A DNA stretch of 64,000 bases from Gallalistipes aquisgranensis. Its GTDB lineage: Bacteria > Bacteroidota > Bacteroidia > Bacteroidales > Rikenellaceae. Location: positions 1 through 64,000 of the forward strand of contig NZ_JADCJY010000001.1 of NCBI RefSeq assembly GCF_014982715.1, in the 5' to 3' direction. The notes under the pieces were generated by a model. It worked only from the letters and a program-made list of their open reading frames with translations. It made no database searches and had not been told where the DNA came from. Shown here piece after piece: positions 1 through 64,000 of the stretch (positions are counted from its first letter, which is position 1; each line of letters opens with the position of its first letter). A program made the position numbers and the translations under genes.

Positions 1-123
1 TACGCACCCGTGCGCCGGTCGCCGGCAAGAGTAGCAAGCTACTCTATCCGCTGCCCCTCGACTTGCATGTGTTAGGCCTGCCGCTAGCGTTTATCCTGAG
101 CCAGGATCAAACTCTCCATTGTA
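1..123 (-). rRNA. rrs: 16S ribosomal RNA, 5' end (partial)
   Basis: Read on the minus strand, the sequence gives the universal 16S start AGAGTTTGATCCTGGCTCAG, then a GCTAGCGGCAGGCCTAACAC-type region and the first variable loop. The gene runs off the left edge, so only about 120 bases of the 5' end are present. The mature 5' end is placed about 8 bases before AGAGTTTG by analogy with E. coli. The sequence following the primer site matches what I recall of Alistipes 16S, which is the main basis for the taxonomic call. Confidence 0.97.
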
Positions 124-269
124 AAAATGTTTTGTTATAAATCTTGGCTTTATTTCAAAGGTATTGATTTTTGAAAATCTATATAAACTTTAGCTGCTCA
201 AATACCTCAAAGAACCTATTTCGTTCGTTGTTCTTTTGCTGAACTCCTGTCTCTTATCGAAACGGGTTG

Positions 270-300
270 CAAAGATAGTCACGTTTTTTGAATCTGCAAA
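270..300 (-). promoter_or_regulatory. rrn promoter, proximal (P2)
   Basis: On the minus strand a -33 TTTG (297-300) and a -7 TATCTTTG (270-277) are separated by exactly 19 bases, a perfect match to the Bacteroidota primary-sigma consensus TTTG-N19-TAnnTTTG. It points at the 16S gene about 150 bases downstream. Confidence 0.85.
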
Positions 301-375
301 ACTTTTTCAAAAAAAACGAAAAAATATTTTTCAGAACTCGTTTGCTTTGCATTGTTTCCTTTGCGAAAGCGGGTG

Positions 376-408
376 CAAATATAGAGACTTTTGTTTTAAA
401 CTTCCAAA
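376..408 (-). promoter_or_regulatory. rrn promoter, distal (P1)
   Basis: A second minus-strand element has -7 TATATTTG (376-383) and -33 TTTG (405-408), 21 bases apart. With the copy about 106 bases downstream it forms a tandem promoter pair in front of the rRNA operon, as is usual for rrn operons in this phylum. Confidence 0.75.
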
Positions 409-763
409 TATTCGGAGATCTTTTTTTGCGTTTTTTTGTACCTAATTTTGTATTAGGTTAAAAAACAGGTGTTTATTCGGACTGGGAAAATGTCTTTTTT
501 TCGTTGCCTGGTGTGTCGGTTGGCGGAACATTCTTTCTGCATGGGGGAGTTTACTTGATGTCGACTTTTCGTTCCGGCGATCTTTTTCTTCAGCGGATGA
601 AGGAAAAATGATGAATTAGCTTCTGGCCCTATCGGTTTTTTTAGGGGGAAGCACCCGGCTTTTTATCAGGAAACGGAAAGGAACTGTCTGTTTGTTCGGT
701 TTTTTTCGACTGTTTTTTTGTGTGTTTTTCGGAAATGTTCCGGGCACGGGTTTCTTTTTTTAT

Positions 764-771
764 TACATTTG
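764..771 (+). promoter_or_regulatory. -7 box of GH31 gene promoter
   Basis: TACATTTG matches TAnnTTTG and sits 43 bases before the GH31 start codon. I find no clear -33 TTG at the right distance, so this is a half-supported promoter. Confidence 0.45.
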
Positions 772-814
772 CTATACTGACTCTCTTTGAAAGTGAATAA
801 ATCTTCGACTTCTG

Positions 815-3070
815 ATGAAAAAAGGATTCCTGTTGCTTATGTGCTGCTTTGTCTTCGGTCCCCTCGCGGCCGGAAATCATTCGAACCCGCTCGTGTTCGG
901 CAATAACCGGATTACGTTGATCACCGACGGTCTGGTCCGGCTCGAATATGCCGTGGACGGTAAGTTTTTCGACGATCCCACGATGTTCGCCTACGACCGG
1001 AGCCATCTGCTGGATACGTTCAGCGTGGAGAAGCTGGACGGTAACCGTTACCGGATCGAAACGGGACGGATGACGATTACCTATACGGCCGACGGCTTCC
1101 CTTTCGGGGCGATGAATTTCCGGATAGAGTTCGACAACGGGGGAGAGAAGCCGTCCCGGTGGACGGTGCGCCAGTCCGCTTTCCCTTCGAAAAACAATCT
1201 GCGCGGGGCGATCGCCACGCTCGACAACATTGACGGCCGGACGGAACTGGACGAGGGATTGCTCTCCCGGGACGGTTATTATATGATCGACGATACCGGC
1301 AAGGAACGCCTGGTGGACGGTTGGATCGCGGAACCGAGCAAGGCACATGTGCAGGACTACTATGTTTTCATATACGGTACGGACTACCGTTCCGCCCTGC
1401 GTTCGCTGGGCGCGATCAGCGGCCGGGCGCCGATGAACCGGAAGTATATGCACGGGGCGTGGTACTGCCGGTTCTACAATTACAGTGCCGACGACTACCG
1501 CCGGATCGTCCGGGAATACCGAGAGCACGACTTTCCGCTCGATGTGCTGGTTTTCGACATGGACTGGCATACGATGGATGCCAAAGTCGGCAGCGGACAC
1601 GGAGGACGTCTTTCGTGGACAGGATATACGTGGAACAGAAAGCAGTTTCCCGATCCGGCGGGATTGCTGGCAGAGTTCCGTAAGGAACATATTTATGTGC
1701 CGCTGAACGACCATCCGGCCGACGGTATCCGGCCCCACGAAGAGGGATACGACGGTTTCATGCGGGCCATGGGAGAGGACCCGGCCGAAGGCAGGAGTCT
1801 GCTGTTCGATGCCGGAGACCGGAAATACATGGAAAATTTCTTTCGGTACGCATTGGAACCCAACGAGAAAATCGGGGCGGCCTTCTGGTGGCTCGACTGG
1901 CAGCAGAACTATATTCAGCCGTGGGTGAGGGGCACCCGGATGCGCCATCTGCCTTGGCTCAATCACCTGTATTACCGTCATTCGCTGAAAGACGGGCTGC
2001 GCGGAGCCTTGTACAGCCGCTGGGGCGGTTGGGGCACTCAGCGGTATCCGATCCAGTTTTCGGGCGACACCTATGCCAGTTGGGAGATGATCGCTTTCCA
2101 GGTGGAGATGACCGCAACCAGCGGCAATGCCGGATGTTTTTTCTGGGCACACGACCTGGGTGGCCATTATAACGGGGACGATCCCGAAATGTATGCCCGC
2201 TGGACGCAGTTCGGGGCCGTGAGTTCTTCGCTGCGTGTACATTCCAGTTCTTCCGCTCCCGACCGTCGTCCGTGGAACGAGGTGTGGGGCAGGCAGGCGA
2301 CCGAGTCGATGCGGCGGGCCTATCATTTCCGTTCCGAAATGATGCCCTATATATACAGCAGTCTCTGGCAGGTGCATCGGGAGATGGTGCCGTTGACCCG
2401 GGCGCTTTATATCGACTATCCCCGCGTGGAGGAGGCTTACCGCAATCCGCAGGAGTACCTGCTGGGCGATCTGGTGCTGACGGCGCCGATCGCCTCGCCC
2501 GGCAAGGGCCCCGACCGGGTGGCCGAACAGACGGTCTGGTTTCCCGTCGGGGACAGTTGGTACGATCTGTTTACCGGGCGGCGTTTCGAGGGAGGAACGA
2601 AACATACGGTGTCCGCTCCCCTGAACGAGTTTCCGGTGTATGTGAAAGGTGGCTATCCATTGCCCATGCAGCCCTATACACCCCGTATGGCGACGGCCCG
2701 GATCGACACGCTGATCGTGCGGTGCTATCCTGGCGGGCCCGGTGCGGACAACGGTTACGAACTGTACGAGGACGACGGACTCTCGCTCGACTACACGCGC
2801 GGCCGTTACGCCCTCACTCCGTTGCGGTACAGGCTTTCGGACGGAGGACTGACCGTTACTGTCGGGGCTGCCGAAGGCGAATACGAGGGACAGCCGGCCG
2901 AGCGCAGTTACCGGATCGAATTGCCGGGCCTTTCGTCCCGTGCCGTGGCCCGGATCGACGGCCGCCGGACGAAGATTTCGGTGAATGACAGGGGAATGCC
3001 CTGCATCGACGTTCCCCGGCGTTCGATCCGGAGACCGGTGGAGATCACTCTGACTGATCCTTATCAATAG
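815..3070 (+). CDS. Secreted glycoside hydrolase family 31 protein
   Basis: Retaining glycosidase of the GH31 clan, which includes alpha-glucosidases, alpha-xylosidases and alpha-galactosidases. A signal peptide is visible at residues 1-20 (KK, then a hydrophobic stretch), followed by an N-terminal beta domain (about 25-190) and a TIM barrel. The barrel has strand motif LVFDMDW (245-251), a likely nucleophile Asp361 in WWLDWQQ and a likely acid/base Asp418 in FSGDTY. The rest is C-terminal beta domains. The length of 751 residues fits secreted GH31 enzymes. The WLDWQQ nucleophile context differs from the WIDMNE of classical alpha-glucosidases, so the sugar specificity is uncertain. No SusC/SusD pair is adjacent, and a Nim-like gene follows after 4 bases, so the two are probably co-transcribed. 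Confidence 0.9.
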   Translation: MKKGFLLLMCCFVFGPLAAGNHSNPLVFGNNRITLITDGLVRLEYAVDGKFFDDPTMFAYDRSHLLDTFSVEKLDGNRYRIETGRMTITYTADGFPFGAMNFRIEFDNGGEKPSRWTVRQSAFPSKNNLRGAIATLDNIDGRTELDEGLLSRDGYYMIDDTGKERLVDGWIAEPSKAHVQDYYVFIYGTDYRSALRSLGAISGRAPMNRKYMHGAWYCRFYNYSADDYRRIVREYREHDFPLDVLVFDMDWHTMDAKVGSGHGGRLSWTGYTWNRKQFPDPAGLLAEFRKEHIYVPLNDHPADGIRPHEEGYDGFMRAMGEDPAEGRSLLFDAGDRKYMENFFRYALEPNEKIGAAFWWLDWQQNYIQPWVRGTRMRHLPWLNHLYYRHSLKDGLRGALYSRWGGWGTQRYPIQFSGDTYASWEMIAFQVEMTATSGNAGCFFWAHDLGGHYNGDDPEMYARWTQFGAVSSSLRVHSSSSAPDRRPWNEVWGRQATESMRRAYHFRSEMMPYIYSSLWQVHREMVPLTRALYIDYPRVEEAYRNPQEYLLGDLVLTAPIASPGKGPDRVAEQTVWFPVGDSWYDLFTGRRFEGGTKHTVSAPLNEFPVYVKGGYPLPMQPYTPRMATARIDTLIVRCYPGGPGADNGYELYEDDGLSLDYTRGRYALTPLRYRLSDGGLTVTVGAAEGEYEGQPAERSYRIELPGLSSRAVARIDGRRTKISVNDRGMPCIDVPRRSIRRPVEITLTDPYQ

Positions 3071-3074
3071 CTTT

Positions 3075-3560
3075 ATGATGTACGATAACGATACCGTGCG
3101 GCGGAGGGACCGCCTGTTGGGGGAGCCTGAAGCCCTCGCTTTGCTGCGGGAGGGAGAGTACGGAGTGCTTTCGATGGCCGCCGAGGGTGGTGGCGCTTAC
3201 GGAATTCCGGTCAGTTATGTCTGGGACGGTGCCGTGGCTCTCTATTTTCACTGTGCACCGGAGGGGCGGAAGCTGAATTTGCTTGCTGCGGACGACCGGG
3301 CCTCTTTCTGTGTGGTGGGACGTACCCGGGTGATTCCGGACCAGTTTACGACAGCCTATGAGAGCATTGTCCTCGAAGGACGTGTCCGTATGAATCTTCC
3401 CGGGGAGGAGCGGTGGCGTGCACTGGAGTTGTTGTTGGAGAAGTATTCACCGGACGATCTGGCGACCGGAATGAAGTACGCCGAACGTTCCTTTCATCGG
3501 ACGAATGTCCTGCGGTTCGACATCGGGCGGATGTCCGGTAAGCGGAAACGGGTCGGCTGA
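3075..3560 (+). CDS. Pyridoxamine 5'-phosphate oxidase-like (Nim-type) flavoprotein
   Basis: Small FMN-binding split-barrel protein of 161 residues, the usual size for the family. Typical features are an N-terminal LLREGEYGVLSM strand, then IPVSYVWDG, then YFHCAPEGRKLNLL, the region that carries the characteristic His of Nim/PPOX proteins. Family members bind flavin and some reduce 5-nitroimidazoles, but most relatives are uncharacterised, so drug resistance cannot be claimed. The gene starts 4 bases after the GH31 stop. A second ATG one codon later (3078) is an equally possible start. It converges on leuB across a strong hairpin. Confidence 0.85.
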   Translation: MMYDNDTVRRRDRLLGEPEALALLREGEYGVLSMAAEGGGAYGIPVSYVWDGAVALYFHCAPEGRKLNLLAADDRASFCVVGRTRVIPDQFTTAYESIVLEGRVRMNLPGEERWRALELLLEKYSPDDLATGMKYAERSFHRTNVLRFDIGRMSGKRKRVG

Positions 3561-3613
3561 TTCTTTCGCCGGTGGAACGGACCGTGCGGGCGTGTTCCGG
3601 GATGGTGCGAATG

Positions 3614-3650
3614 ACAGGGAGGTATAGGCCGACAGCCTATACCTCCCTGT
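3614..3650. terminator. Bidirectional hairpin between Nim-like gene and leuB
   Basis: A perfect 16-bp inverted repeat, ACAGGGAGGTATAGGC (3614-3629) and its complement (3635-3650), is separated by 5 bases. It lies between two convergent genes and can fold in either transcript. There is no long T run on either side. Confidence 0.8.
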
Positions 3651-3691
3651 AGTGTGTTTGTCCGGAACCGCAGTACGGTCCCGTTCCGAAC

Positions 3692-4756
3692 TCAGGCGAT
3701 GTTTTTGGCGATGAAATCGCCCACTTCGGTCGTGGAGAAGGCTTTTTCGCCCTTTGCCGCGAGGTCTTCGGTCACGACGCCCGCTTCGATGGCGCGGTTC
3801 ACGGCACTCCGGATGGCGGTACCTTCGGTCTTCAGTCCCACGTGTTCCAGCAGCATGGCGGCCGACAGGATCGTGGCCATCGGGTTGGCGATGTTCTTGC
3901 CGGCGGCCTGCGGATAGGAGCCGTGGATCGGCTCGAACAGGGCCACTTTCGATCCCACGCTGGCCGAGGGCAGCATGCCCAGCGAGCCGCTGATGACACT
4001 GGCTTCGTCGGTCAGGATGTCGCCGAAGAGGTTTTCCGTCACGATGACGTCGAAGTAGGTAGGGCGCTGGATGATCTGCATGGCCGCATTGTCCACGAAC
4101 ATGAATTCTAGTTCGACGTCCGGATACTGCGGTGCCATCTCCTTGGCGATCTGACGCCACAGGCGCGACGTGGCGATCACGTTGGCTTTGTCCACTACAG
4201 TCAGGTGTCTGCGCCGTCCCTGTGCCAGCCTGAAGGCCAGATGCAGGATGCGTTCCACCTCTGCACGCGTGTAGACACAAGTGTCGTAGGCTGTGTTTCC
4301 ATCCTCGCTGCGTCCCTGCGGACGGCCGAAGTACATGCCTCCCGTCAGTTCGCGCACGCAGAGGAAATCGGCACCCTTCACGATCTCCGTCTTGAGCGGC
4401 GAGCGGTGGGCCAGCGAGTCGAATACCGCCAGCGGACGCAGATTGGCGTAAAGTCCCAGCGATTTGCGCATCCGGAGCAGTCCCTGTTCGGGGCGTACTT
4501 TCGCCGCCGGGTTGTTGTCGTACTTGGGGTCGCCGATGGCACCGAAGAGCACGGCGTCCGCCGCCTCGCATACTTCGTGCGTCTCGGCGGGGTAGGGATC
4601 GCCTGTGACGTCGATGGCACAGGCGCCTACCAGCGCCTTTTCATAGGTGAACGTATGACCGTATTGGGCGGCTACGGCGTCGAGCGCCTTCACCGCTTCG
4701 CCCACGATCTCGGGGCCGATGCCGTCTCCCGGCAGAAGCGCGATTTTCAGATTCAT
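3692..4756 (-). CDS. leuB: 3-isopropylmalate dehydrogenase
   Basis: Oxidises and decarboxylates 3-isopropylmalate with NAD to 2-oxoisocaproate, the last specific step before leucine. At 354 residues it has normal length. It has GDGIGPE at residues 10-16, the [12 protein letters not shown] substrate-binding Arg region, DKANVI, a central GSLGMLPSA and the NAD-loop EPIHGS followed by a PMATILS helix. It is the last gene of the minus-strand leu operon, 34 bases after leuA2, and ends before the 3614-3650 hairpin. Confidence 0.96.
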
Positions 4757-4790
4757 ATCTCTCTGTTCCGTTTGGTTTGTCGATGGAATG

Positions 4791-6314
4791 TCATGCCGTT
4801 GCCCGGTTTTCGATCCTGTTGAGCATTTTCAGGGTCGCCTTGATGGCTGCTTCGGTCTGGTCGGCATCCAGCCCGCGGGTTTTGAAGGTTTCGCCGCGAT
4901 ACTCCCAGGTGATGATCGTCTGTACGAAAGCGTCTGTCCGTCCGCCGGGCGGGATGCTCACCGAATAGTTTTTCAGCATCGGGAAATCGCGTTTGAGCGT
5001 CGTTTTGTAAATCTTGCGGAGCGCCTTCACGAAGGCGTCGTATTGTCCGTCGCCCACCGAAGTCTCCTCGTACTCCTGGTCGTTGATCCGTATCTTGAGC
5101 GTGGCCACCGGTTTCAGGCCGTGGGCCAGCGACAGCCGGTAGTTCAGGATCGTCACCTTGTTTTCGTGCAGCTCCTGCTTGAGCACGTCCGCGATGATGT
5201 AGGGCAGGTCCTCCGGGGTGACCATCTCTTTTTTATCGCCCAATTCGATGATCCGTTCGGTCACCTTGCGCATCGACTGTTCGTCCAGTTCGATGCCGAG
5301 CGCCTCCAGGTTCTTGCGGATATTGGCCTTCCCCGAAGTCTTGCCCAGCGCGTATTCGCGTACGCGGCCGAACCTTTCGGGCAGCAGGTCGTTGAAATAG
5401 AGGTTGTTCTTGTTGTCTCCGTCGGCATGGATGCCCGCGCACTGGGTGAAAACGTTCTCGCCCACCACCGGTTTGTTGGCCGGGATGTGGATGCCCGTGT
5501 AGGTCTCCACCATGCGGCTCAGGTGGTTGATCTCCTGTTCGACCACCGTGGTGCGCTCTCCGCACTGGTCGTGCAGGACGGCCACGACGCTCGACAGCGG
5601 GGCGTTTCCCGCCCGTTCGCCCAGGCCGTTCACCGTGGTGTGGATGCCCCGGATACCCGCCCTTACGGCCGCGGCCGCATTCGCCACGGCCAGGTCGTAG
5701 TCGTTGTGGGGATGGAAGTCGAAATGTAGCTCCGGATACCGCTCCGTCATCCGGCGGCAGCACTGTTCCGTGTTGTAGGGATTGAGGATACCCAGCGTGT
5801 CAGGCAGCATGAACCGCTTCACAGGTTCATCCTTCAGTCCGTCGAGCATCGCGGTCACATAGTCCGGCGAATGGAGCATGCCGTTCGACCAGTCTTCGAG
5901 GTAGATGTTGACGGCAATCCCCGCTTTGGCCGCCCGGGCGATCGACCGTCTGATGTCGGCCAGATGCTCTTCGGGCGTCTTTCCCAACTGCCCCGTGCAG
6001 TGTTTGAGCGACCCTTTGCACAGCAGGTTCATCACCCGGCAACCCGCCTCGGAGAGCCAGCGGATCGATACTCCGTCGTCCACGAATCCCAGCACTTCGA
6101 TCTGGTCGAGACGCCCCCGCTGGGCGGCCCATTCGGTAATGAGCCGTACGGCGGCGAACTCTCCTTCCGACACCCGGGCCGATGCCACCTCGATCCGGTT
6201 CACGCATACCCCTTCCAGCAGCAGCCGGGCGATACCGAGCTTTTCCCGGGCCGAAAGCGATACACCCGAGGTCTGTTCCCCGTCGCGCAGGGTGGTATCC
6301 ATGATCTCGATCAT
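4791..6314 (-). CDS. 2-isopropylmalate synthase homologue, possible citramalate synthase
   Basis: Second acetyl-CoA-dependent Claisen-type synthase in the operon. The N-terminal HMGL-like barrel starts with [10 protein letters not shown] and has metal-binding His201 and His203 in HPHND and a [11 protein letters not shown] loop. The C-terminal LeuA-type allosteric domain spans about 370-507. It is clearly diverged from leuA at 8352-9863. For example, the motif after DGEQ is TSGVSLS rather than VPGCQLN. In other bacteria such paralogues are citramalate synthase (pyruvate route to isoleucine) or homocitrate synthase. Lying inside the leu operon with leuC, leuD and leuB, which can also act on citramalate-derived acids, it is most easily read as citramalate synthase; this is an inference. 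The start is 6 bases after the leuD stop. Confidence 0.85.
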
Positions 6315-6320
6315 CGGCGG

Positions 6321-6914
6321 TCAGGCTTGGCGGCGCTGTTCGAAAGCCTCTATTTCGGGGCGGATGCTCCGCAGGTAATCCACGTCGTCGTATCCGTTGA
6401 GCAGGCACTCTTTTTTATAGGCGTCGATCTCGAACCGGGTGCTTTCGCCCGAAGGGAGCGTGAAGGTCTGGCTCTCCAGATCGACCGTGAACCGTGCTTT
6501 CGGATCGGTCTCGATGGCGGCGAATACCTTTTGCAGGAACTCCTCGCTTACCTGGACGAGCAGCAGACCGTTGTTGAGCGCGTTGTTGCGGAAGATGTCG
6601 GCGAAGAAGCTCGACACCACCACGCGGAAACCGTAGTCGAAAATGGCCCAGGCGGCGTGTTCGCGCGAGGAACCGCAGCCGAAGTTCTTCGCCCCGACCA
6701 GTATTTCGCCCGAGTATTTCGGGTCGTTCAGCGGAAACGAACCGATCTTCCGGTCGCTCTTGTCATAGCGCCAGTCGCGGAACAGGTTGTCTCCGAATCC
6801 CTTGCGCTCCACGGCTTTCAGAAAGCGGGCCGGAATGATCTGGTCGGTGTCGATATTTTCGATGTTGACGGGAACGGCTCCCGTAACCAGTTTTTTGAAT
6901 TTGGGAATGGACAT
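6321..6914 (-). CDS. leuD: 3-isopropylmalate dehydratase small subunit
   Basis: Small subunit of the aconitase-type isomerase that converts 2- to 3-isopropylmalate together with LeuC. The 197 residues form the swivelling domain, with typical motifs [14 protein letters not shown] near the N terminus, [13 protein letters not shown]-like (here [16 protein letters not shown]) and [16 protein letters not shown]. It lies 12 bases downstream of leuC and 6 bases upstream of leuA2. Confidence 0.97.
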
Positions 6915-6926
6915 GGTCTCTTCGTT

Positions 6927-8330
6927 TTACAGGTTGAACAATTCGCGGGGATCGGCGATCACGCCGCTTACGGCTGCCGCTGCGGCCACCAGCGGTCCGG
7001 CCAGCAGGGTGCGCGCTCCGGGGCCCTGGCGGCCTTCGAAGTTGCGGTTGGAGGTCGATACGCTGTACATGCCGGCCGGAATCTTGTCGGCGTTCATGGC
7101 CAGACAGGCCGAACAGCCCGGTTCCCTCAGCTCGAAGCCCGCCTCTTTCAGCACCTTGTCCAGTCCTTCCGCCTTGCACTGGGCCTCCACGGCCCGCGAT
7201 CCCGGCACGATCCATGCCGTCACGTTGTCGGCCTTCCTGCGGCCCTTGACCGCCTCGGCGAACAGGCGGAAATCCTCGATCCGCCCGTTGGTGCAGCTTC
7301 CCACGAAGACGTAGTCTACCCGTTTGCCCAGCATGGCGTCGCCCGGTTTGAAGTCCATGTATTCCAGCGCCTTGTCGAACGACACCCGGTCGCTGCCCGA
7401 AAGCCCTTCGGCCGTGGGGATGCGTCCCGTGATTCCCACGCCCATGCCAGGATTGGTGCCGTAGGTGATCATCGGTTCGATGTCGGCGGCGTCGAACGTG
7501 TATTCGGTATCGAACCGCGCGTCCGGATCGGAGTAGAGTTCCTTCCATCGCTCCACGGCCCGGTCGAAATCGGCCCCTTTGGGTGCATTCTCCCGTCCGC
7601 GCACGTAGTCGAACGTGGTCTGGTCGGGGGCGATCATGCCGCCCCGGGCCCCGCATTCGATGCTCATGTTGCAGACCGTCATGCGGGCTTCCATGCTCAT
7701 CGAGCGGATTGCCTCGCCGGCGAATTCGATGAAGTGGCCCGTGCCGCCCGAGGCCGATATTTTCGAAATGATATAAAGGATCACGTCTTTCGAAGTGACG
7801 CCCCTGCCCAATTGGCCGTTCACCGTGATGCGCATGGTCTTGGGTTTGGGCTGCAGGATACACTGTGAGGCGAAGACCATCTCCACCTCCGAGGTGCCGA
7901 TGCCGAACGCCACGGCTCCGAACGCTCCGTGGGTCGAGGTGTGGCTGTCGCCGCAGACGATGGTCATGCCCGGCTGGGTGAAACCCAGTTCCGGTCCCAC
8001 GATGTGCACGACGCCCTGCTTGGGATGGTGCAGCCCGAAGTGTTCGATGCCGTTCTCTGCGCAGTTCTTTTCGAACGCTTCCAGCTGGCCGCGCGAAAGC
8101 GGGTCCTCGATCGGCAGGTGGCGGTTGACGGTGGGCACGTTGTGGTCGGCCGTGGCCGTGGTCTGTGCCGGACGGGCCACCTTGATGCCCCGGTTGCGCA
8201 GGCCGAGGAAGGCGACGGGCGAGGTGACCTCGTGGATATAGTGGCGGTCGATATAGAGTACGCTGCGGCCGCCGTCCAACTGGCGGACGACGTGTGCGTC
8301 CCAGACTTTGTCGAAAAGTGTCTTTCCCAT
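6927..8330 (-). CDS. leuC: 3-isopropylmalate dehydratase large subunit
   Basis: Catalytic subunit carrying a [4Fe-4S] cluster. The three cluster ligands are visible: Cys346 in VGSCTNGR, and Cys406 and Cys409 in GCSAC. Other family motifs are [15 protein letters not shown] and the N-terminal DKVWDAHVV. The length of 467 residues is standard. It starts 21 bases after the leuA stop in the same transcript. If leuA2 is a citramalate synthase, LeuCD would also serve the isoleucine branch. Confidence 0.97.
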
Positions 8331-8351
8331 CTTGTTCGTGTTAGTGTGTCG

Positions 8352-9863
8352 TTATTCTTTTTTGTCCGTTACGTTCAGTTTGCGCAGTCCGTCGATGAAG
8401 GCTTCCACGGCGGCCCGCACGATATCGGTGTGGGCCGCGAAGCCGTGTACCATGTGTTCGCCCCGGCGGATCTGGAGATGCACGCGGCCCACGTCGTTGC
8501 AGCCCCGGGTCATCGCCTGCAGGAGGAATTCGGAGATGAAAACCTCCTCGTTTATCATGCTTTTGACGGCGGTGACGGCCGCATCCACCGGACCGTTGCC
8601 CGTGCTGGTGGCCATGATCTCCCGCTCGCCGAACTTCACCACGACCGTGGCGGTCGGAACGAGCGTGCCGGTGATGACCTGGAGGTATTTCAGTTTGATG
8701 TGGTTCTCCTTGACGGCTGCGATGTCGCCTACGAGATAGAGCAGGTCGTCGTCGCGGATATCCTTCTTCGTGTCGGCCAGTTTGAGGAATTTCTCGTACA
8801 CGCTGTCCAGCTCGGCCTGTTCCAGCCGGTATCCGAGCAGTTCGAGCCGGTGGTTCAGCGCCGCCCGGCCGCTGCGGGCCGTGAGGGCGATCACCGATTC
8901 GTCTACCCCCACCTCTTTCGGGTCGATGATTTCGTAATTCTCCCGGTTCTTGAGCACTCCGTCCTGGTGGATGCCCGACGAGTGGGCGAATGCGTTGCGC
9001 CCCACGATCGCCTTGTTGGGCTGGACGGGCATGTTCATCAGGCTCGACACCAGGTGGCTGGCTTTGGTGATGAGCTTCGAATTGATCCCTGTGTCGACGT
9101 CGATGTCCTTGTGGCAGCGCAGGGTCATCACCACCTCTTCGAGCGAGGTGTTGCCGGCCCGCTCGCCGATGCCGTTCAGCGTCACCTCGGCCTGACGGGC
9201 CCCGTTCAGGATGCCGGCGAGGGTGTTGGCCGTGGCCATGCCCAGGTCGTTGTGGCAGTGGGTGGAGATGATCGCCTTCTCGATACCCGCCACATGGTCC
9301 ACCAGATATTTGATTTTCTCGCCGTAGAACTGCGGAAGGCAGTAGCCCGTCGTGTCGGGAATGTTCACCACCGTCGCCCCGGCCTTGATGACCGCTTCGA
9401 TCACGCGGGCCAGGTACTCGTTGTCGGCCCGTCCGGCGTCTTCGGCGTAGAACTCCACGTCCTCCACATATTTTTTCGCGTATTTCACGGCTTCGACCGC
9501 CCGCCGGAGAATCTCTTCCGGGTTCGATTTCAGTTTGTCGTAGATGTGGAAATGCGACACGCCGATTCCCGTGTGAATCCGTTTGTGCCTGGCATAGGAG
9601 AGGGCGTCGGCCGCCACGTCGATGTCCTTTTTGACGGCACGGGTCAGAGCGCAAATCGTAGGTAGGGAAACGGCCTTCGATATTTCCTGTACGGAATGGA
9701 AATCGCCGGGGCTGGAGATCGGGAATCCCGCCTCGATGATGTCCACCCCCAGGTTTTCCAACATACGGGCCACTTCGATCTTTTCGACCGTGTTCAACTG
9801 ACAGCCCGGAACCTGTTCGCCGTCGCGAAGGGTGGTGTCGAATACATACAATTTCTCGCTCAT
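8352..9863 (-). CDS. leuA: 2-isopropylmalate synthase
   Basis: Condenses acetyl-CoA with 2-oxoisovalerate, the committed step of leucine synthesis. The barrel begins with [17 protein letters not shown] and has metal ligands His202 and His204 in HCHND and NGIGERAGN. The C-terminal regulatory domain (about 375-503) is the usual site of leucine feedback inhibition. With 503 residues it is a full-length enzyme. It is the first gene of the operon leuA-leuC-leuD-leuA2-leuB and has a consensus promoter at 9934-9964. Confidence 0.95.
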
Positions 9864-9933
9864 AGTCTTATCGTTTGGTCATATTGTGTCGATGTGCGAA
9901 TTTATATCTTTTGTTAAAAAAGGCGCATAAATG

Positions 9934-9964
9934 CAAAAATATAAATTACGACCGCAAAAACAAA
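9934..9964 (-). promoter_or_regulatory. leu operon promoter
   Basis: On the minus strand a -33 TTTG (9961-9964) and a -7 TATTTTTG (9934-9941) are 19 bases apart, a full Bacteroidota consensus. The leader to the leuA ATG would be about 60 bases. I see no obvious leader peptide or attenuator in it. Confidence 0.75.
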
Positions 9965-10064
9965 ATTTTTTAAAATATCTCTTCACGCAGGGGTACGGGG
10001 CCCCGTTTTGCCGCCGTAAGGCTACGACGACAAAATAGGATAAATAACGTCATCGAAGCCGGAA

Positions 10065-11720
10065 TTATACTTTTAGCAATAGTCGGGCCTGTGCCAGGGC
10101 TGCATCCGTCACGGTGCTTCCGCTCAGCATCTTGGCGATTTCGGTAATTCGTTCGTCGGCCCCCAGGCGCCGGATGCGGGTGCGGATACCTCCTGCGAAC
10201 TCCTCCTTGTAGACGAAGAAGTGGGCCTCGCCTTTGGAGGCCACCTGCGGCAGGTGGGTGATGTTGACCACCTGCATGTGTTCGCCCAAAGCGGCGATGA
10301 TGCGGCCCATCGCGTCGGCGATACGGCCCGACACGCCGGTGTCGATCTCGTCGAAAATGATGGTGGGCAACTTGGACCGGCTGGCTACGAACGATTTGAT
10401 CCCCAGCATGACCCGTGAAATTTCGCCTCCCGAAGCCACCTTCTCGACGGGTTGCGGGGCCATGTTCCGGTTGGCCGAAAAGAGGAACCGTATCGTATCG
10501 GTGCCCGACGGGGTGAGTTCTCCGTCAGGGGTGATCTCCACAGTGAAGGAGACGGAGGGCATTCCCAGTTCGGAGAGCGTTTTCCGCAGGTGCTCCTCGA
10601 TGGCGGCCCCCGCTTTCCGGCGTCCCGCGCTGATCTGTCCGGCGGTTTTGCGGGCGTTTTCCCGGAGGGCGGCGATGCGGCGTTCCGTACCGGCGATCTC
10701 CTCGTCGCTTCCGGTGATCTTCGCCAGCCGGGCGGCGTATTCGTTGTACAGTCCGATCAGTTCCTCGACGCTGTTCACTCGGTGTTTCTGTTGCAGGTCG
10801 TAGATCAGGTTCAGGCGGCTTTCGACTCGGGCCAGACGCTCCGGATCGGCTTCGATCCGGTCCGCTTCACTGCTCAGCTCGCTCTCCAGGTCGCGCAGTT
10901 CCAACAGTGACGAGTGGATGCGTTCCCCGATCCGGGGAGCGGGCGCGTAGACCTGCGCGATGCGCCGGAACTCCTGCTCGATCGCCTTGAGGCGGGACAG
11001 GACACCGGTCTCTTCCTCGCCGAGCGTCTCGGCCGAGCGGACCAGCGCTTCCTGTATCTGTCCCGCATGGGAGAGTTCGGCCAACTGCGCTTCCAGTTCG
11101 GCCTGTTCACCCTCCCGGAGAGCGGCGGCGGCGAGCTGTTCCGTCTGGAACCGGAGATACTCCTCGTCCCGGCGGCTTCCTGCGGCCTCCTCCTGCAGAC
11201 GGGCCAACTCCTTCTCTGCGTCCTTCAGTGCTCCATATTCTTTTTTGTATCGTTCCGTCAGGTTTTCATGGCCTGCCACTCCGTCTACGATCCGGGTGCG
11301 GAAATCGTCGCTGCCCAGCATCAGACTCTGGTGCTGGGAGTGTATGTCGATCAGGCGTCCGCCCAATTCCCGGAGCATGGCGAGCTGTACGGGCAGGTCG
11401 TTCACGTAGGCCCGGCTCTTGCCTGCCGGGGTGACGATCCTCCGAATCACGGTCTGCGGATCGTATTCGAGGTCGTTCTCCCCGAAAAACTCTTCCAGTC
11501 CGTATCCTTCGATTTCGAAAACTCCTTCCACTACGCAATTACGGTCTCCTTCGCCGAGTATACTCCCTTCTCCCCGGCTGCCCAGCAGCAGGGAAAGGGC
11601 CCCCAACAGGATCGACTTTCCGGCTCCGGTCTCTCCCGTGACGATGTTCAGCCCTTCGGTGAGTTCCAGGTCCAGTTTGTCGATCAGTGCGTAATTTTCA
11701 ACCGATAACCTTCGTAACAT
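10065..11720 (-). CDS. recN: DNA repair protein RecN
   Basis: SMC-like ATPase acting in double-strand break repair. Walker A GETGAGKS is at residues 29-36. The middle is a long Glu/Arg-rich coiled coil, and the C-terminal half carries the ABC signature region VASGGEISRVMLGIK and Walker B TIIFDEIDTGVSG. The length of 551 residues is typical. It is the last gene of the bamD-rpoZ-coaBC-recN series, 122 bases after coaBC. Confidence 0.95.
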   Translation of the reverse strand: MLRRLSVENYALIDKLDLELTEGLNIVTGETGAGKSILLGALSLLLGSRGEGSILGEGDRNCVVEGVFEIEGYGLEEFFGENDLEYDPQTVIRRIVTPAGKSRAYVNDLPVQLAMLRELGGRLIDIHSQHQSLMLGSDDFRTRIVDGVAGHENLTERYKKEYGALKDAEKELARLQEEAAGSRRDEEYLRFQTEQLAAAALREGEQAELEAQLAELSHAGQIQEALVRSAETLGEEETGVLSRLKAIEQEFRRIAQVYAPAPRIGERIHSSLLELRDLESELSSEADRIEADPERLARVESRLNLIYDLQQKHRVNSVEELIGLYNEYAARLAKITGSDEEIAGTERRIAALRENARKTAGQISAGRRKAGAAIEEHLRKTLSELGMPSVSFTVEITPDGELTPSGTDTIRFLFSANRNMAPQPVEKVASGGEISRVMLGIKSFVASRSKLPTIIFDEIDTGVSGRIADAMGRIIAALGEHMQVVNITHLPQVASKGEAHFFVYKEEFAGGIRTRIRRLGADERITEIAKMLSGSTVTDAALAQARLLLKV

Positions 11721-11842
11721 GGCGTCGTTTTCTCTCTCTCGTTCCCTTACGGCCTTCCGGTCGGGACGGCCGCATGTTATATTATTTAAGGTATGCCGTT
11801 ACTTCGTGCCTCCTTATTTCCGCCTTGCGGGCGGGGCCGGAT

Positions 11843-13042
11843 TTACGACAGATACTTTTCGATCTTGTCCGCGATGTCTCCGGCCGCTTCGCGCTTGCTT
11901 TTCAGCGGATAATCGGTGCAGGAGCCGTCCCGTTCCAGAATCGTGATTTTATTGGTATCTACGCCGAAACCCGCTCCGGCGTCCCGGAGCGAATTCAATA
12001 CGATGAAGTCGAACCGTTTGCGTTCGAGTTTCGACCGTGCGTTCAGCCGTTCGTGATCGGTCTCCAGAGCGAAGCCGACCAACAGCCGGTTCTCCTTGAT
12101 CCGGCCCAGCTCGGCCGCAATATCGTGGGTGGGGCGGAGTTCCAGCGACCAGCTTCCGTCCTCTTTCTTGATTTTCCGGTCGCTCACTTCGGCGGGGGTA
12201 TAGTCGGCTACCGCTGCACACATGACCGCACCGTCCGTCTGCGGGAAAATCTCGCACGCTTTTTCATACATTTCCTGCGCCGATACCGTGTCGATGCGGT
12301 GAATGCCCTTTCCGACCGGAAGGTTCGTCGGTCCCGTCACGAGGTACACTTCGGCTCCGCGTGCGGCCAGTTCTTCGGCCAGCGCATATCCCATTTTCCC
12401 GGAAGAGTGGTTCGAGATGTAGCGTACCGGGTCGATCGCCTCCCTCGTGGGACCGGCGGTGACCATCAGCCGCCTACCGTGCAGGTTCTTTTTTTTTTGA
12501 TTCCGGAACCAGGTGCCGACCGCCTCTGCGATCTCTTCCGGTTCGGCCATACGACCCTTTCCGACCAGTCCGCTGGCCAGTTCGCCTTCGCCCGGCTCGA
12601 TGACCGTGACCTTCATGCCGCGCAGTTTGTCCAGATTCGCCCGGGTCGCGGGATGGGCATACATGTCCAGATCCATCGCGGGGGAGACGAACACCGGACA
12701 CCGGGCCGACAGATAGGTGGTCAGCAGCAGGTTGTCGGCGATCCCGCAGGCCATTTTGGCCAGCGTGTTGGCTGTGGCGGGAGCGATGACGTAGGCATCC
12801 GCCCACTCGCCCAGCGAAACATGGCTGTTCCAGCGACCGTCCTCCGGATCGAAGAAATCGACCAGGATCGGATGGCGCGAAAGGGTGGCCAGCGTCAGGG
12901 GCGTGATGAACTCCTTGGCCAGCGGGGTCATCACCACGCGGACCTCGGCGCCTTCCCGTACCAGCGTCCGGATCAGTATGGCGGCTTTATAGGCCGCTAT
13001 GCTGCCGGTCACTCCCAGCAGTATGTGTTTCCCGCGGAGCAT
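11843..13042 (-). CDS. coaBC: Bifunctional phosphopantothenoylcysteine decarboxylase / phosphopantothenate-cysteine ligase
   Basis: Carries out two consecutive steps of coenzyme A synthesis. The N-terminal flavoprotein domain (about 1-185) shows GVTGSIAAYKA, HVSLGEWAD and the SPAMDLDMY substrate clamp, a variant of PXMNXXMW. The C-terminal ligase domain begins with LMVTAGPTREAIDPVRYISNHSSGKMG and contains the ALETDHERL region. The length of 399 residues fits the fused bacterial enzyme. It starts 12 bases after rpoZ, so translation is probably linked. Confidence 0.96.
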   Translation of the reverse strand: MLRGKHILLGVTGSIAAYKAAILIRTLVREGAEVRVVMTPLAKEFITPLTLATLSRHPILVDFFDPEDGRWNSHVSLGEWADAYVIAPATANTLAKMACGIADNLLLTTYLSARCPVFVSPAMDLDMYAHPATRANLDKLRGMKVTVIEPGEGELASGLVGKGRMAEPEEIAEAVGTWFRNQKKKNLHGRRLMVTAGPTREAIDPVRYISNHSSGKMGYALAEELAARGAEVYLVTGPTNLPVGKGIHRIDTVSAQEMYEKACEIFPQTDGAVMCAAVADYTPAEVSDRKIKKEDGSWSLELRPTHDIAAELGRIKENRLLVGFALETDHERLNARSKLERKRFDFIVLNSLRDAGAGFGVDTNKITILERDGSCTDYPLKSKREAAGDIADKIEKYLS

Positions 13043-13054
13043 TTCCCTATGGCG

Positions 13055-13393
13055 TTACTCCTGGGCGGGCTGTTCTTCGGGTTTGTTTTCGCGGAAATAG
13101 ACCTTCCCCTCCAGAAACTCCTCCGTTGCGATGATGGCCGGCTTGGGCATCCGCTCGTAGTAACGCGAAATCTCGATCTGCTCGCGGTTTTCGAAAGTCT
13201 CCTCCAGCGAATCGTTGGTGCTCGAAAAATCGGCCAGTTTGCGCGTGAGCTCCTGTTTCAGGTCGGAGGCGATCTGGTTGGCCCGGCGGGCGATGATCAC
13301 GACCGACTCGTATATGTTGCCCGTGGGGGCATCCAGATCGGTCAGCTTGCGGGTGACGGTGTTGTTGGGAATGTTACTCTTTTTTGTCTCCAT
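13055..13393 (-). CDS. rpoZ: RNA polymerase omega-like subunit (RpoZ family)
   Basis: 112-residue protein of the Bacteroidota omega family. The helical core NIYESVVIIARRANQIASDLKQEL (about 26-49) corresponds to the omega region that clamps the beta' C-terminus, and the tail is acidic. Its first 20 bases overlap the 3' end of bamD in another frame, so translation of the two is likely coupled. The gene lies between bamD and coaBC, its usual place in this phylum, which strengthens an otherwise short-protein call. Confidence 0.85.
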   Translation of the reverse strand: METKKSNIPNNTVTRKLTDLDAPTGNIYESVVIIARRANQIASDLKQELTRKLADFSSTNDSLEETFENREQIEISRYYERMPKPAIIATEEFLEGKVYFRENKPEEQPAQE

Positions 13394-14249
13394 TATCCTG
13401 TGTGTTGTCTTTATTGTTCTTTGTGTTCGGATCGGCCGCCTCCGGGTCGTGCCGGGCCAGATAGTCTTTCGCCTCGGCCTGCATCCGGTCCAGTTCCTTT
13501 TTGTACCGGCTGTCGGGAAATTCCGATGCGAAGTTGTAGTAGGCGTCCATCATGTCGAGGTACCGGTCGCGCTGGAGATGCGGCAGGGAGTTCTTCGCCA
13601 GCAGGTAGCTCGACTTGGCGGTCAGGTAGAGCAACTCCTCGCGGTGGGGTGTTTCGGGATACCGGTTCAGCGCGTTCTTGAGGGCCACGACGGCGGATTT
13701 ATAGCGGCCTATCGTGTAGTAGGAACGGGCGTTGATGAACGATTTGTCGTACAGTTTGAGTTTCAGCTCCTCGATGTTTTTGAGCAGGGTCTCCTTCTTC
13801 ACGCTGTTGGGATAGCGGTCGAGGTATTCGTTGATGGCGATCAGCGCCTGCTGGGTGGTCGTCTGGTCCCGTTCGGGCGAGGGGGAGGAGAAGTAGAACC
13901 CTTTGGCATACATATACTCCACGTCCTCGATGAACGGGCTGCGGCCGAAACGGCGGCGGAAATCGTCGAAGATCGCCCCGCTCGATTCGAAGTCCCCCAT
14001 CTTGTAATGTGCGGCGCCCGTGTAGTAAAGAACGGTGTCCTCGCGTGTGGTGCTGCTGTAAAACGGCGAAACCTCTTCCAGCAACTGCAGGGTGCGCTGG
14101 TATTTCTGGGCGTCGTAATACTCCAGCGCCTTTTTGTACATCAGCTCGTGGTCGCCGCTCTTGATCAGTTTGTTGTACCCGCTGCAACCCAACAGTACCG
14201 CTGCCGATGCGGATACCAGGAGCGTCTTCAAGAATTTTCCGTTTGTCAT
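13374..14249 (-). CDS. bamD: Outer membrane assembly lipoprotein BamD
   Basis: Lipoprotein component of the BAM machine that inserts beta-barrel proteins into the outer membrane. Residues 1-22 form a lipoprotein signal ending in LLGC (Cys22). The rest is tetratricopeptide-like helical repeats, for example ALEYYDAQKYQRTLQLLEEV and AAHYKMGDFESSGAIFDDF. A charged Asn/Lys/Asp-rich tail closes the protein. The length of 291 residues is normal for Bacteroidota BamD. It is first in its operon, and its stop overlaps the start of rpoZ. Confidence 0.93.
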   Translation of the reverse strand: MTNGKFLKTLLVSASAAVLLGCSGYNKLIKSGDHELMYKKALEYYDAQKYQRTLQLLEEVSPFYSSTTREDTVLYYTGAAHYKMGDFESSGAIFDDFRRRFGRSPFIEDVEYMYAKGFYFSSPSPERDQTTTQQALIAINEYLDRYPNSVKKETLLKNIEELKLKLYDKSFINARSYYTIGRYKSAVVALKNALNRYPETPHREELLYLTAKSSYLLAKNSLPHLQRDRYLDMMDAYYNFASEFPDSRYKKELDRMQAEAKDYLARHDPEAADPNTKNNKDNTQDNGDKKE

Positions 14250-14289
14250 TTCACTGCGTTTGCTTGCACACGTAAGGGGATAATCCGTG

Positions 14290-14297
14290 CAAAGTTA
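14290..14297 (-). promoter_or_regulatory. -7 box of the bamD operon
   Basis: Minus-strand TAACTTTG matches TAnnTTTG, 41 bases before the bamD ATG. No good -33 was found. Confidence 0.5.
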
Positions 14298-14510
14298 TGT
14301 ATTTTTAACGTATAGAAAAAAATATTATTGCTTTTTTTATCTCCGGGTCCGGGCCCGTCCGCCGCTGTGTGAAGGGCGGTGGCGCCGAATCGGGCGGGGC
14401 CCGCGGCCGCAAAGCCGCGTGCGTTCCCTCTCCCTGTCGTTCCGGGCGTAGGTATTAATACTTATTTGCGTGGCCCAGAGCCTCTTTCCGGTAAGAAATA
14501 GTCCGAATTA

Positions 14511-14542
14511 TTTAGACGGGAAGAAAAATGTTCGTAGATTTG
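14511..14542 (+). promoter_or_regulatory. Promoter of the alpha-oxoamine synthase gene
   Basis: -7 TAGATTTG (14535-14542) matches TAnnTTTG; TTTA at 14511-14514 is an imperfect -33 at 20 bases. The leader to the start codon is about 53 bases. Confidence 0.5.
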
Positions 14543-14601
14543 TGTGGCTTTTTCCCGCAGGGAATATCGAAAGAACTAATCATACATAAAAACTTACTGT
14601 T

Positions 14602-15852
14602 GTGGATATTTTTGAAAGAATAGAGAAGAATGCCGGCGGCCCGATTGGTATGTATCAGAAGAAGAGCCACGGGTATTTTTCGTTCCCCAAGCTGGAGGGC
14701 GAGATCGGCCCCCGCATGATGTTCCGCGGACGCGAGGTGCTCAACTGGAGTCTGAACAACTACCTCGGTCTGGCCAACCATCCCGAGGTGCGCAAGGCGG
14801 ACGCCGAGGGTGCCGCGAAGTTCGGCATGGCTGCTCCGATGGGGGCCCGCATGATGAGCGGGCAGACCAAGTATCACGAGGAACTGGAGCGCCAGCTGGC
14901 CGAGTTCGTGGGCAAGGAGGATGCCTTCCTGCTCAATTACGGTTATCAGGGCATGATCTCGATCATCGACTGCCTGCTCACGCCGGCCGATGTGGTCGTG
15001 TACGATGCGGAGGCGCACGCCTGCATCATCGACGGGCTTCGCCTGCACCGGGGAAAACGGTTCGTCTTCGCCCACAACGACATGGAGAGCCTGCGCAAGC
15101 AGCTGGGCCATGCGGTCAAGGTGGCTGCCGAGACCAAAGGGGGTATTCTGGTGATTACCGAGGGCGTTTTCGGCATGAAGGGCGACCTGGGCAAGCTGGA
15201 CGAAATCGTGGCGTTGAAGAAGGAGTTCGATTTCCGTCTGCTGGTGGACGATGCCCACGGCTTCGGTACGATGGGCGAGGGCGGACGCGGTACGGCTTCG
15301 CACTTCGGCGTGACGGACGGCGTGGACGTGCTCTTCAATACGTTCGCCAAATCGATGGCCGGTATCGGTGCATTCGTCTCTTCGCATAAGTATATCATCG
15401 ACTATCTGCGCTACAACATGCGTTCGCAGACCTATGCCAAGTCGCTTCCGATGCCGATGGTGATGGGTGCTTTCAAGCGGCTGGAGCTGATAAAGAAGCA
15501 TCCCGAGTATCAGGAGAAGCTGTGGGAGATCACCCGTGCGTTGCAGAAGGGATTCCGTGACCGGGGATTCGACATCGGCGGCACGCTCTCTCCCGTTACG
15601 CCGGTCTACCTGAAGGGCGATATTCCGGAGGCTACGAACCTCGTGGTCGATCTGCGCGAGAACCATAACCTGTTCTGTTCGATCGTGGTCTATCCCGTGA
15701 TTCCGAAAGGAGAGATGATCCTGCGTATCATCCCTACGGCGGCCCATACGCTCGAGGACGTGGAGTACACGCTCGACTGTTTCAGCGCCATCCGTTCGAA
15801 GCTGGAGGCAGGCGAATACCGCAAGCCGATGCCCGATATGGCAGACAAATAG
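14602..15852 (+). CDS. Alpha-oxoamine synthase: serine palmitoyltransferase or cysteate acyltransferase
   Basis: PLP-dependent enzyme that decarboxylates an amino acid while joining it to an acyl thioester. PLP-binding features are DDAHGFG (216-222) and Lys250 in NTFAKSMAG, the expected Schiff-base lysine. The substrate-entry region reads GARMMSGQTKYHEELE. The 416-residue length fits the family, which comprises serine palmitoyltransferase, KBL, BioF, HemA and the cysteate acyltransferase CapB/SulA of sulfonolipid synthesis. Bacteroidota commonly use such an enzyme for sphingolipids, and Alistipes also makes sulfonolipids. No bioF or kbl partner is adjacent. The start codon is GTG; no better in-frame ATG precedes it. 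Confidence 0.85.
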   Translation: MDIFERIEKNAGGPIGMYQKKSHGYFSFPKLEGEIGPRMMFRGREVLNWSLNNYLGLANHPEVRKADAEGAAKFGMAAPMGARMMSGQTKYHEELERQLAEFVGKEDAFLLNYGYQGMISIIDCLLTPADVVVYDAEAHACIIDGLRLHRGKRFVFAHNDMESLRKQLGHAVKVAAETKGGILVITEGVFGMKGDLGKLDEIVALKKEFDFRLLVDDAHGFGTMGEGGRGTASHFGVTDGVDVLFNTFAKSMAGIGAFVSSHKYIIDYLRYNMRSQTYAKSLPMPMVMGAFKRLELIKKHPEYQEKLWEITRALQKGFRDRGFDIGGTLSPVTPVYLKGDIPEATNLVVDLRENHNLFCSIVVYPVIPKGEMILRIIPTAAHTLEDVEYTLDCFSAIRSKLEAGEYRKPMPDMADK

Positions 15853-15874
15853 AGATACGGAAGCGTTCCACCCG

Positions 15875-15909
15875 ACGGGGGTGTCCGGAATGCGGATACC
15901 CCCGTTTTG
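15875..15909 (+). terminator. Terminator after oxoamine synthase gene
   Basis: A 13-base stem, ACGGGGGTGTCCG (15875-15887) pairing with 15893-15905 with one G-T pair and a 5-base loop, is followed directly by TTTTG. Confidence 0.85.
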
Positions 15910-16029
15910 TTTCTCCGGCCGGCCGGATACGGGGGACTTTGCGGGTTTCGGAAAACTGCCTTTCATCAGGGTTGTATCGGCGCGGACGAAAGAGTGGCAG
16001 GTGTCGGTTCGGATTATGGCTTGCCGGTA

Positions 16030-16060
16030 TTGGTTTTTCGTGCCGGAATCCGTATATTTG
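16030..16060 (+). promoter_or_regulatory. Sialidase gene promoter
   Basis: -33 TTG (16030-16032) and -7 TATATTTG (16053-16060) are 20 bases apart. The palindrome at 16056-16070 overlaps the -7 box. Confidence 0.7.
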
Positions 16061-16070
16061 TATGATAAAT
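16056..16070 (+). promoter_or_regulatory. Predicted GntR/FCD operator, sialidase promoter
   Basis: ATTTGT-ATG-ATAAAT, one base off a perfect 6-base inverted repeat, overlaps the -7 box. The same motif lies in the regulator promoter (19331-19345) and before the lyase (25445-25459), and it fits the FadR-subfamily pattern TnGT-N3-AC-nA except for one base. Confidence 0.65.
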
Positions 16071-16126
16071 GTGATTATTAATGCTACCGTGCGGGATGGC
16101 CCGTGCGGTATGAAAATGAAACAGAG

Positions 16127-17374
16127 ATGAGACGGACGATCGCACTTTTCTTATTGACCTGCCTGTGTGCGGCAGGGGTGGCACAGAGGCAGCCGGAGGG
16201 GACTTTTCGGGTGCAGTCGCTTTTCGCGGCGGGACAGGTGGGGTATTTCAACTTCCGGATTCCTTCGCTCGTGACCTCCCCGGACGGCGTATTGCTCGCG
16301 TTCTGTTCGGCGCGCAAAGGGAAGGGGTTCGACCACGATCCGATCGACATCGCCCTGCGTCGCAGTACCGATGCGGGACGTACCTGGGATTCGATGCGGG
16401 TGATCGTCCACCGGCCCGACGGAGCGTCGTGCGACAATGCCACGCCCATCGCCGACTACCGTACCGGGCAGGTGCATTTGGTTTATCAGATCGACTACGA
16501 GCGGATTTACTGCACGAGCACGTCGGACAACGGACTGACGTGGTCCGCTCCCGTGGATATTACGGCGACGCTGGAGGGGTTCCGCAGCGCCTACGACTGG
16601 CTCGTGGCGGCGCCCGGTCCGGGGCACGGCATACAATTGCGCAGCGGCCGTCTGGTGGTGCCGTGCTGGTTGTCTACGGGCGGACGGAAAGAGTTCGGGC
16701 GCTCGAAGATCGGGCATCGGCCCTCGATCGTCGTGTCGATATACAGCGACGATCACGGTCGGACCTGGCTGCCGGGCGAGGTGGCCGTACCGGACAACGA
16801 TACGATCGTGATTCCGAACGAAACCTCCTGCCTGGAGCTGGCCGACGGCCGGGTGATGTTCAATTCGCGCAACGAGTCGGTCAATTACCGCCGGGTGGTG
16901 ACCTGCAGTCCGGACGGGGCATCCCGGTGGGAAAGGCCGCGTTTCGAGGACGCTTTTTTCGAACCGATCTGTTACGGCAGCATGTGCCGTTATACGATGC
17001 GGCCTTTCCAGTCCCGCAACCGGATTCTGTTCTGCAATCCGGACAGCCGTTATGATCCGTGGGTGGCTCCGCGCCGCATTACGCCCCGTTCGGCTCCGGG
17101 ACGTCGCCGGGCCAATCTGACCGTGCGGATGAGTTACGACGAAGGGGTGACCTGGCCCGTCTCGAAGGTGATCGATCCCGGTATCGCGGGGTATTCCGAT
17201 CTGGCCGTCACGCCTGACGGGATGATCCACTGTCTGTACGAAGGAGGAGCGTTGGAAGGGGACGACAAGCGCAACCGGCAGATGAATTTCGTTACGTTCG
17301 ATCTCCGATGGCTGACCGGCGGACAGGATGCCCTCAAACGCAGGGAAATTCCCTTGAAACCTTCCGTGAAATAG
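16127..17374 (+). CDS. Exo-alpha-sialidase (GH33)
   Basis: Secreted enzyme that cleaves terminal sialic acid from glycans. After a signal peptide (about 1-19, ending in GVAQ) the six-bladed propeller shows FRIP at 43-46, with Arg44 of the carboxylate-binding triad. Asp-boxes are STDAGRTW (80-87), STSDNGLTW (131-139), SDDHGRTW (207-214) and SYDEGVTW (336-343). The likely nucleophile is Tyr356 in AGYSDL and the likely partner Glu232 in NETSC. The ATG at 16127 is preferred over an in-frame GTG at 16103 because it puts a normal signal peptide first. The gene belongs with the regulator, SusCD and lyase genes to its right through a shared operator. Confidence 0.93.
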   Translation: MRRTIALFLLTCLCAAGVAQRQPEGTFRVQSLFAAGQVGYFNFRIPSLVTSPDGVLLAFCSARKGKGFDHDPIDIALRRSTDAGRTWDSMRVIVHRPDGASCDNATPIADYRTGQVHLVYQIDYERIYCTSTSDNGLTWSAPVDITATLEGFRSAYDWLVAAPGPGHGIQLRSGRLVVPCWLSTGGRKEFGRSKIGHRPSIVVSIYSDDHGRTWLPGEVAVPDNDTIVIPNETSCLELADGRVMFNSRNESVNYRRVVTCSPDGASRWERPRFEDAFFEPICYGSMCRYTMRPFQSRNRILFCNPDSRYDPWVAPRRITPRSAPGRRRANLTVRMSYDEGVTWPVSKVIDPGIAGYSDLAVTPDGMIHCLYEGGALEGDDKRNRQMNFVTFDLRWLTGGQDALKRREIPLKPSVK

Positions 17375-17390
17375 GGCGGATTCCCCTTCT

Positions 17391-18542
17391 TCACGGCGAG
17401 GCGATCTCTCCGACAAATGGGCGGCCGTCCAGCAATGTCCGGCTGTCCGACACGAATTTACGGTAGGCGGTTTCGGCAGCCGGATCGTGGCGGAGCAGGG
17501 TGTCGGCCACGTAGGAGGGGAGGATGCGGTATCTTCTCCGGCCCGCTTCCCACGGGGTATGTACCCAGGTGAGCAGGTAGTCCGTGCGGTAGGCGGGCGG
17601 CAGTGAGTCCCGGTGTGTGATTTCGATCCGCAGGACGATGCCTCCGTCGGTGTACCGTTTCCGCTGGTTGGAGACGAAATTGCCCAGCGAATAGGCCGTC
17701 ACCCCGCCGGGCGTGCTGTCCGCCCGCAGCAGTGTCTCGATCGGCTGCAAGACATGCGGATGGCTCCCGATCACCAGGTCGGCACCCCGGGCATGGCACC
17801 ATACGGCCAGTTCCCTCTGCTGCCGGTTCGGCCGGCGGGAGTACTCCTCCCCCCAGTGGAAGAAAGCGACGACGTGGTCGGCTTTCGTGCGGTCGATACG
17901 GCGCAGGTCTTCGGCGATACGTGTCGTGTCGATGCCGTTGAGGATGATGCCGTGCGGTACGGGAAGTCCGTTGGTGCCGTAAGTGTAGTTGAGCAGGGCG
18001 ATCCCGATGCCGTTCGCCGAGACGTACAGGGGGTGGCGTCTGCGGAAGTCCGTGCTGTCGGCGAAGACGCCTGTGTAAAGCAAGCCCGCTTCGTCGAGTG
18101 TTTCGAGGGTGGAACGGATGCCTTTTCCGCCCCGGTCGCAGATGTGGTTGTTGGCTGTGGTCACGATGTCTGCTCCGGCCCTGCGGATCGCGTGGGCCAG
18201 CGACGGAGGGGAGGCGAAACGGGGATAGCCGCTGTAATCGGAGTGGGGCGTGAGCGTGGTTTCCAGATTGAGCACCACCAGGTCGGCCTGCCGGAAGAAA
18301 GGTGCGATGTGGCGGAAACAGTCGGTGTAGTCGAACGTGCTGTCCTGCCGGGCAGCCGTCACCTGTGGCATGTGCTGCATCAGGTCTCCGGCGAAGAGAA
18401 GCGTGATCTTTTTCTCCGGTTCGCCGGGAGACACACCGCTCGCCGTCTCTTCCGGTTCGGACGTCCTTCCCCCGCATCCGGCCAGCGAGGCGGAGAGGAG
18501 AAGGCAGCAAAGGGGACGCAGGATCGCAGGCGGCGTTTTCAT
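17391..18542 (-). CDS. CapA-family lipoprotein (PGA_cap metallophosphatase fold)
   Basis: Lipoprotein signal with LAGC (Cys23), then a calcineurin-like domain of the CapA / poly-gamma-glutamate family. Metal-site motifs in order are LFAGDLMQH, NLETTL, ANNHICDRGGKG, FFHWGEEY and GSHPHVLQPIE. The family is named after capsule polyglutamate synthesis, but most members in Bacteroidota stand alone without CapB or CapC, as here, and their substrates are unknown. It lies 51 bases downstream of the GntR/FCD regulator on the same strand and may be co-transcribed with it. It converges on the sialidase gene with a 16-base gap. A role in sialic-acid use is possible but unsupported. Confidence 0.85.
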   Translation of the reverse strand: MKTPPAILRPLCCLLLSASLAGCGGRTSEPEETASGVSPGEPEKKITLLFAGDLMQHMPQVTAARQDSTFDYTDCFRHIAPFFRQADLVVLNLETTLTPHSDYSGYPRFASPPSLAHAIRRAGADIVTTANNHICDRGGKGIRSTLETLDEAGLLYTGVFADSTDFRRRHPLYVSANGIGIALLNYTYGTNGLPVPHGIILNGIDTTRIAEDLRRIDRTKADHVVAFFHWGEEYSRRPNRQQRELAVWCHARGADLVIGSHPHVLQPIETLLRADSTPGGVTAYSLGNFVSNQRKRYTDGGIVLRIEITHRDSLPPAYRTDYLLTWVHTPWEAGRRRYRILPSYVADTLLRHDPAAETAYRKFVSDSRTLLDGRPFVGEIASP

Positions 18543-18593
18543 CGGCGGGCGGGTTCTCGCCGTTAAAGATAGCGAAATATTTCTTTCCGCAGG

Positions 18594-19307
18594 TTATTTC
18601 CGGTTGCGCAGAAATGTTTTGTAGACCATGAAGTGCTGTTCGATCGCCTGTTTGTAACCCTGTTCGTCGCCTGCCTTGATGAGCTCCAGCAGGTCGGAAT
18701 GGCTGACCAGCTTGCCTTGCCGCTCCAGTTCGATGTTGATCGGCTCGAAAGCCACCTTGAATTTGTCCTTGATGAAGGTCAGCACGGGATGGATGATCTC
18801 CTGGAATTCGGCGATGGTCCTGTTGCGGGTGATCTCGTAGAGTTTCGAGTGGAACATGTATTCGCTGATGAGCGGATATTCATTGTTGCTGAACACCTCC
18901 CCCATCCGTACGATCTTGTCCAGTTCGTCGATCTCCTCGGAGGTGATGTAATAGAAGATGTCGCTGCTGATCCCTACCTCCAGGGCCACCCGGAAATCGA
19001 GCAGGTCGAACAGTGTGTTTTCGCTCAGGATGCGTGGGTCGATCACCCGTTTCATGGCGCCCAGCAGGGTGGGTTCCTTGAGAATCATGCCCCGCCGCGT
19101 ACGCGTTTCGATCAGTCCCATCATCTTCAGACGGCTCAGCGCTTCCCGCAGGGCGCTGCGGCCCACGCCCAGCGCTCCAGCGAGTTCGATTTCGTTGGGA
19201 ATGACGCTGCCGACCCCCAGGTCGTTCGCCTTGAAGTAGTTGAGTAATTTGTCTTCGATCTGGTCGACCAGTGTGACCGGTTTGCTGTCGAGTTCCAAAC
19301 GATACAT
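18594..19307 (-). CDS. GntR-family regulator with FCD domain, probable sialic-acid regulator
   Basis: DNA-binding protein of the FadR/FCD subfamily, 237 residues. The N-terminal winged helix shows IPNEIELAGALGVGRSALREALSRLKMMGLIETRTRRG. The C-terminal all-helical FCD domain has likely metal-binding His residues in EYMFHSKLYE and EQHFMV, as in NanR and relatives. The reading frame stays open upstream to 19598, but the ATG at 19307 places the helix-turn-helix normally and leaves room for the promoter. Its own promoter carries the palindrome shared with the sialidase and the lyase/SusCD promoters, so it most likely represses all three until a sialic-acid-related ligand binds. The ligand is inferred from context only. 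Confidence 0.88.
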   Translation of the reverse strand: MYRLELDSKPVTLVDQIEDKLLNYFKANDLGVGSVIPNEIELAGALGVGRSALREALSRLKMMGLIETRTRRGMILKEPTLLGAMKRVIDPRILSENTLFDLLDFRVALEVGISSDIFYYITSEEIDELDKIVRMGEVFSNNEYPLISEYMFHSKLYEITRNRTIAEFQEIIHPVLTFIKDKFKVAFEPINIELERQGKLVSHSDLLELIKAGDEQGYKQAIEQHFMVYKTFLRNRK

Positions 19308-19330
19308 ATCGGTATGCGTTAAACGGGTTG

Positions 19331-19345
19331 ATTTGTCTGACAAAA
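19331..19345 (-). promoter_or_regulatory. Predicted GntR/FCD operator, autoregulatory
   Basis: ATTTGT-CTG-ACAAAA covers the start of the -7 box of the regulator promoter. The core TTTGTCTGACAAA (19332-19344) is a perfect inverted repeat around three central bases. Confidence 0.7.
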
Positions 19346-19370
19346 TTAGTGTTAATTTGTCGTTTTGCAA
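19341..19370 (-). promoter_or_regulatory. Promoter of the GntR/FCD regulator gene
   Basis: On the minus strand -33 TTG (19368-19370) and -7 TAATTTTG (19341-19348) are 19 bases apart. The leader to the chosen ATG (19307) would be about 25-30 bases, which supports that start. Confidence 0.75.
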
Positions 19371-19421
19371 TTTTTTCAGTGGAAATACATACATTTTCAG
19401 CGAATTTTCAACCAGATAAAT

Positions 19422-19460
19422 AAAGAGAGAGAATTCCGCATGATACGGAACTCTCTCTTT
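19422..19460 (-). terminator. Terminator of the nanA-susC-susD operon
   Basis: A stem of AAAGAGAGAG with CTCTCTCTTT plus an inner TTCCG/CGGAA, separated by two bulged bases. On the minus strand it is followed by a T-rich stretch (ATTTATCTGG). It lies 59 bases after the susD stop. Confidence 0.75.
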
Positions 19461-19518
19461 TGATTTGCCGACGATCCGGAATTTGCCAGACTGGAAATTC
19501 CCTTTCCGTCGTTCTGTT

Positions 19519-21102
19519 TTAGTACCCGGGATTCTGTTTGATGGAACCGTTGCGCAGGATTTCGTCGTTGGGAATCGGCAGCAACAGTCGCCATGCATCG
19601 ATTTTATCTCCGTAAATCACCTGGGAGAGCATGGTGTATACATTGGGGTATATCAACGGGTCGTAAGCGGGTTCCGTTTTGTAGAACTCCAGAAGAATAT
19701 CCGTGGCGTATTGGTCTCCCTGGCGTATCATGTCGAATAGCCGTTCGTTTTCAAATGCCAGTTCCAGCCGGCGTTCGTTCAGCACGGCTTCCTTCATGTC
19801 GCCTCCGAACATGGCGGTTATATCGTCGGTGTCCAGTTCCGGAGCCCCGGCCCGCCTGCGTACGTCGTTGATCAGGCCCAGAGCTTCGCCTTCGTTATAA
19901 TAGAGGCTGTTGGGATCGGCTTTGATTTCGGCTAACAGCAGGACGACATCAGCAAAGCGCAGTTCGGGCCAGTCCAGATAGCCGTCGTTCTCCTTGTCCA
20001 ACTGGTCGGTTTCGTATTTGCCGCTGCCGTCTGCTTTCAGTCTCAGTCCGACCATTTTGGGAGGATAGCGTTTGGGATAGTCCTGTCCTACGGTGGTCGA
20101 TGACGAAATCTCTCCGCAGGTGACCGGATAACGGCGGTCGAGCGTCACGTCGCTCGTTTCGGTGAAGGCGTCGCGCAGGCTGTTGGACCAGAAAACCAGA
20201 TTGCTCCCTTTCGTACCGCTGACCTCCTCGTGACCGCACAATGTGGAGAAGTTGTTTCCGATCCCCAGACCTCCACCCGTAAAGCGGATCGGGAAGAGAA
20301 TCTCCTCCTTGCCCTTAGTCGTTTCGAGGGTGGCGACGAAGACGTCTTCGTAATTGCCGGTGAGTTTGAACCCGCTGTGCAGATGAACGTCTTCGAGCAA
20401 CGGCTTGGCCAGGTCGTTTTTGTGCCATGTCATATATACCTTGCCGAGCAGTGCCTTGGCCGCCCACTGGTGGGCACGTCCGTAGGCGGGCTTGTAGCTG
20501 TTGCCCAGCGATTCGAACAGTTGGTAGGAGTCGCGCAAGTCGGCTTCGATCCTTGCGAACGTATCGTCCAGCGACGCGCGTCCGATTCCCTTTGCATCCT
20601 CACCCGAACTTACGGAGGTCGTGAGCAAAGGTACGCCGCCGAAATACCTGGCCAGCATGAAGTAGGCCCATCCGCGGAGGAATTTCATTTCGGCTTCGTA
20701 TTGCTTCCTTTCGTTTTCTTCGATCACCACATTCAGGTGTTCGAGCACCAGATTGGTTCGGTTGATCAGGTAATAGCACCCTCTCCAGATGGGGAGGATG
20801 TTGTCGTTGTTCGAACTGATGAGCAGCAGGGAGGGCGTGATGGCGTCGTAATTGGACGAAATGTTTTCCGTGTTGGGATAGGTGGCGTTATCGCTCCTGT
20901 TCTCGTTGATGAGCAGCTCTTTCGAACGGTGTATGGTGATCAGTTGGTTGTAGCAGCCGATGACGTTTCCCGCTATGTCTGACGGAGAGTCGTAGCTGTT
21001 TTCGATACTTTGTGTGTTGTACGGGATTTTGGTCAGAAAATCGTCGCAGGCGAGTGCCGAGAGACAGATTCCCAGCAATCCTATTTTTAAGATATTTTTC
21101 AT
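19519..21102 (-). CDS. SusD/RagB-family surface lipoprotein (sialic-acid locus)
   Basis: Outer-membrane glycan-binding lid protein that works with the SusC pore encoded just upstream. The lipoprotein signal ends in LSALAC (Cys19). The remaining 508 residues have the SusD pattern: an N-terminal DFLTKIPYN segment, a helical TPR-like core (EMKFLRGWAYFMLARYFGGVPLLT) and a C-terminal region LNERRLELAFENERLFDMIRQGD. It is 29 bases downstream of susC. The context (sialidase, N-acetylneuraminate lyase, shared operator) suggests it binds sialic acid or sialylated oligosaccharides. Confidence 0.93.
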   Translation of the reverse strand: MKNILKIGLLGICLSALACDDFLTKIPYNTQSIENSYDSPSDIAGNVIGCYNQLITIHRSKELLINENRSDNATYPNTENISSNYDAITPSLLLISSNNDNILPIWRGCYYLINRTNLVLEHLNVVIEENERKQYEAEMKFLRGWAYFMLARYFGGVPLLTTSVSSGEDAKGIGRASLDDTFARIEADLRDSYQLFESLGNSYKPAYGRAHQWAAKALLGKVYMTWHKNDLAKPLLEDVHLHSGFKLTGNYEDVFVATLETTKGKEEILFPIRFTGGGLGIGNNFSTLCGHEEVSGTKGSNLVFWSNSLRDAFTETSDVTLDRRYPVTCGEISSSTTVGQDYPKRYPPKMVGLRLKADGSGKYETDQLDKENDGYLDWPELRFADVVLLLAEIKADPNSLYYNEGEALGLINDVRRRAGAPELDTDDITAMFGGDMKEAVLNERRLELAFENERLFDMIRQGDQYATDILLEFYKTEPAYDPLIYPNVYTMLSQVIYGDKIDAWRLLLPIPNDEILRNGSIKQNPGY

Positions 21103-21131
21103 TGTCTAAAGTCTTATGATCGGTTAGCCTG

Positions 21132-24100
21132 TTAGAATTTGATGTCGATACCGGCCGAGAACGAACGCATCAGCGGTACGACCGTCATACGTTGTTCGAG
21201 GGCGAATCGGGAATCTTTGTTGGCCGACGCCCTGAATTCGGGGTTGATGCCGTTGTAGTCCTTGCTCATGAAGTAGAGCAGGTTGCGTCCCGATACGTAA
21301 ACGCGGATCTTGGTTTTGGGAATGCTGTATCCGATCGAAAGGTTACGCAGGGCTACGTAGGAGGCGTTTTCGATCAGGTAGTCCGTCGAGCCGATGAGAG
21401 CGTTGTTGTAGAACGGTTTCTCTCCGTGGAACTCGTCGACATAGGCGTTTTCCTGCATGTTTTTCAGGAAGTTTCCTCCGTAGAGGTTGGTCATATTCCA
21501 GACTTTCGCTCCGTGGGACCCCTGGAACATGAAACTGATGTCCACTCCGTAGAAACGGAACGTGTTGGACCAGCCCCATTCGCATTTGGGTGTCGATTGT
21601 CCGAGCCCTACGCGGTCGTCTTCGGTGATCTTGCCGTCGCCGTTGAGGTCCTGAACCTTCGAATCGCCCAGAACGTTGTTCGGCAGGGCCAGTCCTGCAT
21701 CTTTGGCCGCCTGCAGTTCGGAGGGTGACCGCCAGATTTCGTTCGTCATTTTGTATCCGTAATATTCGCCCAGCGGCCGGCCGATCTGCAGCTGGTAGAT
21801 CGCATCCTTGTAGCCGGTGAACGTTTCCCTCTGTTGGCCTCCGTAATCCAGCAGGTGGGTGCTGGAGGCGGAGAAGTTGGCGGTCATCGTCCAGACGAAA
21901 TTCTTACGTTCGATGTTGACCGTATTCAGTTCGATCTCCACGCCCTGGTTCCGCATTTTGCCGATGTTGGCCCATTCGTTTGCATAGCCCGATATGTAAG
22001 GGGTGGGGACCTGAAGCAGCAGGGCCTGCGTTTTCGAACGGTAAACGTCTACGTTCAACTGGATGCGGTTGCGGAGGAAGCCTGCCGAAATTCCGATGTT
22101 GCCCGAGTTGGTCTGTTCCCATCCGATTTCGGAGTTGCCCAGCGTAGCGGCCGGGGCGTATCCGTCAAGTACGTCGCCGTCCATCGGGTAGAGGACCTTG
22201 TTGACTTTCGTGATATAGGAATATTTGGTGATGGCATTGTTCCCGGAGACGCCGTACGATGCCCGGAGTTTCAGGTCGGAGAGCCACGATACGTTCCGCA
22301 GGAAAGGTTCCTCTTTCAGACGCCATGCGGCCGAAACCGAGGGGAAGCTACCCCATCGTTTGCCGGAGCCGAACATCGAACTGCCGTCGGCCCGGAATAC
22401 GCCCGAGAGGATATACTTGTCCTTGAAATTGTAGTTCAGCCGGAAGAACGTGGAGACGAGAGTCTCTTCCTCGCGGTTGCTGGTCGTGGATTTTGCCACG
22501 ATCAGCCCTGCGTAATTGAGGGTGCGGATGTCGTCTATCGGGAAGTCGTCACCCATCGCCTGCAGGGTTTCGTACATGCCCGACTCTACCGACAGACCTG
22601 CCATGGCGTCCAGATGGTGGTTGCCCAGTTTCAGCTTGTAGGTGAGGTAGTTCTCGTTGACGATGTTCGACCGGATGGCCTGGCTGTATGTGGCCGATCC
22701 GTCGCCGGAGGTCTGCTTGCCTTTGCTGTTCGAATAGGAACCTTTCCACTTGTCGGTTTTGTTGGAGCGGACATTGGCGCCCAGCGTGGTGCGGAATGTC
22801 AGCCCCTTGATGATATTCCACGTTACCCCGAGGTTTCCGTTGAGGGCGTACTCTTTGCGCAGGTCTTCCGAATCCATGGCCAGCGCGTAGGAGGTGATGT
22901 CGCCCGTGCCCGAATAGGTGGAGATGGGAATCGTCTTGCCTTTGCTGTCATAGACGAAGTCGGTCATGTCGTCGTTGAGCAGGACGATGTTCCTGAAGTC
23001 GCGGCTTTTGATGTAGTCGCCCAATTTTACGTCGGCGGGAACCCCCTGTTTGCCGGGCGTCATCATCTTCAGCGTTCTCGCGTCGTGGGTGAGCGGATGA
23101 GCCAGCCAGCGCAGGGCGCCTCCGAGCTGGGCGGCCGAGCTGACGTTCGTCTTCTTGTAACGCGGATTCAGTTTCAGGTCTACTTTTACTTTCGGGTGCA
23201 CCTGAGCCTGGATATTGGCCGATACGGAAATGGACTGGTTGTCGTTTTTGATCATGACGCCCGATTCGTTGGCGTATGCGGCCGAGAGGTAGTAGTTGAT
23301 CTTGTCGCTTCCGCCCTGGGCGCTCAGCGTCACCTTGTGGGAATAACCGGTCTGGGTAACCGAACGCTGCGGGTCGGCGGCTCCTGTCAGCTGGTTCAGC
23401 CGGGCCATTTGGGCGTAACCGGCTCCGTTTTTGTCATAGACCGTTCCGGTCGCGGGGTTGAGTTCGGTCGTGAACCATTTGTCGAACGGAATGAATGTTT
23501 TTCCGTTGGGGGCTTTGTTGAACGAGCCGTCCTCGTTGATCCCGTTGGGAATCTCCATCCCCTCGCTCAGGTAACCGGTTTCCCAGGGGTAGAGTACGTT
23601 CTTCCGGTAGTACAGGTCCGCGTACTCCTCCAGCGTGTAGGTGTCGTAGTATTTCAGAACATTGGTGACGCCGGTCTGGTATTTGACATTGAACTGGGTT
23701 TTGGATTTCGATCCCTTTTTCGTCGTGATCATGATGACACCGGGTGCTCCGCGCGAACCGTAGATGGCGGTCGAGGCGGCATCTTTCAGCACCTCGATAT
23801 TCTCGATGTCGTTTACGTTCACGTCGCTGAGGCTTCCTCCCTCGATGGGCAGTCCGTCGATTACCAGGAGCGGGCTGCTGCTGGCGCTGAACGAGGAGTT
23901 GCCGCGGATATGGATTTCTGCGTCGAGACCGACCTGTCCTTCGACATCCTGTACCATCATACCGGCCATACGTCCCTGCAACAGCTTGTCGAGACCGTCG
24001 GCGGGGATTTCATCCAGTTTGTAGCTTTCGGGATTGAGCGACGAGGCGGCGCCCGCGAAGTGGGCCCGTTTCTGGGTGCCGTAACCGACCACCACCACGT

Positions 24101-24443
24101 CCTCCACGGTCATGGCGTCGGCCTGCATCTGCATGTTGACCGTCGTCTGGCCGGGGCGGACGGCGACTTTCTGCGTTTTGTAGCCGATGAACGAGAAGAC
24201 CAGCGTGTCTCCTTTCTGGACGGCGATGGTGAACTCGCCTTTTCCTCCGGAGATGGTTCCCGTGGATTTTCCCTGGACGAGGATCGTGACCCCGGCCATC
24301 GGAGCCTTGTTCTCGTCGGTGATCTTTCCGGATACCTTCGTCTGAGCGAATGAGGGTCCGTGGCACAGCATGAGCAGGGCGATCAGAAGTGTCGCCAGCG
24401 GAAATCCTCCGTGCCTTCTGTGTGATGCGTAGCGTTTGTTCAT
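21132..24443 (-). CDS. SusC/RagA-family TonB-dependent outer-membrane transporter (sialic-acid locus)
   Basis: 1103-residue TonB-linked pore for oligosaccharide uptake. After the signal peptide (about 1-33) comes a carboxypeptidase-D-like regulatory domain (KVSGKITDENKAPMAGVTIL), then a plug with VEDVVVVGYGTQKR and the SusC hallmark VLKDAASTAIYGSRGAPGVI. A 22-strand-type barrel follows and ends in an aromatic-terminated strand GIDIKF. It is second in the operon nanA-susC-susD (30 bases after nanA). The import substrate, sialic acid or sialoglycan fragments, is inferred from neighbours. Confidence 0.94.
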   Translation of the reverse strand: MNKRYASHRRHGGFPLATLLIALLMLCHGPSFAQTKVSGKITDENKAPMAGVTILVQGKSTGTISGGKGEFTIAVQKGDTLVFSFIGYKTQKVAVRPGQTTVNMQMQADAMTVEDVVVVGYGTQKRAHFAGAASSLNPESYKLDEIPADGLDKLLQGRMAGMMVQDVEGQVGLDAEIHIRGNSSFSASSSPLLVIDGLPIEGGSLSDVNVNDIENIEVLKDAASTAIYGSRGAPGVIMITTKKGSKSKTQFNVKYQTGVTNVLKYYDTYTLEEYADLYYRKNVLYPWETGYLSEGMEIPNGINEDGSFNKAPNGKTFIPFDKWFTTELNPATGTVYDKNGAGYAQMARLNQLTGAADPQRSVTQTGYSHKVTLSAQGGSDKINYYLSAAYANESGVMIKNDNQSISVSANIQAQVHPKVKVDLKLNPRYKKTNVSSAAQLGGALRWLAHPLTHDARTLKMMTPGKQGVPADVKLGDYIKSRDFRNIVLLNDDMTDFVYDSKGKTIPISTYSGTGDITSYALAMDSEDLRKEYALNGNLGVTWNIIKGLTFRTTLGANVRSNKTDKWKGSYSNSKGKQTSGDGSATYSQAIRSNIVNENYLTYKLKLGNHHLDAMAGLSVESGMYETLQAMGDDFPIDDIRTLNYAGLIVAKSTTSNREEETLVSTFFRLNYNFKDKYILSGVFRADGSSMFGSGKRWGSFPSVSAAWRLKEEPFLRNVSWLSDLKLRASYGVSGNNAITKYSYITKVNKVLYPMDGDVLDGYAPAATLGNSEIGWEQTNSGNIGISAGFLRNRIQLNVDVYRSKTQALLLQVPTPYISGYANEWANIGKMRNQGVEIELNTVNIERKNFVWTMTANFSASSTHLLDYGGQQRETFTGYKDAIYQLQIGRPLGEYYGYKMTNEIWRSPSELQAAKDAGLALPNNVLGDSKVQDLNGDGKITEDDRVGLGQSTPKCEWGWSNTFRFYGVDISFMFQGSHGAKVWNMTNLYGGNFLKNMQENAYVDEFHGEKPFYNNALIGSTDYLIENASYVALRNLSIGYSIPKTKIRVYVSGRNLLYFMSKDYNGINPEFRASANKDSRFALEQRMTVVPLMRSFSAGIDIKF

Positions 24444-24473
24444 TGGTTTGGGGTTTAGGTTGTTATTCGGATA

Positions 24474-25391
24474 TTATTTCTGGAGAGAGAAAAAGTCGAT
24501 GTTCTCCAGTTCTTTGCGGAGTGTTTCCAGTTCGTTTTCCCCCCAGGGGGCGAGGGGACGGCGGCAGGTGCCGCACTCGATGCCGAGCAGGTTCATGATG
24601 GCCTTGCCTCCGCGGACTCCTCCGCCGTGGCGGATGATGATTTTCACCACCTCGACCGAGATCATCTGCAGGCGCCGGGCCTCTTCCAGATCGCCTTTCT
24701 CCACGCACTCCATGATGCGCAGGTAGACGGGGGCGATATAATTATAGGTACTTCCCACGCCGGCTTTCGCTCCGAGGGCCAGTCCCGCCAGCAGGATTTC
24801 GTCGAAACCGTGCAGGACTTCGAACCGGCCTTCCTCCAGATTCAGCAGTGCCTGCATCTCCATCAGGTTGTTGTGGGTGTATTTCACTCCGGCCAGGTTG
24901 GGAATGGTCTCGCCGCCCAGTCGGAGGAATTCCTCTACGTCGATCGAAACGCCGGTCATGGAGGGCATGTGGTAGTAGAAGAAGGGAAGGGCGGGTGCGG
25001 CCGCTGCCACCGGCACGAAGAAATCGACCAGTTCGCGGGCCGAGGCCGGTTTGAAGAAGAACGGGGACATGGCCGCCGTGGCATAAGCCCCGATCCGTTG
25101 GGCATGGGCGGCCAGTTCGCGCGACTGGGGGATGCAGTTCCCGCCGACGTGGACGATCACTTTGAGCCGCCCGGCCGCTGCGGCGACCCATCTTTCGGCG
25201 ATCCGTTTGCGCTCGTCGGTAGTCAGAGAGGCCGATTCGCCCGTGGTTCCGCAGATGAATACACCGGAGATGCCCTGTGAGATCAGGAATTCAGCATATT
25301 TGTCGATCGACGGACAATTTACTTCGCCCTGGGCGTCGAATGGAGTGAACGGTGCGGCGATCAGGCCGCGGAGTGTGTGGTTTGCTTTCAT
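24474..25391 (-). CDS. nanA: N-acetylneuraminate lyase
   Basis: Class I aldolase splitting N-acetylneuraminate into N-acetylmannosamine and pyruvate. The 305-residue TIM barrel has GTTGES (48-53), catalytic Tyr140 in FFYYHMP and Schiff-base Lys170 in GVKYTHNN, close to Tyr137 and Lys165 of E. coli NanA. YTHNN after the lysine is more like the lyase than dihydrodipicolinate synthase. It is first in the operon with susC and susD, behind a promoter with the shared palindrome. I see no epimerase or ManNAc kinase gene in the window, so the later steps must be encoded elsewhere. Confidence 0.92.
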   Translation of the reverse strand: MKANHTLRGLIAAPFTPFDAQGEVNCPSIDKYAEFLISQGISGVFICGTTGESASLTTDERKRIAERWVAAAAGRLKVIVHVGGNCIPQSRELAAHAQRIGAYATAAMSPFFFKPASARELVDFFVPVAAAAPALPFFYYHMPSMTGVSIDVEEFLRLGGETIPNLAGVKYTHNNLMEMQALLNLEEGRFEVLHGFDEILLAGLALGAKAGVGSTYNYIAPVYLRIMECVEKGDLEEARRLQMISVEVVKIIIRHGGGVRGGKAIMNLLGIECGTCRRPLAPWGENELETLRKELENIDFFSLQK

Positions 25392-25444
25392 GTGTTCGGG
25401 TAGTTGGATAATATTCGGTGCCGGTTTTTAATATTATTAATATT

Positions 25445-25459
25445 ATTTGTGTGACAAAT
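25445..25459 (-). promoter_or_regulatory. Predicted GntR/FCD operator, nanA-susCD promoter
   Basis: ATTTGT-GTG-ACAAAT has perfect 6-base arms. It overlaps the -7 box of the nanA promoter in the same phase as at the sialidase and regulator promoters. Confidence 0.72.
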
Positions 25460-25486
25460 AAACTGAATATATTTTTAATATGCAAA
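25455..25486 (-). promoter_or_regulatory. nanA-susC-susD operon promoter
   Basis: On the minus strand -33 TTTG (25483-25486) and -7 TTTATTTG (25455-25462, one mismatch to TAnnTTTG) are 20 bases apart. The leader would be about 57 bases. A competing full -7 match, TACATTTG at 25483-25490, has no -33. Confidence 0.6.
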
Positions 25487-25706
25487 TGTAAAATAGATAT
25501 TTTCAAGAAAAACGGATGGTTTTTCCTGGTTCCGGCCGATTTTTCTGTATGGAGAATTTTGCGGAAGAGTTTCGGACGGGAGTGTGCGGGCAGACGGATC
25601 GCTTTTTGTGGACGGTGGACCGTCCCGGGTGAAAGGAGTGCGGGCAATGGATGGCGGCTTCTCGGTCTGGTGCCGGTAGAAGGGGCGCGTACGGACGGTC
25701 CGGCAG

Positions 25707-25760
25707 GAACCGTTTTTTTACGGTTCACCCCCGCCGAAATCCGTTCCGGCGGGGGTGAAC
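25707..25760 (-). terminator. Hairpin pair downstream of ahcY
   Basis: A perfect 14-bp stem GTTCACCCCCGCCG (25723-25736) with 25747-25760 and a 10-base loop follows the ahcY stop on the minus strand. A second, 7-bp stem (GAACCGT 25707-25713 with 25720-25726) shares four bases with it, so the two cannot fully form together. There is no U run in the ahcY transcript. Confidence 0.6.
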
Positions 25761-25809
25761 TGTGTTTTGCGGGCCTTGTCGGACCTTCTTTTCCGATGCG
25801 GAAGCAGGA

Positions 25810-27228
25810 TCAGTACCGGTAGTGTTCCGCCTTGTAGGGGCCTTCGGGTTTGACGCCGATGTAATCGGCCTGTTTTTGTGTCAGTTTCGTGAGTTTGACG
25901 CCGATATTGGCCAGGTGCAGACGGGCGACCTCCTCGTCGAGGTGTTTGGGCAGCCGGGTGACATCGACGGGCAGCCGGTCGCGGTTGTTCCACAGCTCCA
26001 TCTGTGCCAGCGTCTGGTTGGTGAAGGAGTTGCTCATCACGAACGAAGGGTGGCCCGTGGCGCAGCCCAGGTTGACGAGCCGTCCTTCGGCCAGTACGAA
26101 GATGGAGTGGCCGTCGGGGAAGGTGTATTTGTCCACCTGCGGTTTGATGTTGGTCTTCACGACCCCCGGACAGGTTTCGAGACGGTCCATCTGGATTTCG
26201 TTGTCGAAATGGCCGATATTGCAGACGATCGCCTGGTCGAGCATGCCCTGCATGTGTTCCAGTGTGATGACGTCGCAGTTGCCGGTGGTGGTGACGTAGA
26301 TGTTGCCTTCGCCGAGCGCCTCCTCGACGGTCTTCACTTCGAATCCCTCCATGGCGGCCTGGAGGGCGCAGATCGGGTCGATTTCGGTGACGATCACTCG
26401 GGCTCCGTAGGAACGCATGCTGCGGGAGCATCCTTTGCCCACGTCGCCGTAGCCGCACACGACCACCACTTTCCCGGCGATCATCACGTCGGTCGCCCGC
26501 TTGATGCCATCGGCCAGCGATTCGCGACAACCGTACAGATTGTCGAACTTGCTTTTGGTGACCGAATCGTTCACGTTGATGGCCGGTACGAGCAGTTCTC
26601 CCCGCTCCTGCATCTGGTAGAGACGGTGTACGCCCGTGGTGGTCTCCTCCGATACCCCTTTCCATCCGGCCACCGTGCGGTGCCATTTGCCGGGGTCTTC
26701 CGACAGCAGAGTGCGGAGCGTGTCCAGAATGACGGCCTCCTCGTGGCTGCCGGGTGCGACGTCCAGCGTCGCGGCATCGTTCTCGGCGGCATATCCCTTA
26801 TGAATCAGGAGTGTGGCGTCGCCGCCGTCGTCCACTACGAGGTTGGGGCCTTTGCCGCCCGGGAAACTGAGTGCCTGGGCGGTGCACCACCAGTATTCTT
26901 CCAGCGATTCGCCCTTCCAGGCGAAAACGGGTACGCCCGCCCGGGCGATGGCTGCGGCGGCGTGGTCCTGCGTGGAGAAGATGTTGCAGCTGCACCAGCG
27001 CACTTCGGCGCCCAGTTCGACGAGTGTCTCGATCAGCACGGCGGTCTGGATGGTCATGTGGAGCGACCCCATGATACGGGCTCCCGCCAGCGGTTTTTCG
27101 GCGGCATATTTTCGGCGCACGGCCATCAGGCCGGGCATCTCTTTTTCAGCGATCTCGATCTCCTTGCGGCCCCACTCGGCCAATTCGATGTCTGCCACTT
27201 TGTAGGGCAGGGTTTCGTCTATGAACAT
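25810..27228 (-). CDS. ahcY: Adenosylhomocysteinase
   Basis: Hydrolyses S-adenosylhomocysteine to adenosine and homocysteine in the methyl cycle, using tightly bound NAD. The 472 residues include the [16 protein letters not shown] region, [14 protein letters not shown], the NAD-fold [10 protein letters not shown] and the C-terminal [13 protein letters not shown] typical of the family. The frame is open to 27462, but the ATG at 27228 ([20 protein letters not shown]) matches the family N terminus; the extra upstream residues are Arg/Gly-rich and lie over ribF. It starts 14 bases after the riboflavin kinase gene and is probably co-transcribed. Confidence 0.96.
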
Positions 27229-27242
27229 AGTCGGTATGCGGT

Positions 27243-27608
27243 TTAAAGTTTCTTCATGACGGTTTCGCGGTCGAGGGCGATCTGGCTGCGGAGCGCCTCG
27301 AAGGAGTCGAACCTCCGTTCGGGGCGGATGAATTCGAGCAGTTCCACTGCGATGGTCTGTCCGTACAGGTCGCCTTCGAACCCTATCAGGTTGGCCTCCA
27401 GCACCCGTGCCCCGCTGCCTGCCACCGAGGGCTTGCGGCCCAGGTTGACCACGGCGTCCCATGTGCGCCCTGCGGCCTCCACCCGGGCCCGGTAGACCCC
27501 GTTGGCGGCCTCCAGCGATTCGTCGACCCGGATATTGGCGGTCGGAAACCCGAGCCGGCGCCCTATCTTGTTTCCCCCGACGACCTCTCCCCGGATGATC
27601 TTTTCCAT
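27243..27608 (-). CDS. Single-domain riboflavin kinase
   Basis: 121-residue protein equal to the C-terminal flavokinase half of bacterial RibF, making FMN from riboflavin and ATP. Motifs are [15 protein letters not shown] with the Pro-Thr-Ala-Asn Mg/ATP site, [30 protein letters not shown] and a final [14 protein letters not shown] helix. The N-terminal FAD-synthetase (adenylyltransferase) domain is absent. The ATG at 27608 follows a -7 box by about 33 bases and no upstream coding continues into it, so it is not an obvious truncation. A full RibF may exist elsewhere in the genome. Confidence 0.85.
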
Positions 27609-27640
27609 GGCGTGTTGCGATTGGTTTTAAAATTGCGGGT

Positions 27641-27648
27641 CAAAGGTA
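27641..27648 (-). promoter_or_regulatory. -7 box for riboflavin kinase-ahcY
   Basis: Minus-strand TACCTTTG matches TAnnTTTG, 33 bases before the riboflavin kinase ATG; no clear -33. Confidence 0.5.
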
Positions 27649-27663
27649 CGAAGAATAATTTTA

Positions 27664-27694
27664 TTTGTGAAAGCGTCCGTTTTTTTGTACCTTG
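27664..27694 (+). promoter_or_regulatory. Promoter of the MerR-like gene
   Basis: -33 TTTG (27664-27667) and -7 TACCTTG (27688-27694) are 20 bases apart. The same -7 variant occurs before the ECF sigma gene at 30251. Confidence 0.55.
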
Positions 27695-27723
27695 CCGCCG
27701 TTTATCACCCCTTTGTGTTCGTC

Positions 27724-28455
27724 ATGCGCGAAATCCAGCATAAGAAAGGAAAAGTCTATTACTCGATGGGAGAGGTGTCGGAGATGTTCGACGTCAGGCC
27801 TTCGCTGATCCGTTTCTGGGAGCAGAAGTTCGACATCCTGAAGCCCCGCAAGAACAAGAAGGGAAACCGCCTGTTCACGCCCGAGGACGTGGACAATCTG
27901 GCGCTCATCTACCATCTGGTCAAGGAGCGGGGCATGACGCTGGCCGGGGCCCAGATGCGCATCCGGCAGAACAAGGACGGGGCGCAGCGCGACCGGGAGA
28001 TCGTGGACCGGCTGATGTCGATCCGGGCCCTGCTCATGGAGATACGCGAAGAACTCAAGGAGGACGGTTCGGCGGCCGTGGTGGTGCCGTCCGTCGCGGA
28101 TGCCGTGCAGGGGCCGGAGGCGGTTGCGGAGGAGGATTCCCTGTCGGCGGAAGAACCGGAGGCGGAATCCGTCGTTATGCCGGCTGCCGCATCCGAAGAC
28201 GAGACTTTTGCGGCGGAGATCGCCGACCCGCAACGGGACGGAAGTGCGGTGGCTGCGGTGACCGGGCCCGAACCTGTCGCAGAGGCGGGAGCTGCGGTGC
28301 CGGTGCCGTTTGAACAGCCTCTGCTTCCGGACGAATCGTTCGCGCTGGCCATGCAGGTCACGGTGGAGGCGCCGGCTCTGCCCGAGGCGGAGGAGCCCGT
28401 TCCGGCCCAGCCGCAGCGGGAACAGCCTCAGATTATCGAACAGACTCTTTTTTAA
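27724..28455 (+). CDS. MerR-family regulator with long acidic tail
   Basis: The N-terminal 75 residues are a MerR winged helix: VYYSMGEVSEMFDVRPSLIRFWEQKFDIL, then KNKKGNRLFTPEDVDNLALIYHLVKERGMTLAGA. After a short helix (about 80-112) the C-terminal half is low-complexity, rich in Ala, Glu, Val and Pro, with no sensor-domain cysteines, so a metal-sensing role is unlikely. The start is the ATG at 27724 (MREIQHKKGKVYYS); the upstream in-frame GTG at 27667 would add a stretch inside the promoter. It is followed after 13 bases by the Nif3 gene. Confidence 0.85.
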   Translation: MREIQHKKGKVYYSMGEVSEMFDVRPSLIRFWEQKFDILKPRKNKKGNRLFTPEDVDNLALIYHLVKERGMTLAGAQMRIRQNKDGAQRDREIVDRLMSIRALLMEIREELKEDGSAAVVVPSVADAVQGPEAVAEEDSLSAEEPEAESVVMPAAASEDETFAAEIADPQRDGSAVAAVTGPEPVAEAGAAVPVPFEQPLLPDESFALAMQVTVEAPALPEAEEPVPAQPQREQPQIIEQTLF

Positions 28456-28468
28456 CGGTTCCGTAACT

Positions 28469-29257
28469 ATGAAAATTCGGGAAATAACGGACGTCATCGA
28501 GGCGTTCGCGCCGCTTTCGGCGCAGGAGAGCTATGACAATTCGGGGCTGATCGTAGGTGATCCGCAGGCCGAGGCGGAGAGTGCCCTGCTCTGCGTGGAT
28601 ATTACCGAACCGGTACTGGAAGAGGCCGTCGACCGCGGAATCGGGCTCATCGTGTCGCATCATCCGGTGGTGTTCCATCCGCTCAGGCGGCTGACCGGAA
28701 GCACCTACATCGAACGGGTGGTGGCCCGGGCCGTCCGCGAGGGGGTGGCGCTCTATGCCTGCCATACCAATCTGGACAGCGTGCCCGGCGGAATGAGTTA
28801 CCGGCTGGCCGGAATGCTCGGTGTGGAGGGGCTGCGGTTGTTGAGCCGCAGCCGGACGGACGATCCGCGGATCGGGTTCGGCGTGGTGGGGGAACTGGCC
28901 CGGGAGATGCCCGCGGCCGACTTTCTCGCCGTGATGAAGGAGCGGCTGAATCTGAAAGTGATCCGCCACAGCGAACTGTGCCGTGAGACGGTGCGTCGGG
29001 TGGCGCTCTGCACCGGAGCGGGGGCTTCGCTGATCCCGGCGGCCAAGGAGGTGGGGGCGGACCTGTATGTGGCCGCGGATTTCAAATACAACGATTTTCT
29101 GGATGCGGACGGTCGTCTGATCGTGGCCGATGTGGGCCATTTCGAGAGCGAATATTGCGCAATCGACCTTTTATATGATATAATTACGAAAAAAATGCCT
29201 ACTTTTGCACTCCGCAAGAGTGTGAAATCGCAGAATCCGATAAATTATTTCGTTTAA
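28469..29257 (+). CDS. Nif3-like dinuclear metal-centre protein
   Basis: Member of the NIF3/YbgI family (often named GTP cyclohydrolase I type 2), ring-forming proteins with two metal ions per subunit and unclear function. Metal ligands are visible in VSHHPVVFHP (near residues 66-75) and VGHFESE near the C terminus. The 262-residue length corresponds to the short form without the inserted PII-like domain. The chosen ATG (28469, MKIREITDVIEAFAP) is the usual start; the longer frame from 28310 overlaps the previous gene. The zinc-ribbon gene follows after 13 bases, a pairing I recall from other bacteria. Confidence 0.92.
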   Translation: MKIREITDVIEAFAPLSAQESYDNSGLIVGDPQAEAESALLCVDITEPVLEEAVDRGIGLIVSHHPVVFHPLRRLTGSTYIERVVARAVREGVALYACHTNLDSVPGGMSYRLAGMLGVEGLRLLSRSRTDDPRIGFGVVGELAREMPAADFLAVMKERLNLKVIRHSELCRETVRRVALCTGAGASLIPAAKEVGADLYVAADFKYNDFLDADGRLIVADVGHFESEYCAIDLLYDIITKKMPTFALRKSVKSQNPINYFV

Positions 29258-29270
29258 GAAAGACAAGTAT

Positions 29271-30035
29271 ATGGCAACAGCAAACAAGAAAACGGCCGAG
29301 AACGACTACTCCATGGAGGAGAAGATCGTCGCCCTGTACGACCTCCAGAAGATCGATTCCAAGATCGACGAGATCAACAAGCTGAAAGGGGAGCTGCCCC
29401 TGGAGGTGCAGGATCTGGAGGACGAGGTGGCCGGCCTGCAGACCCGGATCGAGAACATTACCTCCGAGATCGAAGGGCTCAATGCCCAGACCAAGCAGCG
29501 CAAGGATGAGATCGAGCAGGCTAAGGTTTTGATTGCCAAATATGAGGGACAGCAGGACAACGTGCGGAACAACCGCGAGTTCGATTCGCTTTCCAAGGAG
29601 ATCGAGTATCAGAAGCTCGAAATCGAGTTGTGCGAGAAACGGCTGAAAGAGTATTCGGCCGAGATCAAGGTGAAGAAAAAAATGGCGGAGGACGCCGAGA
29701 CCGTGCTGGCCGACCGTAAGATCGACCTGGAGAACAAGAAACAGGAACTCGAAGGCATCGACAAGGAGACCGCCGGCGAGGTGGAGACGCTCAACGCTCA
29801 GAGTGCCAAGGCGCAGGAGAAGATCGACGCCCGGCTGTTGGCCGCCTACAAGCGCATCCGCAGCAATGTCCGCAACGGGTTGGCCGTGGTGACGGTGAAA
29901 CGGGATGCCTGCGGCGGTTGCTTCAACCGGATTCCGCCCCAGCGTCAGTTCGAAATCCGTCAGGGTAAAAAGATCATCGTCTGCGAATACTGCGGACGGA
30001 TTCTGGTCTCCAATCTGCTGGACGAACAGGAATAG
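29271..30035 (+). CDS. Coiled-coil protein with C4 zinc ribbon
   Basis: 254 residues. The first 195 are a long antiparallel coiled coil rich in Lys, Glu and Gln (for example IDEINKLKGELPLEVQDLEDE). The C-terminal 50 residues form a zinc ribbon with CxxC pairs ACGGC and CEYCG. This is the DUF164/CdsZ-like family; related proteins have been proposed as chaperones or nucleic-acid adaptors, without firm function. It is last in the MerR-Nif3-zinc ribbon series and is followed by a clear terminator at 30057-30089. Confidence 0.88.
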   Translation: MATANKKTAENDYSMEEKIVALYDLQKIDSKIDEINKLKGELPLEVQDLEDEVAGLQTRIENITSEIEGLNAQTKQRKDEIEQAKVLIAKYEGQQDNVRNNREFDSLSKEIEYQKLEIELCEKRLKEYSAEIKVKKKMAEDAETVLADRKIDLENKKQELEGIDKETAGEVETLNAQSAKAQEKIDARLLAAYKRIRSNVRNGLAVVTVKRDACGGCFNRIPPQRQFEIRQGKKIIVCEYCGRILVSNLLDEQE

Positions 30036-30056
30036 GTGACGCCTGAAGACAGAGAG

Positions 30057-30089
30057 AAGGGGCTGCACCGCAAGGTTCGGCCCCTTTTT
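30057..30089 (+). terminator. Terminator after zinc-ribbon gene
   Basis: AAGGGGC (30057-30063) pairs with GCCCCTT (30080-30086), with a further ACC/GGT inside, followed by TTT. Confidence 0.85.
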
Positions 30090-30226
30090 CGGATTCCGGC
30101 AGGGAGGTGAAAGAACGGTACGGGACAGAAAAAACGTTGTTTTTCGCTGCCGCGCGATTTTTTGGCACAGTATTTGATTTTAATCGGGTGCCGCAAGGGG
30201 CGCCCGAACCGATTCGGGAGGCGGAT

Positions 30227-30257
30227 TTTGGTTTTTTGAAATAAAAAAGCTACCTTG
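30227..30257 (+). promoter_or_regulatory. Promoter of the ECF sigma gene
   Basis: -33 TTTG (30227-30230) and -7 TACCTTG (30251-30257) are 20 bases apart; the leader is about 95 bases. Confidence 0.6.
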
Positions 30258-30356
30258 CCGAAAATTATTGATTAACTTAACCGGGATTTTATCCCAATTA
30301 AAAACGGATTGCCTATCGACCAGATCTACTTCAAACTAAAACAAGAGGAGTAGAGT

Positions 30357-30941
30357 ATGAATCTCAAAGCATTAAGCGACCAGGAACTGCTTAATACCTA
30401 TCTTTCGGGCAATGAAAGCGCTATATCCGTTTTGATAGAACGGCACCGCAAAAGGGTTTCCGACTATATCTACATGATGGTCAAAGACCGGGATGTCGCC
30501 GACGATATTTTTCAGGAAACCTTCATCAAGGTGATCCGTGTACTGAGCGAAGGGCGTTACGTCGAGACGGGCAAGTTCCTTTCGTGGGTGTTGCGTATCG
30601 CGCACAATCAGGTCATCGACCATTTCCGCCAGAACAAACAGCAGAATCAGGTGACCGAATCGGATGCGGGGTATGACATTCTGAACAGCCGGAAATTTTC
30701 CGATACCACGGTGGAAGACCACATGGTTTCCGCGCAGATCGAAAGCGACGTGCGCAAACTGATCGACTACCTGCCCGACGAACAGCGCGAAGTGGTGATG
30801 ATGCGCTATTACAGCGGCCTGAGTTTCAAGGAGATCGCCGAGCAGACCGACGTAAGTATCAACACGGCGCTGGGGCGTATGCGGTACGCGTTGATCAATC
30901 TGCGGAAAATGATTCAGGAAAAGCAGCTAATTTTGAGCTGA
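30357..30941 (+). CDS. RNA polymerase ECF-type sigma factor
   Basis: 194-residue sigma-70 family protein with only regions 2 and 4. Region 2 (about 22-92) contains DIFQETFIKVIRVLSEGRY and WVLRIAHNQVIDHFR. Region 4 (about 130-185) contains LPDEQREVVMMRYYSGLSFKEIAEQTDVSINTALGRMRYAL. There is no FecR-type or zinc-finger anti-sigma gene next to it. The only downstream candidate is a 46-codon acidic ORF (30994-31134). It is not linked to a SusC/SusD pair, unlike many ECF factors in this phylum, so a housekeeping or stress role is more likely than glycan sensing. Confidence 0.93.
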   Translation: MNLKALSDQELLNTYLSGNESAISVLIERHRKRVSDYIYMMVKDRDVADDIFQETFIKVIRVLSEGRYVETGKFLSWVLRIAHNQVIDHFRQNKQQNQVTESDAGYDILNSRKFSDTTVEDHMVSAQIESDVRKLIDYLPDEQREVVMMRYYSGLSFKEIAEQTDVSINTALGRMRYALINLRKMIQEKQLILS

Positions 30942-30993
30942 TCCGGGCAATAAAACGGACGGGCGGTCGTTTTTAGTTAAAAATGACAAGCCT

Positions 30994-31134
30994 ATGGAGG
31001 AGATTGACAATAGCGCTTTGACGAAAGCCGATGCCGACGAGGAGGAGATGTTGCTGAACCACGTGGTGCAGGGAGATCATGAGTTGCTCTACCTGGATAC
31101 CTATCTTCGGGAACTCTTCGGTAACAGGGAGTAA
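30994..31134 (+). CDS. Small acidic protein, 46 residues
   Basis: The ORF begins ATGGAGGAGATTGAC and ends in TAA. It encodes MEEIDNSALTKADADEEE near the start and a predicted helical C-terminal half with LLYLDTYLRELF. It is strongly acidic with no Cys, transmembrane segment or signal peptide. It lies 52 bases after the sigma factor gene on the same strand and 11 bases before a terminator (31145-31180), so it would be in the sigma transcript. I do not recognise a family. It could be a small regulator of the sigma factor, or a chance frame. Confidence 0.6.
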   Translation: MEEIDNSALTKADADEEEMLLNHVVQGDHELLYLDTYLRELFGNRE

Positions 31135-31144
31135 GCAGATATGC

Positions 31145-31180
31145 GCGGGGGCGTCTTGAGAGGATGCTTCCGCGTTTTTT
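31145..31180 (+). terminator. Terminator of the sigma factor transcript
   Basis: An 11-bp stem (31145-31155 with 31163-31173, three G-T pairs, 7-base loop) is followed by G and six T. Confidence 0.85.
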
Positions 31181-31212
31181 CGTTTCGGGGAGGAAGGTTC
31201 CCGGATTCGCAT

Positions 31213-31220
31213 TATCTTTG
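31213..31220 (+). promoter_or_regulatory. -7 box of hybrid kinase gene
   Basis: TATCTTTG is a perfect -7, 17 bases before the GTG start; no -33 TTG at the right distance. The purine-rich GGAGGAGAAAA between them could serve as ribosome-binding site. Confidence 0.55.
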
Positions 31221-31237
31221 TACCGGAGGAGAAAATC

Positions 31238-33760
31238 GTGAAACAGTCCAAATACGTTAAGACGAAAATCCTGCTGGGATACCTGCTGACGGCGGCGGTG
31301 GCCGTCGTCGCGGTCCGGTACATCTACGGCGAGATGGAGAAGATCGCCCGGGTGGACGAGACCCAGGCCCGCCTCCAGGCGAAACGCAGTCTGATTACCC
31401 GGACGCTTTACCACCTCTACCAGACCGAGAGTTACGGGCAACTGATGCTGGCGGGTTATCTTTCCTATGAAAACCGGTATGTCCGCGAACTCGGGCTCGT
31501 GCAGAAGGATATAGATTCGCTGCGGGTGATTGCCGCCGAATCGGCCGATTCGATGCAGATCATGCGGATCGACAGCATTTCCCTGCTGTTGCGGACGAAA
31601 GCCCGCAGTACGTTCAGCCTGCGTAGCAACGTGCGCAAGGCCGCATCCGGTTCCCTGTACAATGAGAATATCGAGCGCATCCTCTCCGAAAACCGGCCGC
31701 TCGTCCCGGATACGGTCAAACGGAGCGAGGTGATCATCACCAGCGACACGTCGCGCACGGTAACCACGCACGTCCGTAAACGGGGCTTCCTGCGCCGGCT
31801 GGCCGACCTGTTCTCGCCGGAGGAGCCGGATTCGAACGTGGTGATTACCTATTCCACGCGGATCGTGGCCGATACGCTGCCCTTCAATCCGGCCGATACG
31901 ATCGCGGGAGTGTTGCGGAACCTGCAGGGAGACGTCGACCAGCAGCGGCAGCAGATCTACGATCAGGCGTGGGAGGACGGACAACGGATGCGATACAGCA
32001 GCCAGATCGTCAATCAGAAGATCAACCGTCTGATCCTCGATGTCGAGGAGGAGATCAGTCAGCAGGAGCTGCGCCGGTTGGACCTTCAGCACGAGACCGA
32101 ACGCCATGCCTCCCGGGTGGTGGGGGGTATCGCCATCGGGGCCGTGGTGCTCATGCTTTTTTTCCTGCTGCTGATCTGGCGGGACATCGGCAGGGGGAAC
32201 CGTTACCGGCGGGAGCTGGAGGCAGCCAACCGCTATGCGGAGGAGCTGCTGGCCCTGAGGGAACGGCTGATGCTGACCATTACGCACGATATCAAGGCTC
32301 CGCTGGGTTCGGTGATCGGGTATATCGACCTGCTCTCCCGGCTGGTGGAGGATAAGCGGCAGCGGCTCTACCTCCAGAATATGAAGGATTCGTCGGAACA
32401 CCTGCTGCGGCTGGTGAATCAGTTGCTCGACTTCCATCGCCTGGACTGCAATAAGATGGATGTAACCCGGGTTTCGTTCAACCCCGGCCGTCTGTTCGAG
32501 ACGATCGCCGCAGGCTACGGTCCCGTATCGGAGAGCCGGGGCGTGGCGTTCCGTTACGAACCGGGAGACGGGCTCGACCGGGAGTTCGCAGGCGATCCGT
32601 TCCGCATCCGCCAGATCGCGGACAACCTGCTTTCGAACGCGTTCAAATTTACGGACCGGGGCGAAGTCGTGCTCTCCGTGGCGATGGAACCGGAGAGTAC
32701 GCTTCGTTTTTCGGTGCGGGATACCGGACGCGGCATCGGAGAGGCGGAGCGGGAAAAGATATTCCAGGAGTTTGTCCGGCTTCCTTCGGCCCAGGGGATA
32801 GAGGGTTTCGGGCTCGGGCTCTCCATTACCCGCAAACTGATCGAACTGTTGGGCGGCCGCCTCTCGCTTCAGAGCCGGCAGGGGCGGGGAAGTACCTTCA
32901 CTGTCCATATCCCGTTGGAACCGGGGGCGGCTTCGGACTCCGGCATCGAAGAGAGCGGTATAGTGCCCGGACGTACGGCGGCGTCCGATGCCCCGGCCTT
33001 TACGGGCCTCAGCTGCCTGCTCGTGGACGACGACCCTTTGCAGCTGGAACTGATGCAGGCGATGTGTGCCCGCCTGGGGCTCGATGCCGACCGCTGCGGA
33101 AGTCCCGAGTATGCTGCCGAGATGCTTCGCAGACGGCATTATGATTTGATATTTACCGATTTGCAGATGCCTGCCATGGACGGGTTCGGTTTGCTGGCCC
33201 GGGTGCGGGAGGCCGATGCCGGGATTCCCGTGGTGGCCGTTTCCGCGCGTTCGGACCAGTCGCGGGAACGGATGTGCGAAGAGGGTTTCGCCGATATCCT
33301 GCACAAACCTTTCCTGCTGGACGAGCTGGCGGCATGCGTGGCCCGGGTGACGGGACGCGGAGAGGGCCGGCCGGTCCCGGCGGCGGGAAAGCCGGAAGAG
33401 GGACCTGGCGACGGGCCCGATTTCGGAGCATTGACCGCTTTTGCAGGAGACGATCCGGTGGCGGCGGCCGAAATCCTGCGCAGTTTCGTCGTACAGTCCG
33501 GGGAGAACCGGCAGGCGCTGGCGGAGGCGCTTGAGGCCGGCGACATGCCGGCGATCCGAGCGTTGGCCCATAAGATGTTGCCTGTCTTTACGATGTTGGG
33601 TAATTCCGTTCTGACGGTGATCCTGAAATCGCTGGAGATGAACCGCGAAGGCTTGACGGACGATGTGCGGCGTAAAGCGGCGGAAGCAGTGGAACGTATC
33701 GGCGAAGTGACGGAAAAAGCGGAAAAAGAGTTAACTTTGCTTCAAAACGAGAGAGAATGA
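31238..33760 (+). CDS. Hybrid sensor histidine kinase with receiver and HPt domains
   Basis: 840-residue membrane kinase. In order it has a membrane segment (about 8-28), a mostly helical periplasmic domain (about 29-285) and a second membrane segment (about 292-313, GIAIGAVVLMLFFLLLIW). Then come HisKA with phospho-acceptor His350 in THDIKAPLG and a HATPase with GLGLSITRKL. A receiver domain has Asp641 in FTDLQMP, and a C-terminal HPt domain has His778 in LAHKML. All phosphorelay residues are present. The start codon is GTG. Its stop overlaps the ATG of the NtrC-type regulator by 4 bases, so translation is coupled and the regulator is the expected final phosphoryl acceptor. The periplasmic signal is unknown. 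Confidence 0.93.
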   Translation: MKQSKYVKTKILLGYLLTAAVAVVAVRYIYGEMEKIARVDETQARLQAKRSLITRTLYHLYQTESYGQLMLAGYLSYENRYVRELGLVQKDIDSLRVIAAESADSMQIMRIDSISLLLRTKARSTFSLRSNVRKAASGSLYNENIERILSENRPLVPDTVKRSEVIITSDTSRTVTTHVRKRGFLRRLADLFSPEEPDSNVVITYSTRIVADTLPFNPADTIAGVLRNLQGDVDQQRQQIYDQAWEDGQRMRYSSQIVNQKINRLILDVEEEISQQELRRLDLQHETERHASRVVGGIAIGAVVLMLFFLLLIWRDIGRGNRYRRELEAANRYAEELLALRERLMLTITHDIKAPLGSVIGYIDLLSRLVEDKRQRLYLQNMKDSSEHLLRLVNQLLDFHRLDCNKMDVTRVSFNPGRLFETIAAGYGPVSESRGVAFRYEPGDGLDREFAGDPFRIRQIADNLLSNAFKFTDRGEVVLSVAMEPESTLRFSVRDTGRGIGEAEREKIFQEFVRLPSAQGIEGFGLGLSITRKLIELLGGRLSLQSRQGRGSTFTVHIPLEPGAASDSGIEESGIVPGRTAASDAPAFTGLSCLLVDDDPLQLELMQAMCARLGLDADRCGSPEYAAEMLRRRHYDLIFTDLQMPAMDGFGLLARVREADAGIPVVAVSARSDQSRERMCEEGFADILHKPFLLDELAACVARVTGRGEGRPVPAAGKPEEGPGDGPDFGALTAFAGDDPVAAAEILRSFVVQSGENRQALAEALEAGDMPAIRALAHKMLPVFTMLGNSVLTVILKSLEMNREGLTDDVRRKAAEAVERIGEVTEKAEKELTLLQNERE

Positions 33761-35142
33761 GAAGACTGCTGATCGTGGAAGACGACATCACTTTTGCGCT
33801 GATGCTCAAGACGTGGCTCACCCGAAAGGGGTTCGAGGCGGAGACGGTTTCCCGTGTCGATGCGGCACAGCAGCGTTTGGAAGCTTCCGACTTTTCGCTG
33901 GTGCTGACCGATATGCGTCTGCCCGACCGCGACGGCATTTTCCTGTTGCAGTGGATCGCGGACAACCGGCCGTCGCTTCCGGCGATCGTGATGACCAGCT
34001 ATGCCGATATTCAGACCGCCGTGCGCAGCATGAAGCTCGGGGCAAGGGATTATGTCGCCAAGCCGGTGAATCCGGAGGAGTTGCTCGCCAAGATCGAGGA
34101 GGCGCTTTCCGCGCCCCGGAACGAGACGGCGGACGGAAAGGCTACTGCCGGGAAAAACGTCCCGGGAACGGAGGCTTACACGGGGTTCGTGGAGGGACGC
34201 AGCGAGGCGGCCCGCAGGTTGTACGATTATGTGCGTCTGGTGGCCCCGACCAATATGTCGGTGCTGGTCAACGGTGCGAGCGGGACCGGGAAGGAGCATA
34301 TCGCCCGCATGATCCACGAGGGGAGCAAGCGGCGGGGAAAGCCGTTCGTGGCGATCGACTGCGGAGCCATTCCCCGCGATCTGGCCGCTTCGGAGTTTTT
34401 CGGTCACGTGAAAGGTTCGTTTACGGGGGCGCAGACCGACAAGCGGGGCGCTTTCGAGGCGGCGAACGGGGGGACCCTTTTTCTGGACGAGATCGGCAAC
34501 CTGAGCTACGAGGTGCAGGTACAGTTGCTCCGGGCGCTGCAGGAGCGGAGGATTCGTCCCGTGGGCGGTACGGAGGAGGTCGAGGTGGACATCCGTCTGG
34601 TATCGGCGACCAACGAGAACCTGGAGGCGGCTATTGCGGAGAAAAATTTCCGTGAAGACCTTTTTCACCGGATCAACGAGTTCACGCTCCGGATGCCCGA
34701 TCTGCGCGAACAACGGGAGGACATCATGCTGTATGCCGATTTTTTTCTCGACCAGGCCAACCGGGAACTGGAACGCAGCGTAGTCGGGTTCGATGCCGGA
34801 GCCGTAGAGCGGATGATGGCATACGACTGGCCCGGAAATCTGCGGCAGTTGAAAAATGCGGTGCGCTGTGCCACCCTTCTGGCTTCGTCCGATTATATTA
34901 CCTGCCGGGAATTGCCGGCCGAAGTGACACGTCCTGTTCCTGTACCGGTGCCTTCCGCTGCCCCGGCATCTGTTCCGGGTGCGATTCCCGTGCCGTCCGT
35001 GTTGCGTGACCGTGCTACGGAGATCGAACAGATCCGCCAGGCCCTGCGGCTCAGTGGCGACAACAAGTCGAAGGCCGCCCGTCTGCTGGGTATCGACCGC
35101 AAGACGCTTTACAACAAACTCAAGGCCTACGGCATCGAGTGA
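33757..35142 (+). CDS. Sigma-54-dependent response regulator (NtrC family)
   Basis: 461 residues: receiver with phospho-acceptor Asp52 (TDMRLPDRDG); AAA+ domain with Walker A GASGTGKE (173-180), GSFTGA loop (220-225) that contacts sigma-54, and Walker B LFLDEI (241-246). A Pro/Val/Ala-rich linker (about 392-412) leads to a Fis-type helix-turn-helix (GDNKSKAARLLGIDRKTLYNKL). It overlaps the kinase gene by ATGA. Such proteins activate promoters bound by RpoN from upstream sites. A candidate promoter and binding sites lie directly downstream (35148-35296), making the next gene its most likely target. Confidence 0.95.
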   Translation: MRRLLIVEDDITFALMLKTWLTRKGFEAETVSRVDAAQQRLEASDFSLVLTDMRLPDRDGIFLLQWIADNRPSLPAIVMTSYADIQTAVRSMKLGARDYVAKPVNPEELLAKIEEALSAPRNETADGKATAGKNVPGTEAYTGFVEGRSEAARRLYDYVRLVAPTNMSVLVNGASGTGKEHIARMIHEGSKRRGKPFVAIDCGAIPRDLAASEFFGHVKGSFTGAQTDKRGAFEAANGGTLFLDEIGNLSYEVQVQLLRALQERRIRPVGGTEEVEVDIRLVSATNENLEAAIAEKNFREDLFHRINEFTLRMPDLREQREDIMLYADFFLDQANRELERSVVGFDAGAVERMMAYDWPGNLRQLKNAVRCATLLASSDYITCRELPAEVTRPVPVPVPSAAPASVPGAIPVPSVLRDRATEIEQIRQALRLSGDNKSKAARLLGIDRKTLYNKLKAYGIE

Positions 35143-35147
35143 CCGGG

Positions 35148-35204
35148 TGTGGATGGGGTGTGTCCTGTGGATTTATTCCACACTTTTCCCTGCTTTATTC
35201 CACA
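35148..35204 (+). promoter_or_regulatory. Candidate activator-binding array (TGTGGA half-sites)
   Basis: Four copies of the same hexamer: TGTGGA at 35148-35153 and 35166-35171, and its complement TCCACA at 35177-35182 and 35199-35204. The middle two form the palindrome TGTGGA-TTTAT-TCCACA. The last two are part of an 11-base direct repeat TTTATTCCACA spaced 22 bases, two helical turns. The palindrome lies about 120 bases upstream of the sigma-54-like element, a normal distance for an enhancer. Confidence 0.65.
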
Positions 35205-35280
35205 TTTTTCTTTGCGGTGAAATTTCTGGCATTTTATTATTGTATTGATTTATAGTGTTTTGAATTTTTAGTCTGTGCTT

Positions 35281-35296
35281 TGGTACGCCGGTTGAA
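35281..35296 (+). promoter_or_regulatory. Candidate sigma-54 promoter
   Basis: TGGTACG-N4-TTGAA matches the -24/-12 consensus TGGCACG-N4-TTGCA with correct spacing and two substitutions (C to T at the fourth base, C to A in the -12 GC). I find no TAnnTTTG box in the 226-base gap. The predicted leader is about 60 bases. Confidence 0.55.
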
Positions 35297-35368
35297 CTGA
35301 AAAAGGGCAAAGGAAGTTCAGAAAAACCGAATAAGAAACTAAAGTATTCACATTAAAAATTCAAAGAG

Positions 35369-35911
35369 ATGAAAAAGTCAGTTGTTTCCGTAGCCATGTT
35401 CCTGATGTTTCTGGGTAGTGCAACGCTCGTAGCAGCACAGACCCCGGCTCCGCAGACTCCCGAGTCGCCGAAGGAACAGCCCGCCGAGCCCGCAAAGGAT
35501 ACCCCGAAAGAGGAGCCCAAGAAAGAGGAACCGAAACAGATTCTTTTCTCGGTGGCCCAGGAGCCCGAAGCCGAACCTGCCGATACGACCAAGAAGGCCG
35601 AACCCAAGAAGGACGCCGTTCTGATCGCCCAGGAGCCGGCCAAGGAGGCCCCGGCCGATACGGTGAAGAAAGCCGAGCCCGCAAAGGCATCCATCCTGAT
35701 CGCACAGGAACCAGCCAAGGAGACTCCGGCAGAACCGAAGAAGGAAAAGGACGAACCGGCCAAAACCGATCCGAAAAAGTGTCCCGAATCGGGTATTCTG
35801 ATCGCACAGGCTCCTCAGGCTCCGGCAGAACCTGCCAAAGAGGCTCCCAAAAAGGATGAACCCAAGAAAGAGGAACCCGCCAAGGAAGCTCCTGCTCCTT
35901 CGCTGAGTTAA
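35369..35911 (+). CDS. Secreted Lys/Pro/Glu-rich repeat protein
   Basis: 180 residues with a clear signal peptide (about 1-23, ending VAAQ) and then a low-complexity region of Pro, Glu, Lys and Ala. Four imperfect repeats each begin with a short hydrophobic block: QILFSVAQEP, VLIAQEPAKEAPADT, ILIAQEPAKETPAEP and ILIAQAPQAPAEP. Between them are KKAEPKK-like spacers. There is a single Cys near residue 136 and no lipobox. No enzymatic domain is visible. It resembles periplasmic spacer or PG-associated low-complexity proteins only in composition; I do not recognise a family. It lies behind the candidate sigma-54 promoter and is followed by a terminator, so it is its own transcript. Confidence 0.8.
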   Translation: MKKSVVSVAMFLMFLGSATLVAAQTPAPQTPESPKEQPAEPAKDTPKEEPKKEEPKQILFSVAQEPEAEPADTTKKAEPKKDAVLIAQEPAKEAPADTVKKAEPAKASILIAQEPAKETPAEPKKEKDEPAKTDPKKCPESGILIAQAPQAPAEPAKEAPKKDEPKKEEPAKEAPAPSLS

Positions 35912-35954
35912 GGGAAATAAAAAAATCTTCTGTTAAGGATTAAGTGGTAAGAGA

Positions 35955-35983
35955 GTCTCCGGGAAACCGGAGGCTTTTCTTTT
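35955..35983 (+). terminator. Terminator after repeat protein gene
   Basis: An 8-bp stem (GTCTCCGG with CCGGAGGC, one T-G pair) with a GAAA loop is followed by TTTTCTTTT. Confidence 0.88.
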
Positions 35984-36064
35984 GGAGTATTTGAAAAAAT
36001 GCGGCGTCATGTCGGGGTGGATGAATATTTATTTGAAAAATTATGGTTTTTTCGATATTTTATT

Positions 36065-36072
36065 TAAATTTG
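36065..36072 (+). promoter_or_regulatory. -7 box of tonB gene
   Basis: TAAATTTG matches the -7 consensus; no -33 TTG at 19-21 bases. The leader is about 55 bases. Confidence 0.5.
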
Positions 36073-36129
36073 CGTAAAGGGTTTCCTTCCCGGACGGATT
36101 CGTTTAACTTCCACTAAATATCTCTTATT

Positions 36130-36813
36130 ATGGAAACCAAGAAATCGCCCAAAGCCAATCTGCAGAACAAGCGGAAACTGTTTCTCGAGATCGGGCTGAT
36201 CTTCTCGCTGGGCACGATGATCGCCGCTTTCGGGTATAGTTCGCAGGAGAGTTCCGTACCGACCCGTTTCGGCGACGCTGCGCCGGCGCCGGAAGAGGAG
36301 TTGACCGAAATCACCTACCATGAGAAAACGCCCGCTCCGGTCAAACACATTATCCAGGTGTCGCCAGAGTATCTGCGCATCGTGCCGGACAATCAGAAGA
36401 TCGAGATCGAATACGTGATTGACGAATTTTCGCCGGACGACATCTATGTGCCGGAGGTGGCCGTAGGCCAGGAGGCGACGGTAGAAGAGGATGAGGTTTT
36501 CCTGGTGGCCGAGTACATGCCCGAATTCATGGGCGGTGACCTGAACCGATTCCGCAGCTGGGTGTCGGAGCGGCTGTATTATCCGACCGTGGCGGCGGAG
36601 AACGGAATCGAAGGTACGGTCCTGCTGACGTTCGTCGTGGAGAAAGACGGTACGCTGGCCCATATCGAGGTGTTGCAGAGCCCCGACCGATCCCTTGCAG
36701 AGGAAGCCGTGCGCGTATTGCAGACCTCTCCCAAATGGAAGCCCGGCATGCAGCGGACGACTCCCGTACGGGTAAGGTTTACCCTGCCGCTTCAGTTCCG
36801 CCTGCAACATTGA
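36130..36813 (+). CDS. TonB-family energy transducer
   Basis: 227-residue inner-membrane protein with one N-terminal membrane segment (about 18-36, FLEIGLIFSLGTMIAAFGY) and a periplasmic linker with Pro/Glu-rich parts. The C-terminal TonB domain (about 140-225) has AEYMPEFMGGDLNRFRSWVSERLYYP, GIEGTVLLTFVVEKDG and a closing VRVRFTLPLQF strand. It would pass proton-motive force to SusC-type pores. It stands alone, without ExbB/ExbD, and ends at a strong bidirectional terminator. Confidence 0.92.
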   Translation: METKKSPKANLQNKRKLFLEIGLIFSLGTMIAAFGYSSQESSVPTRFGDAAPAPEEELTEITYHEKTPAPVKHIIQVSPEYLRIVPDNQKIEIEYVIDEFSPDDIYVPEVAVGQEATVEEDEVFLVAEYMPEFMGGDLNRFRSWVSERLYYPTVAAENGIEGTVLLTFVVEKDGTLAHIEVLQSPDRSLAEEAVRVLQTSPKWKPGMQRTTPVRVRFTLPLQFRLQH

Positions 36814-36858
36814 CGGAACCCGGTCGAAACCGATTCCTGCCGGATCGGGTGTTACGAT

Positions 36859-36898
36859 AAAAAAGCCGCAGCTCTTCGAACCGAGCTGCGGCTTTTTT
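36859..36898. terminator. Bidirectional terminator between tonB and lon
   Basis: A 16-bp perfect stem, AAAAAAGCCGCAGCTC with 36883-36898, has an 8-base loop; T runs are present on both strands. It serves the convergent tonB and lon genes. Confidence 0.95.
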
Positions 36899-36916
36899 GG
36901 GGATGTTTGTGTGCCG

Positions 36917-39346
36917 TTATTTCTGGAGCGCCAGTTCCAGCACGTCGCTGTTGGTGCGTACGTAGTGGAACGTGAGGCCCTTGATATACTCGGGTTTGAT
37001 CTCGGAGATGTCTTTACGGTTGTCCTCGCTGAGGATGATTTCCTCGATGCCGGCCCGTTTGGCTGCCAGTATCTTCTCCTTGATGCCTCCCACGGGCATC
37101 ACGCGTCCGCGCAGGGTGGTTTCGCCGGTCATGGCGATCCGGTCTTTGACTTTCCGGCCCGTGTAGGTCGAAACCAGCGAGGTGACCATCGTGATACCGG
37201 CGCTCGGACCGTCTTTCGGAATGGCTCCCTCGGGGACGTGTACGTTGATGTCGAACTTCTCGAACTTCTCGCGGTCGATGCCCAGTTCCTCGTAGTGTCC
37301 CTTGACCCATTCGAGGGCGATGGTCGCCGACTCCTTCATCACGTCGCCCAGATTGCCCGTCAGGTTGAGGGCTCCTTTGCCCGGAGTGAGGATCGACTCG
37401 ATGTAGAGAATGTCTCCGCCCACTTCCGTCCATGCCAGTCCGGTCACCACACCCGTGATGCCGCCCACTTCGTACATGTCGTTCTGGAACTTGGGCAGCC
37501 CCAGGATTTTCTCCACGTCGGCCGCCGAAATCTGCGGGTCGTACTCTTCGCCGAACCCGATGTTCTTGGCGCGGTGCCGGGCGATCTTGGCCAGCAGTTT
37601 GTCCAGCGTCCGCACACCCGATTCGCGTGTGTATTCGGAAATGATCTTTTCGATCACGGCCGGGGCGATCTTCAGCTCCCTGGCCGGAACGCCGTGCGCT
37701 TCGAGTTGTTTGGGAAGCAGGTGCTTGCGGGCGATCTCGATCTTGTCCTCGAGGATGTATCCCGGGATGTTTATCATCTCCATCCGGTCGCGGAGGGCCG
37801 GATTGATGTTGGCAATGTTGTTGGCCGTGGCGATGAAGAGCACTTTCGACAGATCGTACTCCATGTCGAGGTAGTTGTCGTGGAACGTGGTGTTCTGTTC
37901 CGGATCGAGCACCTCGAGCAGGGCCGACGACGGGTCGCCGTGGTTGCCGATGCCTACCTTGTCCACCTCGTCGAGGATGATGACGGGATTCGACGAGCCG
38001 CAGCGTTTGATGGTCTGGATGATCCGTCCCGGCATGGCTCCGATGTAGGTGCGGCGGTGTCCGCGGATTTCGGCCTCGTCGTGCAGGCCGCCCAGCGAAA
38101 TGCGCCCGAATTTGCGCTTGAGCGATTCGGCCACCGACTTGCCCAGCGAGGTCTTTCCCACGCCCGGAGGGCCGTACAGGCAGATGATCGGCGACTTGAG
38201 GTCGCCTTTAAGCTTGATGATGGCCAGGTGTTCCAGGATGCGCTCTTTCACCTCTTCCAACCCGAAATGGTCTGCGTCGAGCCGTTTGCGGGCGCGTTGC
38301 AGGTCGAGGTTGTCCTTGGTCGTCTCGTTCCACGGCAGGTCGAGCATCAGCTGCAGATAGGTCATCTGCACGGAATACTCCGCCACGGCCGGGTTGAGGC
38401 GCTCCAGCTTGCTCACCTCCTTATCGAAAGTCTCGGCCACCTCTTTGCTCCATTTCTTCTTTTTGGCACGGCGGCGCAGTTCGGCGATGTCGTTGTCTAC
38501 GGGGTCGCCTCCCAGTTCGTCCTGTATGGTGCGGATCTGCTGCTGCAGGAAATATTCCCGCTGCTGCTGGTCCAGGTTCTGCTTCACCTTGCTCTGGATT
38601 TCGCTCTTGAGCTCCACGAGCTGCTGCTCGCGGATCAGGATTTCCAGCAGACGGCGGGCACGGGCCAGCAGCCCGGGCGCCTCCAGCAACCGCTGGCGGT
38701 CGGCGTCGGCCAGGTCGATGTTCGAACAGATGAAGTTGATGATGCCCCGCTTGCTGTCGATGTTCTTGATGGCGAACGAGGCCTCTTTGGGCATGTTGGG
38801 CGAAATGTTGATGATGTTCAGCGCCACGTCCCGGATCGAATCGACCAGCGCGTCGAACTCCACGTTGCCGCGTTCGGGCGCCGAATCCTTCAGGGGATTG
38901 ACCTTGGCCGTGAAATAGGGGTCGGAAGATAGGAATTCGGTGATCTCGATCTTCTCCAGCCCGTGCAGGATGACGGTCAGGTTGCCGTTGGGCATTTCCA
39001 GTATTTTCAGGATGCGGGCGGCGGTGCCGATCTTGTAGATGTCGTCCGGGCCCGGCTGTTCGATGTCTGCCTCCTTCTGGAGGGCGGCGCCGAGGATACC
39101 CGCACCGTTCTCCACCTCCCGGATCAGCCGCATGGATTTTTCGCGTCCCACCGTGATGGGGGTGATGGAACCCGGAAAGAGTACCGAGCTGCGCAGGGTG
39201 AGGATGGGGAGTTGGTCGGGAATCACCACGTCGGTCGCAATCTCGTCGTCTTCGGTCGAGACGATCGGAATGACCTGATGTTTGCCCTCGAGCATATCTG
39301 ATATGCCGGCAAACTCCTCGATTTCGTTTTTATGTTTTTTACTCAT
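36917..39346 (-). CDS. lon: ATP-dependent protease Lon
   Basis: Cytosolic AAA+ serine protease, 809 residues. It has the N-terminal substrate domain ([19 protein letters not shown]) and a coiled-coil linker. The AAA+ module has Walker [14 protein letters not shown] and Walker [10 protein letters not shown]. The protease domain has catalytic Ser715 in PKDGPSAG. It ends near the 36859-36898 terminator and is divergent from valS. Confidence 0.97.
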
Positions 39347-39366
39347 ATTCTGTCTCCTGTGAGGGG

Positions 39367-39374
39367 CAAAGATA
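39367..39374 (-). promoter_or_regulatory. -7 box of lon gene
   Basis: Minus-strand TATCTTTG is a perfect -7, 21 bases before the lon ATG; no clear -33. No heat-shock repeat (CIRCE-like) is visible. Confidence 0.5.
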
Positions 39375-39559
39375 GTGCATTTTTGGCGGAATCGACCGCC
39401 TTGCCTCCAAATTCGATAATCACGTTATTAACATTGTCTCCCGCTCCGGACTCCGGCGGACGGCGGAATGACCGGGCCCGGCGTTTGCGGCGTTATCTGT
39501 AAACGTTTCCGGAGGGTGAAAAATTGTCTCTGCCCGTTATGTTTATCCGGGCAAAGCAC

Positions 39560-39567
39560 TATCTTTG
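39560..39567 (+). promoter_or_regulatory. -7 box of valS gene
   Basis: TATCTTTG is a perfect -7, 28 bases before the valS ATG; no good -33. Confidence 0.5.
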
Positions 39568-39594
39568 CAAATTGAATGCAAATATTGAACGACT

Positions 39595-42219
39595 ATGGAG
39601 ATTGGCGACAAATACGCCCCGGGGCAGATCGAGGGCAAGTGGTACGACTACTGGCTGAAGAACCGATTTTTTCACTCCGAACCGGACGACCGCGAGGCTT
39701 ATACCGTCGTGATCCCGCCCCCCAACGTTACCGGCATGTTGCACATGGGGCACATGCTCAATAACACCATCCAGGACGTGCTGGTGCGTCGTGCCCGTAT
39801 GCAGGGCAAAAATGCCTGCTGGGTGCCGGGCACCGATCACGCCTCGATCGCGACCGAAGCGAAGGTGGTGGCCAAACTGAAGGCCGAGGGGATCGAGAAG
39901 TCGTCGCTGACGCGCGAGAAGTTTCTCGAATATGCCTGGGAGTGGAAAGAGAAGCACGGGGGGATCATTCTCCGGCAGCTCCGCAAGTTGGGCGCCTCGT
40001 GCGACTGGGAGCGGACGAGCTTCACGATGGACGAGCCGCGCAGCCGCAGCGTGCTGAAGGTGTTCGTCGATCTTTACAATAAGGGGAAGATCTACCGCGG
40101 GGTGCGGATGGTGAACTGGGACCCGGCCGCGCAGACTGCCCTTTCGGACGAGGAGGTGATCTACAAGGAGTCGAACGGCAAGCTCTACTACCTGCGTTAC
40201 CGGATCGAGGGCGAGGAGGGTTCCGTGATCGTGGCGACGACCCGTCCCGAGACGATTCTCGGCGATACGGCCCTGTGCGTCAATCCGAACGACCCGCGTT
40301 ACGCTTCGCTGGAGGGTAAGCGCGTGATCGTGCCGCTGGTGGGGCGCGTGATTCCCGTCATCCGCGACGAGTACGTGGATATCGAGTTCGGAACGGGCGC
40401 TCTCAAGGTGACCCCGGCCCACGACGTGAACGACTATATGCTGGGCGAAAAATACAACCTGGAGGCGATCGACATCTTCAACGACGACGGTACGGTCAAC
40501 GGCAAGGTGGGGCTGTACGTGGGAATGGACCGCTTCGAAGTGCGCCGGCAGATCGAGAAGGACCTCGATGCGGCCGGTCTGCTGGAGAAGGTGGAGGCTT
40601 ACACCAACAAGGTGGGCTGTTCCGAACGTACGGGCGTGCCCATCGAACCGAAGCTCTCCATGCAGTGGTTCCTGAAGATGGATGAACTGGCTGCCCCGGC
40701 CATCCGTGCCGTGATGGAAGACGTCATCGAATTTGTCCCCGCGAAGTATAAAAACACCTACCGCTACTGGATGGAGAACATCAAGGACTGGTGCATTTCG
40801 CGTCAGTTGTGGTGGGGGCACCGGATTCCCGCTTATTACCTGCCGGGCGGCGGGTACGTGGTGGCCGAGACGCCCGGGGAGGCGTTGGAACTTGCCCGCC
40901 GTAAGAGCGGAAACGACGCGCTGGAGCTCGCCGACCTGCGGCAGGACGAGGATGTGCTTGATACGTGGTTCAGTTCGTGGCTCTGGCCGATCTCCGTTTT
41001 CGATGGAATCAACCGGCCGGACAATCCGGAGATCAACTACTACTATCCGACCGTCGATCTGGTGACGGCGCCCGACATCATCTTCTTCTGGGTGGCCCGG
41101 ATGATCATGGCCGGCTACGAATACCGGGGGGAGAAGCCTTTCGGACATGTATATTTCACGGGAATCGTGCGCGACAAACTGGGCCGCAAGATGAGCAAGC
41201 AGCTCGGCAACTCGCCCGATCCGCTCGACCTGATTGCCCGGTACGGTGCCGACGGGGTACGCATGGCCATGCTGCTCTGTTCGTCGGCCGGCAACGATCT
41301 GATGTTCGACGAGGCGCTTTGTGAACAGGGACGCAACTTCGGCAACAAGATATGGAATGCCTACCGCCTGGTCCACACATGGGCTGTGGACGACAGACTG
41401 CCGCAGTCGGAGAACAACCGGCTGGCCGTGGAGTGGTTCGAGGCCGTGCTCGACCGTGCGATCGCCGAGACGGACGGGGATTTCGCCGCCTACCGGATTT
41501 CGGAGGCGCTGATGAAGTTCTACAAACTTTTCTGGGACGATTTCTCGGGATGGTACCTGGAGATGGTGAAACCGGCCTACGGGGAGCCGATCGACCGGGT
41601 TACGCTGGATGCGACCCGCGGACTGTTCGAGAAACTGCTCAAGCTGCTGCACCCCTTCATGCCTTTCATCACGGAGGAGATCTGGCAGGACATCGCGCCG
41701 AGAAAGGATGGGGAGAGCATCATGATTAGTCCGATGCCCGTGGGGAACGGAGTGCGCGGGGAGATGCTCGCCCGGTTCGACCTTGTGCGCGAGGCGATCA
41801 CGGGTGTCCGTAATGTGCGCAAGCAGCGGAATATTCCCAACCGGGAGGCTCTCGTGCTGAAAGTGGTGGAGGATGTCAACTATCCCCGCGAGTACGAACC
41901 GGTGCTGATGAAGATGGCCAATCTGTCGGCCGTGGAGACCGTCCGGGAGAAAGACCCGCTGGCCGCCGCTTTCCTGGTCAAGACCACGGAGTATTTCGTG
42001 CCGATGGAGGGTAAGATCGACGTGGCCTCCGAGTTGAAGAAGATGAACGACGAACTCGCTTATCTGGAAGGGTTCCTCGCTTCGGTGATGAAAAAACTGG
42101 GGAACGAACGCTTCGTGCAGAGCGCTCCGCAGAAGGTGGTGGAGAACGAACGGGCCAAAAAGGCCGATGCGGAGGCCAAGATCAAAGCGATCCGGGAACG
42201 GATCGGAAGCCTGAAATAG
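39595..42219 (+). CDS. valS: Valyl-tRNA synthetase
   Basis: Class I synthetase of 874 residues. The HIGH-type site is in [15 protein letters not shown] (about 42-56). The editing domain includes [12 protein letters not shown], the KMSKS-type site is [14 protein letters not shown], and the C-terminal coiled-coil tRNA arm is [17 protein letters not shown]. Domain order and length are normal. It starts 248 bases from the divergent lon gene. Confidence 0.97.
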
Positions 42220-42343
42220 CCGGATATACGGATGCCTGCCGTGCGGGAATGTCGTCCGGGAGGAGGACGTTTCCTGTTGCCGGCGCGGAAGGAAAAGTCC
42301 GGTCCGGCAGGAAGTCCCGTTGCAGGGAAAAATGGCGGAAAGA

Positions 42344-43435
42344 ATGAGGGTGCTTTATGATTATCAGACGTTTTCGTCTCAGCGGGTCGGCGGAATCAGC
42401 CGTTATTTCGCCCACTTGTACCGGCATGTGCCGGACGGACGGGTCGAGACTTCGCTCTCCCTGCTCTATACGCGGAACGTCTATCTGAAGGGAGAGCGTT
42501 TCCCGTTGCAGAACGGATGGGGCGATGTGTTGATCGGCGGACATTTCCGCGATGCGAACAAGCTGTGGTCGAAGGTCCGGATTCGTTTTTCCCGGTACGA
42601 CATCCTGCACCCCACCTATTACAATCCCTATCTGATTCCGGACGCCGGGGGCCGTACGGTGGTGCTCACGGTGCACGACCTGATCCACCAACTTTTCCCG
42701 AACTATTTTCCGGGGGACCGGACGATCGAATGGCAGCGCCGCATGATCCGGCGGGCCGACCGTCTGATCGCCATTTCGGAGAATACGAAGCGGGACCTGG
42801 TGGAGCGGATGAAGGTGCCCGAGGAGAAGATCACGGTGATTCACCATGGGCTGATGTTCGACGGTGACGGAGAGGGGCTGTCGGCCCGGGAGCGGGTTGC
42901 GGAGCTTCCCGAAAACTACATTCTTTTCGTGGGTGACCGCAGCCGGTACAAGAATTTCGACGGATTCGTCTCCGAAGTGGCGCCGTTGCTTGCGGAGTAC
43001 GATCTGCGTCTGGTGTGTACAGGGGGGCGGGAGTTTACCGGGGAGGAGCGGACGCTTATCCGTTCGTTCGGGATCGCCGACCGCGTGATCCGGATGACGG
43101 TGAGCGATGCCATGCTCGGACGGCTTTACCGGCATGCCGTCTGTTTTGTCTATCCCTCGTTGTACGAAGGGTTCGGGCTGCCCATTCTGGAGGCTTACCG
43201 GGCCGGATGCCCGGTCGTGCTGACGCGGGCCAGCTGTTTCCCCGAGATTGCCGGCGATGCGGCCCTCTATTTCGAACCGGGCCGGCCGGGGAGCATGAGG
43301 GAGGTCGTGCGGTCGTTGCTGGACGATACGGGGCGGCGGAGGGAACTGTCGGCGGCGGGAACGCGGCGCCTGGCTCTTTTTTCCACGGAAAAAATGGTCG
43401 AAAAGACCCGTAACCTCTATCTCAGTCTGGGGTAG
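42344..43435 (+). CDS. Glycosyltransferase family 4 (group 1)
   Basis: GT-B fold transferase of about 363 residues. The N-terminal MRVLYDYQTFSSQRVGGISRYFAHL resembles GT4 enzymes that act on nucleotide-sugar donors. The C-terminal Rossmann half has VYPSLYEGFGLPILEAYRAGCPVV with the EX7E-type donor motif, followed by ALYFEPG. Two in-frame ATGs precede each other closely (42332 and 42344); the second gives the canonical N terminus. It likely builds a surface polysaccharide or LPS core. It converges with the GT2 gene across 31 bases. Confidence 0.9.
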   Translation: MRVLYDYQTFSSQRVGGISRYFAHLYRHVPDGRVETSLSLLYTRNVYLKGERFPLQNGWGDVLIGGHFRDANKLWSKVRIRFSRYDILHPTYYNPYLIPDAGGRTVVLTVHDLIHQLFPNYFPGDRTIEWQRRMIRRADRLIAISENTKRDLVERMKVPEEKITVIHHGLMFDGDGEGLSARERVAELPENYILFVGDRSRYKNFDGFVSEVAPLLAEYDLRLVCTGGREFTGEERTLIRSFGIADRVIRMTVSDAMLGRLYRHAVCFVYPSLYEGFGLPILEAYRAGCPVVLTRASCFPEIAGDAALYFEPGRPGSMREVVRSLLDDTGRRRELSAAGTRRLALFSTEKMVEKTRNLYLSLG

Positions 43436-43466
43436 GGGAAGTCCGTCCGGATAGCGGAGCGTGTGT

Positions 43467-44231
43467 TCAATAGGAGGTGTCCCGGCGGGTGTGCCGCCGG
43501 ATTTTCCGGATATAGGTGATGGTGAACCAGAGCCGGATCAGGCTTTTGGTACGGGCCCAGGAGCGGTCCAGTTCGTTGACCACCCGGATGTTCTCCATCA
43601 GTCCGAGGTCCCGCTTGCGGGAGGAGATGCCTTTCTTGTCGAAAATGGCCACCAGGATAGGCATGTGTCCGAACCGGTATTTCTTGTTGTAGCACTGTTT
43701 GAAGAACTTCAGGTCGGCGGACATGCGGTAGCGGATGTCGAATCCGATTTCCCGCAGGATTTCGGTCTTCACGAAGGAGGCCTGGTGGCAGAAAAACATG
43801 CGGTGTTTGCTGGCCGGACGGTGTTCGGCCTCCTTGCGATGCTGGGTGCCGTCGGGGAAAAGTTCGTAGATGTCGCCGTAGATGATGTCGTAATCCCCCG
43901 CTTCGATGAACTCCTTGACCTGCGTCAGCACGGACGGGTCCGTGAAGGTGTCGCCGCTGTTCATGAAATTGATCCACAGTCCTTCGGCCATGGCGATGCC
44001 CCGGTTCATGGCGTCGTATATGCCCCGGTCGGGTTTGCTGACGAATTTCGAAACGGAATCTTTATAGCGGTCGATGATCTCCAGTGTGCCGTCCGTCGAA
44101 CCGCCGTCCACGATGATGTACTCCATGCTGGAGCAGGTCTGGGAAAGGACGCTCCGGATGGTCTGCTCGATGGAATCGGCGCAGTTGTACACGACGGTGA
44201 TGACGGTGAATAATGGCTTTCCTGTATTCAT
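43467..44231 (-). CDS. Glycosyltransferase family 2
   Basis: 254-residue GT-A transferase. The N terminus PLFTVITVVYNCADSIEQTIRSVLSQ, the nucleotide-binding VDGGSTDGT, the SKPDRGIYDAMNRG segment and the NSGD metal motif are characteristic of WcaA-like GT2 enzymes. The C-terminal basic region may associate with the membrane. It follows the MsbA-like exporter gene by 24 bases on the same strand, so the two may work in surface glycolipid assembly. Confidence 0.92.
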   Translation of the reverse strand: MNTGKPLFTVITVVYNCADSIEQTIRSVLSQTCSSMEYIIVDGGSTDGTLEIIDRYKDSVSKFVSKPDRGIYDAMNRGIAMAEGLWINFMNSGDTFTDPSVLTQVKEFIEAGDYDIIYGDIYELFPDGTQHRKEAEHRPASKHRMFFCHQASFVKTEILREIGFDIRYRMSADLKFFKQCYNKKYRFGHMPILVAIFDKKGISSRKRDLGLMENIRVVNELDRSWARTKSLIRLWFTITYIRKIRRHTRRDTSY

Positions 44232-44255
44232 AAACCTTTCCGTATAGATGGACGA

Positions 44256-46082
44256 TTATGCCATTTGCTGCATTTCGATCAGTTTGCAATAGGTCCCTTT
44301 CGCTTCCATCAGCTCGTGATGGGTGCCCGCTTCGGTGATCCGTCCCTGTTCGATCACGATGATCTTGTCCGCGTTGTAGATCGTGCTCAGCCGGTGGGCG
44401 ATCACGATCGACGTGCGGCCTTCCAGCAGGGAGTTTAGTGCTTCCTGCACGAGTTTCTCGCTCTCGGTGTCCAGCGCCGAAGTCGCCTCGTCCAGAATCA
44501 GGATCGAAGGGTTCTTGAGCACGGCACGTGCGATGCTCAACCGCTGCCGCTGTCCTCCCGAAAGTTTCATGCCACGGTCGCCGATATTGGTCTGGTAACC
44601 CTGTTCGGTCTCCATGATGAACGCATGGGCGTTGGCGATCTTGGCTGCGTTTTCGATCTCGGCCTGCGTGGCGTCCTGTTTGCCCAGCCGGATATTGTTG
44701 GCGATGGTGTCGTTGAAGAGGACGGTCTCCTGGGAGACGATGCTCATCTGGTCGTGGAGGCTCTCCTTGGTGTATTCCTTGATGTTGCGCCCGTCGATCA
44801 GAATTTCGCCCGAAGTCACGTCGTAGAAGCGGGGAATCAGGTCCGACAGGGTCGATTTCCCTCCGCCCGAGGGACCGACCAGAGCCACGGTCTCGCCTTT
44901 TTTCACCTTGAAGCTGACTCCGCAGATCACCTCCCTGTTGTCGTAGGCGAAATGGACGTCGCGGAATTCGATTTCGTCGTTGAATTCGGTGAGTTTGACC
45001 GCGTCGGGACGCTCTTCGATCTGGTTCTTGGTGTCGAGCAGGCTCAGAACGCGTTCACCGGCGGCGATACCCTGGTTGATGTTGCTGAATGCGTCCATGA
45101 AGGAGCGAATGGGACGGGTGAGCTGGGTGAAGGCGCCCAGGTAGGCGATGAATCCGCCCACGCTCAGCGACTCCTGCAGCACGAGGTATCCGCCGAAGAC
45201 CAGCAGACCGCCCGCAGCCATGATCCCCAGGAATTCGCTCATCGGGGAGGCCATCTGCTGGCGTCGTGCCATGGTGCGGGAAATACGTGAAAAAGTGGCG
45301 TCGATGAAGTGGAATTTCGACTTGAAATAGCCTTCTGCGTTGTATCCCTTGATGACCTTGATGCCCGAGAGCGACTCGTCCAGCACGGAGGTCATCACGC
45401 CGAAGTTCTCCTGCGCCTCTTTGGCCGAACGGCGCAGCTTCTTGACGATCGTGCCGATGATGAGCGCCACGATCGGCAGGTAGATGACGGAGAAGAGCGT
45501 GAGGGTCAGCGAAATCTTCATCATCAGGAAGATGTAGAAGATGATGAGGAACGGTTCGCGGAAAGCCACCTGCAGGGTGTTGGTGATGCAGAACTGCACG
45601 ACGCCCACGTCCGAGGTGATCTTGGCCATGATATCGCCCTTGCGTTCGTTGCTGAAGTACCCGACGTTGAGGCCGATCACATTGTCGTACACGCTGTCGC
45701 GCAACTTCTGAAGCGTGTTGATCTTCATGTTTTCGATGTTCCACTGTCCCAGATAGCGGAACAGGTTGCTCAGGAAGGCCGACAGGGAGATGAACACGGC
45801 CAGCAGGAAGAGCACGTCCAGTACGTCGTAGTTTTCCCCGAAATAGTTGTAGAGGATATAGTTGACCAGGTCGTTGAAGAACTCCATGTTCAGGGCGAAA
45901 TGCGGGAATTCCGTCACGTGTTCCAGTACCCGGGTCTTGTCGAAAAGCGTGTTGACGATCGGAATGACCATGGCGAAATTCAGCGTGTTGAAAACCGCAT
46001 GGAAAAGCGTGTAAAAGAAGTAGGGGATCGCGTATTTTTCGATGGGTTTCGCAAACCCCAGGAGTCTCCAGTAAATGTTCAT
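44256..46082 (-). CDS. MsbA-like ABC exporter (fused permease and ATPase)
   Basis: 608 residues: six membrane segments in the first 330 residues, then a nucleotide-binding domain with Walker A VGPSGGGKST, the LSGGQRQRLSIARA signature and Walker B LILDEATSALD, followed by the AHRLST His switch. This half-transporter layout is that of lipid flippases and multidrug exporters. The adjacent GT2 gene favours lipid A or glycolipid transport, but substrate cannot be decided from sequence. Confidence 0.92.
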   Translation of the reverse strand: MNIYWRLLGFAKPIEKYAIPYFFYTLFHAVFNTLNFAMVIPIVNTLFDKTRVLEHVTEFPHFALNMEFFNDLVNYILYNYFGENYDVLDVLFLLAVFISLSAFLSNLFRYLGQWNIENMKINTLQKLRDSVYDNVIGLNVGYFSNERKGDIMAKITSDVGVVQFCITNTLQVAFREPFLIIFYIFLMMKISLTLTLFSVIYLPIVALIIGTIVKKLRRSAKEAQENFGVMTSVLDESLSGIKVIKGYNAEGYFKSKFHFIDATFSRISRTMARRQQMASPMSEFLGIMAAGGLLVFGGYLVLQESLSVGGFIAYLGAFTQLTRPIRSFMDAFSNINQGIAAGERVLSLLDTKNQIEERPDAVKLTEFNDEIEFRDVHFAYDNREVICGVSFKVKKGETVALVGPSGGGKSTLSDLIPRFYDVTSGEILIDGRNIKEYTKESLHDQMSIVSQETVLFNDTIANNIRLGKQDATQAEIENAAKIANAHAFIMETEQGYQTNIGDRGMKLSGGQRQRLSIARAVLKNPSILILDEATSALDTESEKLVQEALNSLLEGRTSIVIAHRLSTIYNADKIIVIEQGRITEAGTHHELMEAKGTYCKLIEMQQMA

Positions 46083-46110
46083 CCGATAACAGTCTGAAAT
46101 TAATATGGTG

Positions 46111-46118
46111 CAAATGTA
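46111..46118 (-). promoter_or_regulatory. -7 box of the MsbA-like gene
   Basis: Minus-strand TACATTTG matches TAnnTTTG, 29 bases before the ATG; no good -33. Confidence 0.45.
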
Positions 46119-46140
46119 ACCTATTTTATTAATTATTGCT

Positions 46141-46148
46141 TACTTTTG
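46141..46148 (+). promoter_or_regulatory. -7 box of trpS gene
   Basis: TACTTTTG matches TAnnTTTG, 30 bases before the trpS ATG at 46178. This supports that start over the upstream frame opening at 46136, which would begin before the promoter. Confidence 0.5.
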
Positions 46149-46177
46149 CGAGTAAAAATCATATTAGCGATACCTCT

Positions 46178-47167
46178 ATGGACATTGTATTAAGCGGCAT
46201 ACGTTCTACCGGACAACTTCATCTGGGGAACTATTTCGGTTCCCTGCGGAATTTCGTCAAGATGCAGCACGATGCGCGCTGCTTCTTCTTCATTGCCGAC
46301 TACCACTCTCTTACGACGCATCCCGACCCGAAAATGTTGCACGGGAACGTGAAAAACGTGCTGACGGAGTATCTGGCCGCCGGCCTCGATCCCGAGGTGG
46401 CCACGATCTACGTGCAGAGCGACGTGCCCCAGATCGCGGAACTGTCGCTGCTGCTGAGCATGCACGCCTATGTGGGTGAACTGGAACGGACCGCTTCGTT
46501 CAAGGAGAAAATCCGCAAGCATCCGGACAATATCAATGCCGGCCTGCTCAACTATCCCGTGCTGATGGCGGCCGATATTCTGATCCACCGTGCCACACGG
46601 GTGCCGGTGGGCAAGGACCAGGAGCAGCATCTGGAGATGACGCGCCGCTTCGCCCGACGTTTCAACCAGATGTACGGTGTGGAATACTTCCCCGAGAGCA
46701 TGCCCTACAACTTCGGGCAGGAGCTGGTGAAGATTCCCGGGCTGGACGGTTCGGGAAAGATGGGCAAGAGCGAGGGCAACGGCCTCTTCCTGGTGGATTC
46801 GGACGAAGTGATCCGTAAGAAGGTGATGCGGGCCGTGACCGATGCGGGGCCCACGGAGCCGAACACGCCGATGAGCGAGCCTATCGCCAACCTGTTCACC
46901 ATTCTGAAAGCGGTATCTTCGCCCGATACGGTGCAGTATTTCACGGACAAGTACAATGCGTGCGAAATCCGCTACGGCGACCTGAAAAAGCAGCTGGCCG
47001 AAGACATCATCAAGGTGGTGGCTCCGATCCGCGAGAAGATCGACGCGATCAAGGCCGACGACAAATATCTCCACGAGGTGGTGGGCGACGGCGGCCGCCG
47101 GGCCCGCGAGAGTGCTTCGAGGACGTTGGCCGACGTGCGTGAGATCATGGGAATCAAACCCTTCTGA
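46178..47167 (+). CDS. trpS: Tryptophanyl-tRNA synthetase
   Basis: Class I synthetase of 329 residues. The HIGH-like site is GQLHLGNYFGSL (about 12-23), the KMSKS-like site is GKMGKSEGN and the middle contains DYHSLTTH. The ATG at 46178 gives the standard N terminus MDIVLSGIRSTGQLHLG. It is followed by the ClC gene after 26 bases. Confidence 0.96.
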   Translation: MDIVLSGIRSTGQLHLGNYFGSLRNFVKMQHDARCFFFIADYHSLTTHPDPKMLHGNVKNVLTEYLAAGLDPEVATIYVQSDVPQIAELSLLLSMHAYVGELERTASFKEKIRKHPDNINAGLLNYPVLMAADILIHRATRVPVGKDQEQHLEMTRRFARRFNQMYGVEYFPESMPYNFGQELVKIPGLDGSGKMGKSEGNGLFLVDSDEVIRKKVMRAVTDAGPTEPNTPMSEPIANLFTILKAVSSPDTVQYFTDKYNACEIRYGDLKKQLAEDIIKVVAPIREKIDAIKADDKYLHEVVGDGGRRARESASRTLADVREIMGIKPF

Positions 47168-47193
47168 GAGGGGCTTCCCCGTCATTCCCGGCC

Positions 47194-48969
47194 ATGAAGT
47201 TCCTCGAGACGTTATACCGCTATCTGCTGGTGTTGACCAAACGCCTCTCCAACCGGCAGCTGATGCTGTTGCTGGGGGCGGTCGTCGGTTTGCTGGCGGG
47301 TTTCGGTACCTACGTTTTCGAGATGCTGCTCTACTGGATCAAACAGGGGCTGGTGAGCTGGTTTCCGGTGGAGAGCGCCAGTTTCCTTTTCCTGATCTAT
47401 CCCGTGATCGGTATCATTCTGGCTTCTCTTTTCGTCAAGTACGTCGTCAAGGACAATATCTCGGAGGGGGTGACACGGGTGCTCTACGCCATGTCGAAAA
47501 AGGGGTCGCGCATCAGACCGCACAACTGTTACACCTCGATCATCGGCGGAGCCACGACCATCGGTTTCGGAGGTTCCGTGGGGCCCGAGGCGCCGATCGT
47601 GCTGACGGGGGCCGCCATCGGCTCCAACGTGGCCTCGTTCATGCGGATGAACTACCGCAATACCACGCTCCTCCTGGGCTGCGGGGCTGCCGGGGCGCTT
47701 TCGGCCATCTTCAAGGCACCGATTTCGGGCGTGGTCTTCGTGCTGGAGATTCTGATGCTGGACATTACCGCCGGGTCGATCATCCCGCTTATCATCTCGG
47801 CCGTGACGGCCACGTCGCTGGTCTTTTTCCTGAACGGGTTCGACCCGATCCTGGCCGTGGACGTCAACCATACCTTCGCCTTGAAGAACCTGCCCATGTA
47901 TGTGGCGCTGGGGGTGGTGTGCGGATTGCTTTCCTACTATTTCAAGGCGGTCAACGCCCGGGTAGGCGCCTTTTTCGGGCGTATCTCCTCTCCGTACAGG
48001 AAGTGGCTGGTGGGCGGCGTGATCCTGGGCGTGCTGATTTTCGTCTTTCCTCCGCTCTACGGCGAAGGATACGAGGCGTTCACCGACCTGATGCACGGGA
48101 ATACGGAGACCCTGTTCAATAACTCTCTTTTCTACCGGTTCCGCGATGTGCCGTGGGTGGTGATCCTCTACCTGCTGGCAATCCTCTTTTTCAAGGTGAT
48201 CGCCATGGCGGCCACCAATGCCGCGGGAGGCGTGGGCGGAACCTTCGCCCCCTCGCTGTTCGTGGGAGCGTTCGCCGGCGGGGCGATGGCATATATCTGC
48301 AATTCGATGCTGGGCATGGACCTGCCGCTCGTCTCCTTCACGCTGGTGGGCATGGCGGGCGTCATGTCGGGTGTGATGAATGCCCCGCTCACTTCGATCT
48401 TCCTGATCGCCGAACTGTCGAACGGTTACGGTATCTTCGTGCCGCTGATGCTGGCCTCGTCGATCTCCTTCGCTATCGGCTACTATTTCGATCCTTATTC
48501 GATCTATACCAAGAAGCTGCACCAGCAGGGAGAGCTGCTCACCCACAACAAGGACCGTTCGGTGATGGTCTTCCTCAATCTGCAGAAGCTGATGGAGACG
48601 GATTTCTATCCGATCGGCGAACGGACCACGCTGGGCGACCTGGTGAAACTGATCTCCAGTGTGCGGCGCAACATTTTCCCTGTGGTTTCGGACGACGGGA
48701 CGCTGAAAGGGGTGGTCCAGCTGGACGACCTGCGGGCCGACATGTTCAACAGTGACAAATACGGTCTGCCCGTGACGCACTACATGATTCCGCCGCCCGA
48801 CACCATTCTGCCCAATGAGCAGGTGCTGGCCGTGCTGGACCGGTTCGAGGAGAGCAAGGCGTGGATGCTGCCCGTGGTGGACAAGAACGGGAAATACCTG
48901 GGCTTTATCTCCAAGTCGCGCATTCTGGCGGCTTACCGCGAACAACTCGTGGCCATCAGCGAGGAGTGA
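47194..48969 (+). CDS. ClC-family chloride channel/transporter with CBS domains
   Basis: 591-residue membrane protein. The N-terminal 420 residues form the ClC core, with selectivity motifs GFGGSVGPEAPIV (gating Glu in GPEAP) and AGGVGGTFAPSLFVGA. The C-terminal 130 residues hold two CBS motifs, about 455-510 (KLISSVRRNIFPVVSDDGTLKGVV) and 525-580 (AWMLPVVDKNGKYLGFIS). CBS domains usually bind adenine nucleotides and regulate transport. The position behind trpS appears incidental. Confidence 0.94.
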   Translation: MKFLETLYRYLLVLTKRLSNRQLMLLLGAVVGLLAGFGTYVFEMLLYWIKQGLVSWFPVESASFLFLIYPVIGIILASLFVKYVVKDNISEGVTRVLYAMSKKGSRIRPHNCYTSIIGGATTIGFGGSVGPEAPIVLTGAAIGSNVASFMRMNYRNTTLLLGCGAAGALSAIFKAPISGVVFVLEILMLDITAGSIIPLIISAVTATSLVFFLNGFDPILAVDVNHTFALKNLPMYVALGVVCGLLSYYFKAVNARVGAFFGRISSPYRKWLVGGVILGVLIFVFPPLYGEGYEAFTDLMHGNTETLFNNSLFYRFRDVPWVVILYLLAILFFKVIAMAATNAAGGVGGTFAPSLFVGAFAGGAMAYICNSMLGMDLPLVSFTLVGMAGVMSGVMNAPLTSIFLIAELSNGYGIFVPLMLASSISFAIGYYFDPYSIYTKKLHQQGELLTHNKDRSVMVFLNLQKLMETDFYPIGERTTLGDLVKLISSVRRNIFPVVSDDGTLKGVVQLDDLRADMFNSDKYGLPVTHYMIPPPDTILPNEQVLAVLDRFEESKAWMLPVVDKNGKYLGFISKSRILAAYREQLVAISEE

Positions 48970-49018
48970 CTCCCGCTTTTGCGTTGAAATGCGATAAAAT
49001 AGCGCCTCGGGGTCTTGG

Positions 49019-49041
49019 GATTATAAACGGAATTTATAATC
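49019..49041 (+). promoter_or_regulatory. Palindrome in oxyR promoter region
   Basis: GATTATAAA (49019-49027) and TTTATAATC (49033-49041) form a perfect 9-base inverted repeat with a 5-base centre; a third TTATAA lies at 49053-49058. It ends just at the CTTTG that resembles a -7 element and lies 28 bases before the oxyR ATG. Confidence 0.6.
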
Positions 49042-49068
49042 TTTGTACTCCGTTATAAGATTCCTACC

Positions 49069-49968
49069 ATGACTATCGTCCAGCTCGAATACCTGTTGGC
49101 CGTGGCCAATTGCGGCAGTTTTTCGGTGGCGTCCGAACGTTGTTTCGTCACGCAGCCCTCGCTGAGCATGCAGATCAAGAACCTGGAGGAGGAGTTGGGC
49201 GTGATCCTGCTCGACCGTTCCAAGAAGCCCGTGATCCCTACCGAGGCGGGACTCGTGGTGATCCGCAATGCACGCGAGACGCTCAAGGCCTATAACTATA
49301 TCAAGGAGTCGGTGAGCGAACTCAAGGGGGAGGTGGCAGGAACCATGCGGCTGGGGGTGATTCCGACCGTAGCGCCTTACCTGCTTCACCGGTTCATTCC
49401 GGGTTTCGTGAAACGGTATCCGAAGGTGGAGCTCGAAATCCGGGAGATGGTGACCTCCGACATCGTTGCGGCCCTGAACCGAGACATGCTCGATGCGGCC
49501 CTTCTGGCCGGGGGAACCTGCCCGGACGGGATCGTCGAACAGGAGTTGTTCGACGACCGTTTCTATGCCTACGTTTCGCCCTCGAACCGCCTGTTCGAGC
49601 GCAGCAATATCCGCATCGAGGACATCGACCAGAAGGAACTGCTGCTGCTTGCGGAAGGACACTGCCTGCGCGACCAGATCGTGGAGTTGTGTCAGGCCCG
49701 CCGGAGCGTACGCACCTCTTGTCTGTTCGAGTGCGGTTCGCTCGATACACTGATGCGGATCGTCGACAACACATCGGCGATGACGATCATTCCCGAGATG
49801 GCGACGCAGTTCATTCCCGCCGAGCGCCGCTGCCAGCTCAAGACGTTGGCCAAAGGTGCCGCCTCGCGGAAGATAGCGATCGCCGTGCGTCGGACCTACG
49901 TCAAGGGATCGCTGGTCAATGCCCTGAAAGGTTCGATTTTGAATGCCGTGGGTGTGGCGGCCGGCTGA
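49069..49968 (+). CDS. oxyR: Hydrogen-peroxide-sensing regulator OxyR (LysR family)
   Basis: 299-residue LysR-type regulator. N-terminal helix-turn-helix: FSVASERCFVTQPSLSMQIKNLEEELGV. The sensing loop reads AEGHCLRDQIVELC with Cys199 and Cys208, the same spacing and numbering as the redox pair of E. coli OxyR, so peroxide sensing by a disulfide switch is well supported. A perfect palindrome just upstream is a candidate autoregulatory site. No catalase or ahpC gene is adjacent. Confidence 0.94.
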   Translation: MTIVQLEYLLAVANCGSFSVASERCFVTQPSLSMQIKNLEEELGVILLDRSKKPVIPTEAGLVVIRNARETLKAYNYIKESVSELKGEVAGTMRLGVIPTVAPYLLHRFIPGFVKRYPKVELEIREMVTSDIVAALNRDMLDAALLAGGTCPDGIVEQELFDDRFYAYVSPSNRLFERSNIRIEDIDQKELLLLAEGHCLRDQIVELCQARRSVRTSCLFECGSLDTLMRIVDNTSAMTIIPEMATQFIPAERRCQLKTLAKGAASRKIAIAVRRTYVKGSLVNALKGSILNAVGVAAG

Positions 49969-49995
49969 AAATGTTCCTGTCGCAAAAAGAGCCCG

Positions 49996-52641
49996 CTATT
50001 TCTGCCCGGGTGCCGCGGATTCGCTGAAATCCTCCATCAGCGTGCTGCCCGGTTCGAGCAGCTCCACGGCCCAGAGAGCGCTTAGGGCGGCATATTTGGC
50101 GGCTCCGATCGCCTCTCCGTGTACGGGACGGGGCATGTTTTTCGAAAGGTTCTCCATCGAATGGACGTATGTGGGCGATGCGAAGCTCCAGACGTATTTC
50201 AGCAGTACGGCCCGCATTGCGGCGTCGCTGCCGAACAGTTCCGCACAGTAGAGCAGCGGAAGCGCCTTCAGCGTGGCCCGGCCTCCCATGTCGTACATAT
50301 CCAGTTCCCGGCCGCGGTAGAGCCCGGAGAGGAATGTGTCGTGGAGCGTCTCGCGGCAGATTCCTTTCAGTTCCCGGTCCTGCGTGTCGAGGTATATCCA
50401 GCACAGTGCTTCGGCCTGGAAGTAGCTGACGGCCGAGAAGCGTCCCCGGGCATAGAATTCGGCGTTGCGGTCGGCTATGCGGCGGAACTCTTTCCGTTCG
50501 CTGCCTCCGGCACTCCTGGCGAGCGTGATCTGGGCGCCGAGAATATCCGAAAGCACCCAGGACGGACCGGTCAGACGCTCTTTCCTCCCTGCGGGTCCCA
50601 GTCCGTAGAAACCGGGGCGTGCCTCCCCTTTGGCGAACTCTCCGGGGTTTTCGTGACGGAGCCGCTCCGAACGGGCGCTGTCGATGTAGTAGGTCTCCGC
50701 CCAGTGGCCGAATTTCGTCAGGGATGAAAGCCATTTCCCGCGTAATGCGGCGTCGTTCACGTAGCGGAGCGATTGTCCGATCGAAATGGCCATCTGTCCG
50801 CAGTCGGCTACGTTGTATATCCGGGCGTGTTCTCCGTATCCCATGGGCCAGGCACCGGAAGGAAGCTGACGGTCGGCCAGCATGTCGAAAAAGCGTTCGC
50901 CGCAGCGGCGTATTTCCTCCGGAGAGACGGTTTCCCACAAATCGGCATTGCATTTCATGCGGCCGGGGTCCCGGTTCAGCAGGTCGGAGTAGGCGAACAT
51001 GGCCCGCACGCCGTAGGCATCGCCGAAAAAGTGGTTGCTGATACGCCCGTCGGGGTAGAGCCGCTGGGTGCGGACCATGTGGCGGAGAGCCGTGATCAGG
51101 GCGCGTTCCGTGTCGGCCGTGTCGCCCACCGTGTCGCGGCCCTGCGGTGTGGAGCAGACGATCTTCCATTCGAAACGCTTCATCGGAAAATTTTCCGGCA
51201 CCTCGGGCAGTTCGATACGGTACTGCCGGCAGCCGTAGGGTGTCAGTTTCACCTTCGTTTCGCTGCGCAGGATGCCTCCGAGGTCGGCCGAAAGGGTCGC
51301 TTCGGTTTCCCGTCCCAGCGGATTGACGATTTCCGTCAGGAGGACGGGACGTACCCGGCCCTCCTGTTCGAATTCGGTCGTGTTGATGGAGAAGCCCGCG
51401 ATCCGGGGTGTCTCCGTGATTTTGCGCAGAACCGGCGCGACGATTTCCGCCGCCTCCGGACGGCCGCTTCCGAGCCCGACGAGGGTTATCGAACCGCCGG
51501 CGTAGCGCCCCCGTCCGTATTGAACGAATTCGCCCGCACTGCGTCCTTTCCCGTCGGTCAGGAAAGTCACGGTCCGCATCATGCGTGTCTGTTTGTCGCG
51601 CACCGATTTCTTGTGGTCCGATCCCGTCGCACTCCCCGGGTGTTCGTAATACAGGGGCGGAACGAGGGTGGCGGAGGTCGTCGTGGATATTCGTCCGGAA
51701 AAATAGCGGCCCGTGCTCCGGATGGCGGCATCCCGGACGTACTCTCCCCCGAAGAACGGATCGACGATCCAGGTCGGTGCCGTGATTCCGATCTGTTCGA
51801 AGGGGAGACGGAGCTGTTTCAGCCGGGAGGAGGGCGTGTACTCTCCCGTACTGCGTGCCGTCCGCAGGGCGGCGACGTCGAAACTCATGGCCTTTTCCCT
51901 CCAGACGGCCATGGTATTCATCCCCATGCGCAGCACGGCGGCCTGCGAGGGGGCGAGCAACGGATAGGGCGTATCGGGGTCGCTCCAGCCGCCGGGCAGG
52001 AAGTCGGCCAGAGAAACGGCATATCGCTGCCACAATGTGTCGAGGGGAACGAACGTGTACCATATCTTCCCTTTCCGGTCGGTGATTTCGATCGGCAGAA
52101 GGTCCATGTAATGGCTGCCCCGGGCCTCGAATACGAGTGTGTTCTCTCCCGGCGACATGCCCCGGAGCGGAATTTCGAACATGGCGTCGCGCATGCCTCT
52201 CCCGGTCGTTTCGAACCGGATACCCCGTTCTCCTTCGTGTTCGATGAGCGTCACGACCGGAGCGTCGACCGAACCTCCCGGCTTGCTCCGTTCGGGCCGG
52301 ACGACGGCCGGCAGAGTGTCGAATGCGAAGAGCGGCCGGGTCGTTTCGAACCGGGGTTCGTAACGCAGGGCGTCGGCGCCTACCGTTATCAGGTTGCCGC
52401 CCGCCCGGAGGAACCGGTCGATCGGTATCCGGAAGTCGGCCGGAAGCGGTTCGTCTCCCGAGAGGATCAGTACGCGGCTCGTACGGATGTCGATGTCTCC
52501 GGCATCGGCGACGCTTTTTATCTCGAACGAGGAGGACAGCCGCCGGAGAAAGGCGCGGTCGTCGCCTGCGACCAGCACGGGCGCAGCATGCAGAGCGGAG
52601 GCGAGAAAAGCAGACAGGGTGAGAAACAGGAATCGTTGCAT
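49996..52641 (-). CDS. Large secreted protein of unknown function, possible alpha/alpha-toroid enzyme
   Basis: 881 residues with a signal peptide (about 1-19, FLTLSAFLASALHAA). The N-terminal part (about 20-110) looks like a Rossmann/ThuA-type fold (VLVAGDDRAF, ILSGDEPLPAD). Beta-rich jelly-roll-like segments follow (NTLVFEARGSHYMDLLPIEI). The C-terminal 370 residues are helical, with Trp/Gly/Tyr-rich loops such as GAWPMGYGEHARIYNVADCGQMAISIG, reminiscent of alpha/alpha-toroid glycosidases and lyases. I recognise no family with certainty. The ATG at 52641 is chosen because it begins the signal peptide; the longer frame to 52848 overlaps the regulator gene. It lies downstream of a XylR-like regulator. 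Confidence 0.8.
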   Translation of the reverse strand: MQRFLFLTLSAFLASALHAAPVLVAGDDRAFLRRLSSSFEIKSVADAGDIDIRTSRVLILSGDEPLPADFRIPIDRFLRAGGNLITVGADALRYEPRFETTRPLFAFDTLPAVVRPERSKPGGSVDAPVVTLIEHEGERGIRFETTGRGMRDAMFEIPLRGMSPGENTLVFEARGSHYMDLLPIEITDRKGKIWYTFVPLDTLWQRYAVSLADFLPGGWSDPDTPYPLLAPSQAAVLRMGMNTMAVWREKAMSFDVAALRTARSTGEYTPSSRLKQLRLPFEQIGITAPTWIVDPFFGGEYVRDAAIRSTGRYFSGRISTTTSATLVPPLYYEHPGSATGSDHKKSVRDKQTRMMRTVTFLTDGKGRSAGEFVQYGRGRYAGGSITLVGLGSGRPEAAEIVAPVLRKITETPRIAGFSINTTEFEQEGRVRPVLLTEIVNPLGRETEATLSADLGGILRSETKVKLTPYGCRQYRIELPEVPENFPMKRFEWKIVCSTPQGRDTVGDTADTERALITALRHMVRTQRLYPDGRISNHFFGDAYGVRAMFAYSDLLNRDPGRMKCNADLWETVSPEEIRRCGERFFDMLADRQLPSGAWPMGYGEHARIYNVADCGQMAISIGQSLRYVNDAALRGKWLSSLTKFGHWAETYYIDSARSERLRHENPGEFAKGEARPGFYGLGPAGRKERLTGPSWVLSDILGAQITLARSAGGSERKEFRRIADRNAEFYARGRFSAVSYFQAEALCWIYLDTQDRELKGICRETLHDTFLSGLYRGRELDMYDMGGRATLKALPLLYCAELFGSDAAMRAVLLKYVWSFASPTYVHSMENLSKNMPRPVHGEAIGAAKYAALSALWAVELLEPGSTLMEDFSESAAPGQK

Positions 52642-52735
52642 GGATTTTCGTTTTGCGGGACCGGCGGGTTCCGGCCGGACCGAGTTTTGCGATGGGGGGG
52701 CCGGAACCGTGCGGGGACAGCTCCCGGTGAGAGAA

Positions 52736-53920
52736 TCAGAGGGTTCCGCTGTTGGTGTCGTCCAGCGCGTGGAAATACTTTTTGCGGTATTGGGACGGTG
52801 TGATTCCCTTGTAACGTATGAATACCCGCGAGACATTCTTGTAGTCATCGAAACCGCACGAAGCGGCGATACTCTCCACCGACCTGTTGGTGGTGATCAG
52901 CTCTCCGGCGAACCGTTCGATCCGGGTCTTTTGCAGAAACTGGTAGATCGACATACCCGTGTTCGCCCGGAACCGTTTTTCGAAGACCCGTCTCGACAGC
53001 GGAACGAGTTCCAGCAGGTCCGATACCGTGATATGACTGGCGTAATGAGCCTCGATGTACTCCACTGTTTTCATGATGTACTTGTCCTCGATCACGTAAG
53101 CCTGGGTCGACTGGCGGGTGAGTACCTGCACGGGACTGACCATGATGTCGAACGGGGTCTTCACCTTTTTGTTGATCAGGTCGTGCAGGACTTTCGCCGC
53201 CACGTACCCTCCGTTTTCGGCGTCGATCACGATCGAGGAGAGGGGCGGATTGGAGATGTTGCAGAGCAGTTCGTCGTTGTCCACGCCGAGGATCGCCACG
53301 TCGCCGGGAACCGGCAGGTCGTACATCCGGCAGGTTTCGGAGATTTGCAGGGCAAAGTAGTCGTCGCAGGTGAATACGGCCACCGGTTTGGGCAGCGACT
53401 TGAGCCAGGCGCCCAGAACTTCCGGATTGTAGATCCACTGTGTGCGCGAGTAGGAGGGTTCGAAGAAGGTGAGCAGCTCGAAGCCGTTCTCTTTCAGACG
53501 CTCTTCGAAGCCCATACCCCTCTCCCGCGACCAGATCGTGTCGTGAGTGCCGTAGTAGGCGAAATGGGTGTATCCCTTCCGGATGAAAAACTCCGCGGCG
53601 AGGCGGCCCGTTCCCACGTAGTCGCCCGTCAGGTTGCAGATGCCGGGCATCCGTTCCCGGTAGTTCTGCACGATGATCGGAATGTGCAGCGTGTCCTGCA
53701 GCGAACTGATGTCGATGTCGGAGAGTTGGGCGATGATGGCGTCGGCGTTCCATTTGCGGGCCCACTCCATGATGCCCTTCTCTCCGTGCATGACGCGGTA
53801 GTATAAAGGTATCCGGTGGAACGTCCAGCCTCCCACCTCCTGGGCGTATCGGACGATACCCCGCAGCAGGTTGCGGCTGTAACCGCTCGAGAAGTCGGTG
53901 AGCACCAGAACCTTTATCAT
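52736..53920 (-). CDS. XylR-like AraC-family regulator with periplasmic-binding-type sensor
   Basis: 394 residues. The first 280 form a LacI-type sugar-sensing domain (MIKVLVLTDFSSGYSRNLLRGI, FTCDDYFALQISETC, GVDNDELLCNISNPPLSSI). The last 105 are an AraC double helix-turn-helix (VSDLLELVPLSRRVFEKRFRANTG, SVESIAASCGFDDYKNVSRVFIRYKGITPSQYRKKYF). This architecture is that of E. coli XylR. It likely senses a sugar from the degraded glycan and controls the flanking operons. It is 12 bases after the exported oxidoreductase gene. Confidence 0.92.
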   Translation of the reverse strand: MIKVLVLTDFSSGYSRNLLRGIVRYAQEVGGWTFHRIPLYYRVMHGEKGIMEWARKWNADAIIAQLSDIDISSLQDTLHIPIIVQNYRERMPGICNLTGDYVGTGRLAAEFFIRKGYTHFAYYGTHDTIWSRERGMGFEERLKENGFELLTFFEPSYSRTQWIYNPEVLGAWLKSLPKPVAVFTCDDYFALQISETCRMYDLPVPGDVAILGVDNDELLCNISNPPLSSIVIDAENGGYVAAKVLHDLINKKVKTPFDIMVSPVQVLTRQSTQAYVIEDKYIMKTVEYIEAHYASHITVSDLLELVPLSRRVFEKRFRANTGMSIYQFLQKTRIERFAGELITTNRSVESIAASCGFDDYKNVSRVFIRYKGITPSQYRKKYFHALDDTNSGTL

Positions 53921-53932
53921 GTCGTTGTGAGC

Positions 53933-54940
53933 CTATTTGTATTTTTCGGCGGCCTTCATGGCCTTCTTGTAGTTGGTCTTGAACACCTCTTCCGTCGAAA
54001 CGGGTACTCCGCCTTTGGCCTTGCTGACATTCGACGCCTCCATGAAGGTGAAAATGGCCAGCGTCTCCTTTTCGCTCACCGGAGCGACGCCCGTGTCGAA
54101 GAATTTGATGATCTGTTTCACGAGGGCGTCGTAGGGAACTTTCGAGCCGAGGGGATGCGCACCGCTGGCGGTGAAGGCGAATCCTCCGTAGGCGGGTTTG
54201 CCGGTCACGTTGCCCCGGAACGTTCCGAGACGTCCGTCCTCCCAGCGTCCGACGACGATGTCGGTCTCCGGGGCCGACGTACGGGTCACCTCCACGCAGC
54301 CCGGACCCATTACCGTGAACAGGGCCTCGATGGCATGGATGCCGTACCACGAGAAGTCGGGATGGCTGGGTTCGGGTTTCGAGGGACCGAAGCTGTCCGC
54401 TCCAAGAATCTTGCCAGCCGACCCTGCGGCCAGTGCCTGTGTTTCGGGCGTGTAGCGCAGCGAGGAGGAGGAGAAACATTTCGCATGGTAGTGCCGGGCG
54501 AGTTCGAAGATGGCGATGGCATCCTGGAGCGAGGCGCCGATGGGTTTGTCGATGAAGACGGGTTTGCCGGCCTTGAATACTTTGGCGGCCTGTTCCAGAT
54601 GGATCGTACCGTCGTTGCTCTCCAGCAGGATATAGTCCGACATGGCGATCAGTTCGTCGATCGAATCCACGATCTTGACCCCGTATTTCTGTACGTCTTT
54701 CGTGAAGCGGGGAATACGTTCGTAGCTCGCTTTGATCGTTTTCGAACCATAGGGGTAGGCCGCCACTACCTGATAGGCACCGAAGCCGGGCAGTTCCTCC
54801 GTTTTGCTGTTGATCAGTTTCGTGAAGGCGGGACTGTGCGAAGTGTCGAGACCGATGATGCCGATCTTCTTTACCTGGGCCATCGCTCCTGCGCAGACGA
54901 ACATCGCCGCGAGGAACACCGAAATCAATTTGTTCTTCAT
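53933..54940 (-). CDS. Exported Gfo/Idh/MocA-family protein (Sec-type signal)
   Basis: 335 residues with a Sec-type signal peptide (about 1-21, ending GAMAQ) lacking twin arginines. The Rossmann start is GIIGLDTSH instead of GxGxxG, and the family catalytic segment is IDKPIG. The C-terminal beta sheet includes GIHAIEALFTVMGPG and GGFAFTASGAHPLG. Family members are NAD(P)-dependent sugar dehydrogenases. The altered dinucleotide motif and the export route suggest either cofactor pick-up outside the cytoplasm or loss of redox function. It is first in the minus-strand operon with the XylR-like regulator. Confidence 0.85.
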   Translation of the reverse strand: MKNKLISVFLAAMFVCAGAMAQVKKIGIIGLDTSHSPAFTKLINSKTEELPGFGAYQVVAAYPYGSKTIKASYERIPRFTKDVQKYGVKIVDSIDELIAMSDYILLESNDGTIHLEQAAKVFKAGKPVFIDKPIGASLQDAIAIFELARHYHAKCFSSSSLRYTPETQALAAGSAGKILGADSFGPSKPEPSHPDFSWYGIHAIEALFTVMGPGCVEVTRTSAPETDIVVGRWEDGRLGTFRGNVTGKPAYGGFAFTASGAHPLGSKVPYDALVKQIIKFFDTGVAPVSEKETLAIFTFMEASNVSKAKGGVPVSTEEVFKTNYKKAMKAAEKYK

Positions 54941-54962
54941 GATTTAAGGCTGATTAGAAAGA

Positions 54963-54986
54963 TGGAAAATAGTTTTTCCAAAAGTA
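54963..54986 (-). promoter_or_regulatory. -7 box with overlapping palindrome, exported oxidoreductase operon
   Basis: Minus-strand TACTTTTG (54979-54986) matches the -7 consensus; the inverted repeat TGGAAAA-TAGT-TTTTCCA (54963-54980) overlaps it and could be an operator. No -33 seen. Confidence 0.45.
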
Positions 54987-55356
54987 CTCAGGCTTATTTC
55001 TGTAAATCCCCCATAATGCGAATAATTGTCTTCATAAAGCGTTTAAGTGCATCGGGGGTGGAGGCTTTGCGCAATGAAATTCTTATTCTTCAGAATGCAA
55101 ATATCGGATCGTTACCGATGTCGTAAACGTTCCTCCGGAGAGTGGGGGTACAGTGGTTTGAAAATGTAATATGATATGTTTATGGTTGATAATCTGTGTT
55201 TTGTGTTTTCATGTCGGTGTGTTCGCGCGTTTGAGAAGGGACGGGAATTGCGGAAAAGTATCGTATAAATCCGCTGGTCTTCCTTTTGGGGTGTTAAAAG
55301 ACGTGTTGTGAGGGTATTGATTCGCAAAGTGAGGCAATGCGTATGGGTTGGTTATG

Positions 55357-55364
55357 TACTTTTG
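55357..55364 (+). promoter_or_regulatory. -7 box of second susC operon
   Basis: TACTTTTG matches TAnnTTTG, about 100 bases before the susC ATG. The missing -33 would fit an activator-dependent promoter. Confidence 0.45.
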
Positions 55365-55463
55365 AGCATGGAGGAATGTCTCTCCGCATGAAGAACCTGC
55401 GGCGCTTTCGGGCGACGCTTTAGATACATGATTTTCTGATGCCTAAACTTTAACTTGTTCCGT

Positions 55464-58400
55464 ATGAAAAACAAATGGCCCTTGCTTGTTCTTGGGATTC
55501 TGCTGTGTGTCGCCGATCTTTCCGCACAGAACCGGAAGGTGACCGGTAGGGTTACCAATGCTTCCGACGGGTCGCCGGTCATCGGCGCCACCGTGATTGC
55601 CCGCGAGTCGAAGCGGGGAACCTCCACTACCCATGACGGAAAGTTCACCCTTTCCGTCGCATCCTATGACAAAAACCTGGAAGTTTCGTTTCTGGGAATG
55701 AAAAAGGTCTCGGTCGCCCTGACCGCCTCCAAATCCGTTTACGACGTGGTGCTGGAGGAGGAGTACAGCGACCTGGACGCCATCGTGGTCACCGGATACG
55801 GTTCGCAGCGCAAGCGCGACGTGACCGGTGCCATCACGTCGCTGACCGCTAAGGATATCGAGAAGAATGCGGGCGGCAATATCAACACGGCCCTGCAGGG
55901 AAAGATTCCCGGAATGCAGATCATCACGACCTCGGGCGAGCCCGGTGCGGGTGCCAATATTTCGATCCGCGGCCTCTCCTCGATCAACGGGAATAACGAG
56001 CCTCTGTATATTATAGACGGTGTGCAGATTGAGTCGGGGAACGTTTCCTCTCTGGACGGCGACGCTTCGTTCAGCCCGATGGCCGGCCTTGATATCAGCG
56101 ATATCGAGTCGATCGAGGTGCTCAAGGACGCCGCTTCCGCCGCTATCTACGGATCGAAGGCCGCCAACGGCGTCATCATCATCACGACCAAGGGCGGGCA
56201 GAAACTCGGGATATCGGAGCCTGTGGTCAATGTCAGCCACACGTCGTCGATCGTGACCAACTCGCGCAACCTCGATGTGCTGAATGCACGGGAGTTCCGG
56301 GAAGTGTACGTTCAGTCCCGGCTCAATAACGGGAACGACCGTCCGACCAACGACTGGATCGTGAATCCCAACAATCCGATGTATCTGCGCAGTACCGACT
56401 GGCAGGACCTGATGTTCCGCACGGTCTATCAGCACCGGGAAAATATCAGTCTGAGGGGAAGCAGCAATAATTTTTCGTACAGCCTCTCCCTCAGCTACAA
56501 GGACCAGAAGCCGACGGTGATCGAGACCAAATACCGCCAGTACAACGGCCGGGCCAACTTCACCTATAAGATGAACAAGTGGCTGAAGGGTTACACCAGC
56601 GTGTCGTATGCCAATCAGGATTACAACCGGGTTCTGAGCGGAAATTCGCTCACCAGTGTGATAAGCACGATCGTGAAGACGAACCCCTGTTATTCTCCCT
56701 ACGATTTCGAAACGGGCGAACTGGTCGATTACCTCGGAAAGAAGGAGACCCGTAACCCGATCGCCATGGCCAAGTACATTCCCTACAATTTCAGTCGGGA
56801 GTGGACGATCATCAGCCAGAATTTCGATTTGACGCTTGCCAAAGGACTGGTGCTCCGCATTTCCGGTTCGATGGACAAGGACAACACCCTGCAGGAGTCC
56901 TATTTCCCGAAACGCTTCGATCAGACCAGTACGAATCCCATGGATAAGGGACGTTACAGGGACCAGCAGACGACGAAGCTCTCTACGGAGGACTATCTGA
57001 CCTATAATTACAAGAAGGGAGACCACCGTCTTTCGGTGATGGTGGGTATGTCGATTTCGAAATACTCCAGTAAGAGGACGACGCTCAACGGAGAGGATTA
57101 TATCGACTCGGAGATTCACAATATCCAGAACGCCGGGAAGATGACCAATCCTCCTTCGGTGACCGAGTCCGAGTATGCCGAACTCTCTTTCTACGGCCGG
57201 GTGAATTATACGCTGAAAGACCGTTATATCGCCTCCTTCACCCTGCGCCGGGACGGTTCGTCGCGGTTCGGTAAGGACAACCGGTTTGGCAACTTCCCCG
57301 CCGCCCAGCTTGGCTGGCGTTTCTCGGACGAGAAGTTCATGCGGTGGGCCAAGAAGAACGATGTGCTCTACGATGCCAAGTTGCGTCTGACCTGGGGTAC
57401 GACGGGTAACAACTCGATCGGGAACTATGCCGCGCTCGGGTCGTTCAAGGCCGCTACGAGCCAATACGACGGCAGTCCCGCCGTGCTCTATTCTGCCGTG
57501 CCCAATCCCAATCTGAAATGGGAAAAGACCACGCAGTACAATGTGGGTCTCGACCTCTCCTTCTTCGCCGGACGGATGAACATCACGGCCGACGCCTATA
57601 TCAAGAAATCGAAAGATCTGCTCTTCAACTTCCCCGTTTCCTATTATACGGGTTTCTCGACCATTGCGATGAACTACGGAGACCTGGACAACAAGGGTCT
57701 GGAGTTCCTGCTGGAGACGGTCAACCTGAAGGGCGGCAAGAACAAACTCCGCTGGAATTCGTCGTTCAACATTTCGTTCAACCGAAGCAAGGTGGGGCGT
57801 CTGCCGGGTAACGAGCCTCTCGAACTCGAAACAGCCATTGCCCTGCAGGGTGCTCCGGTCGGTCTGTTCTACGGGCATAAGGCGTTGGGTGTGTATGCCT
57901 ATACGGCGGACAACGTTTACAAGTATGACGAACAGACCGGCGAGGCGATTCCTTACCGGAAAGGTTCTGCCGAAGGTAATGCTTTCCGGGGTGGTGACGT
58001 ACACTGGTACGATGCGGACGGCAACGGAATCATCGACGACGACGACCGGATGGTGATCGGCGACCCGAACCCCAAGTTCATCGGCGGTTTCGGCAATACC
58101 TTCTCCTGGAAGGGCTTCGCGCTCAATATCCTGTTTCAGTGGAGCTACGGAAACGATGTGTTGAACGAGTTCCACCGCGACCGTGATGCCATGAAGTATA
58201 CCCGAAATACCAGCCGCCGCGTGCTGGGAGCCTGGAAGAAGGAGGGCGACGTGACCGACGTGCCGATGGTGCGTTATTCCGACCCGATGGAGAACTACCG
58301 TGTATCGTCCATGTGGGTGGAGGACGGTTCCTACCTGCGTCTGAAAGACCTGACGCTTTCCTACGTGCTCAAACCCAAAAAATACATCAAGACGCTCAAA

Positions 58401-58556
58401 GTCAGTTTTACGGCAACGAACTTGTTGACGTGGAGCAACTATTCGGGATATGACCCCGAGGTCAATACCTCCACTTCACCCTTTGTTTTGGGTGTCGACA
58501 ATGGAGCCTATCCTAAGGCCCGGTCTTTCAATTTCGGTATCGAGGCTACGTTCTAA
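55464..58556 (+). CDS. SusC/RagA-family TonB-dependent transporter (second locus)
   Basis: 1030 residues: signal peptide (about 1-22), carboxypeptidase-D-like domain (KVTGRVTNASDGSPVIGATVI), plug with DAIVVTGYGSQRKRD and the SusC hallmark VLKDAASAAIYGSKAANGVI, then the barrel ending RSFNFGIEATF. The chosen ATG (55464) begins the signal peptide; a TTG three codons upstream extends the frame. It is first in the plus-strand operon with SusD, a FAS1 lipoprotein and a beta-helix protein. The substrate is unknown. Confidence 0.95.
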   Translation: MKNKWPLLVLGILLCVADLSAQNRKVTGRVTNASDGSPVIGATVIARESKRGTSTTHDGKFTLSVASYDKNLEVSFLGMKKVSVALTASKSVYDVVLEEEYSDLDAIVVTGYGSQRKRDVTGAITSLTAKDIEKNAGGNINTALQGKIPGMQIITTSGEPGAGANISIRGLSSINGNNEPLYIIDGVQIESGNVSSLDGDASFSPMAGLDISDIESIEVLKDAASAAIYGSKAANGVIIITTKGGQKLGISEPVVNVSHTSSIVTNSRNLDVLNAREFREVYVQSRLNNGNDRPTNDWIVNPNNPMYLRSTDWQDLMFRTVYQHRENISLRGSSNNFSYSLSLSYKDQKPTVIETKYRQYNGRANFTYKMNKWLKGYTSVSYANQDYNRVLSGNSLTSVISTIVKTNPCYSPYDFETGELVDYLGKKETRNPIAMAKYIPYNFSREWTIISQNFDLTLAKGLVLRISGSMDKDNTLQESYFPKRFDQTSTNPMDKGRYRDQQTTKLSTEDYLTYNYKKGDHRLSVMVGMSISKYSSKRTTLNGEDYIDSEIHNIQNAGKMTNPPSVTESEYAELSFYGRVNYTLKDRYIASFTLRRDGSSRFGKDNRFGNFPAAQLGWRFSDEKFMRWAKKNDVLYDAKLRLTWGTTGNNSIGNYAALGSFKAATSQYDGSPAVLYSAVPNPNLKWEKTTQYNVGLDLSFFAGRMNITADAYIKKSKDLLFNFPVSYYTGFSTIAMNYGDLDNKGLEFLLETVNLKGGKNKLRWNSSFNISFNRSKVGRLPGNEPLELETAIALQGAPVGLFYGHKALGVYAYTADNVYKYDEQTGEAIPYRKGSAEGNAFRGGDVHWYDADGNGIIDDDDRMVIGDPNPKFIGGFGNTFSWKGFALNILFQWSYGNDVLNEFHRDRDAMKYTRNTSRRVLGAWKKEGDVTDVPMVRYSDPMENYRVSSMWVEDGSYLRLKDLTLSYVLKPKKYIKTLKVSFTATNLLTWSNYSGYDPEVNTSTSPFVLGVDNGAYPKARSFNFGIEATF

Positions 58557-58576
58557 TCCTGTTAATAGAAAAAGAA

Positions 58577-60106
58577 ATGAAAAAGATAACGTATATCATT
58601 GCCGGTTTTTCCGCGCTCTTCTGCTCGTGCAGCATTTTGGACATCGAGCCGGCGTCCGAATGGGGCGGTACCAGTATGCCTACGGAGCAGAGTCATATCG
58701 AAGCGATTCTCAACGGAGGATATCAACGGCTTTGTTCTGCGCTCCAATCCGGATTCGTCTATTACGGCGATGCGCGGGCCGATGTCTATTATACGAACAG
58801 TACGTCGGCCGTGACTGCCGACAAGATCGTGCGCAGCAACTTGGAGATAAATTTATCGCAGGCCAGCTGGACGAATTTCTATCAGGTAGTGAAGCAGGCC
58901 AACCTGAATATCTACTACATTCCGCGAATGGTGTCGGAAGGAACGCTCGATGCCGCGAATGTGAACGATCTGCTGGGGCAGTCCTACTGTCTGCGGGCGA
59001 TGGCTTATTTCTGGATCGTCCGTATCTGGGGCGATGCGCCGCTGGTGACCGTCCCCGTCTTTTCCGCCAATGACGATTTCGACATGCCGCGCAGCCCGGT
59101 CGATGACGTGTTCGTCCAGATTCACAAGGACCTCGATTCGGCCTATGTCTATCTGACCGATCCTGCCAGCTCGAAATACCAGAAGTCCGTTACCCGGTTT
59201 ACCCGGCCGGCCTCCCAGGCGCTGAAGGCGCAGGTGTATATGTGGCAGAAAGAGTATGCCCTGGCGCTGAAGGAGTTGAACGACGTGATCGACAAAGGCG
59301 GTTATTCGCTCGAAAAACTGTACGATGCCTCGCTCGAGGCGGCTGATACGGATAATTTCCGGAATGAAATAGCGAAGACCGGGTTCAGCAAGATGTTCAA
59401 CGCCGAGCAGAGTTCCGGGTCGACGGAGTCTATCTTCGAACTCTCCTTCAGCACGTCGGACGGCGACACCAACAATGCCTTCGATTCTTTCTGGACGGCT
59501 ACGACGGCGACATTCATGGTCCGGGAGGATTTCGTCAATTTCCTCAAGGAGAATACGGCGGATCTGAGGTACTATGCCTCGGTCGCCAAGAAAGGAAGCA
59601 ACGGGAAGTCCCGGTGCAAGAAACTGGTGATGAATTACACGAGAGGGGATGCCCGGAATATCATCCTGATGCGTCTGGGCGATATGCTGCTGCTTCGTGC
59701 CGAAGCGCGGCTCGGACTGGTGGAGGACGATGTCCTGTCCCAGACCCAGGCCGACGAGATCATGGCCGACATCAATGCCATTATGGTGCGCGCTGCGGGC
59801 CCCGACGCTGAGATGTTTTACGACAAGGATGGTGAGGGCTATAAGGATTGGAGTAAAGAAGAGTTCGTCGAGCTGTTGAAGTCGGAGAGAAGAAAAGAGC
59901 TCGCTTTCGAGGGGCACCGCTGGTTCGATCTGGTGCGCTGGGGCGATGTGAACAATGCGCTTGGGGCTATGGAACCGGCCGTAGATGCCACCTATGTGTT
60001 CGATACGGGCGGGTTCACCATCGACGAGCGGGCCATCGTTTGGCCGATCCATATCAACGAGATCCGTCGCAGCAAGTATATCGAACAGAATGAATACTAC
60101 AAGTAA
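58577..60106 (+). CDS. SusD/RagB-family surface lipoprotein (second locus)
   Basis: 509-residue partner of the preceding SusC, 20 bases downstream. The lipoprotein signal is MKKITYIIAGFSALFCSC with Cys18 the likely lipidation site (Cys16 possible). SusD features are DLLGQSYCLRAMAYFWIVRIWGDAPLV and the C-terminal SERRKELAFEGHRWFDLVRWGD. The closing WPIHINEIRRSKYIEQNEYY is also typical. Confidence 0.95.
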   Translation: MKKITYIIAGFSALFCSCSILDIEPASEWGGTSMPTEQSHIEAILNGGYQRLCSALQSGFVYYGDARADVYYTNSTSAVTADKIVRSNLEINLSQASWTNFYQVVKQANLNIYYIPRMVSEGTLDAANVNDLLGQSYCLRAMAYFWIVRIWGDAPLVTVPVFSANDDFDMPRSPVDDVFVQIHKDLDSAYVYLTDPASSKYQKSVTRFTRPASQALKAQVYMWQKEYALALKELNDVIDKGGYSLEKLYDASLEAADTDNFRNEIAKTGFSKMFNAEQSSGSTESIFELSFSTSDGDTNNAFDSFWTATTATFMVREDFVNFLKENTADLRYYASVAKKGSNGKSRCKKLVMNYTRGDARNIILMRLGDMLLLRAEARLGLVEDDVLSQTQADEIMADINAIMVRAAGPDAEMFYDKDGEGYKDWSKEEFVELLKSERRKELAFEGHRWFDLVRWGDVNNALGAMEPAVDATYVFDTGGFTIDERAIVWPIHINEIRRSKYIEQNEYYK

Positions 60107-60137
60107 CGGTCATTCGCAACGAAAAAAACGAGGAAAA

Positions 60138-61679
60138 ATGAGAAGATTCAAAGCCATATTGCTTGTCGCCTGTGTCCTGGGGTTCGGCAGTTGCGACAAA
60201 TTGATGACGTATTATGATATAGATACGGACGCTTACGCCTATGCGGATCAGACGATTCTGGAATATTTCGAAAGCGGGGTCGATCCCGCCTGCACCGACT
60301 TCTGTCGTGCGGTGCGCCTGGCGGGGCTCGAAAGCGAGATCGAAGCGGGAGGACGTACCTGCATCATCCCCAACAACGATGCTTTCGCGGAATTTCTCAG
60401 CCAGGCGGGCTGTGAGTCGGTCGATGCCGTACCGGCTCCCGTGCTGCGCGACCTGCTGCTCTATCTGATATTTCCCGGAGACTACCGGTCGACCAATATG
60501 GAGCCCGGAGCCAATTACAGACAGATATCGCTGCGCGGCGACTCCATCTTTATCGGCCGCAGCGAGAGTGCGCAGACCTACCGGGTGTATGTCAATGCCG
60601 TCTCCCGCATGGAGAGCATTACCGTCACCCAGCAGGACTACCTGTTCAAGAACAATATGATCGGACAGGTGGTGGGCAAGATGCCCCTTTACAAGGTGGA
60701 GCTTCCCGCGACCGATTCCGTTCCGGAAGGTTACGAGCCGGAAGGAGTGCAGACTGCGAAAATCGATGTGTCGGATGATACGTGTATCTATACTTACGGT
60801 TCACAGAAAGATACCAACTTCAATAATCATGCGTACGGTGTCCGGTTGATTTATCGGAGTAGTTCTTACGCGTATGGGTTGATGCGGTTTCCGCTTCCCG
60901 ATCTGGCTATAGTCGAAGATTTGGTTTCCGCCCAATTGGTGATGAATGTCACACAGTTGGGGAACTATACTGAGGGTACAGAATGTAAGGTGTCTGTTTC
61001 CGAGGCTAATCCTCTCGTTTGGAATCAGTGGACAGAGAGTTCGGCGACCTGGAATAATGTCGTGAGGGATTTGTTGGGAACCGCTTCGACCGCCCACCGG
61101 AATCTGCCGAAAACTCTGGCGGGTGAGGCTGCTTTCGTCGTAGGTCCTTCTGCCGATGTGGAGATTGCTGCCGACATTACGGCCTCCGTGCTGAAATACT
61201 ACGAATTGGATAGTACGTATGTAGATTATGTCTTGTCCGACGGCAGTGCGAAAGCCGGTTCGAAAGGTGTCGAGATACGTCTGAAAGACAAGGATTACTA
61301 TAAATTTACCAGTTATATCCTGTTGACCGGACCGGCCGAATCGCCGCTGACGGTACGGTATAACAACCCTCTGGTGACGACGGGAACGTCCACGGTGTTC
61401 GGTACCGAGACGCTGATGATCGATCCTCCCGCCGATCCCGGCCAGTTCGATTTCTCCGCCAGGAATGTCATCCTGCAGCTTTCCGACCTGCCCGCCAAAG
61501 GCGTTCTCACGCTTTACGGGGTGCCTGTTCAGAAAAATCAGAAATTCACCCTGCAGGAGATGGAAAAGGGTTTCGTACGGTATGTACGGACGGAAGAGGG
61601 CGCCGATGAATTTAAGTTGAAGGTGCTCGATTATCTCAACGGCATGATGGCCGAAAAGGTGACCATTACGGTACAGTAA
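60138..61679 (+). CDS. Surface lipoprotein with fasciclin, DNRLRE and CSPG-like domains
   Basis: 513 residues with a lipoprotein signal ending FGSC (Cys19). Residues about 30-190 resemble a fasciclin (FAS1) domain: TILEYFESG, CIIPNNDAFAEFL, VLRDLLLYLIFPGDY. Residues about 205-415 resemble a DNRLRE carbohydrate-associated module (DDTCIYTYGSQKDTNFNNH, AYGLMRFPLPDLA). The last 85 residues resemble a single CSPG/cadherin-like repeat (VLTLYGVPVQKNQKFTLQEMEKG). The ATG at 60138 follows AGGAAAA and starts the signal. Position three after susC-susD is where surface glycan-binding proteins are usually encoded. The DNRLRE part is lower in GC than its flanks. Confidence 0.8.
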   Translation: MRRFKAILLVACVLGFGSCDKLMTYYDIDTDAYAYADQTILEYFESGVDPACTDFCRAVRLAGLESEIEAGGRTCIIPNNDAFAEFLSQAGCESVDAVPAPVLRDLLLYLIFPGDYRSTNMEPGANYRQISLRGDSIFIGRSESAQTYRVYVNAVSRMESITVTQQDYLFKNNMIGQVVGKMPLYKVELPATDSVPEGYEPEGVQTAKIDVSDDTCIYTYGSQKDTNFNNHAYGVRLIYRSSSYAYGLMRFPLPDLAIVEDLVSAQLVMNVTQLGNYTEGTECKVSVSEANPLVWNQWTESSATWNNVVRDLLGTASTAHRNLPKTLAGEAAFVVGPSADVEIAADITASVLKYYELDSTYVDYVLSDGSAKAGSKGVEIRLKDKDYYKFTSYILLTGPAESPLTVRYNNPLVTTGTSTVFGTETLMIDPPADPGQFDFSARNVILQLSDLPAKGVLTLYGVPVQKNQKFTLQEMEKGFVRYVRTEEGADEFKLKVLDYLNGMMAEKVTITVQ

Positions 61680-61696
61680 AATAATTAATTTTGGGA

Positions 61697-61725
61697 GACA
61701 GGGGCGGGAAGTGCCCGCCCCTGTC
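61697..61725 (+). terminator. Intra-operon hairpin before beta-helix gene
   Basis: A perfect 12-bp stem GACAGGGGCGGG (61697-61708) with 61714-61725 and a 5-base loop. There is no T run, so it may attenuate transcription or stabilise the upstream message instead of ending it. Confidence 0.65.
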
Positions 61726-61748
61726 GTTGTAGATTGAAGAAACCGGAT

Positions 61749-63761
61749 ATGAAACGTGTTTTGTGTGCAGCGGCGTTGTGTCTCGTGTGGAGCGCTTCGC
61801 AGGCGGTGAATTATTATGTCGATTCGCGTACCGGCAACGACCGGAATGCGGGAACCTCGCCTTCGAAGCCTTGGCGTACGATCGGAAAGGTGAATGCGGC
61901 GACCTTCGGGCCCGGGGATTCCATCCTTTTTCGGCGCGGGGGTGTATGGTTGGCTACGGAGGCATTGATGCCGCAGGGGTCGGGGGCCGAGGGCCGTCCG
62001 GTCGTTCTTTCGGCATACGGCGAAGGGGCCCTGCCCTTGATCGCAGGCCAGGGATTTACCGGCGCGGGGGTCGTTTCGCTCCGTAACCAGTCCCATTGGG
62101 TGATTTCCGATCTCGAACTGACCAACTGGGCCGAAGAGCCCGGTGACCGCCGCGGTGTGGAGGTGAAGGGCGCCAACGGTGGAGTGCTTCGCGGCATCCA
62201 TCTGAAAAATCTGGTGATCCATCATATCAAGGGGATCGTCGGGCAGGGCCGCAAGGCGAAGCGGACGGCCGGAGTGGAATTTATCGTGACCCACGACAAG
62301 AACGTACCTACCCGTTTCGACGATCTGTCGGTGGAGGGCTGTCATCTCTATGCGATCGAGAATCAGGGGATCGTCCTGAATAATGAAGCCTTCGAGAATG
62401 CCAACTATCCCGGTGACGAAACATGGGAGAACCGTAAGTTCACCGATGTGGTGATCCGCAACAACGTGATCCACGATATTTCGAAAAACGCGATGATCAT
62501 CCGCATGACCGAGGGCGGCGTGGTGGAGCACAATGTCTGCTTCCTGACGGCTTTCATGGAACATGGAGGAAACACGATCTTTTCGCGCAACGTGCGCGGA
62601 ACGGTGTTCCAGTATAACGAGGGTTTCCTGAACCGCTCCCCGGACCACGACGGTTCGCTGTACGATCCGGATATCAACAGTCCGAAAACGGTGTGGCGGT
62701 ACAGTTACAGCCACGACAATTCGCAGGGGATGGCCTGGTTCTGTACAGACCGGAGGGACGACGGCATTCTCGTCTACGACAACGTGAGCGAGGACGACCA
62801 CGGGTTTCTGGTCTATTTCAACTATTCGTTCAAGGAGGCGCGGGTATTCCGCAACCTTTTCTATGCGGGGCCTTCGGTGCGTCCTTATTTCCTGCGCGTG
62901 AACAGGAAGAACCTGCACGGTTTCTACTCCTGTTCGGGCAATGTGGTCTGGAACGACAGTCCGGCCCTGACTTTCGAGTATCCCCACGAGGGAACGGTCA
63001 ATCCGAAATCGAAAGGTGAGGTGAAGGACAACCTCTTTCTGGGAATCCCCGCGAAGGGGGAGTATCGCAACGAGCCGGTCGATCTGGGGCGCTTCCGTCG
63101 TTTCCACCGCGGATTTCTCCGTTCGAACGCTCTGGATACCCTGGTAGGGAACCGGATCGAACGGTTCGAGCCGGCACGGAAGCCTGCGGGCGAGGTGATC
63201 GGCCGGGTGAACGGGCTGCCCGTCTACCGTCACGAACTGGAGCGCGAACTGGCCCGTTGCCGCTGGGAATTCGCCGGCATGAAGGAGAAGGCGGCCCGGC
63301 AGGCTGCCTACCGCAAGGCACTCGGCGAAGTGGTGCTGGTCAAGGTACAACTTGCCGAAATGGCCGGGAGAGGGATGCCGGAAGCTGCCGCGGCTGCGGA
63401 TATCGAGCGTTTGCGGGAAAAGGAGAACGGTTTCCGCCGTTCGACTCCGAAAGGGGAGGTGATGTGGTTCGGTCCGCAGGAGTACGGGGCCGGCACGTTC
63501 TGGAATGTCTTTTTTGCCGGTGCGCAGGAGGAGCTCCGCAAACGGATGGCGGAGGACACGCTCTCCATGACCGATGCGGAGCTGAGGGCCCATTTCGCGC
63601 TGGGACATGAACCTGCCTGGCAGAAACGGGGATACGATTATGCCCTCAAGGCGATCCGCACCTCGCTGCTCGATAAAAAGTACGACGATTATTTCAAGGA
63701 GAAGGCCGCCCGTGCGACGGTCGAAATGGATAGAACCGTAGAGAAAAGCTACATTAAATAA
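61749..63761 (+). CDS. Secreted parallel beta-helix protein fused to SurA-like chaperone domain
   Basis: 670 residues. A signal peptide (about 1-19) precedes a right-handed parallel beta-helix (about 20-450) with YYVDSRTGNDRNAGTSPSKPW at its start, as in polysaccharide lyases and GH families. Ladder motifs include VVIRNNVIHDISKNAMII and VVEHNVCFL. Residues about 478-670 are different and helical: VIGRVNGLPVYRHELERELAR, then MTDAELRAHFA and IRTSLLDKKYDDYF with KARATVE-like ending. This is the pattern of the split N-domain of SurA/PpiC-type chaperones, without a PPIase domain. The catalytic residues and substrate of the helix are not evident. The start is the ATG at 61749; a TTG upstream also opens the frame. 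Confidence 0.85.
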   Translation: MKRVLCAAALCLVWSASQAVNYYVDSRTGNDRNAGTSPSKPWRTIGKVNAATFGPGDSILFRRGGVWLATEALMPQGSGAEGRPVVLSAYGEGALPLIAGQGFTGAGVVSLRNQSHWVISDLELTNWAEEPGDRRGVEVKGANGGVLRGIHLKNLVIHHIKGIVGQGRKAKRTAGVEFIVTHDKNVPTRFDDLSVEGCHLYAIENQGIVLNNEAFENANYPGDETWENRKFTDVVIRNNVIHDISKNAMIIRMTEGGVVEHNVCFLTAFMEHGGNTIFSRNVRGTVFQYNEGFLNRSPDHDGSLYDPDINSPKTVWRYSYSHDNSQGMAWFCTDRRDDGILVYDNVSEDDHGFLVYFNYSFKEARVFRNLFYAGPSVRPYFLRVNRKNLHGFYSCSGNVVWNDSPALTFEYPHEGTVNPKSKGEVKDNLFLGIPAKGEYRNEPVDLGRFRRFHRGFLRSNALDTLVGNRIERFEPARKPAGEVIGRVNGLPVYRHELERELARCRWEFAGMKEKAARQAAYRKALGEVVLVKVQLAEMAGRGMPEAAAAADIERLREKENGFRRSTPKGEVMWFGPQEYGAGTFWNVFFAGAQEELRKRMAEDTLSMTDAELRAHFALGHEPAWQKRGYDYALKAIRTSLLDKKYDDYFKEKAARATVEMDRTVEKSYIK

Positions 63762-63782
63762 CAACTGAAAAAAACGAAAACC

Positions 63783-64000
63783 ATGACTACAAGACGTGAT
63801 TTCCTGAAACAGGCGTTGACCGGTACCGCCATGCTCTCGTTGGGCGGACTCGGACTGAGTGCGAAAAGCTATGCAAAGGTGGCCGGTGCCAACGAACGTA
63901 TCCGGGTGGGTGCGGTCGGCGTTCATTCGCGCGGCTCGGCTCTGGCGAAAAACTTCGCCAAGATTCCCGGATGCGAGGTGACCAACATCTGCGATGTCGA
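63783..64000 (+). CDS. Tat-exported Gfo/Idh/MocA oxidoreductase (partial)
   Basis: The gene runs off the right edge; 72 codons are present. A twin-arginine signal TTRRDFLKQALTGTAML is followed by a hydrophobic stretch and then a Rossmann start IRVGAVGVHSRGSALAKNF with the nucleotide-binding glycines. This is typical of exported Gfo/Idh/MocA enzymes that fold with NAD(P) in the cytoplasm. It is 21 bases after the beta-helix gene and belongs to the same operon. Confidence 0.88.
   Translation, partial: MTTRRDFLKQALTGTAMLSLGGLGLSAKSYAKVAGANERIRVGAVGVHSRGSALAKNFAKIPGCEVTNICDV

Follow-up and report, generated by a model that had tools for sequence, protein, structure and literature searches.

A putative sigma-54 promoter with an upstream TGTGGA activator array beside a hybrid kinase and NtrC-type regulator pair in Gallalistipes aquisgranensis

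In Gallalistipes aquisgranensis, a gene for a small exported protein follows a hybrid kinase gene and an NtrC-type regulator gene, which raises the question of what promoter serves this gene and whether the adjacent pair controls it. We analysed a window of 64,000 nucleotides (the whole stretch of DNA at positions 1 to 64,000 of contig NZ_JADCJY010000001.1). An earlier note, made from the letters alone, had read the gap between the regulator gene and the exported-protein gene (35143-35368) as an RpoN promoter with enhancer sites. Our analysis points to a similar answer, namely that the gap is probably a sigma-54 promoter with an enhancer, driven by the adjacent kinase and regulator in a ZraPSR-like envelope-response circuit (probability about 0.88).

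The gap and its neighbouring genes

The kinase gene (31238-33760, + strand; the GTG start at 31238 is tentative) encodes a hybrid sensor kinase with Pfam HisKA, HATPase, and receiver domains and a C-terminal stretch that appeared Hpt-like by eye. The N-terminal sensor had no Pfam match. AF2 modelled it (mean pLDDT 76) as a bundle of helices into which a hairpin is inserted, and a PDB fold search with this model returned nothing under E 0.001, LytS-N-like four-helix bundles being weak matches. Full-length kinase orthologs (29-82% identity, tblastn) adjoined the regulator in many relatives. The regulator gene (33757-35142, + strand) encodes Pfam receiver, sigma-54 interaction AAA+, and Fis-type HTH domains. 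The GAFTGA loop of bEBPs contacts sigma-54; in this regulator the loop reads GSFTGA, an alanine-to-serine variant present in 66 of 76 orthologs, the other 10 carrying GAFTGA. A search for rpoN, proposed in the earlier note as a check, found the gene encoded in the genome (E 4.6e-52). About 1.2 kb upstream of the kinase gene, 29271-30035 encodes a C4 zinc-ribbon coiled-coil protein (Zn_ribbon_9) of the HP0958/FlgZ type, and the H. pylori protein of this type guards RpoN against turnover (PMC3372290). A second -24/-12-like element, TTTTTTGGCACAGTATTTG, was located at 30163-30176 in the gap before an ECF sigma gene (30357-30941) and was kept at a similar position in genomes G001, G023, and G003; no TGTGGA array was seen with it, and this element is perhaps served by another sigma-54 activator.

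Direct reading of the sequence verified that the gap contains four TGTGGA half-sites, two of which form a palindrome. The first half-site lies at 35148-35153 (+ strand), and an extra upstream half-site is likewise carried by G001 and G035. The predicted core activator site at 35166-35182 is a perfect palindrome, TGTGGA-TTTAT-TCCACA (TGTGGATTTATTCCACA), with arms at 35166-35171 and 35177-35182 and an N5 spacer. A conserved second half-site on the - strand (35199-35204, TCCACA on the + strand) lies 22 bp past the first TCCACA. The sequence TTTATTCCACA occurred at both 35172-35182 and 35194-35204, confirming the 11-base direct repeat with a 22-bp step that had been described for two of the half-sites. 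Among 20,000 versions of the gap shuffled by dinucleotide, one contained the palindrome and none contained four or more half-sites, indicating that the array is far beyond chance, and a chance origin was discarded.

The earlier note had also placed TGGTACG-N4-TTGAA with -24/-12 spacing in the gap. This sequence was present at 35281-35295 (+ strand), 98-99 bp beyond the palindrome, as TGGTAC-N5-TTGA (TGGTAC 35281-35286, TTGA 35292-35295), and by the sigma-54 convention transcription is predicted to start at about 35307. The description was imprecise in one respect: the GG and the spacing fit GG-N10-GC, but the -12 dinucleotide is GA (GG-N10-GA) rather than the canonical GC. On sequence alone the match was weak, the pattern having 154 occurrences in the same 20,000 shuffles and two matches in 64 kb versus one expected, and the support for the element therefore comes from its conservation. 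Across 77 representatives, the base at the C of the -12 GC was A in 29, C in 18, G in 15, and T in 15; conservation of this C is missing, which is unusual for a sigma-54 promoter. The TTG before the variable base kept its exact spacing across the 77 representative promoters, with A favoured at the variable base in small-protein promoters and C in RND promoters.

The candidate target gene (35369-35911, + strand), whose position is conserved in relatives, encodes a predicted small exported protein of 180 aa with a signal peptide and four copies of a hydrophobic-AQ motif set in a Pro/Glu/Lys-rich chain. No Pfam match was found for this protein. Comparison with the same-genus ortholog gave a dN of 0.106 and a dS of 0.998, values that indicate purifying selection; a non-coding target was discarded (dN/dS 0.11). 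The likely transcript end is a hairpin, CTCCGG-GAAA-CCGGAG, with a T-rich tail (35957-35983, + strand), which was identified by eye and was not listed by the terminator scan.

Conservation, spacing, and co-occurrence with the regulator

Orthologs were gathered from family genomes and from named genomes across Bacteroidales. The array (the palindrome with a half-site approximately 20-22 bp on), the -24/-12 element, and a small-exported-protein gene adjoined many regulator orthologs, including those of B. fragilis and B. xylanisolvens; the check on related species that the earlier note had proposed thus found both the array and the element conserved. The composite motif was detected in 22 of 200 family genomes and its reversed control in none (0/200). 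When a genome was counted as regulator-bearing at a regulator match of E<=1e-120 (42 of 200), the motif was present in 22 of the 42 such genomes versus 0 of the 158 others (Fisher p 4.6e-18). An order-level sample contained the motif in 7 of 393 genomes (control 0). For a somewhat relaxed motif, matches were listed at 27 places, spread over 17 of the 21 named genomes, and the control matched once. About half of the regulator-bearing family genomes had no exact composite match, which we attribute to divergence (as in G022, G023, and G061) or assembly gaps. A site adjoining the regulator was not found for the Parabacteroides orthologs and some Bacteroides orthologs; P. gordonii has a site ahead of a SusC gene. 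Exact palindromes with no recognisable -24/-12 element were also seen in G173 and G201 (loci L151, 6176-6192, and L152, 2159-2175), in the interval that separates an RND operon from a GH2-like gene.

The spacing was examined in an unconditioned test on every palindrome lying no more than 700 bp 3' of a regulator gene in Bacteroidales (49 distinct). GGYAY-N5-TTG was found at 84-113 bp from 46 of these 49 palindromes and at no other distance within 230 bp, and the mirrored upstream side gave one match; the sequences share ancestry, and these counts are not independent. The gaps between palindrome and -24/-12 element fell at 86-90, 97-101, and 108-112 bp, classes spaced 11 bp or about one helical turn apart, and representatives less than 60% identical in the spacer showed the same three distance classes. 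Such spacing is the pattern expected if the activator and the polymerase need a fixed helix face. Several features not demanded by the search were conserved as well, namely an almost entirely A/T N5 spacer, the second half-site approximately 20-22 bp on, and T enrichment (a T-run) before the -24 element.

Other explanations of the gap were weighed against these results. The palindrome might chiefly be the terminator of the kinase-regulator operon, with a coincidental -24/-12 match downstream. It can indeed form a 6-bp hairpin (35166-35182), which the terminator scan flagged, and RNA of this segment folded better than shuffles (z -2.2). However, the same arrangement stands ahead of SusC, RND, and small-protein genes that have no preceding regulator gene, and the 11-bp-step spacing to the -24 element likewise argues against this explanation, which we consider unlikely; the palindrome could nevertheless have a dual role as activator site and terminator hairpin. 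About as unlikely is that the sites serve another sigma-54 activator of the genome rather than the adjacent regulator. NtrC-type paralogs are numerous (18 matches to the regulator query), but the motif-containing family genomes were all regulator-bearing (22/22, with 0/158 of the genomes lacking the regulator), other tested genomes also have NtrC-type genes, and the array was absent beside RteB-type paralogs. The motif tracks this regulator rather than NtrC-type genes at large, which supports the earlier proposal that the adjacent pair is the natural controller.

A housekeeping Bacteroidota (-33/-7) promoter for the gene, with TGTGGA being the site of another factor, appears very improbable. 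In its favour, the element in the gap has no canonical -12 GC. In contrast, the gap contains no TANNTTTG on either strand, the two matches in the scan lying elsewhere (33732 and 36065), so that the earlier statement that the gap has no TAnnTTTG box held. The -24/-12 pair, moreover, recurs at an unchanging distance in dozens of sequences that have diverged, and other targets show the consensus TTGC. With rpoN present and the array and -24/-12 element conserved, the layout of an RpoN promoter with enhancer sites is supported at the sequence level.

Candidate targets in this genome and in relatives

The earlier note had suggested a genome-wide search for TGTGGA-N5-TCCACA sites as a way to find the regulon. 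The genome contains exactly two exact palindromes, including that of the window, each followed 87-99 bp later by a -24/-12 element, and the composite matches were still two when the half-sites were relaxed. The second site (contig 1, 2,195,611) lies upstream of a SusC/SusD operon and consists of palindromes in tandem, spaced 21 bp apart, with TGGCAC-N5-TTGCTT, which has the consensus -12 sequence TTGC. The same site layout was found at the orthologous SusCD of relatives (SusC 72-76% and SusD 77-80% identity) in G165, G102, G206, G184, G187, G151, and G211. G151 and G211 have a single operon with the arrangement site-SusC-SusD-kinase-regulator, which physically links the transporter and the regulator. 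A PUL-specific regulator was discarded, since SusCD is conserved but its neighbours vary between genomes. Candidate targets in the named genomes were RND-pump membrane-fusion genes, other SusC-type receptors, and small exported or periplasmic proteins; those in Bacteroides included RND-pump membrane-fusion genes and SusC. No informative Pfam match was found for the small periplasmic targets. The suggestion of a dedicated envelope signalling circuit stood as regards the circuit, but "dedicated" was slightly too narrow, because sites also occur at SusCD and, in relatives, at RND genes.

The gene adjoining the regulator in relatives usually encodes a small exported protein, mostly acidic. In genus g4, where the kinase is convergent, the region upstream of the kinase has a site and, after it, a gene whose exported product is small, acidic, and repeat-bearing. 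The exported proteins (window 35369-35911; L129, L128, L229, L234) often combine repeats of lineage-specific short hydrophobic motifs (ILIAQEP; FMLNDSPEGE; FAMFDSVxPDT; LFCLTEEP) with an acidic/proline stretch. In the lineages of the window and of g4, these repeats look like the region where the signal peptide is cleaved, as a duplication of the N-terminus might produce. The promoter was retained in G061, G139, and G202, where an exported protein was not evident. Loci L059, L066, and L071 retained the promoter and array but had lost any ORF for an exported protein; what persists in them is a conserved MRKEFA mini-ORF and a conserved 3' element, TTTAGTT(A)AACAATTGTTTGCCTGGTA, ahead of a terminator. 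This element was also present 3' of intact genes in relatives, and the remnant possibly has an RNA function.

The proposed circuit and known systems

From known NtrC biology, we propose that the membrane-bound hybrid kinase would pass phosphate to the NtrC-type regulator, which, once phosphorylated, would assemble on the palindrome and neighbouring half-sites approximately 100-160 bp upstream of the start. By DNA looping, the assembled regulator would touch RNA polymerase-sigma-54 at 35281-35295, and activation with ATP-driven opening would start transcription of the exported-protein gene at about 35307. The SusC/SusD operon elsewhere in the genome would be driven by this regulator too, as would, in related Bacteroidales, RND-efflux genes and genes for further small proteins, exported or periplasmic. 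A small exported protein, an efflux pump, and an outer-membrane transporter taken together suggest envelope stress; envelope stress as the signal itself and a feedback or protective role of the small protein are our guesses. A broader proposal, which we regard as rather doubtful, is that a Bacteroidales-wide envelope-stress phosphorelay with sigma-54 co-regulates a fast-evolving exported repeat peptide, SusCD, and RND pumps, the peptide, whose internal repeats look like its signal-peptide cleavage region in several lineages, being a feedback ligand or processed cargo.

The closest functional analogue appears to be ZraPSR of Salmonella and E. coli, in which ZraR acts at sigma-54 promoters to switch on zraP and zraSR upon zinc and envelope stress (PMC4987338); at the sequence level, the window likewise appears to combine a kinase, an NtrC-type regulator, and an adjacent sigma-54-driven small exported protein. 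In contrast to ZraPSR, the window kinase is hybrid, with a receiver and an Hpt-like stretch, the target gene lies downstream and is not divergent, and the predicted regulon includes SusCD. The window protein is acidic/Pro-rich with no Pfam match, whereas ZraP is a zinc-binding chaperone. NtrC/glnA enhancers are similar in having a 17-bp palindrome, an N5 spacer, and tandem sites about 100 bp upstream of the -24/-12 element. The NtrC half-site, however, is TGCACC rather than TGTGGA, and the window differs in its tandem spacing of 21-22 bp and in having envelope rather than nitrogen targets. In HTCS and ECF-sigma/anti-sigma systems of Bacteroides, SusC/SusD operons are also regulated by an adjacent signalling system, whereas the window circuit would use sigma-54 and an enhancer-binding protein.

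In the open-access literature searched, we found no description of this circuit, of sigma-54 control joining SusC/SusD and RND pumps, or of sigma-54 control of polysaccharide utilization loci. The only open-access work found on sigma-54 regulons in Bacteroides (PMC12316311) predicts other Bacteroidia sigma-54 targets and does not name SusC. Sigma-54 control in gut Bacteroidota is nearly uncharted, and our proposal, if true, would bring RND efflux pumps and SusC/SusD transporters together in a single envelope circuit governed by sigma-54. It provides a precise motif, a helically phased promoter architecture, and a defined regulon that are testable in genetically tractable species, B. fragilis among them, and the variable -12 position could be used to study promoter recognition by Bacteroidota sigma-54.

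RteA/RteB of Bacteroides conjugative transposons (CTnDOT) also pair a kinase with an NtrC-type regulator, but their setting is a mobile element. Paralogs 46-48% identical to the window regulator, which we take to be RteB-like, had no TGTGGA array at their loci, and L024/L025 branched apart from the ortholog group on long branches. A mobile RteB circuit was discarded. In B. thetaiotaomicron, tetQ-rteA-rteB raises the chromosomal AcrB-type pump gene BT2118 39-fold (PMC1976400). Because RND genes are candidate regulon targets in other Bacteroides, cross-talk of RteB with the sites may be raised as a possibility.
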